A stretch of DNA of 64,000 nucleotides, taken from positions 58,295 through 122,294 of the IMG/VR virus record IMGVR_UViG_3300017917_001839. One strand, 5' to 3'. A program made the translations under genes and the position numbers. A model generated the notes under the pieces. That model had not been told where the DNA came from, made no database searches, and saw only the letters and a list, made by a program, of their open reading frames with translations. Source of the stretch: a virus. This document shows, piece after piece, positions 1 through 64,000 of the stretch (positions are counted from its first letter, which is position 1; every line of letters starts with the position of its first letter).

Positions 1-892
1 TTAGTCCGTCGCGAATATATTCTGCTTGTGGGCCATATGCTTCGCAACTGGTGTACAAGTGGAAACGTGGAATGTGCTGTGTACCATTAATTAGTTTGTC
101 AATAAGTTCTTTCTTAGAACCTAAGTTACTGTTAATAGCAAGACGCATCTTCTCTGCTTGTGGTGTACCGGCATTTTCCTTGAACCAATCAAACAACTTG
201 TAGATGTCTGGAGTCATTGTGGGCTCACCACCAGTGACACGAATCTCTTCTAGCTCTTGGCTAAGTGTAGGCCACCAACGCCAAAACGCATCTACATATG
301 GATTGAACTCATCGCGATCAAATGGCTCAGCATAAGGAGCATCATCAATAAAGTGTCCACGTGCGTCACTGCGGATATTATGATAGCCGCCGTTGTTGCG
401 GATATCCTTTACCCATGTAGTACTGAATGCAGGGTTACAGTAGCTACATGCAAACTGACAGGTACGGTTGAACGAAATTTCTAGAGTCTTAAGATTAACA
501 TCTGCGTCTGGATTTAGTTTAGCAATCTTCATCAAGTCCTCATCTTCATAGATAACAGTCTTGTATGTACGATCACTTACAGGCTCGTTGCCGTCAGCAT
601 CTTTGCCCATGTCCTCAATCTTCCAGCAGTATTCACATTCTTTAGGACGCTTGCCTTCCTGCATCATCTGACGCATTTTCTTTTTGTGCTTGGTGTTGTG
701 AATAGCACTGGGATTTTCTTTGATTTCTTCTAAATCAATTTGGTGTGCGGGAGGGTGATGGCAACTAGTAGTACCGCCATGCCCTAGCCAAATAGTAGCA
801 TTAAGCCACTTAGCCGCACAGAATGATTCGCTGACGCTGTCAATCATTCTCTTCTTAAACTCTCTGTGGCTTTCGCCCTGCTTACGTCCCAT
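1..892 (-). CDS. Radical SAM protein with N-terminal twitch-type Cys motif (partial, cut by window edge)
   Basis: The reading frame opens at ATG 892 and stays open to the window edge, giving 297 codons of a longer protein. The radical SAM signature C-x3-C-x2-C is seen as CQFACSYC, preceded by ISFNRT. N-terminal to it is a second cysteine set (TSCHHPP and CEYCWKIED), as in the N-terminal-twitch radical SAM family. The VTGGEP motif typical of SAM binding follows. Radical SAM enzymes use a 4Fe-4S cluster and S-adenosylmethionine to start radical chemistry; the substrate is not evident here. It is a clear paralogue of the next gene upstream in transcription (903-2438), sharing HPP-H-IDLEE, NPSA-HNT, EGKRP and the Cys motifs. 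It is the last visible gene of the minus-strand glycan-type operon, 10 bases after its neighbour. The TTA at bases 1-3 is out of frame, so the gene continues beyond the window. Confidence 0.85.
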   Translation of the reverse strand, partial: MGRKQGESHREFKKRMIDSVSESFCAAKWLNATIWLGHGGTTSCHHPPAHQIDLEEIKENPSAIHNTKHKKKMRQMMQEGKRPKECEYCWKIEDMGKDADGNEPVSDRTYKTVIYEDEDLMKIAKLNPDADVNLKTLEISFNRTCQFACSYCNPAFSTTWVKDIRNNGGYHNIRSDARGHFIDDAPYAEPFDRDEFNPYVDAFWRWWPTLSQELEEIRVTGGEPTMTPDIYKLFDWFKENAGTPQAEKMRLAINSNLGSKKELIDKLINGTQHIPRFHLYTSCEAYGPQAEYIRDGL

Positions 893-902
893 TGTGTGTC
901 CT

Positions 903-2438
903 CTAGATCATTGCATGTGCTTCTTGGCAAATCTGCCACCAGTCATCCATTTCTGGAAACACTGATAAAAAGTCTGTGCCTCTACGCTCATCGTGTTGCG
1001 TAAAGAACTTGTAAAAATTTGCTCGCGCTTTTAATACTTCTTCTTCACTTAACTTACTGCCCGCTTTCATCCATTCTAGATTACGACGAGCTTTATCAAT
1101 TTCAAAATCCTTAAAGCCTCTATAGTCGATGTACTGCTCGTTGGCAGCATTAAGTTCCATAAAAGCAATTGCTTCTTCTAAATAGTCCTGGTACCATTCT
1201 GGCATTACTTGTATGCACTGCCAGTGTGGCGCTCGCAATAACGGAATGTCAAACCAAATACGTTGCTTAGGACGTATTTCATAGTCTGGGTGTTTGTGTC
1301 CACCATTATCCGGTACTGGTATATATTTAATGCCTTGGCGATCTTTAGCAAACTCTTCGCGGAGCTCTAAAATAAACTGTAACCATTCACGGAAGCTGGT
1401 TAAGCTAAGTGCATTAAATGTATTAATAAATGTTATAGTAGTGTTGTCTGTTTCACGTAGAATACGTAACACATTCTTCTTTAGTACTTCAAAGTCCATG
1501 CCATTGCGCATATACTCTGCTTGCTTACCATAACCATCACAGCTAACGAACACAGCAAAGTTCTTACAAGCTGGTGCTACATACCAGTTGTTCCCACTGT
1601 TTGGATTAAACTTTTGTGGGTCCTCCCAAATTTGAATCTGTTCTAGTCTCTGTAGCGATTCAATAAACCGGTCCATTAGCTGTGGCTTCGGTGGACACAT
1701 ATTTGATGTAACACTCATTTCTAGCCATGCGTTAGGATTTGCATAAACATAGTCTAGTACTTTAAAAGTGTTAATGTCCATAAGTGGCTCGCCGCCAGTC
1801 ATACGGAACACTTCTAGGTTCTTGTACAGCTCGGGCCACCACTTCCAAAATGCTTCTACATAAGGATTTTCATCCTGTGCCACACGCAAAGGCATTAGGC
1901 CTGCGCGAGCCAAACTTTCTGTGTTGTTGTGTTCCCCACCTACAATCTGGTAAGGACCAAAATCTTTTACTTCTTGGTGCCAGCTTGTGCTTAGGTGAGG
2001 ACTGCAATAACTGCATTTAAAGTTACAGGCTTGATTGAAGTTAACTTCTACATAACGAGGGTTAATGTTACCCTGCCATCCGGCTGCTTTAATATCTTCC
2101 TTAGCGTTTTGTGCCCAGTATTCACCACTGCGGTAAACACGGTCGCTGCGACCGCCTACATCCTCGATGCGCCAGCAATAGCTACAACCAGCTGGGCGTT
2201 TACCTTCCAACATCTCTCTGCGCTGTTCTTTTTTCTCAGACGTATTGTGTAGTGCGCTAGGATTGGCTTTTAGTTCTTCTAGGTCAATTTTATGTGTTGG
2301 TGGATGATAGCAACTGTGCGTCATACCGTTAGTAAGATGCATAGATACCTGCGCCCACTTTGCATAACACATAGTTGGGCTAATAACATCTAGCTCTTGC
2401 TGTGCCGCATCTGCGGCTTGTTCGTATATGCTAGTCAT
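903..2438 (-). CDS. Radical SAM protein with N-terminal twitch-type Cys motif
   Basis: This 511-residue protein has the radical SAM triad CNFKCSYC (C-x3-C-x2-C) near residue 140 and MTGGEP near residue 215. An N-terminal cysteine pair CSYCWRIED with an upstream HSCYHPP probably forms the auxiliary (twitch) cluster site. A C-terminal part of about 180 residues contains HWQCIQVMPEWYQDYLEEA. The start ATG overlaps the stop of the preceding gene by four bases (ATGA), which indicates translational coupling. It is a paralogue of the truncated gene at 1-892. Radical SAM proteins of this type occur in marine phages and in bacterial sugar or natural-product loci. Here the surrounding glycosyltransferase-like, SDR and aldolase genes suggest a sugar or surface-polymer substrate, but the reaction cannot be read from the sequence. 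Confidence 0.88.
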   Translation of the reverse strand: MTSIYEQAADAAQQELDVISPTMCYAKWAQVSMHLTNGMTHSCYHPPTHKIDLEELKANPSALHNTSEKKEQRREMLEGKRPAGCSYCWRIEDVGGRSDRVYRSGEYWAQNAKEDIKAAGWQGNINPRYVEVNFNQACNFKCSYCSPHLSTSWHQEVKDFGPYQIVGGEHNNTESLARAGLMPLRVAQDENPYVEAFWKWWPELYKNLEVFRMTGGEPLMDINTFKVLDYVYANPNAWLEMSVTSNMCPPKPQLMDRFIESLQRLEQIQIWEDPQKFNPNSGNNWYVAPACKNFAVFVSCDGYGKQAEYMRNGMDFEVLKKNVLRILRETDNTTITFINTFNALSLTSFREWLQFILELREEFAKDRQGIKYIPVPDNGGHKHPDYEIRPKQRIWFDIPLLRAPHWQCIQVMPEWYQDYLEEAIAFMELNAANEQYIDYRGFKDFEIDKARRNLEWMKAGSKLSEEEVLKARANFYKFFTQHDERRGTDFLSVFPEMDDWWQICQEAHAMI

Positions 2439-3010
2439 GCTGGTACCTCATCACCGGTATTAGCAAAATACACTTTACCAGGCTTTGCGTTACTTAAGGC
2501 TAAGTCAACAGTTCTATTAGCATATTCAACTGTATTATCGCTGTTTAGGCCGCCCGGGCAAATACCTAGCGCATTGATACCATCTGCTGCGGCAGCATAT
2601 ATAAGCTGATGCTCAAGTGCCCGCAACATTCTGTATGCTAGCAGTTCCATGCCATGTTCTTTTAATACTGCAATACTGCTGGTAATAAAGATAAACTTTG
2701 TTTGTTTAAAGTATTCAACTAGATAAGTTTTAAACAACAAAACCGAATCCATATGTTCATACATGGGCTTTAGTGTATAGTCTCTGTGAAACTCGGGATG
2801 ATAGTCTAGGAATGGCTGTTGGAAACCACCACTTACATGTTGATTAAAAATAATCATGTCGGGTGCGTCGAGACCTTCTACAAAATCTTTTGGTTCTGTA
2901 TAGTCAACTGTGCCGCGACCAAACGCAAAAACATGATGGCCAGCAGACTCTAGTGCTGCCTTAACTGCAACAGCAAAAGGAGAAGTTGAACCAAACAGCC
3001 ATACTATCAC
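2435..3010 (-). CDS. SDR-like nucleotide-sugar epimerase/dehydrogenase (short)
   Basis: The 191-residue protein begins with a Rossmann-type strand and glycine turn (VWLFGSTSPFAVAV). It continues with a DMIIFNQHVSGG strand, FIFITSSIAVL (Ser of the SDR active site) and then AYRMLRALEHQ, the position of the SDR Y-x3-K motif. ALGICPGGLNSD matches the conserved PG after strand 6. The usual lysine is an arginine here (YRMLR), so activity may be altered. At 191 residues it is shorter than classical SDRs (about 250). It overlaps both neighbours by four bases (ATGA), so it is embedded in the operon. A role in producing or editing a nucleotide sugar is inferred from neighbours. A non-catalytic NAD-binding protein is an alternative. 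Confidence 0.6.
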   Translation of the reverse strand: MIVWLFGSTSPFAVAVKAALESAGHHVFAFGRGTVDYTEPKDFVEGLDAPDMIIFNQHVSGGFQQPFLDYHPEFHRDYTLKPMYEHMDSVLLFKTYLVEYFKQTKFIFITSSIAVLKEHGMELLAYRMLRALEHQLIYAAAADGINALGICPGGLNSDNTVEYANRTVDLALSNAKPGKVYFANTGDEVPA

Positions 3011-4005
3011 TGTAACAAGCCTTTTTCTAACAGCTCTTGAATCTGCTTTTCACGAATCATTACACCCCAACGGCGTGGGTTTACATAAGTCTTTTTAAAG
3101 AACTTACACATCTGCGGATTAGGATCAAACAGCATCATTTCATTGATGCCTTCGTTGAGTTCTTTACCTAGATCGCATACTGCATTATACAACATTTCTT
3201 TGCTCCATGCAACCTTTGTATAGCGACAAACAGTATCGCCTGCAAACTGCGGAGCAATTTCTTTATTGAAATAATCCTTAAACCATTCATAATCAGCAAT
3301 TTGGTTTGTGTCCCAATCTGTAAGTACGGTTAACTTACAACCTAAACGTGCGCCGTAAATTGCCCATAGACCATTTTCAACATCGGTGCCAATATTGCAC
3401 CATGTCTGTAGTCTGTTATAGTTGCCCCACCAAATTTTGTCCTTGAACTCATCAGCGCGAACACGCTTGCCCTGATCCAGACTCATCTTCACGCCTTCAC
3501 GGAAGCCTGCACGAAAAGCCTGGAACGGGCTGGCTGTTTGATGTACTTCACTGAATGTGTCGTTTAACTGAATATAGTTTAGCTTCCAGCAGAACTCCAT
3601 ACCTTCGCCATCGGCCGCTGCTTCATGGGTCTGCATTTGTAACGCATATTCTTTTGGCCAGCACTTTAGGCCGCCATTGCCGTACACTAGTCCGTTCAAC
3701 AAATTCTTAGCATTCCAACTAAAGATGCTTTGGCTGATATTGTTGCCGTCGTGGTCGGTGTCAGGTACATCTAGCACCTGCTCAAAGAAGTCGTCCATTA
3801 CGATGTTGTCGCCGTCTACCGTAATAAAGCGATCAGTTTCGCTTTGTGCAGCCGCGGCTTTATGAGCCGCATCAAACCCCTTAACACCGTGAATTCTTTT
3901 GGCCCAAGGAACCTTATTAAGGAGGTCAGCCCAATTTTCTTCGGCGTTGGGCTCATCGTAACTAATATAGAAGATGTCTAGTTCAGTAACATCAATTTTG
4001 GCCAT
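3007..4005 (-). CDS. Glycosyltransferase-like protein (GT-A, DGDN motif)
   Basis: This 332-residue protein has an N-terminal alpha/beta part followed by RFITVDGDNIVMDDFF. Its DGD resembles the metal- and nucleotide-sugar-binding DxD motif of GT-A glycosyltransferases. Downstream are YGNGGLKCWPKEYAL and a Trp-rich region (KIWWGNYNRLQTWCNIGTD). I do not recognise a characterised relative. The function is inferred from the motif and from two other glycosyltransferase-like genes in the same operon. The C-terminal 60 residues (NEMMLFDPNPQMCKFFKK) have no motif I can name. The start ATG at 4005 lies 15 bases after the stop of the preceding gene and is preceded by an AGGACAC-type ribosome binding site. 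It may act on tail fibres, host surface glycan or DNA; the sequence does not decide this. Confidence 0.55.
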   Translation of the reverse strand: MAKIDVTELDIFYISYDEPNAEENWADLLNKVPWAKRIHGVKGFDAAHKAAAAQSETDRFITVDGDNIVMDDFFEQVLDVPDTDHDGNNISQSIFSWNAKNLLNGLVYGNGGLKCWPKEYALQMQTHEAAADGEGMEFCWKLNYIQLNDTFSEVHQTASPFQAFRAGFREGVKMSLDQGKRVRADEFKDKIWWGNYNRLQTWCNIGTDVENGLWAIYGARLGCKLTVLTDWDTNQIADYEWFKDYFNKEIAPQFAGDTVCRYTKVAWSKEMLYNAVCDLGKELNEGINEMMLFDPNPQMCKFFKKTYVNPRRWGVMIREKQIQELLEKGLLQ

Positions 4006-4020
4006 ATGTGTGTCCTGTAA

Positions 4021-4677
4021 TTAAGTACGCACATATTTATCAAACGCTTTTGTGGTGTAGATGCTACATTGGCTGTAGTCTGTGTCAGTTTTAATTTCAA
4101 TTTCTTCAGACGTAATCAAGTTTGCTAAACTAACATTAACGGTCTTTAGCATAAAATGCGGATCGTTCTTAGCAGTAATATAAAACTTTAAGATCTTCTT
4201 TCCCTTAGCAACCATGTTACTGGGTTCAACGTCCGAATACTTCTTTATCAAATTTTTATGGGCTGTTACCGTAAACTCTGTTGCCGTTAATTTACATTTG
4301 ATATCATAGCTGCTTGTTTTTGCAGGTTCTACCAAAGAAAGGAATTCCTCTTCAGCAGCAACATATTGGCTTTCAACAGATCTACTTTCAATGCTGAACA
4401 AATTATCTACTAGCGGATCTTGCTTAACATAGAATAAGTTATGATTCTTACCTTTGAGTATCTCTACTTGATCCTGTGTAAACTCATGCTTGTTAGTCCA
4501 GTGTGATAATACTTCTACATCTTCATCTGTGGTAACGCATAGAATAGTACCTGTTTCATCAAAGTAAACAGTTGCAGGTTTATTTGAGTTAGCTTTAATC
4601 AATGCACCGGCTGTGCCGCCTGCTGCTTCTTTAGCTGCAATAAATCGCAGACGTCTTAGCTCTGCTTCAGATTCCAT
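4021..4677 (-). CDS. Unknown protein in the glycan operon
   Basis: The 218-residue protein has a charged N-terminal helix (ESEAELRRLRFIAAKEAAGG). A beta-rich segment follows (PATVYFDETGTILCVT), then HEFTQDQVEILKGKNHNLFYV and a C-terminal half of alternating strands. No signal peptide, membrane segment or catalytic motif is visible. It overlaps the upstream glycosyltransferase-like gene by 11 bases and sits 15 bases before the next one, so it is clearly part of the operon. The small soluble beta-rich build would suit a structural or accessory virion protein, but that is a guess and I do not recognise the family. Gene reality is supported by tight packing and by codon use like that of its neighbours. 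Confidence 0.72.
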   Translation of the reverse strand: MESEAELRRLRFIAAKEAAGGTAGALIKANSNKPATVYFDETGTILCVTTDEDVEVLSHWTNKHEFTQDQVEILKGKNHNLFYVKQDPLVDNLFSIESRSVESQYVAAEEEFLSLVEPAKTSSYDIKCKLTATEFTVTAHKNLIKKYSDVEPSNMVAKGKKILKFYITAKNDPHFMLKTVNVSLANLITSEEIEIKTDTDYSQCSIYTTKAFDKYVRT

Positions 4678-5530
4678 AATCCTGCTCCATTTGTTTTATC
4701 ATATCAGCAGTTATCCAATCTTTTTCTACGTAATGAAATGGCAGTGTTTGCTGAAAGTTACCAATTTTAAAATCTGTATAACTGTTATAGTATGTAGGTA
4801 GAGTGTCTGTCCAACACTCACTAATTTTGCTACTAGGCACATTCTGTACATGGCTCTTCATGTGTACAAACGTTGGTACTGCATCAATGTTTTCTCGGGT
4901 ACATTCATGTTCAATACCCAGTAGCTGCATAGCTAGTGCAAATGCAACGTCACCGCTGAGCCAATCAGGTTTGCCTTCAGGCATATACTTGTAGAAGAAA
5001 CGCTGCCAGTGCTGGAATACAATTTCAGTCATAGCAAACAATTCACTTGCTAGTTCACTTTTCTTAAAATAAAAGAAAGCGGTGTACACATTGGGTAGAT
5101 TGTTTTTTACAAAGTATTCACGATAGTAGTTACTGCTAACAGTTTCTCCGCGGAAGGTACGCACCTTAGTAGTAGCCCATACATCACGCTGTGCTAGTAT
5201 ATCCCACCAGTGACTTACATCTGTGGGGAAGATCATATCTGTGTCTAATATAACTGTTTCGTCATACGGAGTCATATACAAGTATTTCCACTTGTTGTTG
5301 ATCTTCCACTCTGCATCTGCTGCATCATCCTGCCAAGGAATGTCAACTATGTAATCAAACACTTGCTTGTGCTTACTAGTAATTAGCTTTTTAGTTTCAG
5401 CGTCAACACAGACTGTTAGATTGTTAACAGTGCTTTGAGTAAGTTTTAAGTTGAGCGCAAGGGCATAAGCCTGCTGGAGGTAATCCACAGACTTTGTGTT
5501 TTGTGCTATAACTATATAACCTCTACTCAT
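4667..5530 (-). CDS. Glycosyltransferase-like protein (GT8-type, DTDM motif)
   Basis: The 287-residue protein starts with GYIVIAQNTKSVDYLQQAYA, followed by LTVCVDAETK. DETVILDTDMIFPTDVSHWW follows, containing the DxD (DTD) of GT-A fold transferases, with the layout of glycogenin-like (GT8) enzymes. A later region WLSGDVAFALAMQLLG resembles the acceptor-side D-V-F-A segment of that group. It is a divergent paralogue of 6128-7036, which shares SPYDETILLDVDYLI against TPYDETVILDTDMIF. Overlaps of 4 and 11 bases with its neighbours show operon organisation. It probably transfers a sugar from a nucleotide donor in the infected cell; donor and acceptor are unknown. Confidence 0.65.
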   Translation of the reverse strand: MSRGYIVIAQNTKSVDYLQQAYALALNLKLTQSTVNNLTVCVDAETKKLITSKHKQVFDYIVDIPWQDDAADAEWKINNKWKYLYMTPYDETVILDTDMIFPTDVSHWWDILAQRDVWATTKVRTFRGETVSSNYYREYFVKNNLPNVYTAFFYFKKSELASELFAMTEIVFQHWQRFFYKYMPEGKPDWLSGDVAFALAMQLLGIEHECTRENIDAVPTFVHMKSHVQNVPSSKISECWTDTLPTYYNSYTDFKIGNFQQTLPFHYVEKDWITADMIKQMEQDYGI

Positions 5531-6147
5531 CTAACCCCGCTAGCTAATACAATCTTACAAATGTGTTCTAGTCGTTCGATGTGTTCCATAGCACGCCACG
5601 GACTAGTATCAATGCTAACAACACCGTGACCTTTAATGCCAACAATATCATAAGCAACATTACCATGGTCATCTAGTTGTAGGTTCTCATGACACTTGGT
5701 TGCTAGTTCTTCGCTGATAGGTGGAACATCTGGAACGTTGGGTGCTACACGAGTATAACGTCCTAATTCCGGAAAGTCTTTTACTAAATCTGCGAGCTCA
5801 ATGCCGGCGTGCATAGCTGCCACACAATAAGTAGGATGCAAGTGCATCACAACACGCACATCGTTACTGTGCTGACCCATTGCTCTTTGTAAACCAAAAT
5901 GCAACGGAATCTCTCCGCTAGGCTTTAATTTAGCACTAATGTCAGAATAGAATTCTTCTTGCCATAGTAAGCCATGAATACTAATCTTTTTAAATTGATC
6001 AGGCTGTAGTGTTTGCTTACGTACACCGCTAGGCGTAATGTAAAAATGATTACGGTCATGATGGCGAATACTTACGTTGCCGTCGCGACTAGTAATCCAA
6101 TTGCGTCTATATGCCTCTACCAGTGTATCACAAATCGTTTCTAACAT
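5527..6147 (-). CDS. Class II (zinc) aldolase/adducin-family protein
   Basis: The 206-residue length and motif order match class II aldolases such as L-fuculose-1-phosphate aldolase. An N-terminal SRDGNVSIRHHDRN gives the phosphate-binding glycine/asparagine loop. FYITPSGVRKQTLQPD is the substrate loop. VMHLHPTYCVA holds the paired zinc-ligand histidines, and GIKGHGVVSID holds the third zinc-site histidine. These enzymes cleave or form sugar phosphates and some relatives are epimerases. In this operon it probably makes or diverts a sugar precursor for the glycosyltransferase-like proteins. It overlaps the previous gene by 20 bases and the next by 4. It is the best-supported metabolic enzyme of the cassette. 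Confidence 0.85.
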   Translation of the reverse strand: MLETICDTLVEAYRRNWITSRDGNVSIRHHDRNHFYITPSGVRKQTLQPDQFKKISIHGLLWQEEFYSDISAKLKPSGEIPLHFGLQRAMGQHSNDVRVVMHLHPTYCVAAMHAGIELADLVKDFPELGRYTRVAPNVPDVPPISEELATKCHENLQLDDHGNVAYDIVGIKGHGVVSIDTSPWRAMEHIERLEHICKIVLASGVR

Positions 6148-7036
6148 AATTTAACATATCCTCACTTATTCGGTTAATGGCCCATTTATTCATGACATGT
6201 AAATCTACGCCTGACCATTTAGTAAGCATAAAGTCGCCCGGGCTACGTGGCTTTTCTAGATACATGATTAATGTGTTATCGTTAACTGCGCTGTGTACAT
6301 CATCTGTATCAAATGTCTTATATAATGTAGTAGGTAATTGGGGTATACCTCGTTCTTGGAAACCACTCATCATATGTGCTGCTATACTAAAGCTATAATC
6401 GTTGCGATAAAGTGTGCCGTTCCATTTATACAAATCTTTGTAGTATTGTGGATTATTTTTAACATGCTTTACACAATTAAAGAAACTTTCAGCATAGGGT
6501 GTTTTACGAAAGTAAACTACTGTGGCCCAGTACATTGTAACACCAAAGTCATTTAAACGATTTAATGTTGGATCCTTACGTTCATACATGATGTCTTGGT
6601 AGCGCCAGTTCATCATTAATTCTTCGTTGTGTCCCCAACATTGATTTAGCGTATCGCTAAGTATCAAATAGTCAACATCAAGTAGTATAGTTTCGTCATA
6701 CGGACTTAGATCATATGCATCACAGCGATTAACGTTATAAAAACTTAAAGGCTTTGCTGTATGACTAGTATCTTTGTAGATACGTGTATTTGATAGTTTA
6801 AACTCTTTGTCTTTTTCAACAACAATAACGTTGTTAATAGCACTGTTAATTGTTGCTTTACCTAAACTTTTTTCTGCATAGTCTAGGCTAGCCGGGTCAG
6901 TAACTACAGTAATATTTTTAATGCCAAGGTGACGCTGAATTAGAAAGCTGTTGACTATAGCTAATCTAAAGTAATCAATTTCAGCGTTGTTGTGGGCAAA
7001 CATAATGATGCCACGATCATTATTTGCCTTCTTCAT
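6128..7036 (-). CDS. Glycosyltransferase-like protein (GT8-type, DVDY motif)
   Basis: The 302-residue protein has the N-terminal pattern RGIIMFAHNNAEIDYFRLA, followed by KNITVVTDPASLDY. SPYDETILLDVDYLILSD gives a DxD metal-binding motif at the usual GT-A distance. After it come MYWATVVYFRKTPYAESFF and NDYSFSIAAHMMSGF, the position of the acceptor-side Asp in GT8-like enzymes. It is a paralogue of 4667-5530. Its start overlaps the upstream small gene by 17 bases. Known function of the fold is sugar transfer from a nucleotide-sugar donor. Specificity is unknown, and membership in a phage glycan pathway is inferred from the operon. Confidence 0.65.
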   Translation of the reverse strand: MKKANNDRGIIMFAHNNAEIDYFRLAIVNSFLIQRHLGIKNITVVTDPASLDYAEKSLGKATINSAINNVIVVEKDKEFKLSNTRIYKDTSHTAKPLSFYNVNRCDAYDLSPYDETILLDVDYLILSDTLNQCWGHNEELMMNWRYQDIMYERKDPTLNRLNDFGVTMYWATVVYFRKTPYAESFFNCVKHVKNNPQYYKDLYKWNGTLYRNDYSFSIAAHMMSGFQERGIPQLPTTLYKTFDTDDVHSAVNDNTLIMYLEKPRSPGDFMLTKWSGVDLHVMNKWAINRISEDMLNYVRNDL

Positions 7037-7379
7037 TGAGATCTAATACCTTGTGTACTTTGCGTGACTTACGTAGTTTTTCGTACTCAGCGTAATAGTC
7101 ATTGGTTACTTCAAAATAACGACTGAGGACTTCATCGTAAAAGTCTTTGAGATTGATCTTAATAGGATTTTTATAAATGTCCAGTAATACTGCTTCTGTT
7201 TGCTTTTCGTCAAGTAACAACTTACAGAAATTGATCAATTCCATATTAATTGTAAATGTGCCACCGTTTACACTGTAGCTCAATAAACTTTGAGTTTTTG
7301 CTCGCAGTGCTGCTTGCTGATTATTCAGTGTTACCCTGTAATTAGCAAATTCTAATGCTTGAGTTAATCTTGCGCTCAT
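7020..7379 (-). CDS. Small unknown protein, first gene of the minus-strand glycan operon
   Basis: The 119-residue protein has a helical N-terminus (LTQALEFANYRVTLNNQQAA), a short beta segment (GGTFTINMELINF) and a helical, charged C-terminus (YYAEYEKLRKSRKVHKVL). It resembles small conserved proteins seen beside tail genes in marine T4-like phages, but I cannot name a function. The ATG at 7379 has no ribosome binding site. It lies exactly five bases after the late-promoter-like octamer TGTAAATA, so the mRNA may be leaderless. Its stop overlaps the next gene by 17 bases. Confidence 0.7.
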   Translation of the reverse strand: MSARLTQALEFANYRVTLNNQQAALRAKTQSLLSYSVNGGTFTINMELINFCKLLLDEKQTEAVLLDIYKNPIKINLKDFYDEVLSRYFEVTNDYYAEYEKLRKSRKVHKVLDLNEEGK

Positions 7380-7384
7380 ATCAA

Positions 7385-7392
7385 TATTTACA
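7385..7392 (-). promoter_or_regulatory. Late-promoter-like octamer TGTAAATA
   Basis: Read on the minus strand the octamer is TGTAAATA, six of eight bases identical to the GATAAATA found at other late units here. It lies between the terminator at 7398-7429 and the first ATG of the glycan operon, five bases before that ATG. This is the same spacing as at gp25. The flanking TAAATATTG also matches the promoter at 50605. No upstream TTAAAA element is present because the terminator hairpin occupies that place. Confidence 0.4.
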
Positions 7393-7397
7393 AATAA

Positions 7398-7429
7398 AAA
7401 AAGCCAGCTACCTAAGTAACTGGCTTTTT
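7398..7429 (-). terminator. Intrinsic terminator after the lipoprotein gene
   Basis: AAAAAGCCAG (7398-7407) pairs with CTGGCTTTTT (7420-7429) around a 12-base loop. The minus-strand copy ends in a T run, and the A run on the other arm makes it usable in both directions. It lies 39 bases after the stop of the lipoprotein gene. The stem sequence is almost the same as that of the terminator at 7727-7758. Confidence 0.85.
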
Positions 7430-7468
7430 GTTCAACACTTTAGAAAACAGACTCAACAGTCTGCCATA

Positions 7469-7681
7469 TTACTTAGGCTGTACTGGAGCGCCTTCAGCTG
7501 GCTTAGCTGAACCGCCTAGTGTAGCGTCAGCTGGTGCCGCTGGAGCAGGTGCTGTTGCATTGTCAGCTGGTGCAGTTGTTGCTGTAACTGCTTCTGCTGG
7601 AGCAGGTGCTGGCTCGTTTTTTGTGCAAGCGGCTAGACCTAAAAATGCAGTAGCTACTGCGATTGTTGTGAACATCTTCAT
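7469..7681 (-). CDS. Small Ala/Pro-rich lipoprotein
   Basis: The likely start is ATG 7681, giving 70 residues, because AGGAGA lies seven bases upstream. A GTG further upstream (7708) would place the ribosome binding site inside the gene. The N-terminus MKMFTTIAVATAFLGLAAC is a typical lipoprotein signal with lipobox LAAC, so Cys19 would be lipidated after signal peptidase II cleavage. The remaining 52 residues are almost only Ala, Pro, Thr and Gly with a few charges (KNEPAPAPAEA). This is a disordered periplasmic or outer-membrane tether. It is transcribed alone between two terminators, with a possible late-type box TATAAGTA at 7721-7714. Phage lipoproteins of this size act as outer spanins (Rz1-like, often Pro-rich) or superinfection-exclusion proteins. 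No inner-spanin partner is visible nearby, so the role is undecided. Confidence 0.7.
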   Translation of the reverse strand: MKMFTTIAVATAFLGLAACTKNEPAPAPAEAVTATTAPADNATAPAPAAPADATLGGSAKPAEGAPVQPK

Positions 7682-7726
7682 AGATTGTTTCTCCTTTATG
7701 TTCTTCACGTTTATACTTATATCATA

Positions 7727-7758
7727 AAAAAGCCAGTTACCGAAGTAACTGGCTTTTT
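7727..7758 (-). terminator. Intrinsic terminator after the fibre/structural gene 7781-8806
   Basis: AAAAAGCCAGTTAC (7727-7740) and GTAACTGGCTTTTT (7745-7758) form a perfect 14-bp stem with a CGAA loop and T/A runs at both ends. It lies 22 bases downstream of the stop of the structural gene. It isolates the small lipoprotein gene from read-through and could act bidirectionally. Confidence 0.92.
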
Positions 7759-7780
7759 GGTTTAACTAAGAGGTTAGTTA

Positions 7781-8806
7781 TTATGAACCGCTAATAGCGC
7801 CAGCTGATACAGTTGGTGCTGTAAAGCTAAAGCCCGAACCGTTAGCATTTGGTTGTATGCGGCGAGCGTTTAGTGTTAGTGTACCGTCAATGTAGTCGTT
7901 GTTAAAGCTATCATCGCCAGTACCTGGAATGCCGTCTGCACCTACACCACTACCGGATGCGTGAGGGTCATACCAAGTGGCTTTCAATGTTACCACAGTC
8001 GGGTCGGTTGTACTATTAACCTTGCCTTCTAACTTAAAGTAGTTAGATGCATATGAACCCGAACCATACTTAATATATAACTGTTGGTATGAAGTAGTTA
8101 GCTCGTAGAATCCTAAACCGGCACTTGTTCCTGTTGCACCACTGCTAGTTGTGTTATCGTAAGTAACAAAAACGTCACCCATAGCACTTAGCAAGTTAGT
8201 CCAATCAGTGTTCTGTGTGGTACTGCTACCACCTGAACGACTTGAGCTAAATCCAACTCTACCGCCCCCGTTAAAGAACGCACGGCAAGCAGATTCACTG
8301 CCCCAAGTAAATGTTGTTTCTTCTGTTAGTGTTGTATACCAAGTTGTTGTTCTTGTAGCACTAGCATCTGTTGATGTTGTAGTGCTTGCAGGACTAAATC
8401 TATTGTCCCAGCAATCTTTAATATTCAACATTAAGTTGTTCCAAGTTGCAGCACTGATTGTATCTGACGTTGTTACGTCGGTACCAACACCTGTGCGAAC
8501 TGTTTGACCTAAGAATGCACACAATGCCTGTACTTCGTCCTGTAGTCGTTTAAAACCACCTGTAGCATTATCTGCATATACTAATCCGCCTGCGCTTGCA
8601 GCGGTAAGAGCTGTGCCACCCTGGCTGTAACCAAACGTACTAGACGCGGTGTAAGTCCCTAGTGTAACATCTTGTGCTGTGCCAAGTAGATTGTTAACGT
8701 TTGTTCTGGCATTGTTGAAATCAACTGCCTGAACAGTATCAGTACCGGCTACGACTTGCGTCATATTAGTGCCGCCTGTTATTGTGACTGTTGCGCCTGA
8801 TGGCAT
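7781..8806 (-). CDS. Tail-fibre/adhesin-type virion protein
   Basis: The 341-residue protein is rich in Thr, Ser, Gly and Asn with few charges, as in phage fibre or adhesin proteins. It contains ACRAFFNGGGRVGFSSSRSG followed by TQNTDWTNLL, a motif I know from virion proteins of marine T4-like phages. The C-terminus has a beta-rich run and the calcium-site-like GADGIPGTGDDSFNND. It is the last gene of the tail operon reading left from gp25 and is followed by a strong terminator. An AGGAGA ribosome binding site stands six bases before ATG 8806, and an AATAAATA late-type box lies just upstream. It is probably a distal fibre or receptor-binding component; no enzymatic motif is visible. Confidence 0.6.
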   Translation of the reverse strand: MPSGATVTITGGTNMTQVVAGTDTVQAVDFNNARTNVNNLLGTAQDVTLGTYTASSTFGYSQGGTALTAASAGGLVYADNATGGFKRLQDEVQALCAFLGQTVRTGVGTDVTTSDTISAATWNNLMLNIKDCWDNRFSPASTTTSTDASATRTTTWYTTLTEETTFTWGSESACRAFFNGGGRVGFSSSRSGGSSTTQNTDWTNLLSAMGDVFVTYDNTTSSGATGTSAGLGFYELTTSYQQLYIKYGSGSYASNYFKLEGKVNSTTDPTVVTLKATWYDPHASGSGVGADGIPGTGDDSFNNDYIDGTLTLNARRIQPNANGSGFSFTAPTVSAGAISGS

Positions 8807-8830
8807 ATTGTTCTCCTAAAATCTTTACTA

Positions 8831-8838
8831 TATTTATT
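8831..8838 (-). promoter_or_regulatory. Possible late promoter AATAAATA
   Basis: The minus-strand octamer AATAAATA overlaps the stop codon of the 611-residue fibre gene. It stands 24 bases before ATG 8806, with AGGAGA between them. It differs from GATAAATA at one base. There is no TTAAAA element upstream, so support is weaker than for the main late promoters. Confidence 0.35.
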
Positions 8839-10672
8839 AAAGAATAACAGCTTCGACTACGCCATCGCCAGCATCTGCCTTTGATTCTAGTGCTATTGCA
8901 AATACATCATTGGAATGTGGTACACCTGCTGTAGCGCGGCCATTTGTTGAAGCAATTAATCTATCACCTTTGTTGACTACACCAGAAACTTTAACTGGCA
9001 CTCGTCCTTTTAGCGCAACATAAGTTCCGCCTTCTAATTCACTATTCATCATGTAAGCTGGTGCACCTGATACAACACCAATGGCACGTTGACCAAAAGC
9101 TGTTGAAGCTGTTACTTCTTTCTCGCCACCAACAATCATAACAGTGCCGACTTCATATTCTGCATCTGCTAGATACTTTTCTGCCAAGTCAGCATAACGT
9201 GCTGTTGTAGCTGTAGCTGTAACAACACCGGCAGCAAAGTTACCACTGCCATCACGTGCTACAACTTTACCTGCTGTGTTAGCTGATGTTGCATCTACTG
9301 CAATATCGTCAGCATTTACAATCATGTAGCTACCTGCACCTACTGCTAGTGTTACTGCACCACTTGTGCCGCCGCCGGTTAGACCTGCGCCTGCGGTAAC
9401 ACTTTCAATGTCACCTGCTAGTGTTTGCCACGATACAACACCAGAACCGTTGGTTACAAGTGCTTGTCCATTTGTACCTCTGCTGGTTGGTAGTGAGAAC
9501 GAAGTGCCGCCGCTACCAATTGTTACGTTGCTGGTTACACTAATGTTAGCAAAGTAACCATTTAGAATTACGTTGCTCGATGTTCCTAAGTCTGCTGTAG
9601 TAAAGTTAATTACATCAGCTACTGTGATGTTGTTTGCATAAACGTGATCAACATATGATGATGTATTACCTAGTGTTACTGTGCCAGCTGGTAGCAAGCT
9701 ACCTGATGTACCATTACCTAGATATACTGTACCTGTATGTAGGTCAGCAAATCTAAATGACGAGCTACCTAAGTTGAATGCATTGTTTGAAGTTGGTACA
9801 TATCCGCGGCCAGTGTGGATAACATTGTTTGCAGATACGTTAGAACCATCGCTGCCAACGCTACCAGTATTAATAATGTAAGCAGCATCAGCACGATATG
9901 CGCGATCTGTTAGTGCAAGTGATGTTGTGTCATATTCAGATCTTAGGTTGAGACCTGGATTAATAGTAGTGCCAATACCACCCGATGCTACTAGTTCAGC
10001 ATAGTAATTGATGCTTTCGCCTTCACTGGGACTTGATGTATTTTGCACATTAAACGAACCATGGTCACTAAAGATAGCCATGATTGTTTCTTTACCGTTG
10101 TTTGTAGTAGTTGTACCCTGGTTAATAGAACCGTTAGCAGAATCGTTAACATATGTTAGGGCTAAAACTGCGCGATCAACACCGCTACTGTCTTTGAGGA
10201 AGATGTTGCGAATTTTTGTACCATAATTGTTTGGGGAACCAATATTGGTAGTTGCGCTATATGAGTTAGTAACTTCGCCAGCATATCCTGCAACTTTGAA
10301 ACTTGAGCCATCGTGTACGTACAACTTATCATTCTTTGTATCAAAGAAAGATGTACCGGCGGTTAAACTAGTTGACGGTTCTGTTGAACCAACTACAATG
10401 TTAGTAGCACGCTTCCAGCGACTTCCGTCCCAGACCTTTAAAAGGTTTTCACCTTTGTCATACCAAAGCTGACCTTCGAGTACTGTGCTAGTTGATGGCG
10501 CTGTTGTGCTAGCAAAATTTTCTAAGTGACGAATACTATTTCTTACAAAGTATTCACCGTAGTTAGAAACGTTGCGCCCAACTAGTGCTAAGGCGTATGT
10601 GGTTTGATCAACGGTACCGTCTGCTACGGATACCGTTAAACTACCATCTGAATTTGTTACTGTATATGGCAT
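8837..10672 (-). CDS. Tail fibre protein with C-terminal chaperone/peptidase-like tip
   Basis: The 611-residue protein has an N-terminal module typical of marine myovirus fibres (YALALVGRNVSNYGEYFV, then VLEGQLWYDKGENLLKVWDG and SFFDTKNDKLYVHDG repeats). The repetitive beta-rich shaft contains FNLGSSSFRFADLHTGTVY. A glycine-rich segment VTAGAGLTGGGTSGAVTL is shared with the fibre gene at 61329. The C-terminal 120 residues (YADLAEKYLADAEYEVGTVM and AFGQRAIGVVSGAPAYM) resemble the tip domains of fibres that may undergo self-cleavage, but no catalytic residues can be assigned safely. ATG 10672 follows a GGGGA ribosome binding site. It most likely forms part of the host-recognition apparatus attached to the baseplate. 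Confidence 0.72.
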   Translation of the reverse strand: MPYTVTNSDGSLTVSVADGTVDQTTYALALVGRNVSNYGEYFVRNSIRHLENFASTTAPSTSTVLEGQLWYDKGENLLKVWDGSRWKRATNIVVGSTEPSTSLTAGTSFFDTKNDKLYVHDGSSFKVAGYAGEVTNSYSATTNIGSPNNYGTKIRNIFLKDSSGVDRAVLALTYVNDSANGSINQGTTTTNNGKETIMAIFSDHGSFNVQNTSSPSEGESINYYAELVASGGIGTTINPGLNLRSEYDTTSLALTDRAYRADAAYIINTGSVGSDGSNVSANNVIHTGRGYVPTSNNAFNLGSSSFRFADLHTGTVYLGNGTSGSLLPAGTVTLGNTSSYVDHVYANNITVADVINFTTADLGTSSNVILNGYFANISVTSNVTIGSGGTSFSLPTSRGTNGQALVTNGSGVVSWQTLAGDIESVTAGAGLTGGGTSGAVTLAVGAGSYMIVNADDIAVDATSANTAGKVVARDGSGNFAAGVVTATATTARYADLAEKYLADAEYEVGTVMIVGGEKEVTASTAFGQRAIGVVSGAPAYMMNSELEGGTYVALKGRVPVKVSGVVNKGDRLIASTNGRATAGVPHSNDVFAIALESKADAGDGVVEAVIL

Positions 10673-10688
10673 ATTTTATTTCCCCAAA

Positions 10689-11342
10689 TTAACTTAACTG
10701 TACCCTAACAGTGTAAATTATTTCAATTATTCTGTTTTGTGATTTTTGTACAGGGTGAAAAATCACGTGAGTCAACATTGTGCTTGTATTGATTGGTTCT
10801 TCTGCTGCTGTATCTCTAGGATAGCTAAACAATGCTAATTCGTCAAAAATATAGTCGCCTTCGTTAGTAGTACTACTATCAAACAAATCTTGATCGCCGG
10901 GCTCGTCGTAACCTAAGGTACATGTTATTTTAATATCAGTATAACTTGGGCCGGGAATGACTTCAATTTTATCTGTTAATGAATTAGCTGAAACAATTTT
11001 ATAATAAGTTCTGCTGTATAGATTAGCACCACTTTCGTAAGCTTCACTTACACGTGGTGTCTTGTATACTACACGGCCACTGGTATCAACACTGGTTGCA
11101 CCATTACCAAATGCCATATAATGAATATATGCACCTGCGGCATTATTCAAAGCATTAGCAACAATGTTAGCCATGTTACCGTAGTGAATAGCGTTACGCT
11201 TATTAATAAGCTCTTCACCGGTTTCTTTGTCGCGGATAAGGATATGCCCGCTCATGCTTAGACCAGCATAATCATTGGGCTGCTCATCTATCTCGCGATT
11301 AGATTCCATACTATTCTCACTTTTTTGGTCTTCTGTTGACAT
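10689..11342 (-). CDS. Baseplate/fibre-associated structural protein
   Basis: The core SGHILIRDKETGEELINKRN followed by AIHYGNMANIVANALNN and YIHYMAFGNGAT resembles a conserved structural protein of marine T4-like phages near the baseplate genes. The C-terminus HPVQKSQNRIIEIIYTVRVQ is beta-rich. I place the start at ATG 11342 (217 residues, MSTEDQ) because the late promoter GATAAATA at 11351-11358 lies eight bases upstream. The longer frame from ATG 11375 would read through that promoter and through the upstream element. The first 30 residues are polar and probably disordered. The exact role is unknown; a connector between baseplate and fibres is a reasonable inference from its position after the giant wedge-type gene. 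Confidence 0.62.
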   Translation of the reverse strand: MSTEDQKSENSMESNREIDEQPNDYAGLSMSGHILIRDKETGEELINKRNAIHYGNMANIVANALNNAAGAYIHYMAFGNGATSVDTSGRVVYKTPRVSEAYESGANLYSRTYYKIVSANSLTDKIEVIPGPSYTDIKITCTLGYDEPGDQDLFDSSTTNEGDYIFDELALFSYPRDTAAEEPINTSTMLTHVIFHPVQKSQNRIIEIIYTVRVQLS

Positions 11343-11350
11343 AATACGTT

Positions 11351-11380
11351 TATTTATCACTTTTTTAAAACTCATTTTAA
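11351..11380 (-). promoter_or_regulatory. Late promoter with upstream TTAAAA palindrome
   Basis: On the minus strand GATAAATA spans 11358-11351. Six bases further upstream is TTAAAACTCATTTTAA (11365-11380, plus-strand reading). The octamer matches the T4 late promoter TATAAATA at seven of eight bases. The upstream near-palindrome is shared with the promoters at 36291, 44102 and 50605 at the same spacing. Confidence 0.7.
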
Positions 11381-11383
11381 TTA

Positions 11384-14300
11384 TTAGATATTATGTACGA
11401 ATTTCATCAAGCTAGTTACGTTTGCAAAGTCAGCGTTGGCTCTATCAGTTAAACTGATAGCTGTTTGTCCGCTAATTGTTGCTTCGTCAAAGCCTGCTGA
11501 GTCCCATCCAATAGTATCGTAAGGTGTTGGATCGTTGTAACGAACACCAATTTCTAGCCAGATATTAGCAGCTGGATTTAGATTATTAAATGTCTCTGTT
11601 TCAGCACCGTTCCATACTTCTACGTCAACGCTATTACCTAGTAAATCAGTAATAATCCAATCCTGTGCAGTTGTTCCTGCGCTACCACGTGTGAGTAGGC
11701 TTAGTGTATTACCAACTTTTCTTTCGTAGAGAACACGCTCTGTTCCAACCCAAACAATGCCTGGTAAGCCTGGTTTTGGTTCTGGTAGTATGCTTGCATC
11801 TACTACTGTAATTTCAGTTGAATAACTATAAACATTAGCTGCTAGTTTTGTTTGAGTGTTATCTAGTACACGCAAATATTCGGTTTCACCAAATAGATTT
11901 TGGTGCACCTGATATGTTACATTACTTGCAGTGCTGTTAATTGGTGTTGATGCAATTACAGTATTGCTATTACCAATTGGATAGATGCTTGTGGTTACAC
12001 GCATAATCAAGCTCTCTAGCGGATCAAGCAATGCTAGTTCTTCTGGACGTTCTTCACCGTATAGGATCTTCTTAAATGTTGCACCGTCAAAGCCTTCATA
12101 GGTAGTATCATTTCTACGTAGTGTAATGTTACCCTGTGTTGCTTCGCTGAAGATACCTTCATAGTTAACAACTTCAATATTTTGATCCCAACCAACTGTA
12201 TCCCATGGATCAGTGTCGTAACCAAAGTTAGTTAATAGATCTGTAGTTGAATCAAATCCTTCAACAAACTTAGTAAAGACATTTGCATCTAGTGTGTCGC
12301 CGCGGAAACCGCCGCCTACTTTTTCTTTAACCAGTGCAAGTGTAATATCTAAGTTACCACTGTTGATGATATCGTACATCAGTGTAGCATTTGTTGTAAT
12401 TGAAGTATTTGAACCAGCAAATGTTACACCAGTGTATGTCTGGCTCACGTGGTTATTAACTTCTGCTTCAAACGCTGCACGTACTACAGGATCAAACTTG
12501 AAGATACGATCTGCTGCTCTTAGATAGCTGTTAGCGCCTACATCTGCATTGCTCATGCTGTTGATGTTAGCCATGTTCCATGCAATACTTTGATTGTAGG
12601 TAGTTGTATCAGCATTGAATCCAAACTGTGTCAATTGCCAGTTAGTTCTATCAAACACAAGTTTAGTATTATTGTGTCTAAATGGCAACTGAGCTTTGTT
12701 TGTTATGCTATAGTAATTTGCATAACGTGGATCGTTTGCCATAATAGTTGCATCGTCGGCATCAAAGTCATCAAGTACTCTGATGGTATTTGTACTTCTG
12801 TCTGCATATGCTGGCTTGTCAAAGTCGCTGATGCTGTTCTGACCAATGTATTCGATTGGCGCACGCTTACCATCTTTGTACTCACGAATCTTAGCAGTAT
12901 ATGGCTTAACTTCATTCATATACTCGATAACTTTACTAAAGTTATCTGGCTTGAAGCCAACAGTTGGAATCAAGTCTTCTTCTTCTTTTTCGATATAGAT
13001 GTATGAAGTTTTGAACGCCCAGCTTAGTTGTCTTTGTTCAGCATATGCATACTTGAGCATTTCAAAGAATACTACGTTCCAGTACTCGTTGTTAGCAAAT
13101 ACTGTATCAACTAGTGCTTGCAAGAACTTGCGCAATTCATCTGACATTTCTGCTGTCGTATCATCGCTGTACAATCTGTCAGATAGTCTTACTGTTTCGT
13201 TCTTGATAGCAATTAGCTTGTATTCGTCGTTGGCTGCAACATACATCCAGAGTTGATGGCGTGAACCAGTAGGATCATTAACCTGTACCACTGTGCCGTC
13301 ATTTACGTTCTTGTAGATTTCAAGCTCGCTTACACTCGAAACATTAAACACTGGCTTGTAACTGCTATTGTATCTAATCTTAGTATTTGTTGATAGATCA
13401 ATTCTTTCAACAGCATACCATGTTACACGCTCAACATAATTTAACGTTTCTGGAAGATCTGCATCCCAACCGCTATAATTTGATTCTAGCTGTATATCAG
13501 CTAAAATTTCGTTGATAGCAGAGCGCAATACACGTCTTGCCTCCTTGATGTCTTTGAACATTGTCTGGCGTGGTCTAAACGCAATACCGTAACGTTCTAC
13601 TTCGCTGAGTAGAGGATCTGGTACAACTTGACCAATTGCGTTTTCAGCACACAAGCTGTCAATTAGCTTGTCTGTTAAGTGTTCTGGAACAGTACTGTTG
13701 TTATCACCTTCGCGCATCAACTTCCATGCAGTATGCTTCATACCTTCTGGGTTTAAGTTTCTGCTTAAGTTGATTTGAATAATATTTTCATCTTCGCGTA
13801 GATTTGTTGCAACGTTGCTTAGAACAAATGCGTTGCTGCTAACAAAGTTTATTAAGTTAATACCGTAACCCACAGGGTTAGCAATATAACGTGCAACTGT
13901 TAAAACATCTAGTTTTCTTCCAATATTTGTTAGACGATCGTCTAGCTTGCTGCGGTTTTGTACCCAATAGTAGAAATACTGTTCGTACTTCTGCTCAGCA
14001 TCGTTCCAATGTCTTTCTGTAACGTATCTATCTACCCAACGTGGTGTACCGTCACCAGTCCAGTTTTGTGGTAGGACTTTACTTTCTACCCATTCGCAGA
14101 CTGTGACTGTACTACCTGGGAATGTACGACCCCAATTTAACCAACGCTCGCGATTTGAGCCTTGCTCATACCACATATAACGTAGTGTGCTGGTATCCCA
14201 CCAAACTTTACCAATGTTGTTACGGCCAAAGTTTGTGCGAGCATTGTTGTAACTTACAGGATCTTGCTCAGTAATGAAATGGATTTCATTGCGCATAAAT

Positions 14301-17300
14301 CCTGGTAGTACACCCTTAAATGGGTCCCAGAAATGTAAGTCAAATTCCTTATCGCCGTTTTCACGATCGTATACAAGAGAATTCTTAACGTATTCAACAT
14401 CTACCATTGGCTCTTGTACACGTACCGGTGTTACATTAGCATTATCAAAGAATGCCCAACCATTACCACCGTAATTGTCTACCCATGCCTTAGGGAAATC
14501 AGTTAAGTCAAGTGCGCCTGTAACAGGATTTAACAACTGTGTTTCGTTAGCAAAACGTTGACTTTGGAATACATATGTGTTATTGTACTGCTTAGATCCG
14601 TTTAGAGTTACTCGTCCTCCAAATATTGTTTGTAGGTCGTATCTATAAACTTCTCCAGTAAACAACAGGTTACCAATGTCGCCTGTGCCTGATTCGCTAA
14701 AGCGACCATCGTTTGGAATTAAATCTGCTGTATTATTTTCTAATGCACCAGTTAGATCCACAAACTTGTTATTAGCTGAAGTATCTTCAGTTACATCGCC
14801 AGGGATACCATTTTCTGGATCAGCTAAATCATCGGTAATATAAGTTTTGATATCTTCTGATGGTGGTTTTCCGCCATTAACATTTGTACCAGGTACAACT
14901 TTATCGGGTGTACCTGGCCAGCCCCATTCTTCGATGGTGTTAACGCAAAGTAGACTTAGAACCTGTGGTGCTTCAATTGCACCTTGGCTTCCTACTAGTT
15001 CTGCCTGTTGTTCAAGTGTTAGAGCACCAAATGCACCTGTGTTATATAGATTATTAATAGTAGAATCTATTTCAGCTTCAGTTGGGTTTGGTGTGCTTAT
15101 TGTTGCTTGAATACATAACATACCAGTGTTATAGTCACCAACAGGAATACCTAGCTTGTCTAGGAAGCCTGGGTTATTGGTATCAATGTTAACACCTGGG
15201 TATTTTGGAGATACTAAGTTTAGACGTCCAACGCCTGGCCCAATTGGGTCTACTTCAAATCTAATATCGTCAGGGCTGTAACCTGCACCTGTTAGCGCAT
15301 TGTTCAACATTGTTGCTAGCGCATCAGGTACGTTAACATCAGATACTAGTTCTGGCAGACCTAGGTCTTCACGTGCAGAGCTCTTTTCTGAGCAGTCTGG
15401 AACATCTTGTGATGTAATGAATACCCTTGCACCTGTACCACCACCAAGCTCTAATGGGTTAACATAGTTGCCGTAGTCAGGGCTTAATGGGTTAAGGTCA
15501 ATAGCATATTGCTTGCTTAACTTCTGTCCGCCAATTTCTACATATGTTAGAGGATCATACCCGCCGGGTGTGCCTTGATATTCCACAAATGTTCTTGTCT
15601 TGGAATCAAAACGTACTTCGCGGAATCCTACCCAGTCAGGGTGTTTTGTACCGCCAAATGGTGCACCAGCATATACAGGATGCCCTGGACCATATTGTGC
15701 ATTGTCGCGTATTGGGTCAGCATAACCTAGAATGTTATCTGGTAGAGGACTGTTACCCAAGTACTCAAAGTCGTACTCTAGTGGTATACCCATTGTTAAG
15801 TCTGCTGGGAAGATCTTGTATAGACCGCGGTCAATAATCTTCAGGCTTGTAATAGCACCTTCGCCATCAACACCTGTAACAACAAACTTAGCTACACGTA
15901 CTGGTCCTGCTGCACTAGTAAATCCTTCAACGAATGCATTAGCAACCGCTGTGCTAGGATCGCCAGTTTTAACAAAGTCAGGTGATAGTGCTACCTTAGC
16001 AGATAGTACTGCATCTACCTTACCAATACGTGGATCAATAACTTCTGTCATACCGCGCGAGCTAAATGGCTCCACAACAGATACTTCAACGTTGGTCAGT
16101 GCTGCGATATTTGCTGAGAACGAAGCATTTGCATTACCAAAGAACGCATCTTTAATCTTTATTTGATTAGTTGATGTATTAATTGAAGTAATTAAGAATA
16201 CTTTGTCGTTTAACAAGTTAGCTGTAGCATTTGTTTCATCGCAAAGTATAGTTACATAACCTGGTTGCTGTGCTAGTGCAATAATGCTTGGGTCAGTTGT
16301 AATGGTAACTTCGTCATTGCGTGCTGATACATTACCTGTAGTAATTACAGGGCTTAGTGTTAAGCTCGCGCTGTCAGTGTAAACATTACCAAATGTTACG
16401 CTATTAGCTGTAACTCTAAAGAACTTCTCATCAAGTTCAATTCTACCACCCGGTAGTTCGCGAGAAATCTGTGCTAGAACTACAGTATTTCTGCTGTATG
16501 TGCCAGATGGATTAGCTGCATCAAGTGTAATGTATGACTGACTGGATTGACCGCCAACATCAACTACACTAATTGGTGGCGGCTCAGCGATGTCATAACC
16601 AATACCATAGTTGAGCATTTGAATTTCAGCAATGCCACCATTTGCATTTAGCTGTGTTACGATAGCACTAGCACCAATACCCGGGCTGTTACCGTCACCA
16701 ATAATAATCTTTAAGTTAGCTGCATTTGTATAACCAACACCTGGCTCGTCAATACAAATTGTTGTTAACGGACCAATAGTACTGTTAACAGGAGTACCGC
16801 CAACTAGTCTTAGACGATCGCCAATTCTATAACCTTTACCACCAGTTGCATAAACTGATGTTGTGGTGTTGCTGATGTTCTGCGATGGAATAAATGCACC
16901 ATCTGTTGATGATGTACCAACTGTAACATCATTGTTTAAGTTAATCAATTCACCATCATCATTCTTGTAATAACGAGAATATGTTTTAGGTTGATAAACT
17001 TGATCTTCTGAATTGTATGAGCTTGTAGAAATTAGAGAAACGTCAGTATTGCTGATAGTTTGCGATGTATTTCTCTGTTGCTCAAAACCTCTAACAATAT
17101 GGAAGTCAGCAACTTGCTTGTAGCGGCCTCCGGCACAACCGTTCTTGACAGCAAAGCCTGCATCAGTACATGAGTTAATCTTTAACTGATTTGTTGAAGT
17201 ATCAATTAATGCTTTAACGCCCATATTAGCACAGTTAATCTGTGCAGCAATATCTTTGATTGACTTACCAGGTCTAAAGATAATCTTTCTGTCGTTAATG

Positions 17301-20300
17301 TACATTTCTGAATTATCTTGAACGCCTAGCAAATCTTCGTCGCTGATTGTTGCGCTTGGTGTAGGTCTTGCAATTGGTGCAACCGCAGGTTGACCTGCTC
17401 TTACGTAAGCACCAGTATCATCTAATCCAAGTGGTGTAATATTGATTGTTGGTACTACAGAGAATTCAATCTCGTCAGTGTCAACTGGTAGATACTCCCA
17501 TGGAACAGGAACGCTTGGACCTAAGTTGTCATAATTGACTGGCGGATTTCCGCCGCCGCCACCTCCGGTGCCGCCACCGGAACCTGGTGGTACACCAACG
17601 CCAGGAACAAAGTCAACACCGTCACCTAAATCAGGTGTTAGTGTAACTGTGTCCATACCGCGCTGGCCCGGGATAACTCCACCAATTTGTTCATTGCTGT
17701 ATGAGTTGCCGCCAATACGATCAATTACGCTTCTTGTACCTGTTACGTCAAAACCTGTTCGTCCTGCAATTGGTCCAGTTTGTACTACGTTACGAATTGC
17801 AGTTGAACCATCTGGCAAGTAATAAGTTGACGAAATCTTAGTTGGCTGATACACCACACCGCGCATAGTCTTGTCGAGGCTTGCTGCAACACTACGGAAC
17901 CATGGCTCGTTTTGAATATTAACACTGTTTAATGGGCGCGGTGCTCTAGAAACTACTTCTAGTTTCTTAGCTAATGGGATCACAAATCCGCCTGTTACAC
18001 GCTGGCTTGTTGCATTAACATATCTATCTTTGCGTAAAGGAATTTCAAAACCATAACGCTGTGGACCAACAACCTTGGCATTTGAATTAATTGCCTTGAA
18101 TGTCGTTGGCATAAAGTTATAGCCAGTTAGTGATGGGCTTGAATATCCGCTGAAGTTTTTCTTTGTACCAAAAATGGCTTCCCAAATATTCTTAAGGCCG
18201 CCGCCAATTGCACTAGCTACATCGCCAACAAGATCAAATGCATCACCCGCAAGGCCGCCAACAAAGTCAGCCGCACCACCAATTGTTCTACCAACGTCAC
18301 TAATGAACCCGCCGCCGGTACCGCCTGTTAGTAGGCCTTGTGTTTCAGCTGACAATCTTGTAATTAATGCACCTTCACCTGTGCCAGTAAAGCCGGAAGT
18401 TTGTACTCCTGCTAATGTAGCTGATGAGTCTAGCATAGATGGTGTTACCAGAGACGATCTATCTGTTAAAATACTTGTACCTGTAACGCCAGATAAAGTA
18501 TCGCCGGTAATACCAAAGCTGGTTGTATAACCACCAGTTGAAATTGGGTTATAAATTGGACTGTCAAATGTTAGAGGAACAGTAACTTGTCTGTCACCTC
18601 CGCCACCACCACCGCCTGGTGTAGTTACTGGAGTAGTGCCAGTATCTGTACCACCTGTAGTACCACCTGTTGTAGTTCCTGTGGTTGTAGTTCCTGTGCT
18701 ACCAGTTGAGGTAGAAGGATCTTGATAACCTGGATCCCCTGGGCACAGTCTACCGGTAAATTCAACTGGCGCAAATGTACTTGTACCTGGTGGCTGTACT
18801 TCTAGAGTAAACGAACCGCCCTTCTTGTTATTACCAAAGACACCACGTAAGAAGTAGTACTTACCGGCTTCCAGTGACACTGTGCCTGTTGAGGATGCAG
18901 GTGGATGTAAACCACCGTTTGCTACAGTAGCATTGGTCCAGTTATAATTTCTTTTATCATCTGGTCTATGACCATCTTGCTTGTACTTCTCTTCAAGTGG
19001 CTTTGTATCGTCAATGTCTGATACCCAAATCCAAGACGCATCGTCTGATGTAGTCTTGAATGTATGTGTACCAGTTGCAGATGCTTTGTAGTAGCCCTTA
19101 ATTTCGTAAGTGCAATACTCTTCCATTGAAGCAATTGCAACAGTAGTAGCCTGTGTTGATTCTTGTAAACCGCCGTTGGCATTAGCACTGTTTGGGTCAG
19201 CAGTTTTAGCACTGTAGCCTGACTGATTCTTATATGTTGGGTGAGCCTGATATGGATAGTAAATGTTGTCGCCTTGGTTACGTAGTGGGCCTTTTGCACC
19301 ATTACCAAAATAACCATCATCTTTACCGGGCGATTTCTTACCAAACAATCCACCAAAGCTCAATCCCAAGAACTTGTTATTCTTAGTCTTAGCATCACTG
19401 AATACATACTTGTCAATGATTGCGCCATCTTTAAATCTACGTGAACCTCTAGTTGCGTTTTCGCAACCAGGTGGTGGAGGTGGCTCAACCACACGCTCAT
19501 AGCGTTTTGTAAAGTACATAGCAAGTCTATAAGTACCAACAGTGTTACCTACACCTTTGTGTACAGTTACTCTTACAAATTCGCCCTTGCGGCAATCAAT
19601 TCTACGAGAGATAAAGCCATAACCCTTTACACCAACTGGGTTGCCAGCTGGGCCAACTGCTAATGCTGCTATTTCTGCATTATATGTTACAGGATTTGCG
19701 TATACTTGTTCAGTGTCGACAAACCATGCTTCGTTGACCATAGGAACAAACGAACGACCAAAACCAGGTACAATGTCAATGCCATATACACCAATTTGTT
19801 CGCCGTCGTCTACGTTTTTATTAGTACCAGTTGAGCTGGTATCAATTACAACTTGTACACCTTTAGTAAATGCCTCATCTTCGGCTTGCTCAATAGTAAT
19901 ACCGTTTGCAAGTGTACCAGCAGAGCTAAAGTCAAAGAATACCATAAACGGATTGTTACCAACAATCTTATACACAAATGTTTCGTTTACTTGTGCGCCT
20001 TGTGTTGAACGGGCATCTTTATTTTTTTCCGTTTCTAAGCCTAGTACTTCTTCAGAGTCGCGCAAGAAGCAAGGTATGTTTGATGTATCAACATTCACTT
20101 CGGGAATTGGAATATTTGATTGATCAATGTCACACTGGGTTGGTAGACCAGCAAGTGCGCCGCCATGAATAATTGGAGCAGGAGGTGTATTGTCTGCGCC
20201 TCCCACTGCTGGGACATCTTCTACAGAAGGAATGCTTTGTGGATCAAACCCTCTGCCAAATCCGGTACCTAGACCAGGAGGTGTTCCTGCACCGGCAGGT

Positions 20301-23300
20301 GTAGTGGTTGATGTACCACCTGTTGCATCATTTTCATCATCATCGCCAGTTGAACCACCTACTGCTGGTGTAGTTGGATCAAATGCATTCCAAGGATTCT
20401 CTGCATCACCAAATTGTGGATTAAATTCTGGATCAGTTGGTAGTAATGTTGTATCAGTAATACCATTTTTCCAGCCTTTGCCGCCCCAGCCAGTATCAGG
20501 AATTGGACGACGCAATACTGCATCAAATGGAAGTTCTGTTAAGCGAATATACTTAACTCGTGTTACAGTACCTTCATAATCTCTATAGATTGGTGTTGGG
20601 TTACCATTGCTGTCGACATTCTTATAGTCGTATCCAACTAGCTGATTCACGTAAGTGTGTGGCTCTGTCCAGAAGCAAGCTATAAAGATTTCTTCTGGTC
20701 TTAAACCTGTAATTGCTGCATTACTATAGTCTGAAGGAGGAACAATACTGTCAACAAAATTATCTTCACGTGTGTTAATAACTGGCGATACTGTAAAGTC
20801 ATTGCTATATTTGAAACGCTGCTGTCTGGTTGTCCAACCGTTAACAGACTTACCAGGATAGGCGCCAGCAGTTGTAACCGGGCTGCGTTCTGAATCTGGA
20901 CGGTGTCCGTCATTTTCTGTATAGTATCCGCGGCCGAAGCCCCAATATGTTGGTGCATCATATGCACCAATCAATGAACCCGGACCTTTAGGATCAGGTA
21001 CCCACTGACCAGGTGTTAAACCAGGAGTCCACATTAGGAATGTATTCATGCCGTTGCCATTGACAGCAATACGAGTTTCGTCGTTTACTGTTGATGCACC
21101 AATCATCATTGGCTGTGGTAGATTTGCAAAGTTAAGTTCTGCATCGCTTCCATTGCCATTTTCTCTTGCAAATGGTTCTGGGATTAGCTGCTTACCAACA
21201 TACCATGCTGGTTCCACTGGCGGGATATTAATTGTATACTTGTTTGGGTTAGCCGATACTGTATCAACTTGATTTGGATTGTATGGTCTAATATTTGCAA
21301 TATAGTATAGATTTTCTAATGGCAAGCCATCAAAATCATTGTACGCATTTACTGTACCAAAGAAGTTATGTGCAACGGCCGGTGGATACACTCTGTCTAC
21401 TAGAATGTAGTAAACTTTACCTGCTGAGTTTTGAACTAGTTCGTATACTTCGTAGATAAATTCACCGCTGGTCTTTAATCTCCAGCGAGGACCAGTATAA
21501 GTACCAGATCCGGGCACACCACTAAATGTTCTAGTGTAATCAGTGCCATCTGGATTCTTCATTACGTATCCGCGCCACTTAACACCCATGGTAGTCGATA
21601 CTGCTGGGTCTGCTTCAGCTGATCCTGGAATAATTCTTAACTTAGGCTTATTAGGATCGTGCCCTTGTGGCAGTACAGGTATTGATGTTTCAAGTGCTTC
21701 ATTATCTTCGCCGTCAGGATTTACACCTGTATCAGAATCTGTTCCGTCACTTGTAGCAGTATTACCTGGTCCTGTTGCATCCAATGACGCATCACCCTCG
21801 GTAGTGTATACATTATATTTTGTGTAGTCTTCGATTAACGGATTCCATACATACAACTGACCGTCGCGCTCGTAAGTAAAGCCGTATGTTGGGCCTTTTG
21901 GAATAGGACCTTTGTTAAAGCCTTTGTCAACAACCTTTTCAATGTTAGTTGAAAGAGGAATCTTGCCTACGATTTTTACATTGTCACCAATTGCAGTATT
22001 AATAACCTGCTGATCGCGAACATATGGACCATAGTTGTTAATTGCACCAGCTGGGATTTTAACAGAACTTGTGTCGCTTACTGATACAGGTGTTTGAGGA
22101 TCTTTCAAGAAGTTGAAGCCCATCTTAAACACACGTTGATCGCCGTCAGCAACAATAGCAGATCTGCGTAGATTGATTGCACGGTTAATCGATGTTGCTA
22201 GACCGCCTAAGTTATTAAAGCTATCAATCTGGATTTCTGAGTTGTTTAGCTTAACCTTATTATGATCAATTGTAGTTAGGATAGGGTAGCGACCGTTGAA
22301 TACATTCTCAGGCTCACGTGCAATAATAAATCCTGTGGAGACGTTAGCATCTTCGTTTAGGATATCATTATTAAACACAACGTTACCATCAGCTTCAACA
22401 GTGTACATGTTCTTAGCTACTAGGAATGAGTTTGACAAATACATTACTGTAACGTCGTTTAAGTTCATTCCTGCATCAACTGTAACTACGTTGGCGTCTG
22501 CATTTGCGTATGCAATCTTTTCGTCGTAGTAATAATATGTTGTATCATCCACTGGGTAGCGACCAAGAATATTAATTGTATTTGGTGTAATGCTATCAAT
22601 GAAATATGTTTGGTTGTATTGCTTTGGATCAGCAAAGTGAACAGCAATACGCTTTTTCTTTCTAGCGTAGATTGGCTGAATACCGTGGTTTGAAATTGTA
22701 GTAATTTGAATACCACGAGTAATAATGTTACCGCTGAAGTTTTCTGTTTCAAAAAATGGTGCAGCAATAACTACACTGTTTGCTGTTGGAACAGATCTTA
22801 CGTTGTATGCACCACTAAATGCTGTAGATGCTACTCTGATCACATCGCCTGTTTGTAGACCGTGTGCATCAGCAGTAAACAACTTAGACAATGTCATGTG
22901 ATATACATCAACTGTTCTTGCTGTAGTACCGGGACGCTCAACAGTAAACGATATAGGTGTTACATTTGATACAGTGAAGTATGTGTTAGAGTCACCAAAG
23001 TCTTCAAAAGCTGTAACGCTGTATTCAACGTTGCTCAATGCTGCCACTACGTTAGCATTTGCAAAGTAATCGCTGCGAACAACAAAGCTGTTGCCTACTA
23101 CGTTAACACTTTCTACATAATATTGCTTGTTGTTTGCTGTAGGGTTTCCTGTAAAAGTTAGTGTAACGTGACCGCTAGCAGTTACATAAGCTACGTTTGA
23201 TGAACCAACTGTTACATTGCCTGCGCCATTATATGTCAGGTTTGCAGAATATGTATAAGTGTTACCAACAGCATCATTAAAGGATACTGCATCGCCTTCT

Positions 23301-26300
23301 GCAAGTGTTGGGATTGAAATACCACTAACAGTAACAATATTATTTGCATCAGCTGCACTTATTGTTGCATTCTTGTATGAGTATGTTGATACAGGTTTGA
23401 TATCTGTGATAGCAATACGTGCTGTTGGGTGAGGCCCAATACTCTTAATACGAGCTTCAATCATGCGTGGTGCTTCAACATCTAGGATGTTTAGCTCGTT
23501 CTGCTTGATGATTGTTTCGTTAGTCCATACTACTACATTATCACTAACATTAGCGTTCTTAAGTGTTAAGAAGAAATCTAAATATCTAGTAGTATCATTT
23601 TCGCCAATTTGATTGGAATCAATGTAGTTGAACAGGCTTTCTGTTGTATACAGTTTAGCATCACCTGCATAGTCAGCTAGGTATGTTAATCCACCAGCTG
23701 GTTGCAACTTATATACGTTCCAGTCGTTGTCTTCGGATACAGCAACGTGAATGTAGCTATTACCAGATGGCTTAATGATAATGTTATCTTCAAATAAGTC
23801 CGGTAGACTTGCAACATCATATGACATGAAGTTGACGTTTGCTGGGTTTACGTAACCAGCGTTAGGAATACTTGGATACTTGCTGTCAATTATACCAGAG
23901 TAATCTACGTCCGATGTTGTTGGCCATAGATTATGTTCTCTGACACCTAGTGGTTTCTTTAGGAAACGTTCTGTGTCATCGATGTCAATAAGAATAACAT
24001 CGTCATCCTTTGCATCAGGTGTAATTTCGTATATTCTCTTAGTGCCAAGTTTAATAGCAATTGAGTCAGTAGTAAATACTACAATTTCTAAAGATGCGCC
24101 AGGTACATCGCCTTGATATGCATCAGTGAAGTCGACGGTTGCTTTTTCAACAATCTTAATAACTGACTGTGCAGGTAAGATATACTTGGTTCTTGGTGGT
24201 GACTGAGTATAATCAAACGCTGGTGTTAACACAGTCTTTGGCAATAGCGAAATGTTTGTGAAAGTAATTGATGAAGATGTTAAGCTGAATAATACCTGGC
24301 TTGGTTCATTATTAATTTTAACACCGTTAACAAACACATCAACAAACGGATACTGGCCGTCAGTTAAAACAATGTTTTCTGCGGCAATAGTTGTGCTATC
24401 ATTTTCTGTGCCAGTATTTAAATTCAGTGTAAGTGATTGATTTTCGTCAGCTACTGAAACTGTATTGATGCTCCAGCGATCGCCAGCATCGTATACCCAG
24501 TTAGTACCAGCAACAAAGTTTTTATCAACAGATACAAGAATGTTTTCTGATGTAATATTTGTAGCTGTTTCAATTGCATAACGTTGGCGTGGTTGATATC
24601 TACCACTGGTTAGATATAGTCCAGCATCTGCATTAACAATGCTGAAATCATTGCCAGACAATCCTAGTGTATAGCCAATATCAATGTCAGCATTACCGCT
24701 GATATCTGTATCTGTTCTATAAACAGATGCAACAATATTTCCGCCTAAACCGGCAGCACTATTAATAGTGCTTACTAACTCGTCTGCTGAAGTAACAGAA
24801 CTTAAGTCAACTACTACGTTTGCGTTACCAAAATGATCAGTAATCTCAATGGATGTTAAACCTGTTGTATCAACCCAGCTATTGCTGCTTAATGCTGTTA
24901 CAGTGTTGAACTTAGTTGCTACAGTATCAGCAAGTACATAACCTGCAATAACTTTTAGACCTACAATTGGTTGATCTGGGTTAGTGCCGTAGCCATAGCC
25001 TTGGTTAGTAACTGTAATTGAACCAAGCTCGCCATCACTGTTTAGTGTGGCTTCTGCGGTTGCTTGAATGCCACCAGTGCTTGTTGGAGGAGAAATTACA
25101 ATTTGAGGTACACTGTAATACTTGTGCTTACGCTCAAGTACTTCAATCTTCTCGACAATATTTGTTGTATCTTCTGGGAAAGCTAACGTAATCAACTGAG
25201 GATCGTTTAGGAACTCACTCTTTTCAAGTTTAAGTTCAATGCTTTGATCGTTTTCGGTATCACCAAAGTCGCCAACACGCAATGCCCATTCGTCATAGAC
25301 AGTTACGTTGCCTTGCACAATTGCATTACTGCGAGCAATTCTACCTAAGCTGGTTGTTGTACCTTTGCTTTGTAGCATGCCTAAGTAGAAATCAACTTGC
25401 TGGTCGTCTGTGATGTCTAGCTCTCTGAGATATTCTTTATCCTGATAGCCAAACTGCGCACGAGCAACTTGATAGATCTGCTTATCAACCGGAACGAATC
25501 CTAATTCATTATATCTGCTAATAGTACCAGCTAGATTATCTAAGTTAGGCTTTAGTTCATCGCCAGAGATAACAAAGCCTTCTGTAATGTAACGACCATC
25601 CCAGTTTGCTGTTCTCTTGGCTTTTAGCTTAAAGCGGCTGTGCTTTTGATTTATTGTTGGATCATAAATGACATCATTGAACACTGTGAGGTTATCAATG
25701 GTCATTGCATGTTCAATTTCTTGTGTATAGATCAATGCACTATAAATCTGACGGCCAGCTGGTGGCGCAATTTCAATGCGATTGTCTTCGCGTACAATTT
25801 CACATTCAGTTGGCGAAATTACAGCGCCTTCTGCATCCATTAATACAAACTGATCGCGGTCAACTCTGTTCAGCTTTGAAATAAATCCTAAGTCTGTAGA
25901 GAATGTAACATTAGTTGCCATTGGGCTTAATTCTAATGTGTTACCAATTTCCCAGTTACCTGTTACCCAGAACAGGAATTGTTTTGCAGCATATGCCCAG
26001 TCACGTACAGCATTGATACTGCTATCATATTCGCCAAAACTAAAGCCAACTGATTTTTGGTATCTTCCCAAACTAATCAGGAAGTCAAACAGTTCATCAG
26101 TAGTTGTGAACTTTGTTTCGTAATCAACACGAACTAGTTCACCGGTTGTTTCTTGATACAGTACGCCGGTAGCAGCACCAACCTGTGGTAGTGCCGATAG
26201 TCTTGTCCATTTACTTTTATCAAAAGTAGCTGACCCTGCAATGTCTGTGGGCGCACGATAATAACTATTTTGATATCTTACAATTGAGAATTGCTTGTAA

Positions 26301-29300
26301 GAAATATTAGGTGTCCAATCAACAAAGTTTGCTGGCTCACCGCCAACACTCACTTTTTCTCTTGGCCCACTAACATCACTTGCTAGAGTTAAGAAGTAAC
26401 CAAAGTTTCTATCAAAACCTCTAACTTTATAACCATCTTCTAGTTTTTCAATGATTACACCGCTATAGAAGTTTCTAGTCTTATAAGGTGAACTGTGAAT
26501 TACAACATTAATATTCTCTGGTGGAACAATAAGACTTGTAGCATTACCAGATGAACTATACTGATCAGTGCGTAGGATCATTGTATCTTTGTCAACAAAT
26601 CCTGCAAATCTATGACCTAGCTTAACGTTGAGTGTTCTTAGCTTATAGGCAAAGCTATTATTAATAGTTAATCCCTGGAAGTTCAACCAGCTGTTAATAA
26701 ACTGAGTGTAACCAATATTTGTAATAAAGTTTCCAGCAGTATCTACTTCACCGTGTACACGGAAATGATCTGGTCTACTCCACTGCCAACGAGCGCGAGT
26801 TTCTTTCTCAACAATAAAGTCTGGGTTAGCAACAGTTCTTTCAATTCTAGTTGGGTCTGCAAATAAGGTAGCAAACTGTGCAGGCTTACCTAGCAATAGT
26901 GCTTCCGCTACAGCAAAAGGATAGTCTTCGCTGTATCTCCAGCTGATTTCTACTGGGGCGCCATCGCCAAACTTCCAATCAGCACTAATAGCATCAGTGT
27001 AAGAATTTTCAATGATTTTATCGCTGTCAATTGCCTTTGTTAATCCAGAGGTAGGAACTGGTGCAGCATTGATAGTATTGTTTACAACATCAACAGGCAA
27101 TGCACGATATTTGTTGCCCCAAACCGCAGTACTAGTTGAGTGTGCTTGTGTGCCGCCGCCAACTGCATATGGGAACATTGGTTTGCCGCTATCGTCTATG
27201 GTAGCAACATAATATCTAATAGGTGTGCTTGGGCTGTCTGGTGTAACACCATAGCGAGTATTATAGCGGTTTGCATAACCTGGCTTATTTTCAATTGCTT
27301 GATCTAAGTCAAAGTCCTCAACAAACATACCGGTGTGTGCGCCACCAGGACCAGTTTGACGAACGCCGGAACGTAGTCTAAATGGACTCTTAATGTTAAC
27401 AATCTCACTAGTTGAATCTAGCGGATCTTTATAACCGTATGGGCCATAGATAGGTAAACCGTCAAACGCCCAACCAATAATTGGAGAGTGTTCTGTGCTA
27501 TCCCATTCAGTTAAGCCTACAATTTCAGGGCTAATGTTATGGTAGTGAAATAGCCCGTTGACTGTGCTATGACTATATGTTGTGAATTCGTTGAAGTCTG
27601 TTACATTACCATTATTGTAATGCCATTCGCCTTCGTCGTTCCAAGTCTTGGTTGACCTTGGTGTATAATATGCAATACCGTTAACCATAACGGCTACTGC
27701 ATAGTCAGGCATAGTAGTTTCAGTTTCTGAAACTATTCTAGGAATTACATAACTTACATCTTGCTCTTCAATTTCACTGTGTCCAACAAAGTTTGGATGA
27801 AGATCTAGATCGTGATTAACTAACGCACGACCTTCAACGTAAATGTTACTCGAATCAAAGCTAACGTTAATGCCGTCAAATTCTAGGAAACTGTTTGTAG
27901 CATAGCCCAAACTTGCATTAGCAGTAGCATTTCTCCATGCTTCTGTTTTGGTTGTTGATCCAGTTGAAATTAAGTTGTATGGTGAAATTAATTCGCCATT
28001 TGCGTCAACAGGAATAACTTGATGTAGGCCAATTCTTCTGAAAGGATTGTTTTCTAGATATCTACCGTTGGAGTAGTTTTCTCTGGTGCCTTGACGGATA
28101 ATACCTTCTTCAAGGTCGTCCCACATAGCAGTGTTATTGCTACTGTAATCTGTGCCGTACTGATCTACCCACCAGCTAGGTTGTTCAGTAAATCCTAGCA
28201 TCTCCCATGGATTAGTATTGGGACGGAAGGTGTCGTAGTAATAATCATACCAGCCCTTCCAGTAGCCACCAATATCTTGATTACCACGGTAGTTCCAAGT
28301 CCACGAATCATCTGCATCAAAGAATTCATTGACAATTGGATCTACTCTGTTAGCAGCGGTCCATGTTGCAAAGTGGTAACGCATTAAGTCATACCACTCT
28401 TTGTATTCAAATCCGGTGTTGCGGAATGCGCCTGGCTTCACGCTAGTTCTGTTAAGTTCTGGTAGGCTGTTTGCAAGTCTAAATTGAGACTTAGCAGCAT
28501 TGTAAATGCGCTTTTCAAATTCTAAGAGTAGTTCGTCTCGACGATCACCTAATGCAGGTGTACGTGAACCGTCGTGCCCAATAATAACATTAATTGGCTC
28601 TTTAAAGCTATAATCAGTATCAATAGTAGGCTGATACAACTGGAACAAACCAAGGATGCTCGGAGTAGGAGGACACTGTGCGCTGTCGCGTTCGCTGTCG
28701 TAGATCTTTAGTGAAACTGTATTGCCTAAATCGAGTGTAATTGAAGATCTATTAATCTCAACGGTAATAGGATTAAAGCTGGTAATTGTATAATCAGAAT
28801 CAACATTTAATAGTGTTGTTGATGTACCTGCTTTGAGGTAAACTAATAAACTGTTTTCAATTTCGTCTAGGTTTGCAAATGTTGATGAAACGAACTCAGA
28901 AGCAGTTCTATCATTAACAACAAAAGTTTCTTCAACATAGTTGTCGCCAAATGGAACTACGTATGTTCTGTTAAAGACATCTTTGCCAACCTTAAACGAA
29001 GTAACATTTCTCAATACTTGTTCTAGAACATATTCGTTAGAGAAGTTGCTGATATCATACGTATTGTAATAGTTGCTGATTTCGCTCTTTAATCTATTCT
29101 TGTACTTTTGATATTCGCTAGAGTTAAATCTAATGGCTTCAACTAGATTATGTGGTTGACTGTCAAGCAGGAATGCTGCTAAAATAGCTGAGTGGTCAGT
29201 GTGTACAATGTCAGTGGCCAGTGCAGCGTCTTTTGGAGAACTTGCAAAATTGTTTACACTTAATGCATCTCCTGCAAAGCCATCCTGAGCCTCAATAAAC

Positions 29301-31720
29301 TTTTTAAAGTGTGGTAAGAACTCAGGTTCTGAAATTACATCAAAACTGTTATTATACGGACTTCTCCATGATAGGGGAACTTCATATTTGCTAATGCTAT
29401 CGTACGAAATTAGACCAATGTCACTTAGTGCAGAGATTTCAATAAAGTCACCTGCTACAAAATTAAATTCATCAAAGTCAATAAATGTAGGTCTACTTGC
29501 ACCGTAAGTAAAATCAGTGCGATTTACACCATTAACTTTAACTTCAATGTCATAGCCACTGTTCTTGCTTAAGTCCTGGCTTGGTTCGCATCCAATGAAG
29601 AAAGTCTTTGAGACGTTGTCAATATCAAATTGGTCAAGCGTATATGATGTATAGATTCGTTGTACAGATGGCTTACCGATAGTTTTCCAATCTGTTTGAT
29701 ATTCTTCGGTATCATCAATCAGCTTATAGAAAAAATATCCTTGTAGCAAAGTATCGTTTTCAGTACCAATTGGAGTGTAATAATATGGCTTTTGATTAAT
29801 TTCTGTAACAAAAGCTATTTCACTGCTGGCTTTGAATGGTCTGTAATATAAATTAAATCCTAATACAGTATCTTTGGTTGCTGAACGTGTAATCTGTACT
29901 TCGCTAGAAATATCAACTAAATCTCTGACATATCCAAAGATTCTATTGCCTGCAAAAGTTGCGTTTGGATACTTACCTGGATCAGCAAGATATACACCAG
30001 CATCGTCATAAAGATTGAATAGTGGATCTTGGTTAACAGATAACTTCTCTTGGCAGATTGCTAAACCTTCACCGGTAAACTTATATTCTTTACCAATGTT
30101 AAATGTTCCGTTCTTAATCTGTACAACATCACCTTTGATTAATTCCCAAGGCACAAAGTTTTCGTCGCCGTCAACTGCGCCAGCTGGATTCAGCTCAGGA
30201 TCGCCAACACGTTGAACTTCAATAGTGTTAGTGCTGGTATTGGTAAATGCTTGATAGATAAACTTTGATATGCTTGGATCTTCGTTGGGGAAGATAATAG
30301 TAGCACGTTCAACTGGTACGTCGTCAATTACTAAACCGGTTCTACTGCCGTCAAGCTCATCTAGCGTTAATGTAGTACATGCAATGTTTACTGCACCAAC
30401 ACCTCGAATACCATGATTGTATAATTCTAATCTGTGATCAAACTCGATAATAGGACGCTGCGCACGATATGCTTCGCTAGGAACAGCTTGCCCAGCATCA
30501 ATGAAATTGTTTTTGTGGTACCAAAAGTTTACACGACTCCATACGTTCTTGTTAGCTGCACCGCGGGCCTGCACAATGTAATCTGGTACGCTCTGTGATA
30601 GGCCGCCGCCCCATTGTAGGTCACCTTCGCCGTCGGTATCAGTATCTTTATCAAAGCTATATGTGCCACCTAGTAGATAATACTTGCCAGTGTTTGGGTC
30701 AACACCAGATTTAGCTTGACTTGATAAAATGTTAACATTGCTGCTGGTAATAGTGTGCATTTCATCAAGTATTACTGCACCTACGAAATCTTTACCAGTT
30801 TCACTTTCAATTGAAATTCGAACTTGATCGCTGTAATGATCGCCTGACGAATTAATAATAACAGATGTTACAGATCCGTTAGCATCAACTACAATGTTAC
30901 CTGTTGCAGGCGTAGACGATGCGCCACTGAACACAACAACATCGGTATTGCTATAACCTGTACCACCATTTAGAACAGTAACACTCGAAATGTTACCAGC
31001 ACTGTGACGTATATCTGGATCATCGAGTGAAATAAAACTTGCGTCATAAACATCGTCAACCGGTGTTGAGAATCTTGTGCTAAAGTTATCAACTAGTGGA
31101 ACAAGATAGATTTTTTCACCAACACCTTCAACAATGTATTCAATGTTAAGTTGACTTGATGGAATTACGTATTCGCCTGCAAACTTAATAACCATACCAC
31201 TGCGGAACTCTTTGCCCACAGGTGGTGTAAATGCGTTCTTACCAATAATGTCGCGAGTAATATCAATTGGTGATTCCAGCGTACCTCTAACTTCAATTGG
31301 TGTTGGGCCAGCTGGATACCAATAATATTCTTGATAATTGATTAGCTTATCGGCATCAATTGGTGGCATGAATACATTGTATTTTTCGCCAAAAATTCTA
31401 TTATGATTTTTAATATCAACGCCGTAGGTGGCTAATGATTCAATAAACTCATCGTAGAAAACTAGGTTTTCGCTTACGCCTGTATTAGGATTTATATTAT
31501 TAACCGTAGGTGTAACATTGTAAAAACGTCGAGTCACTGTAGGCTGTGGTACATAACTACCATTCACATTTACGTCATCGCTGGTCTTATTGCCAATAAA
31601 ACCTTGAATGTTTTCAACGTTTGCTTTGCTGAATAATTGCTCTACTGTGCTTTCAAAGAAATTCTTTGTAGCTGTAGTTTGCAATACCCCGGGTAATTTT
31701 TTATAAATTTTGTCTGACAT
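11384..31720 (-). CDS. Giant baseplate/tail protein (6,778 residues) with YHYH and PA14-like domains
   Basis: One uninterrupted frame of 20,337 bases encodes the protein. It follows gp6 by 11 bases, the position of gp7/gp10 in T4, so a baseplate wedge or fibre role is likely. The first ~1,300 residues are aromatic-rich globular sequence (NYQEYYWYPAGPTPIEV). At about 1385-1445 a YHYH-type domain shows FHYHNISPEIVGLTEWD and GWAFDGLPIYGPYG. Several beta modules carry a GGTGY/GYGYG signature (about 245, 2220, 4960-5050). About 3300-3360 and 3790-3860 are acidic or Pro/Gly linkers. A PA14-like carbohydrate-binding domain lies at about 4150-4330 (YYKASATGTHTFKTTSDDAS). Thr/Gly linkers follow near 4340-4375 and 4707-4727, with a helical amphipathic stretch between them near 4463-4520. 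The last ~1,000 residues again look globular (GVLPGFMRNEIHFITEQDPV). T4 gp7 is about 1,030 residues, so this is over six times longer. Function beyond structure is inferred. Confidence 0.85.
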   Translation of the reverse strand: MSDKIYKKLPGVLQTTATKNFFESTVEQLFSKANVENIQGFIGNKTSDDVNVNGSYVPQPTVTRRFYNVTPTVNNINPNTGVSENLVFYDEFIESLATYGVDIKNHNRIFGEKYNVFMPPIDADKLINYQEYYWYPAGPTPIEVRGTLESPIDITRDIIGKNAFTPPVGKEFRSGMVIKFAGEYVIPSSQLNIEYIVEGVGEKIYLVPLVDNFSTRFSTPVDDVYDASFISLDDPDIRHSAGNISSVTVLNGGTGYSNTDVVVFSGASSTPATGNIVVDANGSVTSVIINSSGDHYSDQVRISIESETGKDFVGAVILDEMHTITSSNVNILSSQAKSGVDPNTGKYYLLGGTYSFDKDTDTDGEGDLQWGGGLSQSVPDYIVQARGAANKNVWSRVNFWYHKNNFIDAGQAVPSEAYRAQRPIIEFDHRLELYNHGIRGVGAVNIACTTLTLDELDGSRTGLVIDDVPVERATIIFPNEDPSISKFIYQAFTNTSTNTIEVQRVGDPELNPAGAVDGDENFVPWELIKGDVVQIKNGTFNIGKEYKFTGEGLAICQEKLSVNQDPLFNLYDDAGVYLADPGKYPNATFAGNRIFGYVRDLVDISSEVQITRSATKDTVLGFNLYYRPFKASSEIAFVTEINQKPYYYTPIGTENDTLLQGYFFYKLIDDTEEYQTDWKTIGKPSVQRIYTSYTLDQFDIDNVSKTFFIGCEPSQDLSKNSGYDIEVKVNGVNRTDFTYGASRPTFIDFDEFNFVAGDFIEISALSDIGLISYDSISKYEVPLSWRSPYNNSFDVISEPEFLPHFKKFIEAQDGFAGDALSVNNFASSPKDAALATDIVHTDHSAILAAFLLDSQPHNLVEAIRFNSSEYQKYKNRLKSEISNYYNTYDISNFSNEYVLEQVLRNVTSFKVGKDVFNRTYVVPFGDNYVEETFVVNDRTASEFVSSTFANLDEIENSLLVYLKAGTSTTLLNVDSDYTITSFNPITVEINRSSITLDLGNTVSLKIYDSERDSAQCPPTPSILGLFQLYQPTIDTDYSFKEPINVIIGHDGSRTPALGDRRDELLLEFEKRIYNAAKSQFRLANSLPELNRTSVKPGAFRNTGFEYKEWYDLMRYHFATWTAANRVDPIVNEFFDADDSWTWNYRGNQDIGGYWKGWYDYYYDTFRPNTNPWEMLGFTEQPSWWVDQYGTDYSSNNTAMWDDLEEGIIRQGTRENYSNGRYLENNPFRRIGLHQVIPVDANGELISPYNLISTGSTTKTEAWRNATANASLGYATNSFLEFDGINVSFDSSNIYVEGRALVNHDLDLHPNFVGHSEIEEQDVSYVIPRIVSETETTMPDYAVAVMVNGIAYYTPRSTKTWNDEGEWHYNNGNVTDFNEFTTYSHSTVNGLFHYHNISPEIVGLTEWDSTEHSPIIGWAFDGLPIYGPYGYKDPLDSTSEIVNIKSPFRLRSGVRQTGPGGAHTGMFVEDFDLDQAIENKPGYANRYNTRYGVTPDSPSTPIRYYVATIDDSGKPMFPYAVGGGTQAHSTSTAVWGNKYRALPVDVVNNTINAAPVPTSGLTKAIDSDKIIENSYTDAISADWKFGDGAPVEISWRYSEDYPFAVAEALLLGKPAQFATLFADPTRIERTVANPDFIVEKETRARWQWSRPDHFRVHGEVDTAGNFITNIGYTQFINSWLNFQGLTINNSFAYKLRTLNVKLGHRFAGFVDKDTMILRTDQYSSSGNATSLIVPPENINVVIHSSPYKTRNFYSGVIIEKLEDGYKVRGFDRNFGYFLTLASDVSGPREKVSVGGEPANFVDWTPNISYKQFSIVRYQNSYYRAPTDIAGSATFDKSKWTRLSALPQVGAATGVLYQETTGELVRVDYETKFTTTDELFDFLISLGRYQKSVGFSFGEYDSSINAVRDWAYAAKQFLFWVTGNWEIGNTLELSPMATNVTFSTDLGFISKLNRVDRDQFVLMDAEGAVISPTECEIVREDNRIEIAPPAGRQIYSALIYTQEIEHAMTIDNLTVFNDVIYDPTINQKHSRFKLKAKRTANWDGRYITEGFVISGDELKPNLDNLAGTISRYNELGFVPVDKQIYQVARAQFGYQDKEYLRELDITDDQQVDFYLGMLQSKGTTTSLGRIARSNAIVQGNVTVYDEWALRVGDFGDTENDQSIELKLEKSEFLNDPQLITLAFPEDTTNIVEKIEVLERKHKYYSVPQIVISPPTSTGGIQATAEATLNSDGELGSITVTNQGYGYGTNPDQPIVGLKVIAGYVLADTVATKFNTVTALSSNSWVDTTGLTSIEITDHFGNANVVVDLSSVTSADELVSTINSAAGLGGNIVASVYRTDTDISGNADIDIGYTLGLSGNDFSIVNADAGLYLTSGRYQPRQRYAIETATNITSENILVSVDKNFVAGTNWVYDAGDRWSINTVSVADENQSLTLNLNTGTENDSTTIAAENIVLTDGQYPFVDVFVNGVKINNEPSQVLFSLTSSSITFTNISLLPKTVLTPAFDYTQSPPRTKYILPAQSVIKIVEKATVDFTDAYQGDVPGASLEIVVFTTDSIAIKLGTKRIYEITPDAKDDDVILIDIDDTERFLKKPLGVREHNLWPTTSDVDYSGIIDSKYPSIPNAGYVNPANVNFMSYDVASLPDLFEDNIIIKPSGNSYIHVAVSEDNDWNVYKLQPAGGLTYLADYAGDAKLYTTESLFNYIDSNQIGENDTTRYLDFFLTLKNANVSDNVVVWTNETIIKQNELNILDVEAPRMIEARIKSIGPHPTARIAITDIKPVSTYSYKNATISAADANNIVTVSGISIPTLAEGDAVSFNDAVGNTYTYSANLTYNGAGNVTVGSSNVAYVTASGHVTLTFTGNPTANNKQYYVESVNVVGNSFVVRSDYFANANVVAALSNVEYSVTAFEDFGDSNTYFTVSNVTPISFTVERPGTTARTVDVYHMTLSKLFTADAHGLQTGDVIRVASTAFSGAYNVRSVPTANSVVIAAPFFETENFSGNIITRGIQITTISNHGIQPIYARKKKRIAVHFADPKQYNQTYFIDSITPNTINILGRYPVDDTTYYYYDEKIAYANADANVVTVDAGMNLNDVTVMYLSNSFLVAKNMYTVEADGNVVFNNDILNEDANVSTGFIIAREPENVFNGRYPILTTIDHNKVKLNNSEIQIDSFNNLGGLATSINRAINLRRSAIVADGDQRVFKMGFNFLKDPQTPVSVSDTSSVKIPAGAINNYGPYVRDQQVINTAIGDNVKIVGKIPLSTNIEKVVDKGFNKGPIPKGPTYGFTYERDGQLYVWNPLIEDYTKYNVYTTEGDASLDATGPGNTATSDGTDSDTGVNPDGEDNEALETSIPVLPQGHDPNKPKLRIIPGSAEADPAVSTTMGVKWRGYVMKNPDGTDYTRTFSGVPGSGTYTGPRWRLKTSGEFIYEVYELVQNSAGKVYYILVDRVYPPAVAHNFFGTVNAYNDFDGLPLENLYYIANIRPYNPNQVDTVSANPNKYTINIPPVEPAWYVGKQLIPEPFARENGNGSDAELNFANLPQPMMIGASTVNDETRIAVNGNGMNTFLMWTPGLTPGQWVPDPKGPGSLIGAYDAPTYWGFGRGYYTENDGHRPDSERSPVTTAGAYPGKSVNGWTTRQQRFKYSNDFTVSPVINTREDNFVDSIVPPSDYSNAAITGLRPEEIFIACFWTEPHTYVNQLVGYDYKNVDSNGNPTPIYRDYEGTVTRVKYIRLTELPFDAVLRRPIPDTGWGGKGWKNGITDTTLLPTDPEFNPQFGDAENPWNAFDPTTPAVGGSTGDDDENDATGGTSTTTPAGAGTPPGLGTGFGRGFDPQSIPSVEDVPAVGGADNTPPAPIIHGGALAGLPTQCDIDQSNIPIPEVNVDTSNIPCFLRDSEEVLGLETEKNKDARSTQGAQVNETFVYKIVGNNPFMVFFDFSSAGTLANGITIEQAEDEAFTKGVQVVIDTSSTGTNKNVDDGEQIGVYGIDIVPGFGRSFVPMVNEAWFVDTEQVYANPVTYNAEIAALAVGPAGNPVGVKGYGFISRRIDCRKGEFVRVTVHKGVGNTVGTYRLAMYFTKRYERVVEPPPPPGCENATRGSRRFKDGAIIDKYVFSDAKTKNNKFLGLSFGGLFGKKSPGKDDGYFGNGAKGPLRNQGDNIYYPYQAHPTYKNQSGYSAKTADPNSANANGGLQESTQATTVAIASMEEYCTYEIKGYYKASATGTHTFKTTSDDASWIWVSDIDDTKPLEEKYKQDGHRPDDKRNYNWTNATVANGGLHPPASSTGTVSLEAGKYYFLRGVFGNNKKGGSFTLEVQPPGTSTFAPVEFTGRLCPGDPGYQDPSTSTGSTGTTTTGTTTGGTTGGTDTGTTPVTTPGGGGGGGDRQVTVPLTFDSPIYNPISTGGYTTSFGITGDTLSGVTGTSILTDRSSLVTPSMLDSSATLAGVQTSGFTGTGEGALITRLSAETQGLLTGGTGGGFISDVGRTIGGAADFVGGLAGDAFDLVGDVASAIGGGLKNIWEAIFGTKKNFSGYSSPSLTGYNFMPTTFKAINSNAKVVGPQRYGFEIPLRKDRYVNATSQRVTGGFVIPLAKKLEVVSRAPRPLNSVNIQNEPWFRSVAASLDKTMRGVVYQPTKISSTYYLPDGSTAIRNVVQTGPIAGRTGFDVTGTRSVIDRIGGNSYSNEQIGGVIPGQRGMDTVTLTPDLGDGVDFVPGVGVPPGSGGGTGGGGGGNPPVNYDNLGPSVPVPWEYLPVDTDEIEFSVVPTINITPLGLDDTGAYVRAGQPAVAPIARPTPSATISDEDLLGVQDNSEMYINDRKIIFRPGKSIKDIAAQINCANMGVKALIDTSTNQLKINSCTDAGFAVKNGCAGGRYKQVADFHIVRGFEQQRNTSQTISNTDVSLISTSSYNSEDQVYQPKTYSRYYKNDDGELINLNNDVTVGTSSTDGAFIPSQNISNTTTSVYATGGKGYRIGDRLRLVGGTPVNSTIGPLTTICIDEPGVGYTNAANLKIIIGDGNSPGIGASAIVTQLNANGGIAEIQMLNYGIGYDIAEPPPISVVDVGGQSSQSYITLDAANPSGTYSRNTVVLAQISRELPGGRIELDEKFFRVTANSVTFGNVYTDSASLTLSPVITTGNVSARNDEVTITTDPSIIALAQQPGYVTILCDETNATANLLNDKVFLITSINTSTNQIKIKDAFFGNANASFSANIAALTNVEVSVVEPFSSRGMTEVIDPRIGKVDAVLSAKVALSPDFVKTGDPSTAVANAFVEGFTSAAGPVRVAKFVVTGVDGEGAITSLKIIDRGLYKIFPADLTMGIPLEYDFEYLGNSPLPDNILGYADPIRDNAQYGPGHPVYAGAPFGGTKHPDWVGFREVRFDSKTRTFVEYQGTPGGYDPLTYVEIGGQKLSKQYAIDLNPLSPDYGNYVNPLELGGGTGARVFITSQDVPDCSEKSSAREDLGLPELVSDVNVPDALATMLNNALTGAGYSPDDIRFEVDPIGPGVGRLNLVSPKYPGVNIDTNNPGFLDKLGIPVGDYNTGMLCIQATISTPNPTEAEIDSTINNLYNTGAFGALTLEQQAELVGSQGAIEAPQVLSLLCVNTIEEWGWPGTPDKVVPGTNVNGGKPPSEDIKTYITDDLADPENGIPGDVTEDTSANNKFVDLTGALENNTADLIPNDGRFSESGTGDIGNLLFTGEVYRYDLQTIFGGRVTLNGSKQYNNTYVFQSQRFANETQLLNPVTGALDLTDFPKAWVDNYGGNGWAFFDNANVTPVRVQEPMVDVEYVKNSLVYDRENGDKEFDLHFWDPFKGVLPGFMRNEIHFITEQDPVSYNNARTNFGRNNIGKVWWDTSTLRYMWYEQGSNRERWLNWGRTFPGSTVTVCEWVESKVLPQNWTGDGTPRWVDRYVTERHWNDAEQKYEQYFYYWVQNRSKLDDRLTNIGRKLDVLTVARYIANPVGYGINLINFVSSNAFVLSNVATNLREDENIIQINLSRNLNPEGMKHTAWKLMREGDNNSTVPEHLTDKLIDSLCAENAIGQVVPDPLLSEVERYGIAFRPRQTMFKDIKEARRVLRSAINEILADIQLESNYSGWDADLPETLNYVERVTWYAVERIDLSTNTKIRYNSSYKPVFNVSSVSELEIYKNVNDGTVVQVNDPTGSRHQLWMYVAANDEYKLIAIKNETVRLSDRLYSDDTTAEMSDELRKFLQALVDTVFANNEYWNVVFFEMLKYAYAEQRQLSWAFKTSYIYIEKEEEDLIPTVGFKPDNFSKVIEYMNEVKPYTAKIREYKDGKRAPIEYIGQNSISDFDKPAYADRSTNTIRVLDDFDADDATIMANDPRYANYYSITNKAQLPFRHNNTKLVFDRTNWQLTQFGFNADTTTYNQSIAWNMANINSMSNADVGANSYLRAADRIFKFDPVVRAAFEAEVNNHVSQTYTGVTFAGSNTSITTNATLMYDIINSGNLDITLALVKEKVGGGFRGDTLDANVFTKFVEGFDSTTDLLTNFGYDTDPWDTVGWDQNIEVVNYEGIFSEATQGNITLRRNDTTYEGFDGATFKKILYGEERPEELALLDPLESLIMRVTTSIYPIGNSNTVIASTPINSTASNVTYQVHQNLFGETEYLRVLDNTQTKLAANVYSYSTEITVVDASILPEPKPGLPGIVWVGTERVLYERKVGNTLSLLTRGSAGTTAQDWIITDLLGNSVDVEVWNGAETETFNNLNPAANIWLEIGVRYNDPTPYDTIGWDSAGFDEATISGQTAISLTDRANADFANVTSLMKFVHNI

Positions 31721-31731
31721 TCTTACAATCC

Positions 31732-34700
31732 TTAGCGATCAGTACGTAATGTTTGCGAATTAATTTTTTCTACTATTTCAATATCGTTTACTGTGGCTGT
31801 GCTTAAAAACAGTTCGTTTGGTTCAGCTTTTACTTGGAATAAGTCACCAAACTTGCCGCTTGAGTTCTTTGGTAGAATAACGATACTACCGATGGCGCTG
31901 CCTAACTGTTGGTGTACATAACTACTCAATTCAGTGAAGTAGAAAGTTTCACCAAATTCCCAGTTAGTTACATCAAAGTAATTGTTAAAGGCTGCAATGA
32001 TTCTTGTTTTCAACTCGTTGTCGCTGAGTTGATTTGATAGTTTAACTACACGGAAACGTGCCTGGAATTCAGCATCGGCGTTTTGTCCAAACAATGGTTT
32101 GAACTTGGCACTGCGGAATACTAGACTATCGCTGGCGCTCTTGTATTCATTGAGATTTTCAAACTCAATGCTTAACTCAGCTGATGTTGGCTCTCTTGGC
32201 ACTGCTCGACCCACAGGCTGCGCTTGGTACGCAATGATTTCGTTATAATAACTAGTTGTAAGTACAATCATTTCTACTACGTTACTAATACTTGGGTCAA
32301 TTCTCACATCGCTTGGTGCTACATGCTGCCAACGTATAATGCTTTGTTCCTGTGTTAGGCTTGTTGTGTTCTGTGTTGGGCCGCGGCCGTGTTTAACAAA
32401 GAAGTCGTTGGTTTGAATAGCACGTACTATATTTAAGTCAGTGCTACTTGGGGTCATCAAATAACAGGCGTCTTCTTCAACTGCATATACTTTTATACCC
32501 ACTGCGCCGCCTAGATTATTTTCTAGATACTGTTCTACAATGCTTAGGTTCTTTACTAGAATCCAATCAACTGTGCTTAGTGTTGTATTGCTTACATAAC
32601 TACCAGGACTAATAATATTTCCTGTAAAGTTTACAGAGATTGAATTTTCATAACGGTAATCTAGTATTACACCACTAACTGGTTTATCATAGCTGTAGCC
32701 GTCAAAATCAGTATAGTATTCAAATAGCTGTAGGTCATCAGCATCAACATATTCAGCAAACTGTAACGGTCTGTCTGGGACCAAGTCGCTGTCAGTGTCA
32801 TATGGTGCAACAACTACCTTACGTGGATCTGTATAGCCATCGGCGTATTTGTATACGTCAACTACTTGCCAAACAATATCTTTGTCTAAACTTTCTTTGT
32901 TATTTAGATAGTTTAATATTAACTGGTCTTTGTATACAATACCAGTACTGTCAGCTGATAAGTGATAGATATTGTCTTGTAAATCACTGTAAATTAAATT
33001 ACCTGTCTGTGCAGAAATATTGCAATTTGCAAGATACAATCTGCCGGTGACGCCGGTATTCAATGCTGAACCATTTTCGCCGTATGAATAAACAGTAGTG
33101 TTACCATGGAATATTTCTAGGCCAGTACCTGCATCATTAAATAATCTATAAGTGATATTTCCGTTAGCATCAAGGATGTTTGCACCAAAGGTTGTATTAT
33201 TAAAAGGTATAACAATACTGCTTGGTATTCTTGAAAGCTGACCACTGTTATTTGCAATAGTAACGTTAGTGGTAAGGCTGCTTTCAGTACCATCATCAAA
33301 GTAAGTGTTTAGGCGAACAGTTGCTTCACCTACATAACGGTTACCACTTGAAGTGTTAACTATATCATTTAATGAGCCAGGTGCTGGATCAAAAAGTCCA
33401 AAGTTACTTTTCCAATTTACCTCAACGTCATTCCACTTAGTGCCGCGAGTGCGCAAAGGAATATTGGTTGCAAAGTTTGCTGGCGTATACAGAGAACCAT
33501 TTTCTTTGTTTCTCCAGTAGGTAATATTATTTTTACGGAACCACTCAATTGTTTCTGCACTACCAGGTTTAGTGTTTAGAGTGTTGAAAGTAATCAAATC
33601 GCTTGATGATTTGTTATTGCTGTCAACTACTTTAACATTTTTAATATTGTAGAACTTTAGTTCGCTAACGCTTTGTACAACATAATCTTCGCCGCGAATA
33701 GTTACATTATATCTGTAGCTTGAATTGTTAATTGGGCTGTATTCAAACAGTAATAACCAGCTACTATCTAAGCCTTGGCTAGATGTATTTTCTGCATAAG
33801 CTACATTATAATCGGCAGTTTTATTAAGGTCTTTTCCAGCAATAACATACCAGTAGTCGGCTGAAACATTATATCCTAAGCCAAAAGTTGATTTGTTTCT
33901 AATAGCAGATCTAATTGAATCTGCTTCAGTGTTATTAAACAATTTTCTTAGAGAAGCAATTACTTCTTCAGCATACCAACTGTCATTAACTTCCTCGCTG
34001 AGTGTCCATGGGCCAACACTAGTAGTTAAACCGCTTGTTAGCGCACCGTTATAATCAACATTAACAATTCTTACCCACTTATAATCTTCTAAATTATTGG
34101 AGTTAACAAACTTAATAAAATTGTTAACCTTAAACATTGCTGTGCGTGGATCGTTATTTGTCATAACAACAGTTTCACCACTGGTACTAAATGTCTCAGT
34201 CATGTAACCTGTTTTACTTTTTCCGCTTAGTGGCAATGGCTTCCAGCGAACATTAAGTCGTGTTGTTTTAAATTTTTCTGATGAGAAATCTGTCCAAAGA
34301 TTTCTCAATCCATAATAAACAAAGTTATTAAGTCTTTGTTCTTTGAGGTACTGCGGGATAATACCTGCAACAATTTCTGCTGCGGTATTATTATCATTTA
34401 CAATAATAGTTTTTGTTGAATTTCTATCTTCAACATATAGAATAGCATCTTTGGCAAAAGTATCTACATTATTAAATGAACCTGTTGGGTCATTGATATC
34501 AATATAGCGACTGTGACCAGCGTGAGTTCTATTCAATGCCTTAATTTTAGTAATGTTATTACTTTGGCTTAGAGGAAATACATTATAATCCTGCGCACTA
34601 ACCATTCTGTTTTGTGCATAGTAAACTTGAGGCGCACGCTCTTTAATAGCTTCCAGTGACTCAGGTGGCAGACTGTTATTAACTCTGCGCTCTAGGCGGA

Positions 34701-35895
34701 ATGTTAGTGTAAGTGACTGCTCTCTACCACGAGCATCTTCATAAGGTATTGCTACACTTATACTACGTGCATCTTCTGGCTGAATAGCATAACGAGTAGG
34801 ATCGCTGGTTCTAAACCACATACGGAAAATGCCGTTTGGAATGTTACCAAAGTTTCCATCTGGATATTTGATTCTTACGCCACCATTGTTGATGTTTTCA
34901 ACAGCATATAGATTCTTAGTACCTAAACTGATACTGTTGTAGTTTAGTGTTTGACCAATAGTGTTTGGAATCTTTTCCCACTTGTTAAGTACTAAACCTT
35001 CAGTATTAATTTCCTGTAAGTATACATCAGTTTCGTTGATGTTTGGAATTAACACATCTTCAGTTCTATTTTCAACTGGCGTTGTATAGTTAAAATCTCT
35101 AAAGTCTAGATTTCCTTGTTTAAACATAACAAAGAAACCAGTGTTATTACTGCTTAAGCCTTTACCGTCATTGCGATAAATCAAATTAAACAAATTTGTA
35201 GGATCAGGATGGCGTTCGTAGAAATATCCGTTGTCAATTAAGTCTGGATTAACTACGTTAAATGGTTTAGCAGAACCATTGATGTTTAATGTAAAGTTAT
35301 ACGCCAGTGGTGACCCAATGGGCGTATTCATTTGATACAGTTCAGATGAGATACCACCAACTGTTCCACGTTTAGAAGGAGACGAAAAACGATTTGAGCT
35401 GGTCATTGCAGCATTTAGAATTGTAATAAACTGCTCGTAGCTTTGTGGGTTGTTGGCATCGTCCCAGTAAACTGTTCTATTGTTTAATGGGTTTCCTAAA
35501 CTGTCATTTAATGGCTGTGTGGTTCTAACGCTGGTTAGTTTCATCAAACCGCTAGCTGCAATGTTACGCTTTGGATTGTATCCAAGCATACGAGCTAGTT
35601 TGAAAACACTGTCACGACGTTCAGCAGTTTCTAAGAAGTTTTCACGACTGTTTAAGTCCATACGGAATGCAAGACTTTGGCTTAGATATGCTAGCATTTC
35701 AATGATAGCAATAAATTCGCTGCTTTCAATATAGTCGTTGAAATTCTCAGGGAAGTTAGCTTTTACATATTCAACTAAACTTGTTCTGATGCTGTCATAG
35801 TCATAGGCGCGAAAATTAATCTGGCTGTAGGCCTTGTATGCTACTTTCCAGTCTTCACTAGCAAATAAGTTATTTTGTCTGTTTACCAATGACAT
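31732..35895 (-). CDS. gp6: Baseplate wedge subunit gp6-like (baseplate J family)
   Basis: The N-terminus (RAYDYDSIRTSLVEYVKANF, then SSEFIAIIEMLAYLSQSLAF and LARMLGYNPKRNIAASG) is the conserved start of T4-like gp6 proteins. In the T4 baseplate gp6 forms the inner ring that joins wedges and contacts gp25 and gp53. The C-terminal region has the baseplate-J pattern (ARFRVVKLSNQLSDNELKTR and NYFDVTNWEFGETFYFTELS). The length of 1,387 residues is about twice T4 gp6 (660), with the extra sequence in the middle. It lies six bases after gp25 and 11 bases before the giant gene in one late unit. Identity of the family is secure from both ends; the central insert is unassigned. Confidence 0.87.
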   Translation of the reverse strand: MSLVNRQNNLFASEDWKVAYKAYSQINFRAYDYDSIRTSLVEYVKANFPENFNDYIESSEFIAIIEMLAYLSQSLAFRMDLNSRENFLETAERRDSVFKLARMLGYNPKRNIAASGLMKLTSVRTTQPLNDSLGNPLNNRTVYWDDANNPQSYEQFITILNAAMTSSNRFSSPSKRGTVGGISSELYQMNTPIGSPLAYNFTLNINGSAKPFNVVNPDLIDNGYFYERHPDPTNLFNLIYRNDGKGLSSNNTGFFVMFKQGNLDFRDFNYTTPVENRTEDVLIPNINETDVYLQEINTEGLVLNKWEKIPNTIGQTLNYNSISLGTKNLYAVENINNGGVRIKYPDGNFGNIPNGIFRMWFRTSDPTRYAIQPEDARSISVAIPYEDARGREQSLTLTFRLERRVNNSLPPESLEAIKERAPQVYYAQNRMVSAQDYNVFPLSQSNNITKIKALNRTHAGHSRYIDINDPTGSFNNVDTFAKDAILYVEDRNSTKTIIVNDNNTAAEIVAGIIPQYLKEQRLNNFVYYGLRNLWTDFSSEKFKTTRLNVRWKPLPLSGKSKTGYMTETFSTSGETVVMTNNDPRTAMFKVNNFIKFVNSNNLEDYKWVRIVNVDYNGALTSGLTTSVGPWTLSEEVNDSWYAEEVIASLRKLFNNTEADSIRSAIRNKSTFGLGYNVSADYWYVIAGKDLNKTADYNVAYAENTSSQGLDSSWLLLFEYSPINNSSYRYNVTIRGEDYVVQSVSELKFYNIKNVKVVDSNNKSSSDLITFNTLNTKPGSAETIEWFRKNNITYWRNKENGSLYTPANFATNIPLRTRGTKWNDVEVNWKSNFGLFDPAPGSLNDIVNTSSGNRYVGEATVRLNTYFDDGTESSLTTNVTIANNSGQLSRIPSSIVIPFNNTTFGANILDANGNITYRLFNDAGTGLEIFHGNTTVYSYGENGSALNTGVTGRLYLANCNISAQTGNLIYSDLQDNIYHLSADSTGIVYKDQLILNYLNNKESLDKDIVWQVVDVYKYADGYTDPRKVVVAPYDTDSDLVPDRPLQFAEYVDADDLQLFEYYTDFDGYSYDKPVSGVILDYRYENSISVNFTGNIISPGSYVSNTTLSTVDWILVKNLSIVEQYLENNLGGAVGIKVYAVEEDACYLMTPSSTDLNIVRAIQTNDFFVKHGRGPTQNTTSLTQEQSIIRWQHVAPSDVRIDPSISNVVEMIVLTTSYYNEIIAYQAQPVGRAVPREPTSAELSIEFENLNEYKSASDSLVFRSAKFKPLFGQNADAEFQARFRVVKLSNQLSDNELKTRIIAAFNNYFDVTNWEFGETFYFTELSSYVHQQLGSAIGSIVILPKNSSGKFGDLFQVKAEPNELFLSTATVNDIEIVEKINSQTLRTDR

Positions 35896-35901
35896 TGTTG
35901 A

Positions 35902-36285
35902 TTATCCTATAGCATCTGTGGCAGAGATTGCCTGTCTAACGTATTCAAGATATAGTGCGTCCTGGTCGCCTGTTTCTACATACTGAATAGTTACTTCAAT
36001 TCGTAATGCTTGATCTGCATAAAACATAATTGTCTCTACATGTCTTACTCTAGGATCAGCATCTATAATTCTTTTTACATCTTCTTCAATTTCAGCTCTG
36101 GTTAGTGTATCTTCAGGATTCATTAATAGATCCCAAATACTGCTACCATAGTTTGGTCTCATCAATCTTTCTCCCTTGCGGGTATAGAAAGTATTGAGCA
36201 AATCACGCTTAACAAGTTCCATATCCTCCAATGTATATGGAGCTCTAACCCTGTCAACTGTGCTGAAACCTTTAAATGTTACCAT
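35902..36285 (-). CDS. gp25: Baseplate wedge subunit gp25
   Basis: The 127 residues match the GPW/gp25 family in length and motifs. RDLLNTFYTRKGERLMRPNY is followed by GSSIWDLLMNPEDTLTRAEI and a DPRVRHVET segment at the position of the family's conserved Glu/Asp-Pro-Arg motif. gp25 sits in the inner baseplate and nucleates the sheath. It heads the minus-strand unit gp25-gp6-giant protein-fibres. ATG 36285 has no ribosome binding site and stands five bases after the late octamer GATAAATA. If transcription starts where T4 late promoters start, the mRNA begins at or next to the ATG. Confidence 0.93.
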   Translation of the reverse strand: MVTFKGFSTVDRVRAPYTLEDMELVKRDLLNTFYTRKGERLMRPNYGSSIWDLLMNPEDTLTRAEIEEDVKRIIDADPRVRHVETIMFYADQALRIEVTIQYVETGDQDALYLEYVRQAISATDAIG

Positions 36286-36290
36286 AACAT

Positions 36291-36321
36291 TATTTATCTT
36301 AAAAGTTAAAACTCGTTTTAA
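36291..36321 (-). promoter_or_regulatory. Late promoter of the gp25-gp6-giant unit with upstream palindrome
   Basis: GATAAATA occupies 36298-36291 on the minus strand. TTAAAACTCGTTTTAA (36306-36321) lies seven bases upstream of it. This drives the longest structural unit of the window and stands back to back with the early promoter at 36343. Confidence 0.78.
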
Positions 36322-36342
36322 TGATGCCTTAAAAACAGCCGG

Positions 36343-36371
36343 TTGACAGCCACCAAAACTTGTGCTATAAT
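36343..36371 (+). promoter_or_regulatory. Sigma70-type early promoter
   Basis: TTGACA (36343-36348) and TATAAT (36366-36371) are separated by 17 bases, a consensus match. The context CCGGTTGACA and the downstream AATGTAAGC are repeated at the promoter at 36873. It reads into the zinc protease gene, whose ATG 36400 follows an AGGA ribosome binding site. Confidence 0.9.
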
Positions 36372-36399
36372 GTAATGTAAGCTGAAAAATAGGACCTAT

Positions 36400-36867
36400 A
36401 TGGACATCTCAGTTTTTGGTACTAAAAATAAAAAATTAATCAACGAGCTGTGCGAAGCTTCGGAGTTTTTTGCACGTTGCTTGATGGATAAGCGCATGGT
36501 TGATAACCTAGAGCTCGATATCGAGCTTGACTCTAAGCTAGATGTGCAAGGCACTGCCATCAATGAAGATGGCACTCGGCGCAGTAGATATTTTACAATT
36601 CAGTTACGTAATGGTCGCGGAGATGATTTGATTCAAACTCTAGCACACGAAATGGTTCATGTTAAGCAACATGCTAAAAATGAACTTGTCAAGGACTACG
36701 GCACGGCACGTGGCGGCTATAAGTTAGAAAGTGTGTGGATGGGCAAAGTGTGGCGACCAAAAGCTGGAGAAGATTCTTATTTTGATTCTCCGTGGGAAGT
36801 TGAAGCATATGGTCGCGAAGTTGGTCTAATGCATCGCTGGATCAAGCATAAAGAAAAATCAAAATAA
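36400..36867 (+). CDS. SprT-like zinc metalloprotease
   Basis: The 155-residue protein contains TLAHEMVHVKQHAKNELV, a zincin HExxH motif (His, catalytic Glu, His). A downstream SPWEVEAYGREVGL supplies a likely third zinc ligand, Glu. The layout resembles SprT-like and phage zincin proteins. The segment DVQGTAINEDGTRRSRYFTI before it is the beta sheet edge. It is transcribed from a strong host-type promoter, against the surrounding late tail genes, so it should act early in the infected cell rather than in the virion. A substrate cannot be named; SprT relatives cut DNA-bound proteins. It ends within the inverted repeat of the next promoter. Confidence 0.76.
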   Translation: MDISVFGTKNKKLINELCEASEFFARCLMDKRMVDNLELDIELDSKLDVQGTAINEDGTRRSRYFTIQLRNGRGDDLIQTLAHEMVHVKQHAKNELVKDYGTARGGYKLESVWMGKVWRPKAGEDSYFDSPWEVEAYGREVGLMHRWIKHKEKSK

Positions 36868-36901
36868 ACCGGTTGACATAACAACCCGGTTCAGTTATAG
36901 T
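36867..36901 (+). promoter_or_regulatory. Sigma70-type early promoter with inverted repeat
   Basis: TTGACA (36873-36878) and TATAGT (36896-36901) have a 17-base spacer. An inverted repeat AACCGG (36867-36872) and CCGGTT (36886-36891) brackets the -35 box and could be an operator. The sequence CCGGTTGACA and the downstream AATGTAAGC (36905-36913) repeat those of the promoter at 36343. It drives the 85-residue gene. Confidence 0.8.
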
Positions 36902-36934
36902 AAGAATGTAAGCAAGAAATTGCGTACATAGGCC

Positions 36935-36950
36935 GGTAACACTTGTTACC
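36935..36950 (+). promoter_or_regulatory. Leader hairpin, possible attenuator
   Basis: GGTAAC (36935-36940) and GTTACC (36945-36950) form a 6-bp stem with loop ACTT, followed by ATTTTGTTTA. It lies in the leader between the early promoter and the 85-residue gene. The imperfect T run suggests partial termination or pausing at most. Confidence 0.4.
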
Positions 36951-36984
36951 ATTTTGTTTAACTTAAGTATGAGATATAAAGTTA

Positions 36985-37242
36985 ATGAATAAGATGATGC
37001 GTAAGTTTGAAGAAGTCTGCGAAAGTGCGGATCGGTTCAACTCAGAAAATCGCACTGAACGATTCTTTAAGCTGTTTGAACAGCGTAAGAAGTACGTTAC
37101 AGTAGGATTGTATGATAGTGTGACCAAGAAGCACGTTCTGTTTGACAGCATCAACCTAGTCGGTAATTTCCGTTACAACAGTAATGGTGTACCAGGTGAG
37201 CTGTTTGAAATGGAACGCATGATTACTTCTGCTTCTAAGTAA
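36985..37242 (+). CDS. Small unknown early protein
   Basis: The 85-residue protein starts MNKMMRKFEEVCESADRFNS and has a basic helical first half (ERFFKLFEQRKKYVTVGLYD). A short beta segment SVTKKHVLFDSINLVG and a C-terminal helix ELFEMERMITSASK follow. No ribosome binding site is evident, and ATG at 36985, 36994 or 36997 could each be the start. It has its own sigma70-type promoter and is followed by a strong terminator, so it is a self-contained early transcription unit. Small early phage proteins often bind host enzymes, but nothing in this sequence identifies a target. Confidence 0.58.
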   Translation: MNKMMRKFEEVCESADRFNSENRTERFFKLFEQRKKYVTVGLYDSVTKKHVLFDSINLVGNFRYNSNGVPGELFEMERMITSASK

Positions 37243-37283
37243 TTAACTAGTTATAGTATGATAGTGTAGAAATAATGTATTAA

Positions 37284-37313
37284 AAAATATAGGGCCGAAA
37301 GGCCCTATATTTT
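37284..37313. terminator. Bidirectional terminator between the early island and gp5
   Basis: AAAATATAGGGCC (37284-37296) and GGCCCTATATTTT (37301-37313) form a perfect 13-bp stem closed by a GAAA loop, with A/T runs on both sides. It ends the plus-strand early gene and the minus-strand gp5 gene, whose TAA overlaps the last base of the hairpin. Confidence 0.93.
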
Positions 37314-39970
37314 TATGAGAATCCAAATTCGTTTATCTTTTGACGAATATACTCTGCTCGCACATTTGCTAAATGCTGTGCTAATCGCAAGAAACCAACA
37401 TCCCCGGGTTGTAGATTGTCTGGTGGTGCTGTATCTACTTCGTCGGGCGTTTGGAACAGTTCACCTTCATAAATTCTTCTAGCTTCTATGTCTTCTCTAT
37501 AAACCAACGGACCGTCTGTGCCAGCACCACTGATATCGGCACCTAGGTTCCAGGTTTTCATTAAGCGTGGAATTTCACTGTATTTGCCTTCGTTGAGTGC
37601 TGCAAGAACATTGCTGTTAGCAAAGTTTTCTGGCCCAATTGCTAGTGCAAAGCTAGACAGTGCTGCCGTTTGATTATCGTTTAGCGGAACCTTAATCATG
37701 TACTTAACACTTTCAAATGCCGTGTTTAAGTCTGCACTAAGCGCCATTGAAGTGCTAACTGGACCAAGTCCTTGAGCAAAGTCAACAATCTTATTACCTA
37801 ATGCATCTTCGTAAATAATACTTGGTCCGTCTCTGCGAACAGTGAGTCCTGCTTCTTTTAATTTATTTGCCAAGTCGTCAGCATTTTTTGCAAACTTAAA
37901 TGCATTATCAACACTGGCTCTCATTTGTTTAAATGCATCTGCATTTAGATTAGCTGCTAGGCCTTTAGCATCAATAGCGAACTGATTAAGTCGTGCTTCG
38001 TACTCTTTTAGTTGCTTTTGCACACCAACTATTTTATCCTTTAGCGCATTCGAAATAGGAATTCTAATTGGTGGTATGGCTGTTTCAATAGACTTGACAA
38101 CATTTTTTAAATTTGTTACTTCTAAAAATTTCTTCTCTGCTGCGGCAGCAAAATTATTCAGTGCATTTTGTAAGTCTGCATATGTAGGGATAGAATTGTT
38201 TATGCGTTCTAATCGAGCATTTAAGTCCCTAAGCGATTGCTCTCCTGATTTTGTAGCATTTGCAGCCGCAGTAGTACCTGTTCCACCTGCTGGTGTTGCA
38301 CTACCCGAACTTGGTGCACCACCGGGTGTTTGATAACCTACCCCAACTTTTGAACCATTTGGGCTCTGAACATCTGCTGGTTTGCCTGGAGTGTTACTCT
38401 CACCAGGTGCAGCACTATCTGCTGTTGCTGAATCCGATCCAACTCGAGATGGATCATCCTGTGCTGGATCTATGGGCTTACCGGCATGGCCTTCATATGG
38501 TTCTGCTGTAACTAAAATTGGTACAATAGTGTCTAACTCGTCTTGCTTACCAGGACGTTTGCCTTGTAACGGAATTGAAGGCTTACCGTCCTTGGCATTT
38601 TCAATATTGAAAACAGGTTCTTCGCGTGATTGATCTTTTTGTTTGTTAGTGCCTATACGAGACGCCGACGGTGCTGGTAATGCAGGCGGTAATATTGGCA
38701 TAGCACCATTTAAGTGTATCATAGCACCTCTAATGCCAACCATTGCGCCGCCATCAATTCCTAGCAGTGATGCTTTTACTGACATAGGTAATTTAGCATC
38801 AAGTACCATTGGGCCTGCTGTTTGTATACTTGCACCAGTTATACCCGATGTAACCTTAAAAGCACCAGCAGAGTTTAGATTTATATCAGAACCAGCTGAT
38901 GTAGCATTAAAAGCAGTTGCGGCATATTGGTTGATTGAGCTGGCTGCTTCAATGTTAAAGTTTCCGCCGCTGCCTAATGCAGCACCCACAGCAGGCGACT
39001 TAACAATACCTTTGTATTCTTTACCGCCTATGTTATCACCGGCTGCTTTAATGTTTACGTTTTGCCCAGCTTCAATGTTGATATCTAAATCTGCACGTAA
39101 GTTAAAGTTGCCGCGTGTACGCATATTAATACTACCAGCAGAAAATACGTTAATGGTGTCGCCATTGAGCTCTAGCCATGTGCCATTCTTATTAATGATG
39201 TAAATTAGTCCTGTGCCATCGTCCATTAATATTTGTTGGGCGCCAGCAGTGCGTAAGCGCACCATGCGGCTGCCTATACGGTCATCCATAACAAACTGAT
39301 GACCAGCAAGTCTGTTATTAAAGTTTAACGGGTCTCTGGGACCGGGTGTTAGTATACCAAATACTTCACTGGGACTTTCTCTGCGGCTACTGCCAGATCC
39401 TGCGCCACGAATCCGATCATTAATCAAACCTTGCTTAACAATTTTTTCTGCTAAGTCAACGTGAATAGGTCTAATAGCATCGTTGTGAGTGGTGCGCTCA
39501 TCGCGTTTGTTTTTTTCTGCTACAGGTACTAGTAGCTTTGAATCGCTGTAGCTGGTACCACCGGCCATACCTGGAACCATATAATTGTATTTGTCTGGGA
39601 ATAAGCAGCCAATAATAAAAGGAAACTTTAGGTTGCCGTCGCCAAAGCACACCAGAACAAGGTTGCCAATGTCTGGGGGTACCATCCACATGCCATAACT
39701 TTTTTGTGTCTGCTCATAGCTTTCAATTTTACCGCCAATGGCAGCTGGGTCAGTACCGCCAGCAAATGGGCTAGTCCAGATACACTGAAACCTAGCAGCG
39801 GTATTAGTTTTGTCTTTGCCTAACGCACTAATGAATACATCTATTCTACCGGTACGGCTAAGATCCTTTGTTCCCATTACCTCACCAATGTAGATACCAT
39901 GGGTAGGATCTTTGGCAGCGTCTTTGCGTGTTTCTGGATTGCTGTTACTGATTCGCGAATTGTCTGTCAT
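37313..39970 (-). CDS. gp5: Baseplate hub spike gp5-like with GH24 lysozyme-like region
   Basis: The N-terminus (GIYIGEVMGTKDLSRTGRID, then PPDIGNLVLVCFGDGNLKFP and CLFPDKYNYMVPGM) is the OB-fold of T4-like gp5. The centre (about 230-420) has short repeats such as INMRTRGNFNLRADLDINIE, as expected for the triple-stranded beta helix needle. A Pro/Gly/Ser linker (about 430-590) and a coiled coil follow. At about 695-840 the sequence PLNDNQTAALSSFALAIGPE and YREDIEARRIYEGELF matches the C-terminal lobe of GH24 (T4-type) lysozymes. The expected catalytic part (E, D, T with a TIGYG-like motif) reads IIYEDALGNKIVDFAQG, so activity is doubtful. The domain order differs from T4, where lysozyme lies between OB-fold and needle. 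It is the last gene of the gp48-gp53-hub unit. Confidence 0.85.
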   Translation of the reverse strand: MTDNSRISNSNPETRKDAAKDPTHGIYIGEVMGTKDLSRTGRIDVFISALGKDKTNTAARFQCIWTSPFAGGTDPAAIGGKIESYEQTQKSYGMWMVPPDIGNLVLVCFGDGNLKFPFIIGCLFPDKYNYMVPGMAGGTSYSDSKLLVPVAEKNKRDERTTHNDAIRPIHVDLAEKIVKQGLINDRIRGAGSGSSRRESPSEVFGILTPGPRDPLNFNNRLAGHQFVMDDRIGSRMVRLRTAGAQQILMDDGTGLIYIINKNGTWLELNGDTINVFSAGSINMRTRGNFNLRADLDINIEAGQNVNIKAAGDNIGGKEYKGIVKSPAVGAALGSGGNFNIEAASSINQYAATAFNATSAGSDINLNSAGAFKVTSGITGASIQTAGPMVLDAKLPMSVKASLLGIDGGAMVGIRGAMIHLNGAMPILPPALPAPSASRIGTNKQKDQSREEPVFNIENAKDGKPSIPLQGKRPGKQDELDTIVPILVTAEPYEGHAGKPIDPAQDDPSRVGSDSATADSAAPGESNTPGKPADVQSPNGSKVGVGYQTPGGAPSSGSATPAGGTGTTAAANATKSGEQSLRDLNARLERINNSIPTYADLQNALNNFAAAAEKKFLEVTNLKNVVKSIETAIPPIRIPISNALKDKIVGVQKQLKEYEARLNQFAIDAKGLAANLNADAFKQMRASVDNAFKFAKNADDLANKLKEAGLTVRRDGPSIIYEDALGNKIVDFAQGLGPVSTSMALSADLNTAFESVKYMIKVPLNDNQTAALSSFALAIGPENFANSNVLAALNEGKYSEIPRLMKTWNLGADISGAGTDGPLVYREDIEARRIYEGELFQTPDEVDTAPPDNLQPGDVGFLRLAQHLANVRAEYIRQKINEFGFS

Positions 39971-39973
39971 GTA

Positions 39974-42844
39974 TTACTTTCCCTTTGGTGCGTATACGTG
40001 TAAGTGGTCGTTATGATCTGTACTGTTCCACACAACTTTCCAGCCTTGTGATCTGAGTGCAGCCGCCATGGAGTCAAATTTTGCTTTCTGTGCTGGATTG
40101 AACCACTCTTTGTTACCTGTGCCAATGTTAACGTCAAATGCACGACCGTCTGCGTGTTCCCCAGATGAGTGAGCATCTTTATTGTAATTGCCAGGGGTTA
40201 AATCTGGATTTTCACTAGGTATTGTACCATTTTGTTCCAACCATGATTTGAGCTGTGCCATATTTGCCTTGCTAGCTGGCGGTGGTGTACCAACAGTTGG
40301 TGCTAGCGGATCGCCTGTGGTAGTACCCGGGTCAGTAGGATTACCAATTTCACTGGCGGGTGTTCCTAAAGTTTCAGAAGCTTCTTTGTACCCTTCGACT
40401 GTGGTTAAATCTGGCGGTGTTTGATCGCGACGAACTCGTTTAACTTTGTGTAAGGGTAAAGCTATATCTTTGGTTGCTTCTACATCTACAGTGTAAATAC
40501 CATTTCTAAAATTATTAACAACTTTAAGGATTCTATAGAGTCCACTAAATGACTTGCTCATGCCGTTAAAATTCCAGAAGCCTGAATTTTTATTACTGTC
40601 CTCGTCCGACACATCTGGATCATATGATTGGGCTGAGGCAATTTGCAGAATAATAAAATTGTCATCACTGGTATAACTTACACTAGTAGGAGTACTGCTA
40701 GCAGCCATGTTTGTTTCGCCACTGGCTTTGCCCAAGTACCATGGATCGCCTCTTAGTGTTAAATTAACTTTGTTTAAGAACGCACTTGCATTATGTTGAT
40801 GATGTACATAACCAAATAATGTATTTGCCGGACTAGTTGTAACATATGTTGCTGCTTCTGCAATATTAGGAACTGTGCTGGTGCCTAATACTTCGTATCT
40901 AAAATCAGCGTTGGCCATGTCAAAGTTTTTAAGATCGCTGACATCAATTGCGTCAGTCGACATAACCAAATCTTCCGAATATGTAAAGCCACTGGTTTCT
41001 GGTTTATAAGCTGCACCACCAGGTGTGGTTCCGGTTGGAGGGGCAGTGTCGGAAGAACTAGTGTTAGACATCACCGCAGATGATGCTAGCTTATTAATGG
41101 TTCTTGAATCTAACGAAGCGACCAGATCGCGTTGGGCTTTGCCAGTAGTATCATTAAGAATTGTTCTAAGTTGTTCTTGTGGTCTATCTATTGCATTGGC
41201 TATTTTTTGTATAGATGCTGCATTACCTTTGATCGAATCTAAAAGATCGCCAAATTTAGCCTTAGCACCTGCAATTTTAGATTTGCTAAAAAGTTCCTTA
41301 CCGCTAGCATCAGCTGTCTGTGCAATAGTTGAATTTAATGCAACACCAGATGTTATACTGACGTCGCCGATAACGCCGCCATTTGGTGGCACAAGCAAAA
41401 CTTGAGCACCATCCCAGGCAATATCCATGTTTATGATTTGATCATTGCGACCGGTAAACAAGTAGTAATAACTTTTATGTATCTTATTTTCTTTATACAT
41501 TGTTTGCAATTTAACTGTAGCAGCGGCTTCGCTGCCAGTGATATTGACCTCATCGATGGTCAATGCCACATCACTGCGGCCTGTGTTGTATAAAGTTGGT
41601 TTGTAGGTATATCTACGTGTATATGCTATTCGTTTTTTATCCCACTGAAGTTCTTGTACTTCAGCATTCATTCTCATCCACGAAATAAAAACTTTTGCTG
41701 CATTAACTGCTTTATCAGCAGGATCTTGCATATTGCTTTTTCTGGTAATCATTTCTAAGAACTCTTTGTTCATACTTAACAGTATGAAAAAGTATCTCTC
41801 AAAAGTAACACCTTTGGGGATGGTAATTTTATCACCAACCACAACAATGTCTGTTTTGCCAGTATTCTTTGGCACTTCTTCTGCGCCGGATTGTTCTTCC
41901 TCAAGTGTTTCTTTAGTCTCGTTGGTCCAAGCTCTATTAACATCTTCGGAATTTAAATCATTACTGGTATTTAGAGTTTCGTCTTTGATTTTAACCGTCT
42001 GGCCGCCTTCAAATCCTACTGCGGTTGATCCATCACCAATTAACCCAGATAAATCAAATTTAATTTCATCCGGTCGTTCATAATTGTTTGCTGCATTATC
42101 AGCGTAATACTTGTTTAGTTGTTTTTCAAAATCTCTTACGTGTTCAGTTATTGTTTTGCCAACACTGGTTATTGCAAATGGAACTCTGTACAGAGAGTCA
42201 ACGAAAGCAGTGACATTCTCTAGGTTAACTTCAAAATCATAGTAGCTGCCAGTGTTATCAACCTTAACAGCAATTTTTTGCAATCTACATTTAAAGGTAA
42301 TGGGACCTAGAATAGTTGTGACTTCACCACCTTGATCGTTATCATCCGGGTCATGATTATATCCCTGGAATCTAACATCTAGATACATTATTGGAGTTGT
42401 TGTTACTTGGTTGCCTAGAAATATATCAGCAGCGGCTATTTGATCTAACAAATTGGCGCCGCCGGGTTGAAATACCCTAAATTTTGCTATTTGCTGTAGG
42501 AAACCACCTTTTTCGTTTTTAGCAGCCACGATCTCTAAGTCGTCAATGATGTTTCCTGTAACACCAGTTTGCGCAATAGTTACTTGTTTAATATCTCGGC
42601 GGCCTGTTACAACAATAGTTTGCGTATCGCTCTCGGCAGGCGTATCTGAACGTGCTGTATCGGCAGTATCTTTCTTTTCTGCGTCGCCACTAACTGAAGA
42701 GCTTTTAGCAACAGGTATCATGTACAACCTTAGGTTGTACGAAGGATTGTCGTACTGATCTAAAATATTTCCCCATACAGTACCTAAATATGGATCAGGT
42801 ACCTCAGGAGTACGACCTGCTGTGGATGCTCTTAAATTTGGCAT
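39974..42844 (-). CDS. Baseplate hub-type protein with C-terminal M15 peptidase domain
   Basis: This 956-residue protein sits between gp53 and gp5, where a gp27-type hub protein would be expected. It has the beginning PEVPDPYLGTVWGNILDQYD and beta-rich domains (TFKCRLQKIAVKVDNTGSYY). A Pro/Thr linker near 810-860 leads to the last ~100 residues. There SSGEHADGRAFDVNIGTG (near 890) and DHNDHLHVYAP near the C-terminus give the His, Asp and His zinc ligands of the M15 (D-Ala-D-Ala carboxypeptidase/endolysin) family. Such a domain on the tail tip would cut peptidoglycan cross-links during DNA entry. Homology of the N-terminal part to gp27 is inferred from position only. It overlaps gp53 at a single base and ends four bases before gp5. 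Confidence 0.75.
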   Translation of the reverse strand: MPNLRASTAGRTPEVPDPYLGTVWGNILDQYDNPSYNLRLYMIPVAKSSSVSGDAEKKDTADTARSDTPAESDTQTIVVTGRRDIKQVTIAQTGVTGNIIDDLEIVAAKNEKGGFLQQIAKFRVFQPGGANLLDQIAAADIFLGNQVTTTPIMYLDVRFQGYNHDPDDNDQGGEVTTILGPITFKCRLQKIAVKVDNTGSYYDFEVNLENVTAFVDSLYRVPFAITSVGKTITEHVRDFEKQLNKYYADNAANNYERPDEIKFDLSGLIGDGSTAVGFEGGQTVKIKDETLNTSNDLNSEDVNRAWTNETKETLEEEQSGAEEVPKNTGKTDIVVVGDKITIPKGVTFERYFFILLSMNKEFLEMITRKSNMQDPADKAVNAAKVFISWMRMNAEVQELQWDKKRIAYTRRYTYKPTLYNTGRSDVALTIDEVNITGSEAAATVKLQTMYKENKIHKSYYYLFTGRNDQIINMDIAWDGAQVLLVPPNGGVIGDVSITSGVALNSTIAQTADASGKELFSKSKIAGAKAKFGDLLDSIKGNAASIQKIANAIDRPQEQLRTILNDTTGKAQRDLVASLDSRTINKLASSAVMSNTSSSDTAPPTGTTPGGAAYKPETSGFTYSEDLVMSTDAIDVSDLKNFDMANADFRYEVLGTSTVPNIAEAATYVTTSPANTLFGYVHHQHNASAFLNKVNLTLRGDPWYLGKASGETNMAASSTPTSVSYTSDDNFIILQIASAQSYDPDVSDEDSNKNSGFWNFNGMSKSFSGLYRILKVVNNFRNGIYTVDVEATKDIALPLHKVKRVRRDQTPPDLTTVEGYKEASETLGTPASEIGNPTDPGTTTGDPLAPTVGTPPPASKANMAQLKSWLEQNGTIPSENPDLTPGNYNKDAHSSGEHADGRAFDVNIGTGNKEWFNPAQKAKFDSMAAALRSQGWKVVWNSTDHNDHLHVYAPKGK

Positions 42845-43155
42845 TAGGCGCTCTCAGCTACAATATTAACAGTTTCCTTAGTTGGAAGTCGTATTGATTT
42901 TCCAGCAGAAAAATCCCTAACTGGATCTTCAATGACATCAGGATTTCTCAGTGCAAATACCCACCAAAGACGTGAGTTACCATATAACACATACGCTAAA
43001 AGATCTGGTCTTTCATTGTATGCTTGGTCAATTATATATTCTTCATCGCTTTCATATTTTGGAATAGATGGCAGCGCATTGTAATCTAAAAATAAACCAT
43101 CAATGATCGCAGTATTCTTAACAAAACTGTCTTTGCGAATTCTATCAGCTGACAT
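42844..43155 (-). CDS. gp53: Baseplate wedge subunit gp53
   Basis: The 103-residue protein carries the gp53 core YNERPDLLAYVLYGNSRLWW followed by VFALRNPDVIEDPVRDFSAG, a LysM-like fold found in phage tail proteins. In T4 gp53 bridges adjacent wedges around gp6 and gp25. T4 gp53 is longer (196 residues), so this is the minimal form common in marine relatives. It overlaps both neighbouring genes by one base. Confidence 0.88.
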   Translation of the reverse strand: MSADRIRKDSFVKNTAIIDGLFLDYNALPSIPKYESDEEYIIDQAYNERPDLLAYVLYGNSRLWWVFALRNPDVIEDPVRDFSAGKSIRLPTKETVNIVAESA

Positions 43156-44084
43156 TAGATAAACCCGTCCTTATATGCTTTACCTGTACGAACTGCATTG
43201 ATATCAAATCTTCTGCGTAGTTTGTGTGGTGTATAATTTGGGGTCAATGTAATAACGATGTTTGTTTTTGTTGGTACATGAGTTACTGTATCATTTACAA
43301 GTACAGGTACATAGTCAACGTCATCGCTCAACTGTATACTATAGTTTGTGACTACAACAGGAACTTTGTTGAACCCGTGGTCGCCTAGATATTCAAATAA
43401 CAACACAGGGGGAGGTGTGCCATAATCACCGCTAGCAACAGCGGCGTCACCAAAGTAGGCTTTTGTACAAACTTTAAGGAATGTCATTACAGCAAGAAGA
43501 TATCGTGCTTCATAAATGTCGTTGGCTGTGAAGTCTGCTGCTACAGGGATATCAGGTGGACGACTACTAACAAATGTGTTAATAGGATAGTTCATGCCTT
43601 GCATTAGTGCTTGGTTATACTCAGCTGTGCCACTTAAAAAGATATTTGGTGTGTACTGCCAAACCAACCCACCGCTTTCTTTGAGTGGTCTCATTAGTGC
43701 ATCGCCTCCGGCTAGAGCTCCATAAAATTGCTCAATGCCTCCGGCTTTTGGTCTAAGTCTGGCACGCCAGTCGTAGCCCTTAGATAGTTTATTGCTGGTA
43801 CCATCGCTGCTTATTGTATTCTGAGAAGCTATGATATTTGACGTTTCTTCGGCGATAGCCGACAAACGCTCGTTAACCAAAGTACGATAACTGTTATCGC
43901 TGAAATCTGGGATGCCGCCGCCAAAACCCGGCAAGAAGTTGTTAACAATTGTTCCTAAACCAGATCGTAGTATTGGATTCTTAACAGAGGATAACCCTTT
44001 GCCTACCTGGTTACTTAACTTGCTTTCAACAGTTCGCCCCAGCTGAGTGAAAATACTGCCGTTTGTGAATCTATTTTGTGCCAT
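43155..44084 (-). CDS. gp48: Baseplate tail-tube cap gp48-like protein
   Basis: The 309-residue protein begins with NRFTNGSIFTQLGRTVESKL, the conserved N-terminus of gp48/gp54 proteins in T4-like phages. It ends with a beta-rich tube-like domain (VPVVVTNYSIQLSDDVDYVP and TNIVITLTPNYTPHKLRRRF). gp48 and gp54 cap the hub and start tail-tube polymerisation. Only one such gene is visible here, so gp48 versus gp54 is not fully resolved. It heads the hub unit behind a late promoter, with AGGAGA seven bases before ATG 44084. Confidence 0.82.
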   Translation of the reverse strand: MAQNRFTNGSIFTQLGRTVESKLSNQVGKGLSSVKNPILRSGLGTIVNNFLPGFGGGIPDFSDNSYRTLVNERLSAIAEETSNIIASQNTISSDGTSNKLSKGYDWRARLRPKAGGIEQFYGALAGGDALMRPLKESGGLVWQYTPNIFLSGTAEYNQALMQGMNYPINTFVSSRPPDIPVAADFTANDIYEARYLLAVMTFLKVCTKAYFGDAAVASGDYGTPPPVLLFEYLGDHGFNKVPVVVTNYSIQLSDDVDYVPVLVNDTVTHVPTKTNIVITLTPNYTPHKLRRRFDINAVRTGKAYKDGFI

Positions 44085-44101
44085 AGCGTTCTCCTATGTA
44101 G

Positions 44102-44132
44102 TATTTATCTATCAATTTAAAACCCATTTTAA
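44102..44132 (-). promoter_or_regulatory. Late promoter of the hub unit with upstream palindrome
   Basis: GATAAATA (44109-44102, minus strand) is preceded seven bases upstream by TTAAAACCCATTTTAA (44117-44132). It drives gp48, gp53, the hub-like protein and gp5, and stands back to back with the early promoter of gp55. Confidence 0.78.
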
Positions 44133-44169
44133 ATGCTAGCCAGAAATTTCAAGAAACGCCAGAAAATTG

Positions 44170-44197
44170 TTGACTTCAGGATAAAATAATGTATACT
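44170..44197 (+). promoter_or_regulatory. Sigma70-type promoter of the gp55-gp47-gp46 unit
   Basis: TTGACT (44170-44175) and TATACT (44192-44197) with a 16-base spacer precede gp55, whose ATG 44223 has AGGAG seven bases upstream. Host-type promoter control fits early or middle synthesis of the late sigma factor and recombination nuclease. Confidence 0.78.
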
Positions 44198-44222
44198 GTT
44201 AGAATATCTTACAGGAGTCTGC

Positions 44223-45107
44223 ATGACAATAACAACAGCTAAAAAGCAAAACTATCTCAATAACAAAGACATTCTAAAGGAAATCCATAAAAGCAAGATT
44301 ACCTTTTGTTATGTTGAGGATGATCGTTACGATATGTACGATCTTATTGTTGATAGTGTAAAAGACATCAATAAAAAAGCTCTAACACAAGCCAAGGAAA
44401 ATAAGGCTGCACGGATTCAGAGCGAGGGTTATGCGGAAGCAATGTTAGGACATGACTCTAAAGATTATCGTAACAAGCCCAAACAAAAAGATTTCGCAGT
44501 CGATCCGGATTCAATTGGCGACGACGAAGTTGTATTTCGTGTTATGACTTACGAGCATATTCCCGAAGAGGAAGGTCGTAAGAAGAATCCTAAAAACGAA
44601 GCTGAAGAAAAGAGTCGTGTAAACTTTCCCCCATTCAAGCACTATGCTTATCAAAATGGTGAGCTTAAGGAAGTTGTTCGCAGTCACTGGCGCGGTAGTT
44701 TAAGTAATGGCGAGTTTTGTGTTGATCACGGACGTATCACTAATACCTTAGGTACTATGTTCTTAAAGCTAGTTGAACGTTACAGCCATCGTGCTAACTG
44801 GCGTGGTTATACTTACATTGACGAAATGCGTGGTCAAGCATTGGTACAGCTAAGTCAAGTTGGACTACAGTTTAACGAAGCAAAGTCTGATAACCCATTT
44901 GCGTATTATACTGCCGCTGTTAACAATAGCTTTACACGAGTACTTAACTTAGAAAAGCGCAATCAAACCATTCGCGATGATATTTTGATTGAACAAGGGC
45001 ACATGCCTAGCTACAGTAGACAGCTAGCGCACGAAGCAGAAATCCGTCAACTCAGAGAAACTGCGGAAGCAGATAGACCTTCCCACGAGGAATACGACGA
45101 CCTATGA
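44223..45107 (+). CDS. gp55: Late-transcription sigma factor gp55
   Basis: The C-terminal half (YIDEMRGQALVQLSQVGLQF, then NPFAYYTAAVNNSFTRVLNL and IRDDILIEQGHMPSYSRQ) is the conserved sigma-2-like core of T4 gp55. That protein directs host RNA polymerase to late promoters with only a -10-type box. Several GATAAATA boxes upstream of structural genes in this window fit that function. The length of 294 exceeds T4 gp55 (185) because of a charged N-terminal extension of about 100 residues (RKKNPKNEAEEKSRVNF). The stop overlaps the gp47 start by four bases. Function is confident by motif and context. Confidence 0.9.
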   Translation: MTITTAKKQNYLNNKDILKEIHKSKITFCYVEDDRYDMYDLIVDSVKDINKKALTQAKENKAARIQSEGYAEAMLGHDSKDYRNKPKQKDFAVDPDSIGDDEVVFRVMTYEHIPEEEGRKKNPKNEAEEKSRVNFPPFKHYAYQNGELKEVVRSHWRGSLSNGEFCVDHGRITNTLGTMFLKLVERYSHRANWRGYTYIDEMRGQALVQLSQVGLQFNEAKSDNPFAYYTAAVNNSFTRVLNLEKRNQTIRDDILIEQGHMPSYSRQLAHEAEIRQLRETAEADRPSHEEYDDL

Positions 45108-46120
45108 GCCAGCTGTTTAAAACAGCGGCTTGCTTTACAGACATTCACTACGGTTTAAAGCAAAACAGCCGCGTCCATCTAGATGACTGTCATCGATTTG
45201 TTGATTGGTTTATTGCAGAAGCAAAAGCTCGCGGAGCAGAAACCTGTATCTTCTTAGGTGACTGGAGTCACCATCGTGCCAGCGTAAACGTTGCTACAAT
45301 GAACGCTAGTATTAAGGATCTTAAAAAGTTAAACGACAACTTTGAAAAGGTTTACTTTATCACCGGTAACCACGACTTGTACTACAAGGACAAGCGTGAA
45401 CTAAACAGCGTTGAGTATGCTCGCGATCTACCAAACTTTGTTATGGTTGATGAAAAGTTCGTGCAAGATGATGTTGCTATTCTCCCATGGCTGGTAGCAG
45501 ATGAGTGGAAGCAAGTACAAAAGATGCGAGTCAAGTATTTGTTTGGTCACTTAGAGCTGCCTTACTTCAAAATGAATGCTATGGTAGAGATGCCAGATCA
45601 CGGCGGTCTCAAAGCAGAGCATTTGAGCGGTCCAGAATATGTGTTCAGCGGACACTTCCACAAGCGTCAGTACAAGAATAACATTCACTATATTGGTAAT
45701 GCTTTCCCACATAATTATGCAGACGTAGACGACAACGAACGTGGTGCAATGTTCCTTACTTGGGGTGAAGAACCAGTATATGTTAACTGGCCAGACTGTC
45801 CTAAGTTTAAGGTCTTTAGTCTCAGCGAATTAATTGATAACCATGAGAATTTACTTGACGAATATACCTATGCTCGTGTAAAATTAAACATTAATATTAG
45901 CTATGAAGAAGCTAACTTTATACGAGAAAAATTTTCTGAGCTGTATAAAGTTCGCGAACTGCAATTGATGCCTGTTAAGGACGAAGAGCAGGAATTCGAA
46001 GGCGGCGAGATTAAGTTTGAAAGCGTAGATCAAATTGTTCTCAGTCAGCTGGATACAATTGAATCTAACACCGTTGATAAGCAAGTATTAATTGATATCT
46101 ATAATAAACTTGAGGTCTAA
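45104..46120 (+). CDS. gp47: Recombination nuclease subunit gp47 (SbcD/Mre11-like)
   Basis: The 338-residue protein has the metallophosphatase motifs in order. They are FTDIHYG (D-x-H), FLGDWSHHR (GD), FITGNHDLYY (GNHD), LFGHLELPY and FSGHFHKRQ (GHxH), which build the two-metal nuclease centre. With gp46 it forms the Mre11-Rad50-type complex that processes DNA ends for recombination-dependent replication and host DNA degradation. Translation is coupled on both sides (ATGA overlap with gp55, TAATG overlap with gp46). Confidence 0.95.
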   Translation: MSQLFKTAACFTDIHYGLKQNSRVHLDDCHRFVDWFIAEAKARGAETCIFLGDWSHHRASVNVATMNASIKDLKKLNDNFEKVYFITGNHDLYYKDKRELNSVEYARDLPNFVMVDEKFVQDDVAILPWLVADEWKQVQKMRVKYLFGHLELPYFKMNAMVEMPDHGGLKAEHLSGPEYVFSGHFHKRQYKNNIHYIGNAFPHNYADVDDNERGAMFLTWGEEPVYVNWPDCPKFKVFSLSELIDNHENLLDEYTYARVKLNINISYEEANFIREKFSELYKVRELQLMPVKDEEQEFEGGEIKFESVDQIVLSQLDTIESNTVDKQVLIDIYNKLEV

Positions 46121-47889
46121 TGCTAAAGATTAAAAATGTAAGTGCCAAGAACTTCATGAGTATTGGCGCTCAGACGCAGGCTGTTAATTTTGATAATTGC
46201 AACCTTACACTAGTGTTAGGGCATAACCTTGACCTAGGCGGGGATGGCAGTCGTAACGGCACAGGCAAGACAACAATTGTAAATGCACTCAGCTACGGAC
46301 TATACGGCGAAGCATTAACTAACATTAAGAAAGATAACCTAATCAACAAGACAAATGGCAAGACCATGATTGTCACAGTTGATTTTGAAGTTAATGGCAA
46401 GGCATATCGTATTGAAAGAGGCCGTAAACCAAACATCTTGCGCTTCTATGTTGATGGTGTTGAAACCAACGAAGACGATGATGCACAAGGCGACAGCAGA
46501 GAAACACAAAAAGAAATTGAACGCATTGTTGGCTTCCCGCATGAAATGTTTAAGCACATTGTTGCGCTAAACACTTATACCGAGCCTTTCCTCAGCATGA
46601 AGTCTAATGACCAACGTGCAATGATTGAGCAGTTGTTAGGTATCACCGAGCTAAGTCAAAAAGCAGATATTCTCAAAGAGCTGCTTAAGCAAACCAAGGA
46701 TGCTATTCGTGATGAAGAAATACGCATCAATGTAGTTAAGACCAGCAACGAGCGTATTGAAAAGAACATTGCCGAAATTGAAAGTCGCAGTAAGGCTTGG
46801 GAAAAGACCAAGTCAGATAAACTTGCTGACATGCAAAATGTTATCAGCGCACTCAGCGAGATTGACATTGAAAAAGAGATCGAAGGTCACAAGACTAATC
46901 AAGTTAACAAAGAACAGCGCGATGCAAAGACTGTTTTAGAAAACGAAAGAGATCGAACTGAAACGTCGCTGAACCGCAGTAACAAAAAGTGCGATGAGCT
47001 AAAGAGCAACATTAAGAATGCACTAGAAGGTGTATGTCCTGCGTGTAAGCAAAGCACAGCACATTTAGATACGCACGAAGAATATACCGCAGAGCTTAAC
47101 GTTAAACTTGGTGAAGAAACAAAGTATAACAGCGAAGTAGCAGAACGACTGAAAGAAGTTAAAGATGCTATTGCTGCACTAGGTATTGTTGCAGAAGATG
47201 TTACTACTTTCTACGATAGTATTGAAGGTGCGTTGGAACACAAACATAATCTAGAAACGCTAACTGCACAGTACAACGAAAAAACTGTTGAAGTTAATCC
47301 GTATACTGATCAAATTGAGAGTTTAAAAAGCACAGGGTTACAAGAGATTAGCTTTGAAACAATTAACGAGCTTACGTATCTTAAGGACCACCAAGAGTTC
47401 TTGCTCAAGCTACTAACAAGTAAAGATAGTTTTATTCGTAAAAAGATTATTGATCAAAACATTGCTTACCTAAACCATCGTCTTGCATACTATCTTGACA
47501 AGATTGGTTTACCGCATGACGTTAAATTTAACAGTGACCTCACAGTTGAGATTACTGAGTATGGTCGCGATCTAGACTTTGATAACTTGAGTCGCGGTGA
47601 ACGTAACAGACTTATTCTAAGTTTGTCATGGGCTTTCCGTGACATTTACGAAAGTTTGAACCAACCCATGAACTTGATGTGCATTGACGAACTTATTGAC
47701 AGTGGCATGGATAGTATGGGTGTTGAAAACAGTCTTGCTATCCTTAAGCGGATGAACAGAGAAAATGGTAAAAACATTTTCCTAATCAGTCACAAAGAAG
47801 AACTAGTTGGTCGTGTTAACAATGTACTAACAGTTATTAAGGAAGGTGGCTTTACCAGCTACAACACTGATACCGAATATGTAGAGTAA
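46120..47889 (+). CDS. gp46: Recombination nuclease subunit gp46 (SbcC/Rad50-like ATPase)
   Basis: The 589-residue SMC-type ATPase has Walker A SRNGTGKTTIVNAL near residue 45 and a Q-loop region EPFLSMKSNDQ. Long coiled coils are broken by the zinc hook GVCPACKQS near 307. The ABC signature LSRGERNRLIL and Walker B NLMCIDELIDSGMD follow, then the H-loop FLISHKEEL. T4 gp46 is 560 residues, so it is complete. It works with gp47 on DNA ends. The next gene starts one base after its stop, so the unit continues. Confidence 0.96.
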   Translation: MLKIKNVSAKNFMSIGAQTQAVNFDNCNLTLVLGHNLDLGGDGSRNGTGKTTIVNALSYGLYGEALTNIKKDNLINKTNGKTMIVTVDFEVNGKAYRIERGRKPNILRFYVDGVETNEDDDAQGDSRETQKEIERIVGFPHEMFKHIVALNTYTEPFLSMKSNDQRAMIEQLLGITELSQKADILKELLKQTKDAIRDEEIRINVVKTSNERIEKNIAEIESRSKAWEKTKSDKLADMQNVISALSEIDIEKEIEGHKTNQVNKEQRDAKTVLENERDRTETSLNRSNKKCDELKSNIKNALEGVCPACKQSTAHLDTHEEYTAELNVKLGEETKYNSEVAERLKEVKDAIAALGIVAEDVTTFYDSIEGALEHKHNLETLTAQYNEKTVEVNPYTDQIESLKSTGLQEISFETINELTYLKDHQEFLLKLLTSKDSFIRKKIIDQNIAYLNHRLAYYLDKIGLPHDVKFNSDLTVEITEYGRDLDFDNLSRGERNRLILSLSWAFRDIYESLNQPMNLMCIDELIDSGMDSMGVENSLAILKRMNRENGKNIFLISHKEELVGRVNNVLTVIKEGGFTSYNTDTEYVE

Positions 47890-47890
47890 A

Positions 47891-48439
47891 ATGATTTTAG
47901 TATTAACTACTCCACGTACCGGAAGTACAAGTTTCTGTGAACAGCTTGCTAGAACGCATTCATATGAAAATCTAGATGAGTATTTTGATGAGGAATCTAC
48001 GGTAGATGATCAACTTACTAAGCTAGAGTATATTAAGCAAAACAAAAATACAGTAATAAAGTGTTTTCCGTGGCATTTGAACCATTCATTGTTTTTAGAA
48101 AAGAATGTAATAACCTTAGCTGAAAAAATTTATATATTGATACGTAGTAATTTTGCTGATCAATGTAAAAGCTACTATCTTGCTAAGTCTACTGACATTT
48201 GGAGTGGTGCACCACAGCAACACCAAACTGTATATGTTGATGATGAACTTTTTAACTTTTGTGTCAAACGTCTTATTAGTGGGTACAACCAACTAGAGAA
48301 ATATTATAGGATTGTGGATTCAGAGCTAGTAGATTATAATGAGCTCTCATTTGAGATCGGAAGAAAATATATTAGACCTGTTACTTTTATCAACGAACCT
48401 AAATATGTTGACTTTGATGTAAAAGCATTGTTTACCTAA
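47891..48439 (+). CDS. Sulfotransferase-like protein
   Basis: The 182-residue protein starts ILVLTTPRTGSTSFCEQLAR. The PRTGSTSF loop is the 5'-phosphosulfate binding motif (P-R-x-G-S-T) of PAPS-dependent sulfotransferases. Further on, IYILIRSNFADQCKSYYLAK fits the 3'-phosphate binding segment, with Arg and a later Ser. It is short for the family (about 250 or more), so it may be minimal or an altered enzyme. It follows gp46 directly (ATG one base after the stop) in an otherwise DNA-metabolism unit. It could sulfate a glycan made by the glycosyltransferase-type genes elsewhere in the window, which is inference. Confidence 0.7.
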   Translation: MILVLTTPRTGSTSFCEQLARTHSYENLDEYFDEESTVDDQLTKLEYIKQNKNTVIKCFPWHLNHSLFLEKNVITLAEKIYILIRSNFADQCKSYYLAKSTDIWSGAPQQHQTVYVDDELFNFCVKRLISGYNQLEKYYRIVDSELVDYNELSFEIGRKYIRPVTFINEPKYVDFDVKALFT

Positions 48440-48480
48440 ATGTCCATGGTATATTTCCAAACTCCAAGTAAATATGAGTT

Positions 48481-48903
48481 ATGGAATGGACATATAAAGG
48501 TCAAACAGTAAACGAATTACCGGAAGGTACTGAAGCGTTTGTTTACTTGATTACTAACTTAACCAACAACAGAAAGTATGTGGGTAAAAAGTTAGCCAAG
48601 TTTAAAAAGACTCGCCCTCCACTAAAGGGCAAGAAAAACAAGCGTAGAAGTACAGTTGAAAGTGATTGGCGAGAGTACTGGGGCAGTAACGATCATCTTA
48701 AAGAAGATGTTGTACGTTTGGGCTCCGGTAACTTTACTAGGGAGATACTTTATTTCTGTCCTAGCAGAGGTGTAGCCAGTTATTTAGAAGCTAGAGAACA
48801 ATTTGATCGCAAAGTACTCGAAACGGACGAATATTACAACGGTATTATTAACGTTAGAGTAGGCGGTTCACAAATATTAAAAGAAGCACTCAAGGCATTA
48901 TAA
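48481..48903 (+). CDS. GIY-YIG-like endonuclease
   Basis: The 140-residue protein contains FVYLITNLTNNRKYVGKK, which corresponds to the GIY-YIG motif as VYL and KYVGKK. A basic segment RPPLKGKKNKRR follows, and ASYLEAREQFDRKVL gives the family's metal-binding glutamate. It resembles a conserved putative nuclease of T4-like marine phages rather than a mobile homing enzyme, although homing nucleases use the same fold. It is the last clear gene of the gp55 unit. The structured non-coding region begins immediately after its stop. Confidence 0.75.
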   Translation: MEWTYKGQTVNELPEGTEAFVYLITNLTNNRKYVGKKLAKFKKTRPPLKGKKNKRRSTVESDWREYWGSNDHLKEDVVRLGSGNFTREILYFCPSRGVASYLEAREQFDRKVLETDEYYNGIINVRVGGSQILKEALKAL

Positions 48904-49476
48904 CTACAATACAACATGGCATCCAGGCTTACACGGCTTACCAAAAAACTCTCCCAGGCATCAAATCCTTAAATTAACTAAGGCACAAACATAGGCACTG
49001 CACCGCCCCACCGAGGACTATATCGGTTTCCTTGAGGCTCCGTTTCGCTACGGCGTCAGATTCTGGAATGCAGTCGGCAAGATGCAAACAACGTTATGGC
49101 ATTGAAAGAATGTAGGCTCTGAGAAAAAGCAACCTACAAGCGGGTATAATCAAACTCCACTAGATTATACTGGCTTCCGAGCGAATACAAGTGACGGTAG
49201 TGTATGGGGAGAGAAGGCGCTCTGCTTCCTAATAAGCACCCGGGTTGGAGATGGTGAAGCTCATCGTGATGACGCTTTTCTTTTTGTTCATCCTGCAAAG
49301 GGTGAACTATGGCTCCACTTTCGTGATAACTTCTTAATAGTACTAAAATATCTTACAAGTGAATGAGTGAAGTGAAACGAAACGAATGAACGTAGTAAGA
49401 TAAGGCCTTAAAGGCCTAACAGTATGCACAATGAATAGCTGTGAGCATTTGTATTAGTGGTTCAAATCAACTAGCC
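48904..49476 (+). ncRNA. Candidate structured RNA region without a normal gene
   Basis: About 570 bases between the GIY-YIG-like gene and the gp26 unit have no frame with an ATG start longer than about 30 codons, and the base composition looks richer in G+C than its surroundings. Many stems can be read on the plus strand. GTATAATC/GATTATAC (49144-49151, 49163-49170) is extended by AAGC/GCTT. TGTAGG/CCTACA lies at 49111-49116 and 49133-49138, CCGT/ACGG at 49040-49053, and TGCTT/AAGCA at 49223-49238. TATCTTAC/GTAAGATA (49349-49356, 49395-49402) encloses a purine-rich GTGAA/GAATGA series. Near the 3' end GTGGTTCAAATCAACTAGCCA looks like a tRNA T-arm, but no matching 5' acceptor half is found. 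Strand and limits are uncertain. It could also be a decayed gene. Confidence 0.35.
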
Positions 49477-49483
49477 AAAAAAA

Positions 49484-49505
49484 AATCCCAGCCTAAACTG
49501 GGATT
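49484..49505 (-). terminator. Intrinsic terminator of the gp26 unit
   Basis: AATCCCAG (49484-49491) pairs with CTGGGATT (49498-49505). On the minus strand the stem is followed by nine T residues (49485-49477). It starts two bases after the TAA (49510-49508) of the -1 frame extension, which supports that extension being the end of the coding unit. Confidence 0.88.
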
Positions 49506-49507
49506 CT

Positions 49508-49747
49508 TTATAGATACTCCGAGGGTTGTTTGCCTGACTTAACTTGATTGTAGTTGTTTAATATTTTAACAGCTAACTCTCTTTCACTAAAACTCATGTT
49601 CCAGAGATCGTTCCATCTAAATGCACCCTCACTGTAGATTACTATTTCGGTAATCTGCTTTTGTAATTCCCCAGCTTCCTTTCTCAGCTTATTGATATAG
49701 TTTATAATATCTTGGGGTTCAGCTGATGCTAGGAAGCCGTGAAAAAA
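49508..49747 (-). CDS. -1 frameshift extension of gp26 (tail assembly protein, long form)
   Basis: Just before the gp26 stop the reading frame contains T TTT TTC (49747-49741), a perfect slippery heptamer where both Phe tRNAs can re-pair in the -1 frame. The -1 frame is then open for 77 codons to TAA at 49510-49508 and contains no ATG, GTG or TTG start before well-formed sequence begins. The added sequence is helical and charged (DIINYINKLRKEAGELQKQI, then EGAFRWNDLWNMSFSEREL). The long product would have about 357 residues (280 plus 77). Two-product tail assembly chaperones made by -1 frameshift are well known in lambda-like and many other tailed phages. Translation from a non-standard start is the alternative. 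Confidence 0.6.
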   Translation of the reverse strand, partial: FFHGFLASAEPQDIINYINKLRKEAGELQKQITEIVIYSEGAFRWNDLWNMSFSERELAVKILNNYNQVKSGKQPSEYL

Positions 49748-50580
49748 TTTACTGGGTCAAAGCCAACCTCCTGTTCGAATGCTCCGTGGTCTTCACATTC
49801 TAACTGGACTCGCTTGTTGACGCCGATCTTGTTGATGCCTGCGATCTTTTCTTCGATGGTCTTGCCAATAACGGTTTCGCAGTTCTCTAGGAACTCACGA
49901 ATCATTTTAGAGTCATCAACTACAAAAGTGTTACCTTCTTCGTCAACACCTTTGATATTAGCAACACTGTCAACAATAAGATCAAAGTTAAGTGCTGCAA
50001 TTCTCAAGAAACTATCGTTGAATGCCTTAAGCTGTTCCATCTCATCCTTAATGTCAGCTAGACCTTGTAAGCTACGTGTGCTCTTGAAATTAGCAATACC
50101 TGCCTTTACGGTACTTTCGTAGCTGAACGGCTTAAGTTCAATTACCAGACCGTTATGTGTTTCAAATGTATAAGTTGACTCTAGCACCTGCATGGTTTCA
50201 AGTGCTGCTTCAACACTAGCAATGCCCGAACACTCTTTGCCGCAGGTTGGGCAGTTACCTTTTACTTCAATGTCGTCGCCGTAGCTAGCACCTTGAATAG
50301 CAACCAGTAGCGCATCAATGTCGTTGCTGATTAGTCTACGTGGTTTCTTCACAGATGGAACACAACTGGAAATTAGTTGAGCAACAGCTTCACCATTCAG
50401 CAACGCATCCGGGTTCTTCATGATCAGCTCATCTTTTGCAGTCATGGGATAAACAGGCAACTCATTGCTGGATGGCATATCTACCACGTCTGGGTTATAG
50501 AAACGGCCACCACTGGGAATCTTGGTGTACAGCTTTGGCGCCCTAAAATACCCACTAAGTGGATTAGTTTGATTTGCCAT
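49729..50580 (-). CDS. gp26: Baseplate hub assembly protein gp26-like (T4_baseplate family)
   Basis: The 283-residue protein starts with NPLSGYFRAPKLYTKIPSGG and contains PVYPMTAKDELIMKNPDALL, typical of the T4 gp26 baseplate protein family. A zinc-ribbon-like GNCPTCGKECSG (near residue 105) and a later ECEDHGAFEQE may bind metal. T4 gp26 is 208 residues and helps assemble the baseplate hub without staying in the virion. ATG 50580 follows AGGAG. The gene is transcribed leftward from a late promoter at 50649-50642. It ends in a slippery run that probably gives a longer product. Confidence 0.82.
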   Translation of the reverse strand: MANQTNPLSGYFRAPKLYTKIPSGGRFYNPDVVDMPSSNELPVYPMTAKDELIMKNPDALLNGEAVAQLISSCVPSVKKPRRLISNDIDALLVAIQGASYGDDIEVKGNCPTCGKECSGIASVEAALETMQVLESTYTFETHNGLVIELKPFSYESTVKAGIANFKSTRSLQGLADIKDEMEQLKAFNDSFLRIAALNFDLIVDSVANIKGVDEEGNTFVVDDSKMIREFLENCETVIGKTIEEKIAGINKIGVNKRVQLECEDHGAFEQEVGFDPVNFFTAS

Positions 50581-50581
50581 A

Positions 50582-50612
50582 TTAAAACTCCTGTTAATTA
50601 ATAAGATAAATA
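50582..50612 (+). promoter_or_regulatory. Late promoter for the tape-measure gene with upstream palindrome
   Basis: TTAAAACTCCTGTTAA (50582-50597) is followed after seven bases by GATAAATA (50605-50612), read on the plus strand. The upstream element overlaps the ribosome binding site of the divergent gp26 gene. Transcription reaches ATG 50682 after a leader of about 65 bases. Confidence 0.72.
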
Positions 50613-50641
50613 TTGTATATTGGTATATCTATCAGTAATGG

Positions 50642-50669
50642 TATTTATCACCATAAAAACTGTGTTTAA
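50642..50669 (-). promoter_or_regulatory. Late promoter for gp26 with weaker upstream element
   Basis: GATAAATA (50649-50642, minus strand) has TAAAAACTGTGTTTAA (50654-50669) four bases upstream, a 12 of 16 match to the element at the other late promoters. It crosses the plus-strand promoter at 50605, so the two transcripts overlap by about 30 bases. Confidence 0.62.
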
Positions 50670-50681
50670 TGGATTTTTTGA

Positions 50682-53600
50682 ATGGCTGAAGCTGTATTAC
50701 CTGATGGCAGTGTTGTAAAGTTACCCGACTTTGCGTTAGAACAAACGCAAGCACAGATGCTGGCCACGCTAAAAGTATTGCTTAAAGGCGACAAAGAGTC
50801 ACAGGAACTTTATGAAAAGTTCCTGGATGAAGTTAAACAGGGAAACAAAGATTCTAAAAAAGCTGACGAAAAAGCACAAAAAGTTTTAGAAGAGATCAAA
50901 AAAACAAATATCAAGCAACAAGCGTCTTTTAGACAAAAAGTTGCAGACCGAATTGAAGGTGACGTACAGGGCGTGTTTGTTGGCGCAGGTCGTGCTGTTA
51001 GCGGACTTGCTACAGCCGCAGTATTAGCCACTGGTGCTATCATTGGTTTTGGTGCAAAGATATTTACAGGGTTAACTGATAACCTACGCGACCTAACACA
51101 AGCAGGTTTAGGTTTCAACGAAGGACTGGGACAAGGTGCTGCCGTTGCTATCCAACAGTTTAACTCTTTAGGCTATAGCACACAAGAAGCAACGCAAACA
51201 ATGATTAAGTTTGCTTCTCTAACTGCTACATTGGGTCGAACAGGCCCGGGCTCGTTGGTTAACACAATGAAGTCGTTTAAAGCTCTAACCAATAATGGTT
51301 TAGATCTAGGCATGACATTCAAAGAAGCTAACGAAGCACTATTAGAAGAATTAGAAACTCGTTCAAGTTTAGGCATGCTGGAAGGTTCTGTTACCGGTAG
51401 ACAGCTAGCAGCGGCTAACGAACAAATTAAATTACAAACAGCGTATGCAAGTGTACTAGGTATTAGTGCCGATAAGCTACGTGAAATGAACAAACAGACG
51501 CTGAGCCAAAACACTGGTCTTGTTGCGTTGATGAGTAAGTTTGGTAATAGTGTTTACGAAGGCGCCGCAGCGTTTAATACTGTTATGGCTGCTCGAGGTG
51601 AACAACTAGCTAAAGTTAGTCAGCTGTTCCTAGATGCTGGTGCGCAAAGTAGTGTATTCATTAGTGATGCAGCACGCGAATTAGCAGCCGCCGGCGTAGG
51701 TGGCATTACTGATACATTAATTAGCTTTGGTAGACAATTGCAATCTGGTGCGCTAAACAGCACAGCAGAAGGTGAAGCGGCTGCTCTAAAACTTCAAAAG
51801 AAAATAGGCAGTCTAAACAATACTCAAATTCAAAACTTACAGCGTGTAGTTGAAGCCGGCGGCGCCGGTGCTGAAGCTGCTAAAACAATTCTTCTTGCCT
51901 ACCTCGAAGTAAAACAAACTGAACGTAAGATGGCTGAAGTTGCTAAACGTTTAGGTAGTGGATTAAACATTGATGATCTGATGAAGGCTAGAATCAGTTT
52001 TGATAATAGTATTGCAGAGCTCAAAGGTGCGTTTGATGCATTACTAACCGCAGCAATGATTACTTTCACGCCAATGATTACTAAGTTTGCAAATAGTTTA
52101 ACAAAGTTTTCACAGGCGTTCCAAGATGAAACTGGCCGCGGCGGAAGAAAGATACGCGGTATTGGTACAGCACTACTTGATGGTATCAAACTAATTGGCG
52201 ATTCTATAATGAAGCTATTTGGATTTGACCCTGAAAAGTTAGTCGATCCAGACATGATACGCGATACTGTAGTTAAAAAGATTGACGGATTTGCAAAAAG
52301 TGTATCATCCATGATTGATAGATTTAGTGCTTACCTAGATACCTTTAAAGTAGGTGAAGGCGAAGCACAAAGAATTGATTGGTCTGCAATGTTCCGTGAT
52401 ATGGGTAAGCAAGTTGCAATAGGTATCTTAAACGGTATTGGTGATTTTCTCTGGTCATTGCCTGGCATGCTACTTGATGGTGCTGTGACTATGGTCAAAA
52501 GTGTCTTTATGGATCCACCAGAAGGTGAGGAGAAAGTTGGTGATACTATTCTCAGTGGTGTTTTAAAAATTGTTGGTGCATTATTTGCAGTAGGTGCTAT
52601 TAAAAGTATAGCGGCTGTTGGTATAGGAAAAATTAAAAGTGCAATCGCTGGAAAAATATTTGGCGAGTCAGCTGAATCTCTTTCTCAAAAGAGAACCGGC
52701 GGTTTATTAGATAAGATTCGAGGAAAAACACCTGAAACACCGGGCGGCGCTAGCCCTGCAGGTGCAAGTACATCAAAAGGTGGATCACGTGGTGCAGGTA
52801 AGTCTAACGTTGGTGCAGGATTTGCAAGCCTACTAGAAAATATTGGTAAAGGTTTAGGCGGACTAGGTAAAGGCCTAGGTGATTTCTTAAAGAGCGTTGG
52901 CAGTGGAGCCGGCAAAGGCTTAGAAGGATTATTTAAAGGCCTAGGTAAAGGTTTAACAGCACTAGGTAATCCAAAAGTATTACTTGGTACACTAGCACTT
53001 GGTGGTATTGGCGCAGCATTATTTGTAGCAGGAAAAGCACTACAAGAATTTACTAACATTGATGTACCAACAGTCTTAGTAGCAATTAGTGCATTAGCAG
53101 GTCTAGGTGTTGTAGCAGCAGCCGCAGGCTCATTTGCACCATTACTGGGTCTAGGTGCATTAGCAATTGGCGCTATTGGTTTAGCATTACATGCATTTCC
53201 TATAGACTTATTAAAAGCATTTGGCGATGTTTTAAACACAGTTGTAAACACTGTGATGGTGGGCATGCCGCCTATCATTACCGCGGTAGGTGATGCTCTA
53301 GCAAAATTAGTTGAAGTAGGTGCTAAAGGCTTTGACACAGTAATGCAAAGTGTTGGTACACTACTAGAACGAATTAATAAACTAGACGGTGGTAATTTAT
53401 TAGAATCTGCCGCTGGTATTGGTGCTGTAGGTGCAGCATTAGCAGCCTTAGGCGCTGGCAGTGTAGTTGGCGGCATTGGCAATTTCTTTGGCAGCTTGTT
53501 TGGCGGCGGCGATCCATTTGATCGTTTGATGAAGGTAGCAGACGCTTCTGGTAAGTTTGATGTGCTATCAGGTAGACTAAGCACACTAGCAGGTGTTATG

Positions 53601-54158
53601 GGAGAAACCGCTAAAGTAATTAAATCACTAGATCCACAGAACTTAGAAAAGATTGTTACCGAGTTTACAAGACTGTGGAGAAACTTAGCCAACGTTGAAC
53701 TAAACACAAAACCATACTATGACTTTGCGGCGATCAGCACAGAAGCTATGCTAAAGAATGCTGACGCAATTAACAAGATTGCTGCCGCAAACAAAGCACA
53801 GAACTTAGCTTATGCAGAGTTTATTAAATTAGACGATACTAAGTTTGCTAAGAACGTTCAAAATGCCTACAACTATAATGCAGCAAATGCCGGTGCAACT
53901 GAGCAAGGCGGACTAACACAAACTGTTAAAAATGTATTTGCGTCGCTGTTTGGCAATAAACCTGCTACACCTGTAGATAACTCAAAAATTAAGCCAACTG
54001 CACCAACTTCGGGCAACGTAGCCGAAAGTCCATTACTAAACTCATTGCAAACACCAGTGGACAAAGATTCAATTGGCAGAACGCCTGCACAAATTCTAGA
54101 ACAGGTTGAACGAGTATTACGTAGCGAATTAGGACAGATCCGCGAAAATACTAAGTAA
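50682..54158 (+). CDS. Tail tape-measure/hub-type protein (gp29 role)
   Basis: The 1,158-residue protein has a helical, charged N-terminus (EKFLDEVKQGNKDSKKADEK) and a hydrophobic segment near 105-130 (GLATAAVLATGAIIGFGAK). A long helical centre follows, with more hydrophobic Gly/Ala segments near 625-665 and 760-850 (TLALGGIGAALFVAGKAL; ALAGLGVVAAAAG). Between them lies a Gly-rich repeat LGGLGKGLGDFLKSVG. This helix-plus-membrane-like pattern is that of tape-measure proteins, which set tail length and pass into the host membrane with DNA. T4 uses gp29 (590 residues). The gene stands beside gp26 and before gp20, in an assembly context. No direct gp29 motif was recognised, so the call rests on build and position. 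Confidence 0.65.
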   Translation: MAEAVLPDGSVVKLPDFALEQTQAQMLATLKVLLKGDKESQELYEKFLDEVKQGNKDSKKADEKAQKVLEEIKKTNIKQQASFRQKVADRIEGDVQGVFVGAGRAVSGLATAAVLATGAIIGFGAKIFTGLTDNLRDLTQAGLGFNEGLGQGAAVAIQQFNSLGYSTQEATQTMIKFASLTATLGRTGPGSLVNTMKSFKALTNNGLDLGMTFKEANEALLEELETRSSLGMLEGSVTGRQLAAANEQIKLQTAYASVLGISADKLREMNKQTLSQNTGLVALMSKFGNSVYEGAAAFNTVMAARGEQLAKVSQLFLDAGAQSSVFISDAARELAAAGVGGITDTLISFGRQLQSGALNSTAEGEAAALKLQKKIGSLNNTQIQNLQRVVEAGGAGAEAAKTILLAYLEVKQTERKMAEVAKRLGSGLNIDDLMKARISFDNSIAELKGAFDALLTAAMITFTPMITKFANSLTKFSQAFQDETGRGGRKIRGIGTALLDGIKLIGDSIMKLFGFDPEKLVDPDMIRDTVVKKIDGFAKSVSSMIDRFSAYLDTFKVGEGEAQRIDWSAMFRDMGKQVAIGILNGIGDFLWSLPGMLLDGAVTMVKSVFMDPPEGEEKVGDTILSGVLKIVGALFAVGAIKSIAAVGIGKIKSAIAGKIFGESAESLSQKRTGGLLDKIRGKTPETPGGASPAGASTSKGGSRGAGKSNVGAGFASLLENIGKGLGGLGKGLGDFLKSVGSGAGKGLEGLFKGLGKGLTALGNPKVLLGTLALGGIGAALFVAGKALQEFTNIDVPTVLVAISALAGLGVVAAAAGSFAPLLGLGALAIGAIGLALHAFPIDLLKAFGDVLNTVVNTVMVGMPPIITAVGDALAKLVEVGAKGFDTVMQSVGTLLERINKLDGGNLLESAAGIGAVGAALAALGAGSVVGGIGNFFGSLFGGGDPFDRLMKVADASGKFDVLSGRLSTLAGVMGETAKVIKSLDPQNLEKIVTEFTRLWRNLANVELNTKPYYDFAAISTEAMLKNADAINKIAAANKAQNLAYAEFIKLDDTKFAKNVQNAYNYNAANAGATEQGGLTQTVKNVFASLFGNKPATPVDNSKIKPTAPTSGNVAESPLLNSLQTPVDKDSIGRTPAQILEQVERVLRSELGQIRENTK

Positions 54159-54196
54159 GGCTAAACCTTAATTAACAAAAAACTTTTAGGGCCTAT

Positions 54197-54204
54197 GATA
54201 AATA
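54197..54204 (+). promoter_or_regulatory. Late promoter of the head module
   Basis: GATAAATA lies 28 bases before the gp20 start. The upstream 20 bases hold only a partial AAAAAACTTTTAG version of the palindrome. A hairpin CTATAT-TCGG-ATATAG (54208-54223) begins where the transcript is expected to start, and GAGG precedes ATG 54233. Confidence 0.7.
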
Positions 54205-54207
54205 GTG

Positions 54208-54223
54208 CTATATTCGGATATAG
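54208..54223 (+). promoter_or_regulatory. 5'-terminal hairpin in the gp20 leader
   Basis: CTATAT (54208-54213) and ATATAG (54218-54223) flank a TCGG loop. With a T4-type start site about five bases after GATAAATA the hairpin would sit at the very 5' end of the mRNA. There it could protect the message or space the ribosome site. Confidence 0.4.
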
Positions 54224-54232
54224 AGGTCTCTA

Positions 54233-55966
54233 ATGAGTTGGCGAAAACATTTTACACCCGTAGATAACAGCGGTCTGCCGTTAAACATACAACCAAAGAC
54301 TAGCGGGGATCACTACGGTCTAAGCACAACTAGTCGTTATAGTAGTTGGCTACCTGAAGTGTATGCCGGTTCTCCTAACCGCTTGATGCGTTACATTCAA
54401 TATGATCAGATGGATCAAGATCTTGAAATCAACGCTGCATTAGACACTATCGCTGAATTTGGCACACAAGAAGATGAGTCAAGTGGTTTGCCTTTTGAGA
54501 TTGTTTACGAAAACGATCCTAGCGATACAGAAAGCAAAATTCTAAACAAGACATTGATACAGTGGTGTAACCTAAATCAGCTCAACAAGCGTGCATTCCG
54601 TATTTTCCGTAGTACAGTAAAATATGGTGACCAATTCTTTATCCGTGATCCAGAAACATTTGAACTATACTGGGTTGACCCTGCTAACATTGAAAAAGTA
54701 ATTGTCAATGAAAGCGAAGGCAAAAAGATTGAAACTTATTTTATTAAGAACCTAGACCAGAACATGCAGGAACTTGTGGCAACACAGGTAAGCCCAATGC
54801 ATGCTCGTCCATATGGCAGCGGCCAAGGTATTACAGGTGTAATGAGCAGTGTTAACACTGCCGCTAGCAATTACTTAACTGGTGCAATCAATGGTGCTGA
54901 CCAAGGCTTGCCGGTGGATGCAAAGCATGTGGTGCATATTAGTTTAACTGAAGGTATGGACACAGCTTGGCCGTTTGGCGTAAGTATCCTAGAGCCAATC
55001 TTCAAAGTATTCAAGCAAAAAGAATTACTAGAAGATAGTATTATTATCTATCGTGTACACCGTGCGCCTGAACGTCGTGTGTTCTTTATTGACGTAGGCA
55101 ACATGCCTCCACACAAAGCACGTCAGTATCTAGAACAGGTAAAATATGAAGTACAGCAAAAGCGTGTACCTAACAAGAACAAAGACGGTAGCAGTGTAGT
55201 TGACGCTGCATACAATCCTATGAGCATGCTAGAAGATTACTTCTTTGCTCAAACAGCAGAAGGCCGCGGTAGTAAAGTTGATACATTACCTGGCGGTGAA
55301 AACTTAGGTCAGATTGACGACCTACGTTACTTCAACAATAAACTATTGCGTGGTCTACGTGTACCTAGTAGCTATTTGCCCACAGGCCCAGAAGACGGCA
55401 GTGCTGTTTATAATGATGGCAAAGTAGGTGTAGCATACATTCAAGAATATCGTTTTGCCAAGTATGTAGAACGTTTACAGAAGCAGATACAAGAAGACCT
55501 AGACTTTGAGTTTAAGATGTTCCTCAAGCACAGAGGCATTGAAATTGACAATGGTGATTTCAATATCCAGTTTGTTAAACCAATGAACTTTAGTAGCTAC
55601 AGAGAAATCCAGCTGGACACCGAACGTGCCAACTTGTTTAACAGTGTAGCAGCTACAACTTACTTGTCAAGCAGATTTAAACTTAAGAAGTATCTAGGCT
55701 TAACAGATACTGAGATCAAAGAAAACGAGCAGATGTGGCGTGAAGAAAACAACTACGAAAAGTTCAGCGATGATGAACAAAACGTTGACTTAAGAAACAT
55801 TGGTATCCGAGCCCAACCTGATTCGGCTGTAAACACCAGCATTGAGCCCGACCTTACAGACTTAGAAACACCGGCACCCGAAGCAGGGGCAGCACCTGAA
55901 GCAGGGGCAGCACCTGGGGCAACACCAGCAGCAGGTTTAACACCTACACCTCCCGGGGGACTATAA
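54233..55966 (+). CDS. gp20: Portal vertex protein gp20
   Basis: The 577-residue length and motifs match T4-like portal proteins (T4 gp20 has 524). SRYSSWLPEVYAGSPNRLMR is followed by YDQMDQDLEINAALDTIAEF, GVSILEPIFKVFKQKELLED, then YRVHRAPERRVFFIDVGNMP and LPGGENLGQIDDLRYF. Twelve copies form the DNA channel at one capsid vertex and start prohead assembly. The C-terminus has an Ala/Pro/Gly-rich tail with EAGAAPEAGAAPGATPAA repeats, variable among relatives. It is the first gene of the head unit and overlaps the next start by one base (TAATG). Confidence 0.96.
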   Translation: MSWRKHFTPVDNSGLPLNIQPKTSGDHYGLSTTSRYSSWLPEVYAGSPNRLMRYIQYDQMDQDLEINAALDTIAEFGTQEDESSGLPFEIVYENDPSDTESKILNKTLIQWCNLNQLNKRAFRIFRSTVKYGDQFFIRDPETFELYWVDPANIEKVIVNESEGKKIETYFIKNLDQNMQELVATQVSPMHARPYGSGQGITGVMSSVNTAASNYLTGAINGADQGLPVDAKHVVHISLTEGMDTAWPFGVSILEPIFKVFKQKELLEDSIIIYRVHRAPERRVFFIDVGNMPPHKARQYLEQVKYEVQQKRVPNKNKDGSSVVDAAYNPMSMLEDYFFAQTAEGRGSKVDTLPGGENLGQIDDLRYFNNKLLRGLRVPSSYLPTGPEDGSAVYNDGKVGVAYIQEYRFAKYVERLQKQIQEDLDFEFKMFLKHRGIEIDNGDFNIQFVKPMNFSSYREIQLDTERANLFNSVAATTYLSSRFKLKKYLGLTDTEIKENEQMWREENNYEKFSDDEQNVDLRNIGIRAQPDSAVNTSIEPDLTDLETPAPEAGAAPEAGAAPGATPAAGLTPTPPGGL

Positions 55967-56163
55967 TGAGAATAGATGAATTTTACAATCCAGAAAACGA
56001 CCAGTTTGACAGTCGCTCTAAGAACGATACACGTAAACCAGTATTAACTTTAGAACAACTTAACAAGCTAAGAAAAGTTAGAGAGATTAAGCGTGCCGAA
56101 GCAATTGAACACGAAAAATTTGTTCGTGTTATGTATGCACAGCAAGCACAAGAGCAGATTTAA
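55966..56163 (+). CDS. Small head-module protein
   Basis: The 65-residue, charged protein contains LTLEQLNKLRKVREIKRAEA followed by EHEKFVRVMYAQQAQ, one long helix. Its position right after gp20 is that of gp67 in T4. It lacks the acidity of T4 gp67, so assignment to prohead core is by position only. Similar short helical proteins occur here in marine T4-like phages. Translation is coupled to gp20 by a one-base overlap. Confidence 0.72.
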   Translation: MRIDEFYNPENDQFDSRSKNDTRKPVLTLEQLNKLRKVREIKRAEAIEHEKFVRVMYAQQAQEQI

Positions 56164-56169
56164 TGTACA

Positions 56170-57321
56170 ATGCCAGATCTGAGCAATAATGATCCACAAC
56201 TGTGGCGAGATATTAGAGTTTACGAAGATCGGATTACTGTTGTAATTAGATTTGGTTTAGATGATTATGCCAGCAGTTATGCAGACTTATTAAAATCTGC
56301 ATACAACGGAAAACAACACATATACCTAGACTATTCCTCAGAGGCATCTGCATTTATTCTGGGATCTGCTGAATCAGAAGACGATTGGGTATATGCTCAG
56401 CTACACAAACTCATAGATGCTACTGGCATACCCTATGAAAATTTTTCCTATTATTCGGGCAACCTTTACAATCAACAGTCGTATGACGGTTGGCGAATAG
56501 CAAAAAACATACCAAATAGCATGGCTTCACTGGGCCATCGTCAGCAATGGGCACATATTGTAATTGACTGCCACCTTGACTGTTCGAGCAAGTACGAAGA
56601 AAATAGGCACAATATTAGGCCACAATACTTTACTTGTTTAAACGGTGCACCTAGGGCACACAGATTTAAAACACTACTGCATTTGTGGGATGAAGGATTA
56701 TTTCCTTACGGCATTATCACATATGTGAGTTCTCATCCTAGAACCTTAGAAATTTTAAACAATATGGGTTACAGCGAACTCGCTGCAAAACTACCATTGT
56801 CTGTGGATTGTTTTACAGAATATAATGTTATACAAAGCCACCAAAGTAACTTATCTCCCGCATTTTATAATATCTACGATCAAACATATTTTGATGTTAC
56901 AACAGAAACATTATATGGCGAAGGAACCAGCAGTCGTGATTCTATAAAAATGCTAAACATGAATACCTGGTGGAGAGAAATGTTTTTTACAGAAAAAACA
57001 TACCGCAGTATTTTTTATAAAAGACCATTTTTATTATTTGGCAGTCAGTATCAGTTAGCGTACTTACGTAAACTAGGATTTAGAACTTTTGATGGCATAT
57101 TGTTTGATGAAAGTTACGATTCTATCGAAAATTGGCAAGAACGTTTAAAAGCAATTATGCTAGAAACTAAACGCATTTGTACTACCAAAAGCCTTAACGA
57201 AATACATAATATAATGTATTCTCAGGAAATGCAAGACATACTTGACTACAATTACAACCACTTAATAGAGCTTGGTGAGAGACACGAATTGATTACTTTT
57301 TTTGGAAATCTTAGCACTTAA
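56170..57321 (+). CDS. Glycosyltransferase-like protein inserted in the head module
   Basis: The 383-residue protein has a C-terminal signature FFTEKTYRSIFYKRPFLLFG then YLRKLGFRTFDGILFDESYD. This is characteristic of a family of putative glycosyltransferases in marine and algal viruses that resemble fucosyltransferase (GT-B) C-terminal lobes. The N-terminal half carries short alpha/beta pieces (HIYLDYSSEASAFILGSA). It is not part of the T4 head gene set (20-67-68-21-22-23) and is inserted between the small gp67-position gene and the acidic core gene. No strong ribosome binding site precedes ATG 56170. Transcription with head genes suggests modification of a virion protein late in infection, which is inference. 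Confidence 0.6.
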   Translation: MPDLSNNDPQLWRDIRVYEDRITVVIRFGLDDYASSYADLLKSAYNGKQHIYLDYSSEASAFILGSAESEDDWVYAQLHKLIDATGIPYENFSYYSGNLYNQQSYDGWRIAKNIPNSMASLGHRQQWAHIVIDCHLDCSSKYEENRHNIRPQYFTCLNGAPRAHRFKTLLHLWDEGLFPYGIITYVSSHPRTLEILNNMGYSELAAKLPLSVDCFTEYNVIQSHQSNLSPAFYNIYDQTYFDVTTETLYGEGTSSRDSIKMLNMNTWWREMFFTEKTYRSIFYKRPFLLFGSQYQLAYLRKLGFRTFDGILFDESYDSIENWQERLKAIMLETKRICTTKSLNEIHNIMYSQEMQDILDYNYNHLIELGERHELITFFGNLST

Positions 57322-57338
57322 TTGCTGTCTAACCACAG

Positions 57339-57345
57339 CTAAATA
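57339..57345 (+). promoter_or_regulatory. Possible weak late promoter (CTAAATA)
   Basis: CTAAATA 135 bases before the acidic core gene resembles late promoters of marine T4-like phages. It differs from the GATAAATA used elsewhere here and lacks the upstream palindrome. Confidence 0.25.
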
Positions 57346-57414
57346 GAATACTAAATCTATTTTGGCCTCATTTTGACCCCATTTATACCGTAAAAACACC
57401 ACTTATGTGTAAGT

Positions 57415-57456
57415 AATAATGTGGAGTAGACGCGGTATATGTGTCTACACATTATT
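57415..57456 (+). promoter_or_regulatory. Long leader hairpin before the prohead core gene
   Basis: AATAATGT (57415-57422) pairs with ACATTATT (57449-57456) and GTAGAC (57426-57431) with GTCTAC (57443-57448). A GGA bulge and an 11-base loop are present. No T run follows, so it is not a terminator. It stands 12 bases before AGGAGG, the strong ribosome binding site of the next gene, and may be an RNA-processing, stability or translational-control element. Confidence 0.55.
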
Positions 57457-57479
57457 ATATGACAAATTAGGAGGCCACA

Positions 57480-58268
57480 ATGTCAGAATCACGTGCTAAA
57501 TTAGAACAGATTCTCGAACTCCTTCTTTCTGAGGATAACGAAAAAGCTGAAGAAATGCTACACGAATACGTGGTAGCAAAAGCCCGTTCAGAATATGAAC
57601 GTGTTCTTGAAGCTGAAGACGAAGAAGTCGAAGAGTCAGAAGAAGCTGTCGAAGAATCAGAAACAGTTGATGAAGTAGTTGACAAGAGCAACGACTTTGA
57701 AGATGATATCCTAGCTGACGAAGAAGAAATCGAAAACGATGAGTCAGGTCTAGACGAAGCCGAAGACGAAGAAGGCGAGGAAGAAGGCGGTGAAGGTGAA
57801 GAAGACCTAGAAGATAAGGTCGACGATCTAGAAGCCGAACTAGAAGATCTACGTGCTGAATTCGAAAAGCTAATGGCTGGCGAAGAAGGTGAAGAAGAAC
57901 ATGGCGATATGGACATGGGCGACGCAGAAGGCGGCGACATGGAAGTCGACATGGGCGGCGAAGAAGGTGAAGACGAGATGATGGACTCAGTAGAGTACGA
58001 TCTTGACGAAGAAGTCGACGAAGACAGTGAAGTTGTTGAAGAAGCTACAAAGCTACAAGACAAAGTTGCTGCTCCTAAGGCTCCAGCTGTTGACGCTTCA
58101 AATGGTACATCACCAGTAGCCAAGCACAAGGCGGGTTGGGAAACCGGCGCACCTGTAAAAGCTAAAGATGGCGGCGAAGGTAACAAAGGCGCAAACAAGC
58201 CTAAGAACCACACACCTACAAACAACATGGGTATTAAGCCTGTAAAGGTAAATGCGCCTAAGGCGTAA
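57480..58268 (+). CDS. Acidic prohead core protein (gp67/gp68 role)
   Basis: The 262-residue protein begins with a helix (ESRAKLEQILELLLSEDNEK). It continues with about 150 residues that are largely Glu and Asp (EAEDEEGEEEGGEGEEDLED, with a coiled part VDDLEAELEDLRAEFEKLM). It ends in a basic, Pro/Lys-rich tail (NMGIKPVKVNAPKA). T4 prohead core proteins gp67 and gp68 occupy this place before gp21 and are degraded by it during maturation. Acidic internal peptides then share the capsid with DNA. Length exceeds T4 gp67 (80) and gp68 (141). AGGAGG precedes the start. Confidence 0.72.
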   Translation: MSESRAKLEQILELLLSEDNEKAEEMLHEYVVAKARSEYERVLEAEDEEVEESEEAVEESETVDEVVDKSNDFEDDILADEEEIENDESGLDEAEDEEGEEEGGEGEEDLEDKVDDLEAELEDLRAEFEKLMAGEEGEEEHGDMDMGDAEGGDMEVDMGGEEGEDEMMDSVEYDLDEEVDEDSEVVEEATKLQDKVAAPKAPAVDASNGTSPVAKHKAGWETGAPVKAKDGGEGNKGANKPKNHTPTNNMGIKPVKVNAPKA

Positions 58269-58285
58269 TTGTAGGGGTAATTATA

Positions 58286-58909
58286 ATGGCACGTAAACTT
58301 TACGAATTTATGAACGCAGACATGGGCGGTTTCAAGCTCATGGAAAGCGAAGATGGCAAGGACTTGTTTATGCATGGCCTTTTCATTCAAGGTGATGTAA
58401 AGAATCAAAACGGTCGTGTTTATCCACGCTCCGAAATTGAACGTGCTGTAGAAAGTGTTAGAGGCAGATTAAGCAAAGGCGAAACTGTGTTGGGCGAATT
58501 AGACCACCCAGAAGAGCTTCAAATTAATCTGGACCGTGTGAGCCATATCATCACTGATATGCACTGTGAAGGCTCAAACGGTATTGGTAAACTTAAAATC
58601 ATAGACACACCTATGGGTAATATTGCTCGCAGCTTACTAAAAGCTGGGGCAAAACTGGGCGTTAGTAGTCGTGGAAGTGGTAACGTTAATGAATCCGGTA
58701 AGGTTTCAGATTTCGATATCGTAACTGTTGACATTGTGGCCCAGCCCAGTGCGCCAGACGCATATCCAAAAACTATCTATGAGAGTTTGTTTAACATGCG
58801 CGGCGGCGAAGCTGTTTACAGAACAGCCGCCGCGATGACACACGATAAAAGTGCAGAAAAACATTTGGTGAAGGCCATCACAGGCTTGATCCGAGAACTA
58901 AGACTTTAA
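58286..58909 (+). CDS. gp21: Prohead core protease gp21
   Basis: The 207-residue protein (T4: 212) carries the Peptidase_S77 motifs. GELDHPEELQINLDRVSH holds the catalytic His, and GVSSRGSGNVNESGKV holds the nucleophilic Ser. FDIVTVDIVAQPSAPDAYP closes the domain. The protease sits in the prohead and cuts scaffold, core and capsid proteins so that DNA can enter. It lies between the acidic core gene (17 bases) and the scaffold gene (21 bases). Confidence 0.95.
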   Translation: MARKLYEFMNADMGGFKLMESEDGKDLFMHGLFIQGDVKNQNGRVYPRSEIERAVESVRGRLSKGETVLGELDHPEELQINLDRVSHIITDMHCEGSNGIGKLKIIDTPMGNIARSLLKAGAKLGVSSRGSGNVNESGKVSDFDIVTVDIVAQPSAPDAYPKTIYESLFNMRGGEAVYRTAAAMTHDKSAEKHLVKAITGLIRELRL

Positions 58910-58915
58910 TTATAA

Positions 58916-58930
58916 AGTAGGAGACCTACT
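58916..58930 (+). promoter_or_regulatory. Hairpin covering the gp22 ribosome binding site
   Basis: AGTAGG (58916-58921), loop AGA and CCTACT (58925-58930) form a perfect 6-bp stem that contains the ribosome binding site GGAGA and touches ATG 58931. It could limit translation of the scaffold until ribosomes arriving from gp21 open it. Confidence 0.5.
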
Positions 58931-60043
58931 ATGGCAGTGACATTTAACGAACTACTTGAAGGCGCCGGACTCAGCAATGATGCCCGTATGGCCATTCAAG
59001 AAGCCTGGGAGTCACGCCTTGTTGAAGCTAAAGAAGAACTAACAGCTGAACTACGTGAAGAATTTGCACAGCGTTATGAGCACGATAAGGCTCAAATCGT
59101 TGAAGCAGTTGATAACTTTATCACTTCAAAAGTTCATGCCGAAGTTGCTGAACTAGCTGAAGACAAGAAAGCACTCGCACAGGAAAGAGTTAAGTATCGC
59201 AGAGCCGTTAGTGAGCATGCTAAACTTCTAGACCGTTTTGTAACAGAAATGGTTGCTAAGGAAGTTAAAGAACTACGTGCCGATCGTGTTCGTGTAGCTG
59301 AACATGTTTCAAAGTTAGATAACTTTGTTACAGATCAGTTAGCTGAAGAACTAAAAGAATTCCACGAAGACAAGAAAGCACTAGTAGAGCAAAAAGTCAA
59401 AATGCTACGTGAAGGCAAGCGTCAACTTGCTGAAGCTAAGAAGGACTTTATCAGCAAGGCTGCTAACAAGGTTGAGCTAGTTATCAACCGTGTTATCAGC
59501 GAAGAAGTTAAAACCTTCCGTAATGACATCACAGCAGCTCGTGAGAACGACTTTGGACGTAGAATTTTTGAAGCTTTTGCAAGTGAATATAACACAAGTC
59601 ACTTAAACGAAGCTAAGGAAATTAAGAAATTCCAAAAAACACTAGCCGAAATGGATAAGAAATTATCAGAAGCCCATGCGCTTATTGCAAAGCAAAACGA
59701 TGCAGTTAAGCTAACAGAAAGCAAACTGAGAATTGCAGAAGATCGTTATGCCCGTAAACAAAAGCTAGACGAACTAATGCGCCCACTAGGCAAAGAGAAG
59801 AAAGAAATCATGTCTGATTTGCTTGAGTCTGTAAAGACAGAAAAACTTGAAGAGTCATTCAACAAGTATCTGCCAAGCGTACTCGAAGGTGAAACACCAA
59901 GAGCGAAAAAGACAACACTCAGTGAATCAGTTGTCAAAGAACACACTGGTGATAAGAAGGCACCTGTGCAAACAGAGGCCGATGACAACGCGGATGTAGT
60001 CGAACTAGACAAAATCCGCAAACTAGCCGGACTTTCAAAATAA
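58931..60043 (+). CDS. gp22: Prohead scaffold protein gp22
   Basis: The 370-residue protein is almost entirely helical and charged. It starts TFNELLEGAGLSNDARMAIQ and continues in long coiled coils (VAELAEDKKALAQERVKYRR). The C-terminal end VVELDKIRKLAGLSK resembles conserved ends of scaffold proteins in T4-like phages. T4 gp22 (269 residues) forms the prohead core and is destroyed by gp21. The gene lies between gp21 and gp23, exactly as in T4. Repeated segments such as DNFVTDQLAEELKEF and DRFVTEMVAKEVKEL suggest internal duplication of coiled-coil units. Confidence 0.9.
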   Translation: MAVTFNELLEGAGLSNDARMAIQEAWESRLVEAKEELTAELREEFAQRYEHDKAQIVEAVDNFITSKVHAEVAELAEDKKALAQERVKYRRAVSEHAKLLDRFVTEMVAKEVKELRADRVRVAEHVSKLDNFVTDQLAEELKEFHEDKKALVEQKVKMLREGKRQLAEAKKDFISKAANKVELVINRVISEEVKTFRNDITAARENDFGRRIFEAFASEYNTSHLNEAKEIKKFQKTLAEMDKKLSEAHALIAKQNDAVKLTESKLRIAEDRYARKQKLDELMRPLGKEKKEIMSDLLESVKTEKLEESFNKYLPSVLEGETPRAKKTTLSESVVKEHTGDKKAPVQTEADDNADVVELDKIRKLAGLSK

Positions 60044-60057
60044 TAGGAGTTATAGAG

Positions 60058-61203
60058 ATGGCAAACTTATTTGAAAGCAACTGGTCCGCAACCAAAGAAG
60101 CACTTCTCGAAGGTCTTTCTGGCAGCAGAAAGGCAACATTGGATGTGGTCCTCGAAAATAGCAAAAGATATTTGTCAGAGGCCGCCTCAGCAGGTGCAAC
60201 AGGTGCGGGTTCAGTCGCAACCCTAAACAAGGTAATGTTACCACTAATTCGTCGCGTAATGCCAAGCGTTATTGCTAACGAACTAGTTGGTGTTCAACCA
60301 ATGACAGGCCCAGTGGGCCAAATCCACACTCTCCGCGTTCGTTACGCTGAGACAGGTGGTGGTGCAACAGCAGGTGACGAAGCTCTAAGCCCATTCAAGC
60401 TAGCTTCAACATACGCTGGTTCACCAGATGCTACAGCAGCAGCTGAAGGTACACCAGGCCGCAAGATGAGCATCCAGATCCTCAAGGAAACAGTAGAAGC
60501 TAAGACAAGACGTCTAAGCGCACGCTGGACATTTGAGGCTGCACAAGACGCAGAAGCAATGCATGGCGTAGACGTAGAAGCTGAAATCATGCAAGCTCTT
60601 GCACAAGAAATCGTTGTTGAAATCGACCAAGAAATTATCGGTTCACTACGTACTCTTGCTGGTGCAGGCACAACACTTGATTTCCAAGGTGGTTCAATCA
60701 TCGGTACTCCAACATACGTTGGTGACCGTCATGCGCTACTAGCAATTGAAATCAACCGTGCAGCAAACCGTATCGCAGCACGCACACGTCGTGGTGCAGG
60801 TAACTACATCGTAGTAAGCCCAGAAGCACTAACAATCCTACAGTCAGCTAGCACATCAACATTTGCTCGCACAACTGAAGGTAGCTTCGAAGCCCCAACA
60901 AACACTAAGTTCGTTGGTACACTAAACGGTACAATCCGTGTGTTCGTAGACAACTACGCCGCAGACGGTACAAAGGTACTAGTTGGTTACAAGGGTTCAA
61001 GCGAGACAGATGCTCCTGCATTCTACTGCCCATACATTCCATTAATGAGCACAGGTCCAGTAATGGATCCAGCTACATTTGAGCCAGTAGTTAGCTTTAT
61101 GACACGTTATGGTTATAAGGAACTAACAAACACTGCAAGCTCACTTGGTAACGCAGCAGACTACGTAGATGCAATCACACTTGCAAACGTATCCTTCCAG
61201 TAA
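60058..61203 (+). CDS. gp23: Major capsid protein gp23
   Basis: The 381-residue protein shows VMPSVIANELVGVQPMTGPV then GQIHTLRVRY. It also has KTRRLSARWTFEAAQDAEAM, NYIVVSPEALTILQSAS and the C-terminal VMDPATFEPVVSFMTRYGYK, all conserved in T4-like gp23. It is shorter than T4 gp23 (521), lacking much of the insertion domain, as in small marine members. Codon use is the most GC-ending in the window, as expected for the highest-expressed protein. AGGAGTT precedes ATG 60058 and a terminator follows. No gp24 vertex gene is present directly after it. Confidence 0.97.
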   Translation: MANLFESNWSATKEALLEGLSGSRKATLDVVLENSKRYLSEAASAGATGAGSVATLNKVMLPLIRRVMPSVIANELVGVQPMTGPVGQIHTLRVRYAETGGGATAGDEALSPFKLASTYAGSPDATAAAEGTPGRKMSIQILKETVEAKTRRLSARWTFEAAQDAEAMHGVDVEAEIMQALAQEIVVEIDQEIIGSLRTLAGAGTTLDFQGGSIIGTPTYVGDRHALLAIEINRAANRIAARTRRGAGNYIVVSPEALTILQSASTSTFARTTEGSFEAPTNTKFVGTLNGTIRVFVDNYAADGTKVLVGYKGSSETDAPAFYCPYIPLMSTGPVMDPATFEPVVSFMTRYGYKELTNTASSLGNAADYVDAITLANVSFQ

Positions 61204-61230
61204 TAGTTAACTCTATATTTGGAGAAGAAA

Positions 61231-61258
61231 GCCCTCGCCTAGTGCGGGGGCTTTTTTT
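61231..61258 (+). terminator. Intrinsic terminator after gp23
   Basis: GCCCTCGC (61231-61238) and GCGGGGGC (61244-61251) form an 8-bp GC-rich stem with one G-T pair. Seven T residues (61252-61258) follow. It closes the head unit before the next late promoter. Confidence 0.93.
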
Positions 61259-61284
61259 GACTTTTAATTCTTTTTCTTTTTATT

Positions 61285-61292
61285 GATAAATA
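61285..61292 (+). promoter_or_regulatory. Late promoter of the fibre gene
   Basis: GATAAATA lies 36 bases before ATG 61329, which has AAGGAA as ribosome site. Upstream is a T-rich stretch with TTTTAA but not the complete palindrome. Confidence 0.7.
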
Positions 61293-61328
61293 GTTCTATA
61301 AGTGATCAACACCTAAGGAACGATTTAC

Positions 61329-64000
61329 ATGTCAAAACGTACGGTTATCAAAGCTGATGAAGAGCTAGTAATCAAAGGTAAACTTACCGTTGAAGGTAAC
61401 GTTACGCAGATTGAAACTACCCAAGTTGTTAATAGACTAGAGTCTAACAGCCTGGTAATTAACAGCGACGGTGAAAACGTTACTGCTGAGTTGACATTAA
61501 ACAGTGATGGTACACTTGCTACAATTAGTTTTGACAACGCAGATGGCGAGTTTAATTTTAATCAGCCAATTAATTTAGGTTCCTATCCAATCACTACAAC
61601 TGGTAACATTACCGGTGCTAATGTAATTGGCACTTATCTTTATGGTAATGGTAGTAATATTACAGGCCTTACAACCACTATTGTAAGCGAAGGAACAAAT
61701 TTATACTTTACCGCAGCAAGAGTCCGCGGTAATGTTAGTGTAGTCGATGAAGGCGGTGATGGTAGCCTAACATATAATACAAGCAGCGGCGTATTCACAT
61801 ATACTGGTCCAAGTGCTAGCGAAGTTCGCGCACATTTTTCCGCTACATCTGCTACAGGCATCACTTACGATAGCGCAAATGGTATATTTGCATTAGCTAG
61901 TATTCCAAATAGTAGTTTAACAAATAGCGCAATTACTATCAACGGACAATCTACTCCGTTAGGAGAAACAATAACACTTGACACCGGAGACATTGACGAA
62001 AACGGTAATTTGTATTTTACTACTGCTCGTGCAAATACTGCAATGGACACCTATTTAGTAGGTGGCGACGGCATTGATTATACATCTGGTACTATTGCCG
62101 TTGACAGTACAGTTATTAGAGACACCGGTGATCAGACTATTACAGGTAACACTGCATTTGTTGGCACAACAAGTGTTACCGGTGACATTGTTCCTACCGC
62201 AGCTAACACATATAATTTAGGTAGCTGGGCAAATCACTTTGATTATGTATTTGCTAATGTGTTACATGCTGAATATTTAGACTTAGCAGATGCAAACATT
62301 GCTGACATTCACAATTCATTTTATGTTGGTATAGCTGACAGTCCCCTTATTACACGATCAGGCTATGGTTTAACATTTACGCACAACACTACAGGTGCAT
62401 ATTATGAAGTAAATGCAGGCGACGGCTTGCAGATATCTGGCAACAATGTTGCTGTAGACAGTACAGTAGTTAGAACCACAGGTGATCAGACTATTACTGG
62501 TAACATTGGTATCAATGGTACGCTAACAGTTGCTGGTACAATCAATAGCCAAAACGTAGAAGATACTTACGTTAAAGATACAAAGATTACTCTAAACTCA
62601 AATGCTGCCGTTGACAATACTGTAAGCATTGAAGTTAATAGACCGGTTGCAGGTTCCAACACTTATATTAAATGGGACGAGTCGACTAATCAATGGAAGT
62701 TTACAAATAACGGTAGTACAGAATTCCTGTTACCAACCAGCACCACAGATTTAGACGAAGGTGCTAACTTATATTATACCGCTGCTCGTGCAAACACTGC
62801 AATGGATACTTACTTAGTAGGTGGTGCAGGCTTAACATATAGCAGTGGTACATTTGCAGTCGGTGCAGGTACAGGTATTACTGTAAACGCAGATGACGTT
62901 CAGCTGAATGCTGATTATGTTAAAAATCTAATTAGTGGTTCAAACGGAATCAGCTACAATTCAACTACTGGTGCATTAACTGTGGACAGCACAGTAATTA
63001 GAACCACAGGCGACCAATCAATTTCGGGTATTAAAAACTTTACTGGCGAACTAGTTATTCCGTCAGCATTACCTACTTCAAATAACACCATTTATGTTAA
63101 TGCGGGCAACACCGCAGTTTATGCTTATGTTAATGGTCAGCATGTTCAGCTTACAGCAGATAGTGACGTAGGTCAAGTAGAAGATGTAGGCTCTACTGGC
63201 ATAGATATTTATGCTGGTTCTAGATCGGTAGTCTTAGGCAATAACACAGTTTATTATCACGGTATTAGAAGTATCAATGCAGGTAATTATTTAGATATCA
63301 GCGAATCAGCTAACGTAATTAGTGTTGCTGGTAATGCTGCAGGTATCAGAGGTTTGATTAGTGCTAGCGGTAACATTAGCTATGATAGTGCTAATGGTAT
63401 TATCAGTGAAAACTTAACCACAACAGACATTGACGAAGGTAATAACTTATACTTTACTACAGCAAGAGTTCGAGGTAACATCAGTGGTTCAGGTCTAATT
63501 ACCTATAACAGTAATACTGGTGTAATCAGCACTACTGCAGACAATTACAGTAATTGGAATGTTCAAACTGATAGTGGTGTTGGTGCAATACACAGTGTTA
63601 CAAGCAACAGTACAGTTATTGTTTCGGGTGGTACAGGTATTACTGTAACTAACACTGGTGGCAATATTACTATTGCAAGTACTAATGCCGCAGACATTGA
63701 AGCAGTTACAGCAGGCAGTGGTTTAACTGGTGGCGGCGTTAGCGGTGCAGTAACACTAAACGTAGGTGCAGGTGATGGTATTACAGTCAACGCCGATAAT
63801 GTTGCATTAAGCACAAGCGGTGTAGTATCGGGCACATATGGTAATGCTAGTGCAGTTTCACAATTGGTAATTGATGCATATGGTAGAACCACAAGCGCAG
63901 CCAATGTTGCTATTTCAATCTCAGCAAGTCAAGTAAGTGACTTTACTAGTGCTGCAAACACCGTAATTGATGCCAGAGTAAGTGGTGGTGCAGGCCTAAC
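61329..64000 (+). CDS. Long tail-fibre/adhesin protein (partial, cut by window edge)
   Basis: The frame is open from ATG 61329 to the window end, giving 890 residues without a stop. The N-terminus KADEELVIKGKLTVEGNVTQ is followed by repetitive beta-rich sequence. NLYFT-AR units (for example DIDEGNNLYFTTARVRGN) occur four times and DSTVIR-TGDQTITG units three times. ITGLTTT and GLTGGGVSGAVTL are typical fibre elements of marine phages. It shares the GLTGGG-SGAVTL segment with the fibre at 8837-10672. A parallel, trimeric beta-shaft for host recognition is the likely structure. A late promoter and a ribosome binding site support the start. The C-terminal tip lies outside the window. Confidence 0.78.
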   Translation, partial: MSKRTVIKADEELVIKGKLTVEGNVTQIETTQVVNRLESNSLVINSDGENVTAELTLNSDGTLATISFDNADGEFNFNQPINLGSYPITTTGNITGANVIGTYLYGNGSNITGLTTTIVSEGTNLYFTAARVRGNVSVVDEGGDGSLTYNTSSGVFTYTGPSASEVRAHFSATSATGITYDSANGIFALASIPNSSLTNSAITINGQSTPLGETITLDTGDIDENGNLYFTTARANTAMDTYLVGGDGIDYTSGTIAVDSTVIRDTGDQTITGNTAFVGTTSVTGDIVPTAANTYNLGSWANHFDYVFANVLHAEYLDLADANIADIHNSFYVGIADSPLITRSGYGLTFTHNTTGAYYEVNAGDGLQISGNNVAVDSTVVRTTGDQTITGNIGINGTLTVAGTINSQNVEDTYVKDTKITLNSNAAVDNTVSIEVNRPVAGSNTYIKWDESTNQWKFTNNGSTEFLLPTSTTDLDEGANLYYTAARANTAMDTYLVGGAGLTYSSGTFAVGAGTGITVNADDVQLNADYVKNLISGSNGISYNSTTGALTVDSTVIRTTGDQSISGIKNFTGELVIPSALPTSNNTIYVNAGNTAVYAYVNGQHVQLTADSDVGQVEDVGSTGIDIYAGSRSVVLGNNTVYYHGIRSINAGNYLDISESANVISVAGNAAGIRGLISASGNISYDSANGIISENLTTTDIDEGNNLYFTTARVRGNISGSGLITYNSNTGVISTTADNYSNWNVQTDSGVGAIHSVTSNSTVIVSGGTGITVTNTGGNITIASTNAADIEAVTAGSGLTGGGVSGAVTLNVGAGDGITVNADNVALSTSGVVSGTYGNASAVSQLVIDAYGRTTSAANVAISISASQVSDFTSAANTVIDARVSGGAGL
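61683..63485 (+). repeat. Repeated NLYFT-AR and TGDQ-ITG units in the fibre gene
   Basis: The unit D-[IL]-D-E-G-x-NLY[FY]-T-AR[VA] is seen near 61689, 61994, 62751 and 63430. The unit VDSTV[IV]R-x-TGDQ[TS]I[TS]G is seen near 62101, 62455 and 62983. The copies differ in codons, so they are old coding repeats rather than recent DNA duplications. Confidence 0.7.

What the first reader, a model, noticed from the sequence alone, without database searches (positions are those of the whole stretch)
49508..49760. Probable programmed -1 frameshift at the end of gp26
The last codons of gp26 contain T TTT TTC (49747-49741), a perfect slippery heptamer, six codons before the stop. The -1 frame runs 77 codons without a usable start and ends two bases before a strong terminator. 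The added peptide is rich in charged helices and includes WNDLWNMSF. Two-length tail assembly proteins made by -1 frameshift are widespread in long-tailed phages, but T4-type phages are usually annotated with separate genes here, so annotation would miss this product.
Basis: partly seen in the sequence, partly recalled or inferred. Interest (0 to 1): 0.72.

Follow-up and report, generated by a model that had tools for sequence, protein, structure and literature searches.

The report
Frameshifted tail chaperone in jumbo phage
In this large T4-like virus of bacteria, ribosomes very probably slip back one letter at the end of a tail-assembly gene, so that one gene makes a short and a long helper protein; this is real and conserved in nearly all relatives checked, but the general trick was already known for phage tails.

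Summary
The gp26-like gene (49729-50580, -) ends with in-frame T TTT TTC (49747-49741), and the -1 frame runs on without a usable start to TAA 49510-49508, just before a strong terminator. All 83 metagenome loci checked (some near-identical) and 21 of 23 named single-gene relatives (jumbo phages, cyanophages, DLP6, Aeh1, phi-Grn1) keep the slip site in phase plus a -1 tail. In the 16 closest sequences the -1 frame has no stop (93 and 110 in the other frames) and evolves as protein. PA5oct and SRB7757 have no start codon in it at all. New here: the RNA just after the site is more structured than synonymous shuffles or other parts of the gene, often pairing across the 0-frame stop. T4 has two paralogues instead: gp26 (short) and gp51, the same domain with such a tail in frame. 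Best reading: one gene gives a short and a frameshifted long tail-assembly chaperone, like lambda G/GT. Papers citing Vladimirov et al. 2022 show this is known for T4-like phages, so this is a new member of a known kind: an unannotated jumbo-phage branch, with an RNA element not found reported.

The parts
49729..50580 (-). gp26-like gene, short tail-assembly chaperone (283 aa)
   Evidence: PF12322 60.6 bits (cut-off 24.5), phrog_150 E 1.1e-17
49741..49747 (-). slippery heptamer T TTT TTC in the 0 frame
   Evidence: sequence; invariant in relatives
49508..49740 (-). -1 frame tail, 77 codons after FF plus stop TAA, no usable start
   Evidence: open frame; homologues; purifying selection
49729..49731 (-). 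0-frame stop TAG; its first base is paired in the stem
49672..49739 (-). predicted downstream RNA stem (arms 49739-49731 and 49680-49672), probable frameshift stimulator
   Evidence: z -4.55; synonymous-shuffle z about -3; 92% of cells paired in register
49478..49506 (-). intrinsic terminator
   Evidence: hairpin plus T run, z -4.9
50682..54158 (+). divergent 1158-aa ORF, probable tape measure protein
   Evidence: similar to PA5oct structural protein at the same place, E 8e-8; RaK2 annotation of that position; inferred

Best explanation
One gene makes two tail-assembly chaperones. Most ribosomes read to TAG and give the 283-aa gp26-like protein. A minority slip back one base on U UUU UUC, probably helped by the RNA stem just downstream, and add a 77-residue helical tail (about 357 aa). 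By analogy with lambda G/GT, the shared domain would bind the tape measure protein, and the few long copies would use the tail to recruit tube subunits and start tube growth. T4 makes the same pair from two paralogous genes: 26 (short) and 51 (long, tail in frame). Shown here: slip site, conserved frame, purifying selection, RNA structure signal, homology of T4 gp26 and gp51 over the shared domain, and of the gp51 tail with the -1 tails of cyanophage-type phages. Inferred: that slippage happens, its rate, the stimulator role and the chaperone roles.
For: Heptamer and open -1 frame conserved in 83/83 metagenome loci and 21 named phages across several deep clades; no stops and protein-like evolution in the -1 frame; no start codon anywhere in the -1 frame of PA5oct and SRB7757, none near the site in the window and RaK2; conserved residues begin at the slip site, FF invariant. 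T4 gp26 and gp51 both hit PF12322 (8.8e-64, 3.9e-52) and phrog_150; the T4/RB43 gp51 tail matches the cyanophage-type -1 tails (hhalign 96%, E 2e-9). Downstream RNA lower in energy than synonymous shuffles: mean z -2.2 against -0.35 in control windows of the same genes, Mann-Whitney p 1.7e-13, not corrected for kinship. Gene lies beside a probable tape measure gene.
Against: No peptide or translation data. The model of the short form matched no solved structure, so the known chaperone fold was not recovered. Jumbo-group tails match the cyanophage-type tails (40%, E 3e-4) and the gp51 tail (34%, E 4e-4) only weakly. The RNA structure is missing in RaK2, BF, X1 and some cyanophages and differs between groups. 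The 5' arm codes in two frames and never varies, so there is no compensatory change.
Confidence: 0.9

Rival explanations
1. The -1 ORF is a separate small gene (the annotated gp51), started by re-initiation or coupling at a start codon near the gp26 stop.
For: Many relatives have an ATG a few bases after the stop, e.g. P-SSM2, S-CRM01, 121Q and most cyanophage loci, and are annotated so.
Against: PA5oct and SRB7757 have no start codon in the frame; window, RaK2, Syn19 and Aeh1 none within about 50 nt; conservation begins upstream at the slip site; the heptamer is kept in phase in all; T4 gp51 is the fused form.
Confidence: 0.06
2. Transcriptional slippage on the T6 run adds one U in some mRNAs and gives the same fused protein.
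For: A run of six T; RNA polymerase slippage is a known route to the same product in other systems (PMC4256274, PMC5009743 listed).
Against: The run is short and nearly always ends in C at the ribosomal A-site codon, in phase with the frame; slippage of polymerase should favour longer runs and not care about phase (own knowledge); structure lies downstream as for ribosomal frameshifting.
Confidence: 0.04
3. Decayed C-terminus or sequencing error: the two frames were one gene and a base was lost.
For: T4 gp51 shows the fused state exists.
Against: The same frame relation in 83 loci and 21 phages sequenced independently, with both frames under constraint.
Confidence: 0.005

Closest known systems
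T4-like tail assembly chaperones gp26/gp51 (Vladimirov, Gautam & Davidson 2022, Virology 566:9-15, seen only through PMC10885494 and PMC12846349)
   Same: Same protein family (PF12322/phrog_150); short and long form; poly-T slip signals reported for short-form genes of T4-like phages; some T4-like phages with one short and one long fusion gene.
   Different: The paper itself is not held, so I could not see whether the jumbo-phage branch or a downstream RNA structure is covered. In the window the pair comes from one gene.
Phage lambda gpG/gpGT
   Same: Short form plus rarer -1 frameshift long form near the tape measure gene; C-terminal tail only in the long form (review PMC5009743).
   Different: Other slip site (T TTT TTC here; G GGA AAG in lambda, own knowledge); no likeness tested at sequence level; here the tape measure candidate lies on the opposite strand.
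Cyanophage and Aeh1 gp26 + gp51 as annotated (Sullivan 2010, PMC3037559)
   Same: Same locus; those small gp51 ORFs are the -1 tails.
   Different: There read as a gp51 of about 20% length and as missing in Aeh1; frameshifting explains both, the Aeh1 tail being present but unannotated.
Vandenendeviridae/Andersonviridae chaperone locus (phage Adele, PMC12846349)
   Same: -1 frameshift at a T run at the end of the short chaperone gene; the rest usually annotated as a hypothetical protein.
   Different: Conserved motif given as GTTTTT; other phage families.

Membership tests
T4-type gp26/gp51 chaperone family (PF12322) | profile match above the curated cut-off | tested here: met
   60.6 bits against 24.5, residues 34-280; also phrog_150
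T4-type gp26/gp51 chaperone family (PF12322) | long form carries a gp51-type C-terminal tail | tested here: inconclusive
   a -1 tail homologous among 26 phages and loci exists, but its profile match to the T4/RB43 gp51 tail is weak (34%, E 4e-4); strong only for cyanophage-type tails (96%, E 2e-9)
tail assembly chaperones made by programmed -1 frameshift (lambda G/GT type) | in-phase X XXY YYZ heptamer near the end of the short gene with an overlapping -1 ORF | tested here: met
tail assembly chaperones made by programmed -1 frameshift (lambda G/GT type) | slip site and -1 frame conserved among relatives | tested here: met
   83/83 loci and 21 of 23 named single-gene relatives
tail assembly chaperones made by programmed -1 frameshift (lambda G/GT type) | gene beside the tape measure gene | tested here: inconclusive
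   divergent 1158-aa ORF similar to the PA5oct protein at the same place and RaK2 note, but no family match for it
tail assembly chaperones made by programmed -1 frameshift (lambda G/GT type) | fold of solved tail assembly chaperones (HK97 gp13, PDB 2OB9) | tested here: inconclusive
   model with pLDDT 81 matched no PDB entry at E <= 0.001; it matches viral gp26-like models
tail assembly chaperones made by programmed -1 frameshift (lambda G/GT type) | both products are made, the long one as a minority | not testable with these tools
   needs protein data

The most novel reading that the evidence does not exclude
Single-gene T4-superfamily phages carry an RNA stimulator just after the gp26 slip site, built differently in each lineage and often pairing across the 0-frame stop codon, that sets the short-to-long chaperone ratio; the T4 lineage left this control behind by using two genes, 26 and 51.
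Probability: 0.5. Interest if true: 0.5.

Novelty: new member of a known kind. Interest (0 to 1): 0.4.

Why it matters
It corrects the annotation of a conserved tail-assembly gene in jumbo phages, cyanophages and Aeh1-like phages, where the long product is missing or split into a doubtful small gene. [quoted passage not shown] The downstream RNA signal gives a testable handle on how the short-to-long ratio is set.

Tried and rejected
Rfam search of the region: only a sub-threshold match, taken as chance. T4 late promoter TATAAATA: none in the window. An AGGAGG upstream of the slip site (dnaX-like stimulator) occurs only in the five closest sequences, so it is not a general feature. My first heptamer scan searched the wrong phase and reported none; the printed codons and correct it. 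Solved-structure searches by sequence and by fold gave nothing. The terminator scan missed the terminator that the fold shows. A conserved 21-nt intergenic motif below the terminator is not repeated in the window. The tree joins T4 gp26 with gp51 only through long branches (88/56), so I do not claim where the duplication happened.

Full report
What is there. The minus-strand gene at 49729-50580 encodes a 283-aa protein of the T4 gp26 family (PF12322; phrog_150). Its end reads GTA AAT TTT TTC ACG GCT TCC TAG, with T TTT TTC in phase at 49747-49741. In the -1 frame the reading goes on for 77 codons after FF to TAA at 49510-49508, with a single ATG far inside (134 nt past the TAG) and a strong terminator two bases after the stop. 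The window is part of a 122-kb virus record with a late sigma factor, SbcCD-like (gp46/47-type) genes and a T4-type portal gene; its nearest named relatives are jumbo phages.

Is it more than chance? Twenty-eight IMG/VR homologues all keep TTTTTTC in phase and a -1 frame open for exactly 221 nt past the 0-frame stop. Fifty-five further loci, 38 of them distinct, all keep TTTTTTC. Ten jumbo phages, DLP6 and ten other named phages, including cyanophages, phiM12, Moby, X1, Aeh1, SRB7757 and phi-Grn1, keep TTTTTTC or TTTTTTT. In phages that rarely use TTT for Phe (DLP6 0 of 11, SRB7757 3 of 15) the site still has TTT. In 16 close sequences the -1 frame has no stop after the 0-frame stop while the other two frames have 93 and 110; its third codon positions change fastest; pN/pS is 0.45 overall (saturated) and about 0.14 for the closest pair.

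Why one fused protein and not two genes. Many records annotate the -1 ORF as a separate small protein or gp51, starting at an ATG a few bases after the stop. But PA5oct and SRB7757 have no ATG, GTG or TTG anywhere in it, and the window, RaK2, Syn19 and Aeh1 have none within about 50 nt. The conserved residues begin at the slip site itself. T4 gp51 is a natural fused form: both T4 gp26 and gp51 match PF12322, and the gp51 tail matches the cyanophage-type -1 tails (hhalign 96%, E 2e-9). The jumbo-group tails match those and gp51 only weakly, so their kinship to the gp51 tail is probable rather than proven. T4 and RB43 thus have a fused gp51 gene where most relatives have one gene with a slip site. 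Sullivan et al. 2010 noted that cyanophage gp51 has about 20% of the usual length and is missing in Aeh1; both follow if gp51 is the frameshift tail, which is present but unannotated in Aeh1.

RNA structure. The 86 nt starting inside the slip site fold at -27 kcal/mol, z -4.55. Against synonymous-codon shuffles that keep the protein, the 80 nt after the slip site have mean z -2.2 over 44 sequences; control windows of the same genes have mean -0.35; Mann-Whitney p 1.7e-13, not corrected for kinship. All 15 members of the window's group tested there rank first among their own windows. The structures differ by lineage: in the window's closest relatives nine bases after the slip site pair with a segment about 60 nt on, reaching the first base of the TAG; in the next group nearly the same 5' arm pairs with a nearer segment and takes in the whole stop; Atu_ph07 and locus L113 have long stems of their own. 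RaK2, BF, X1 and some cyanophages show none. The 5' arm codes in two frames and hardly varies, so the pairing rests on one-sided changes (U-A to U-G), on register (92-94% of cells paired against at most 64% when slid) and on energy. I take it as a probable stimulator; that is inference.

Mechanism. Most ribosomes would stop at TAG and make the short protein; some slip at U UUU UUC and add the helical tail (model pLDDT 87, four helices). By analogy with lambda G/GT (review PMC5009743), the shared domain would bind the tape measure protein, probably encoded by the divergent 1158-aa ORF (RaK2 note), and the tail would recruit tube subunits. These roles are inferred. The model of the 283-aa protein matched viral gp26-like models but no solved structure.

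Novelty. A 2016 review says that G/GT-type frameshifting is widely conserved in long-tailed phages except T4. Vladimirov et al. 2022 identified the T4-like chaperones; the paper is not held, but two citing papers report its points: some T4-like phages use a short gene and a fused long gene instead of frameshifting, and poly-T slip signals occur in short-form genes of T4-like phages. The finding is thus a new member of a known kind. Not seen in the literature searched: the jumbo-phage branch and the downstream RNA structure.

Open points. Ackermannviridae 0507-KN2-1 and Vibrio D503 form one clade, keep the -1 ORF but lack a standard heptamer. The tree joins T4 gp26 and gp51 through long branches only.

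Noticed in passing
L053 1501-2304 and L056 1432-2172 (0507-KN2-1, Vibrio D503): Ackermannviridae-type relatives keep a gp51-like -1 ORF right after gp26 but have ATT TTC / CTT TTC instead of a heptamer; D503 has TAATG. Another slip type or re-initiation is open.
   Followed up: partly
window 11384-31720 (-): A single ORF of 6778 aa, not examined.
   Followed up: no
window 49349-49402: Intergenic stretch below the terminator with inverted repeat TATCTTAC/GTAAGATA and a TTACTACGTTCATTCGTTTCG motif; identical motif in L012 and L039, near-copies in L013 and L014.
   Followed up: partly
window 48481-48903 (+): 140-aa ORF with matches to homing-endonuclease PHROGs and to a PHROG labelled NAD synthetase; a similar reading seems to follow the chaperone gene directly in several relatives.
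   Followed up: no
L050 2205-2384 (Aeh1), L001 3834-4058 (PA5oct), L002 3831-4064 (Atu_ph07): Frameshift tail present in the DNA but missing from the annotation or only partly annotated; Aeh1 was reported as lacking gp51.
   Followed up: yes
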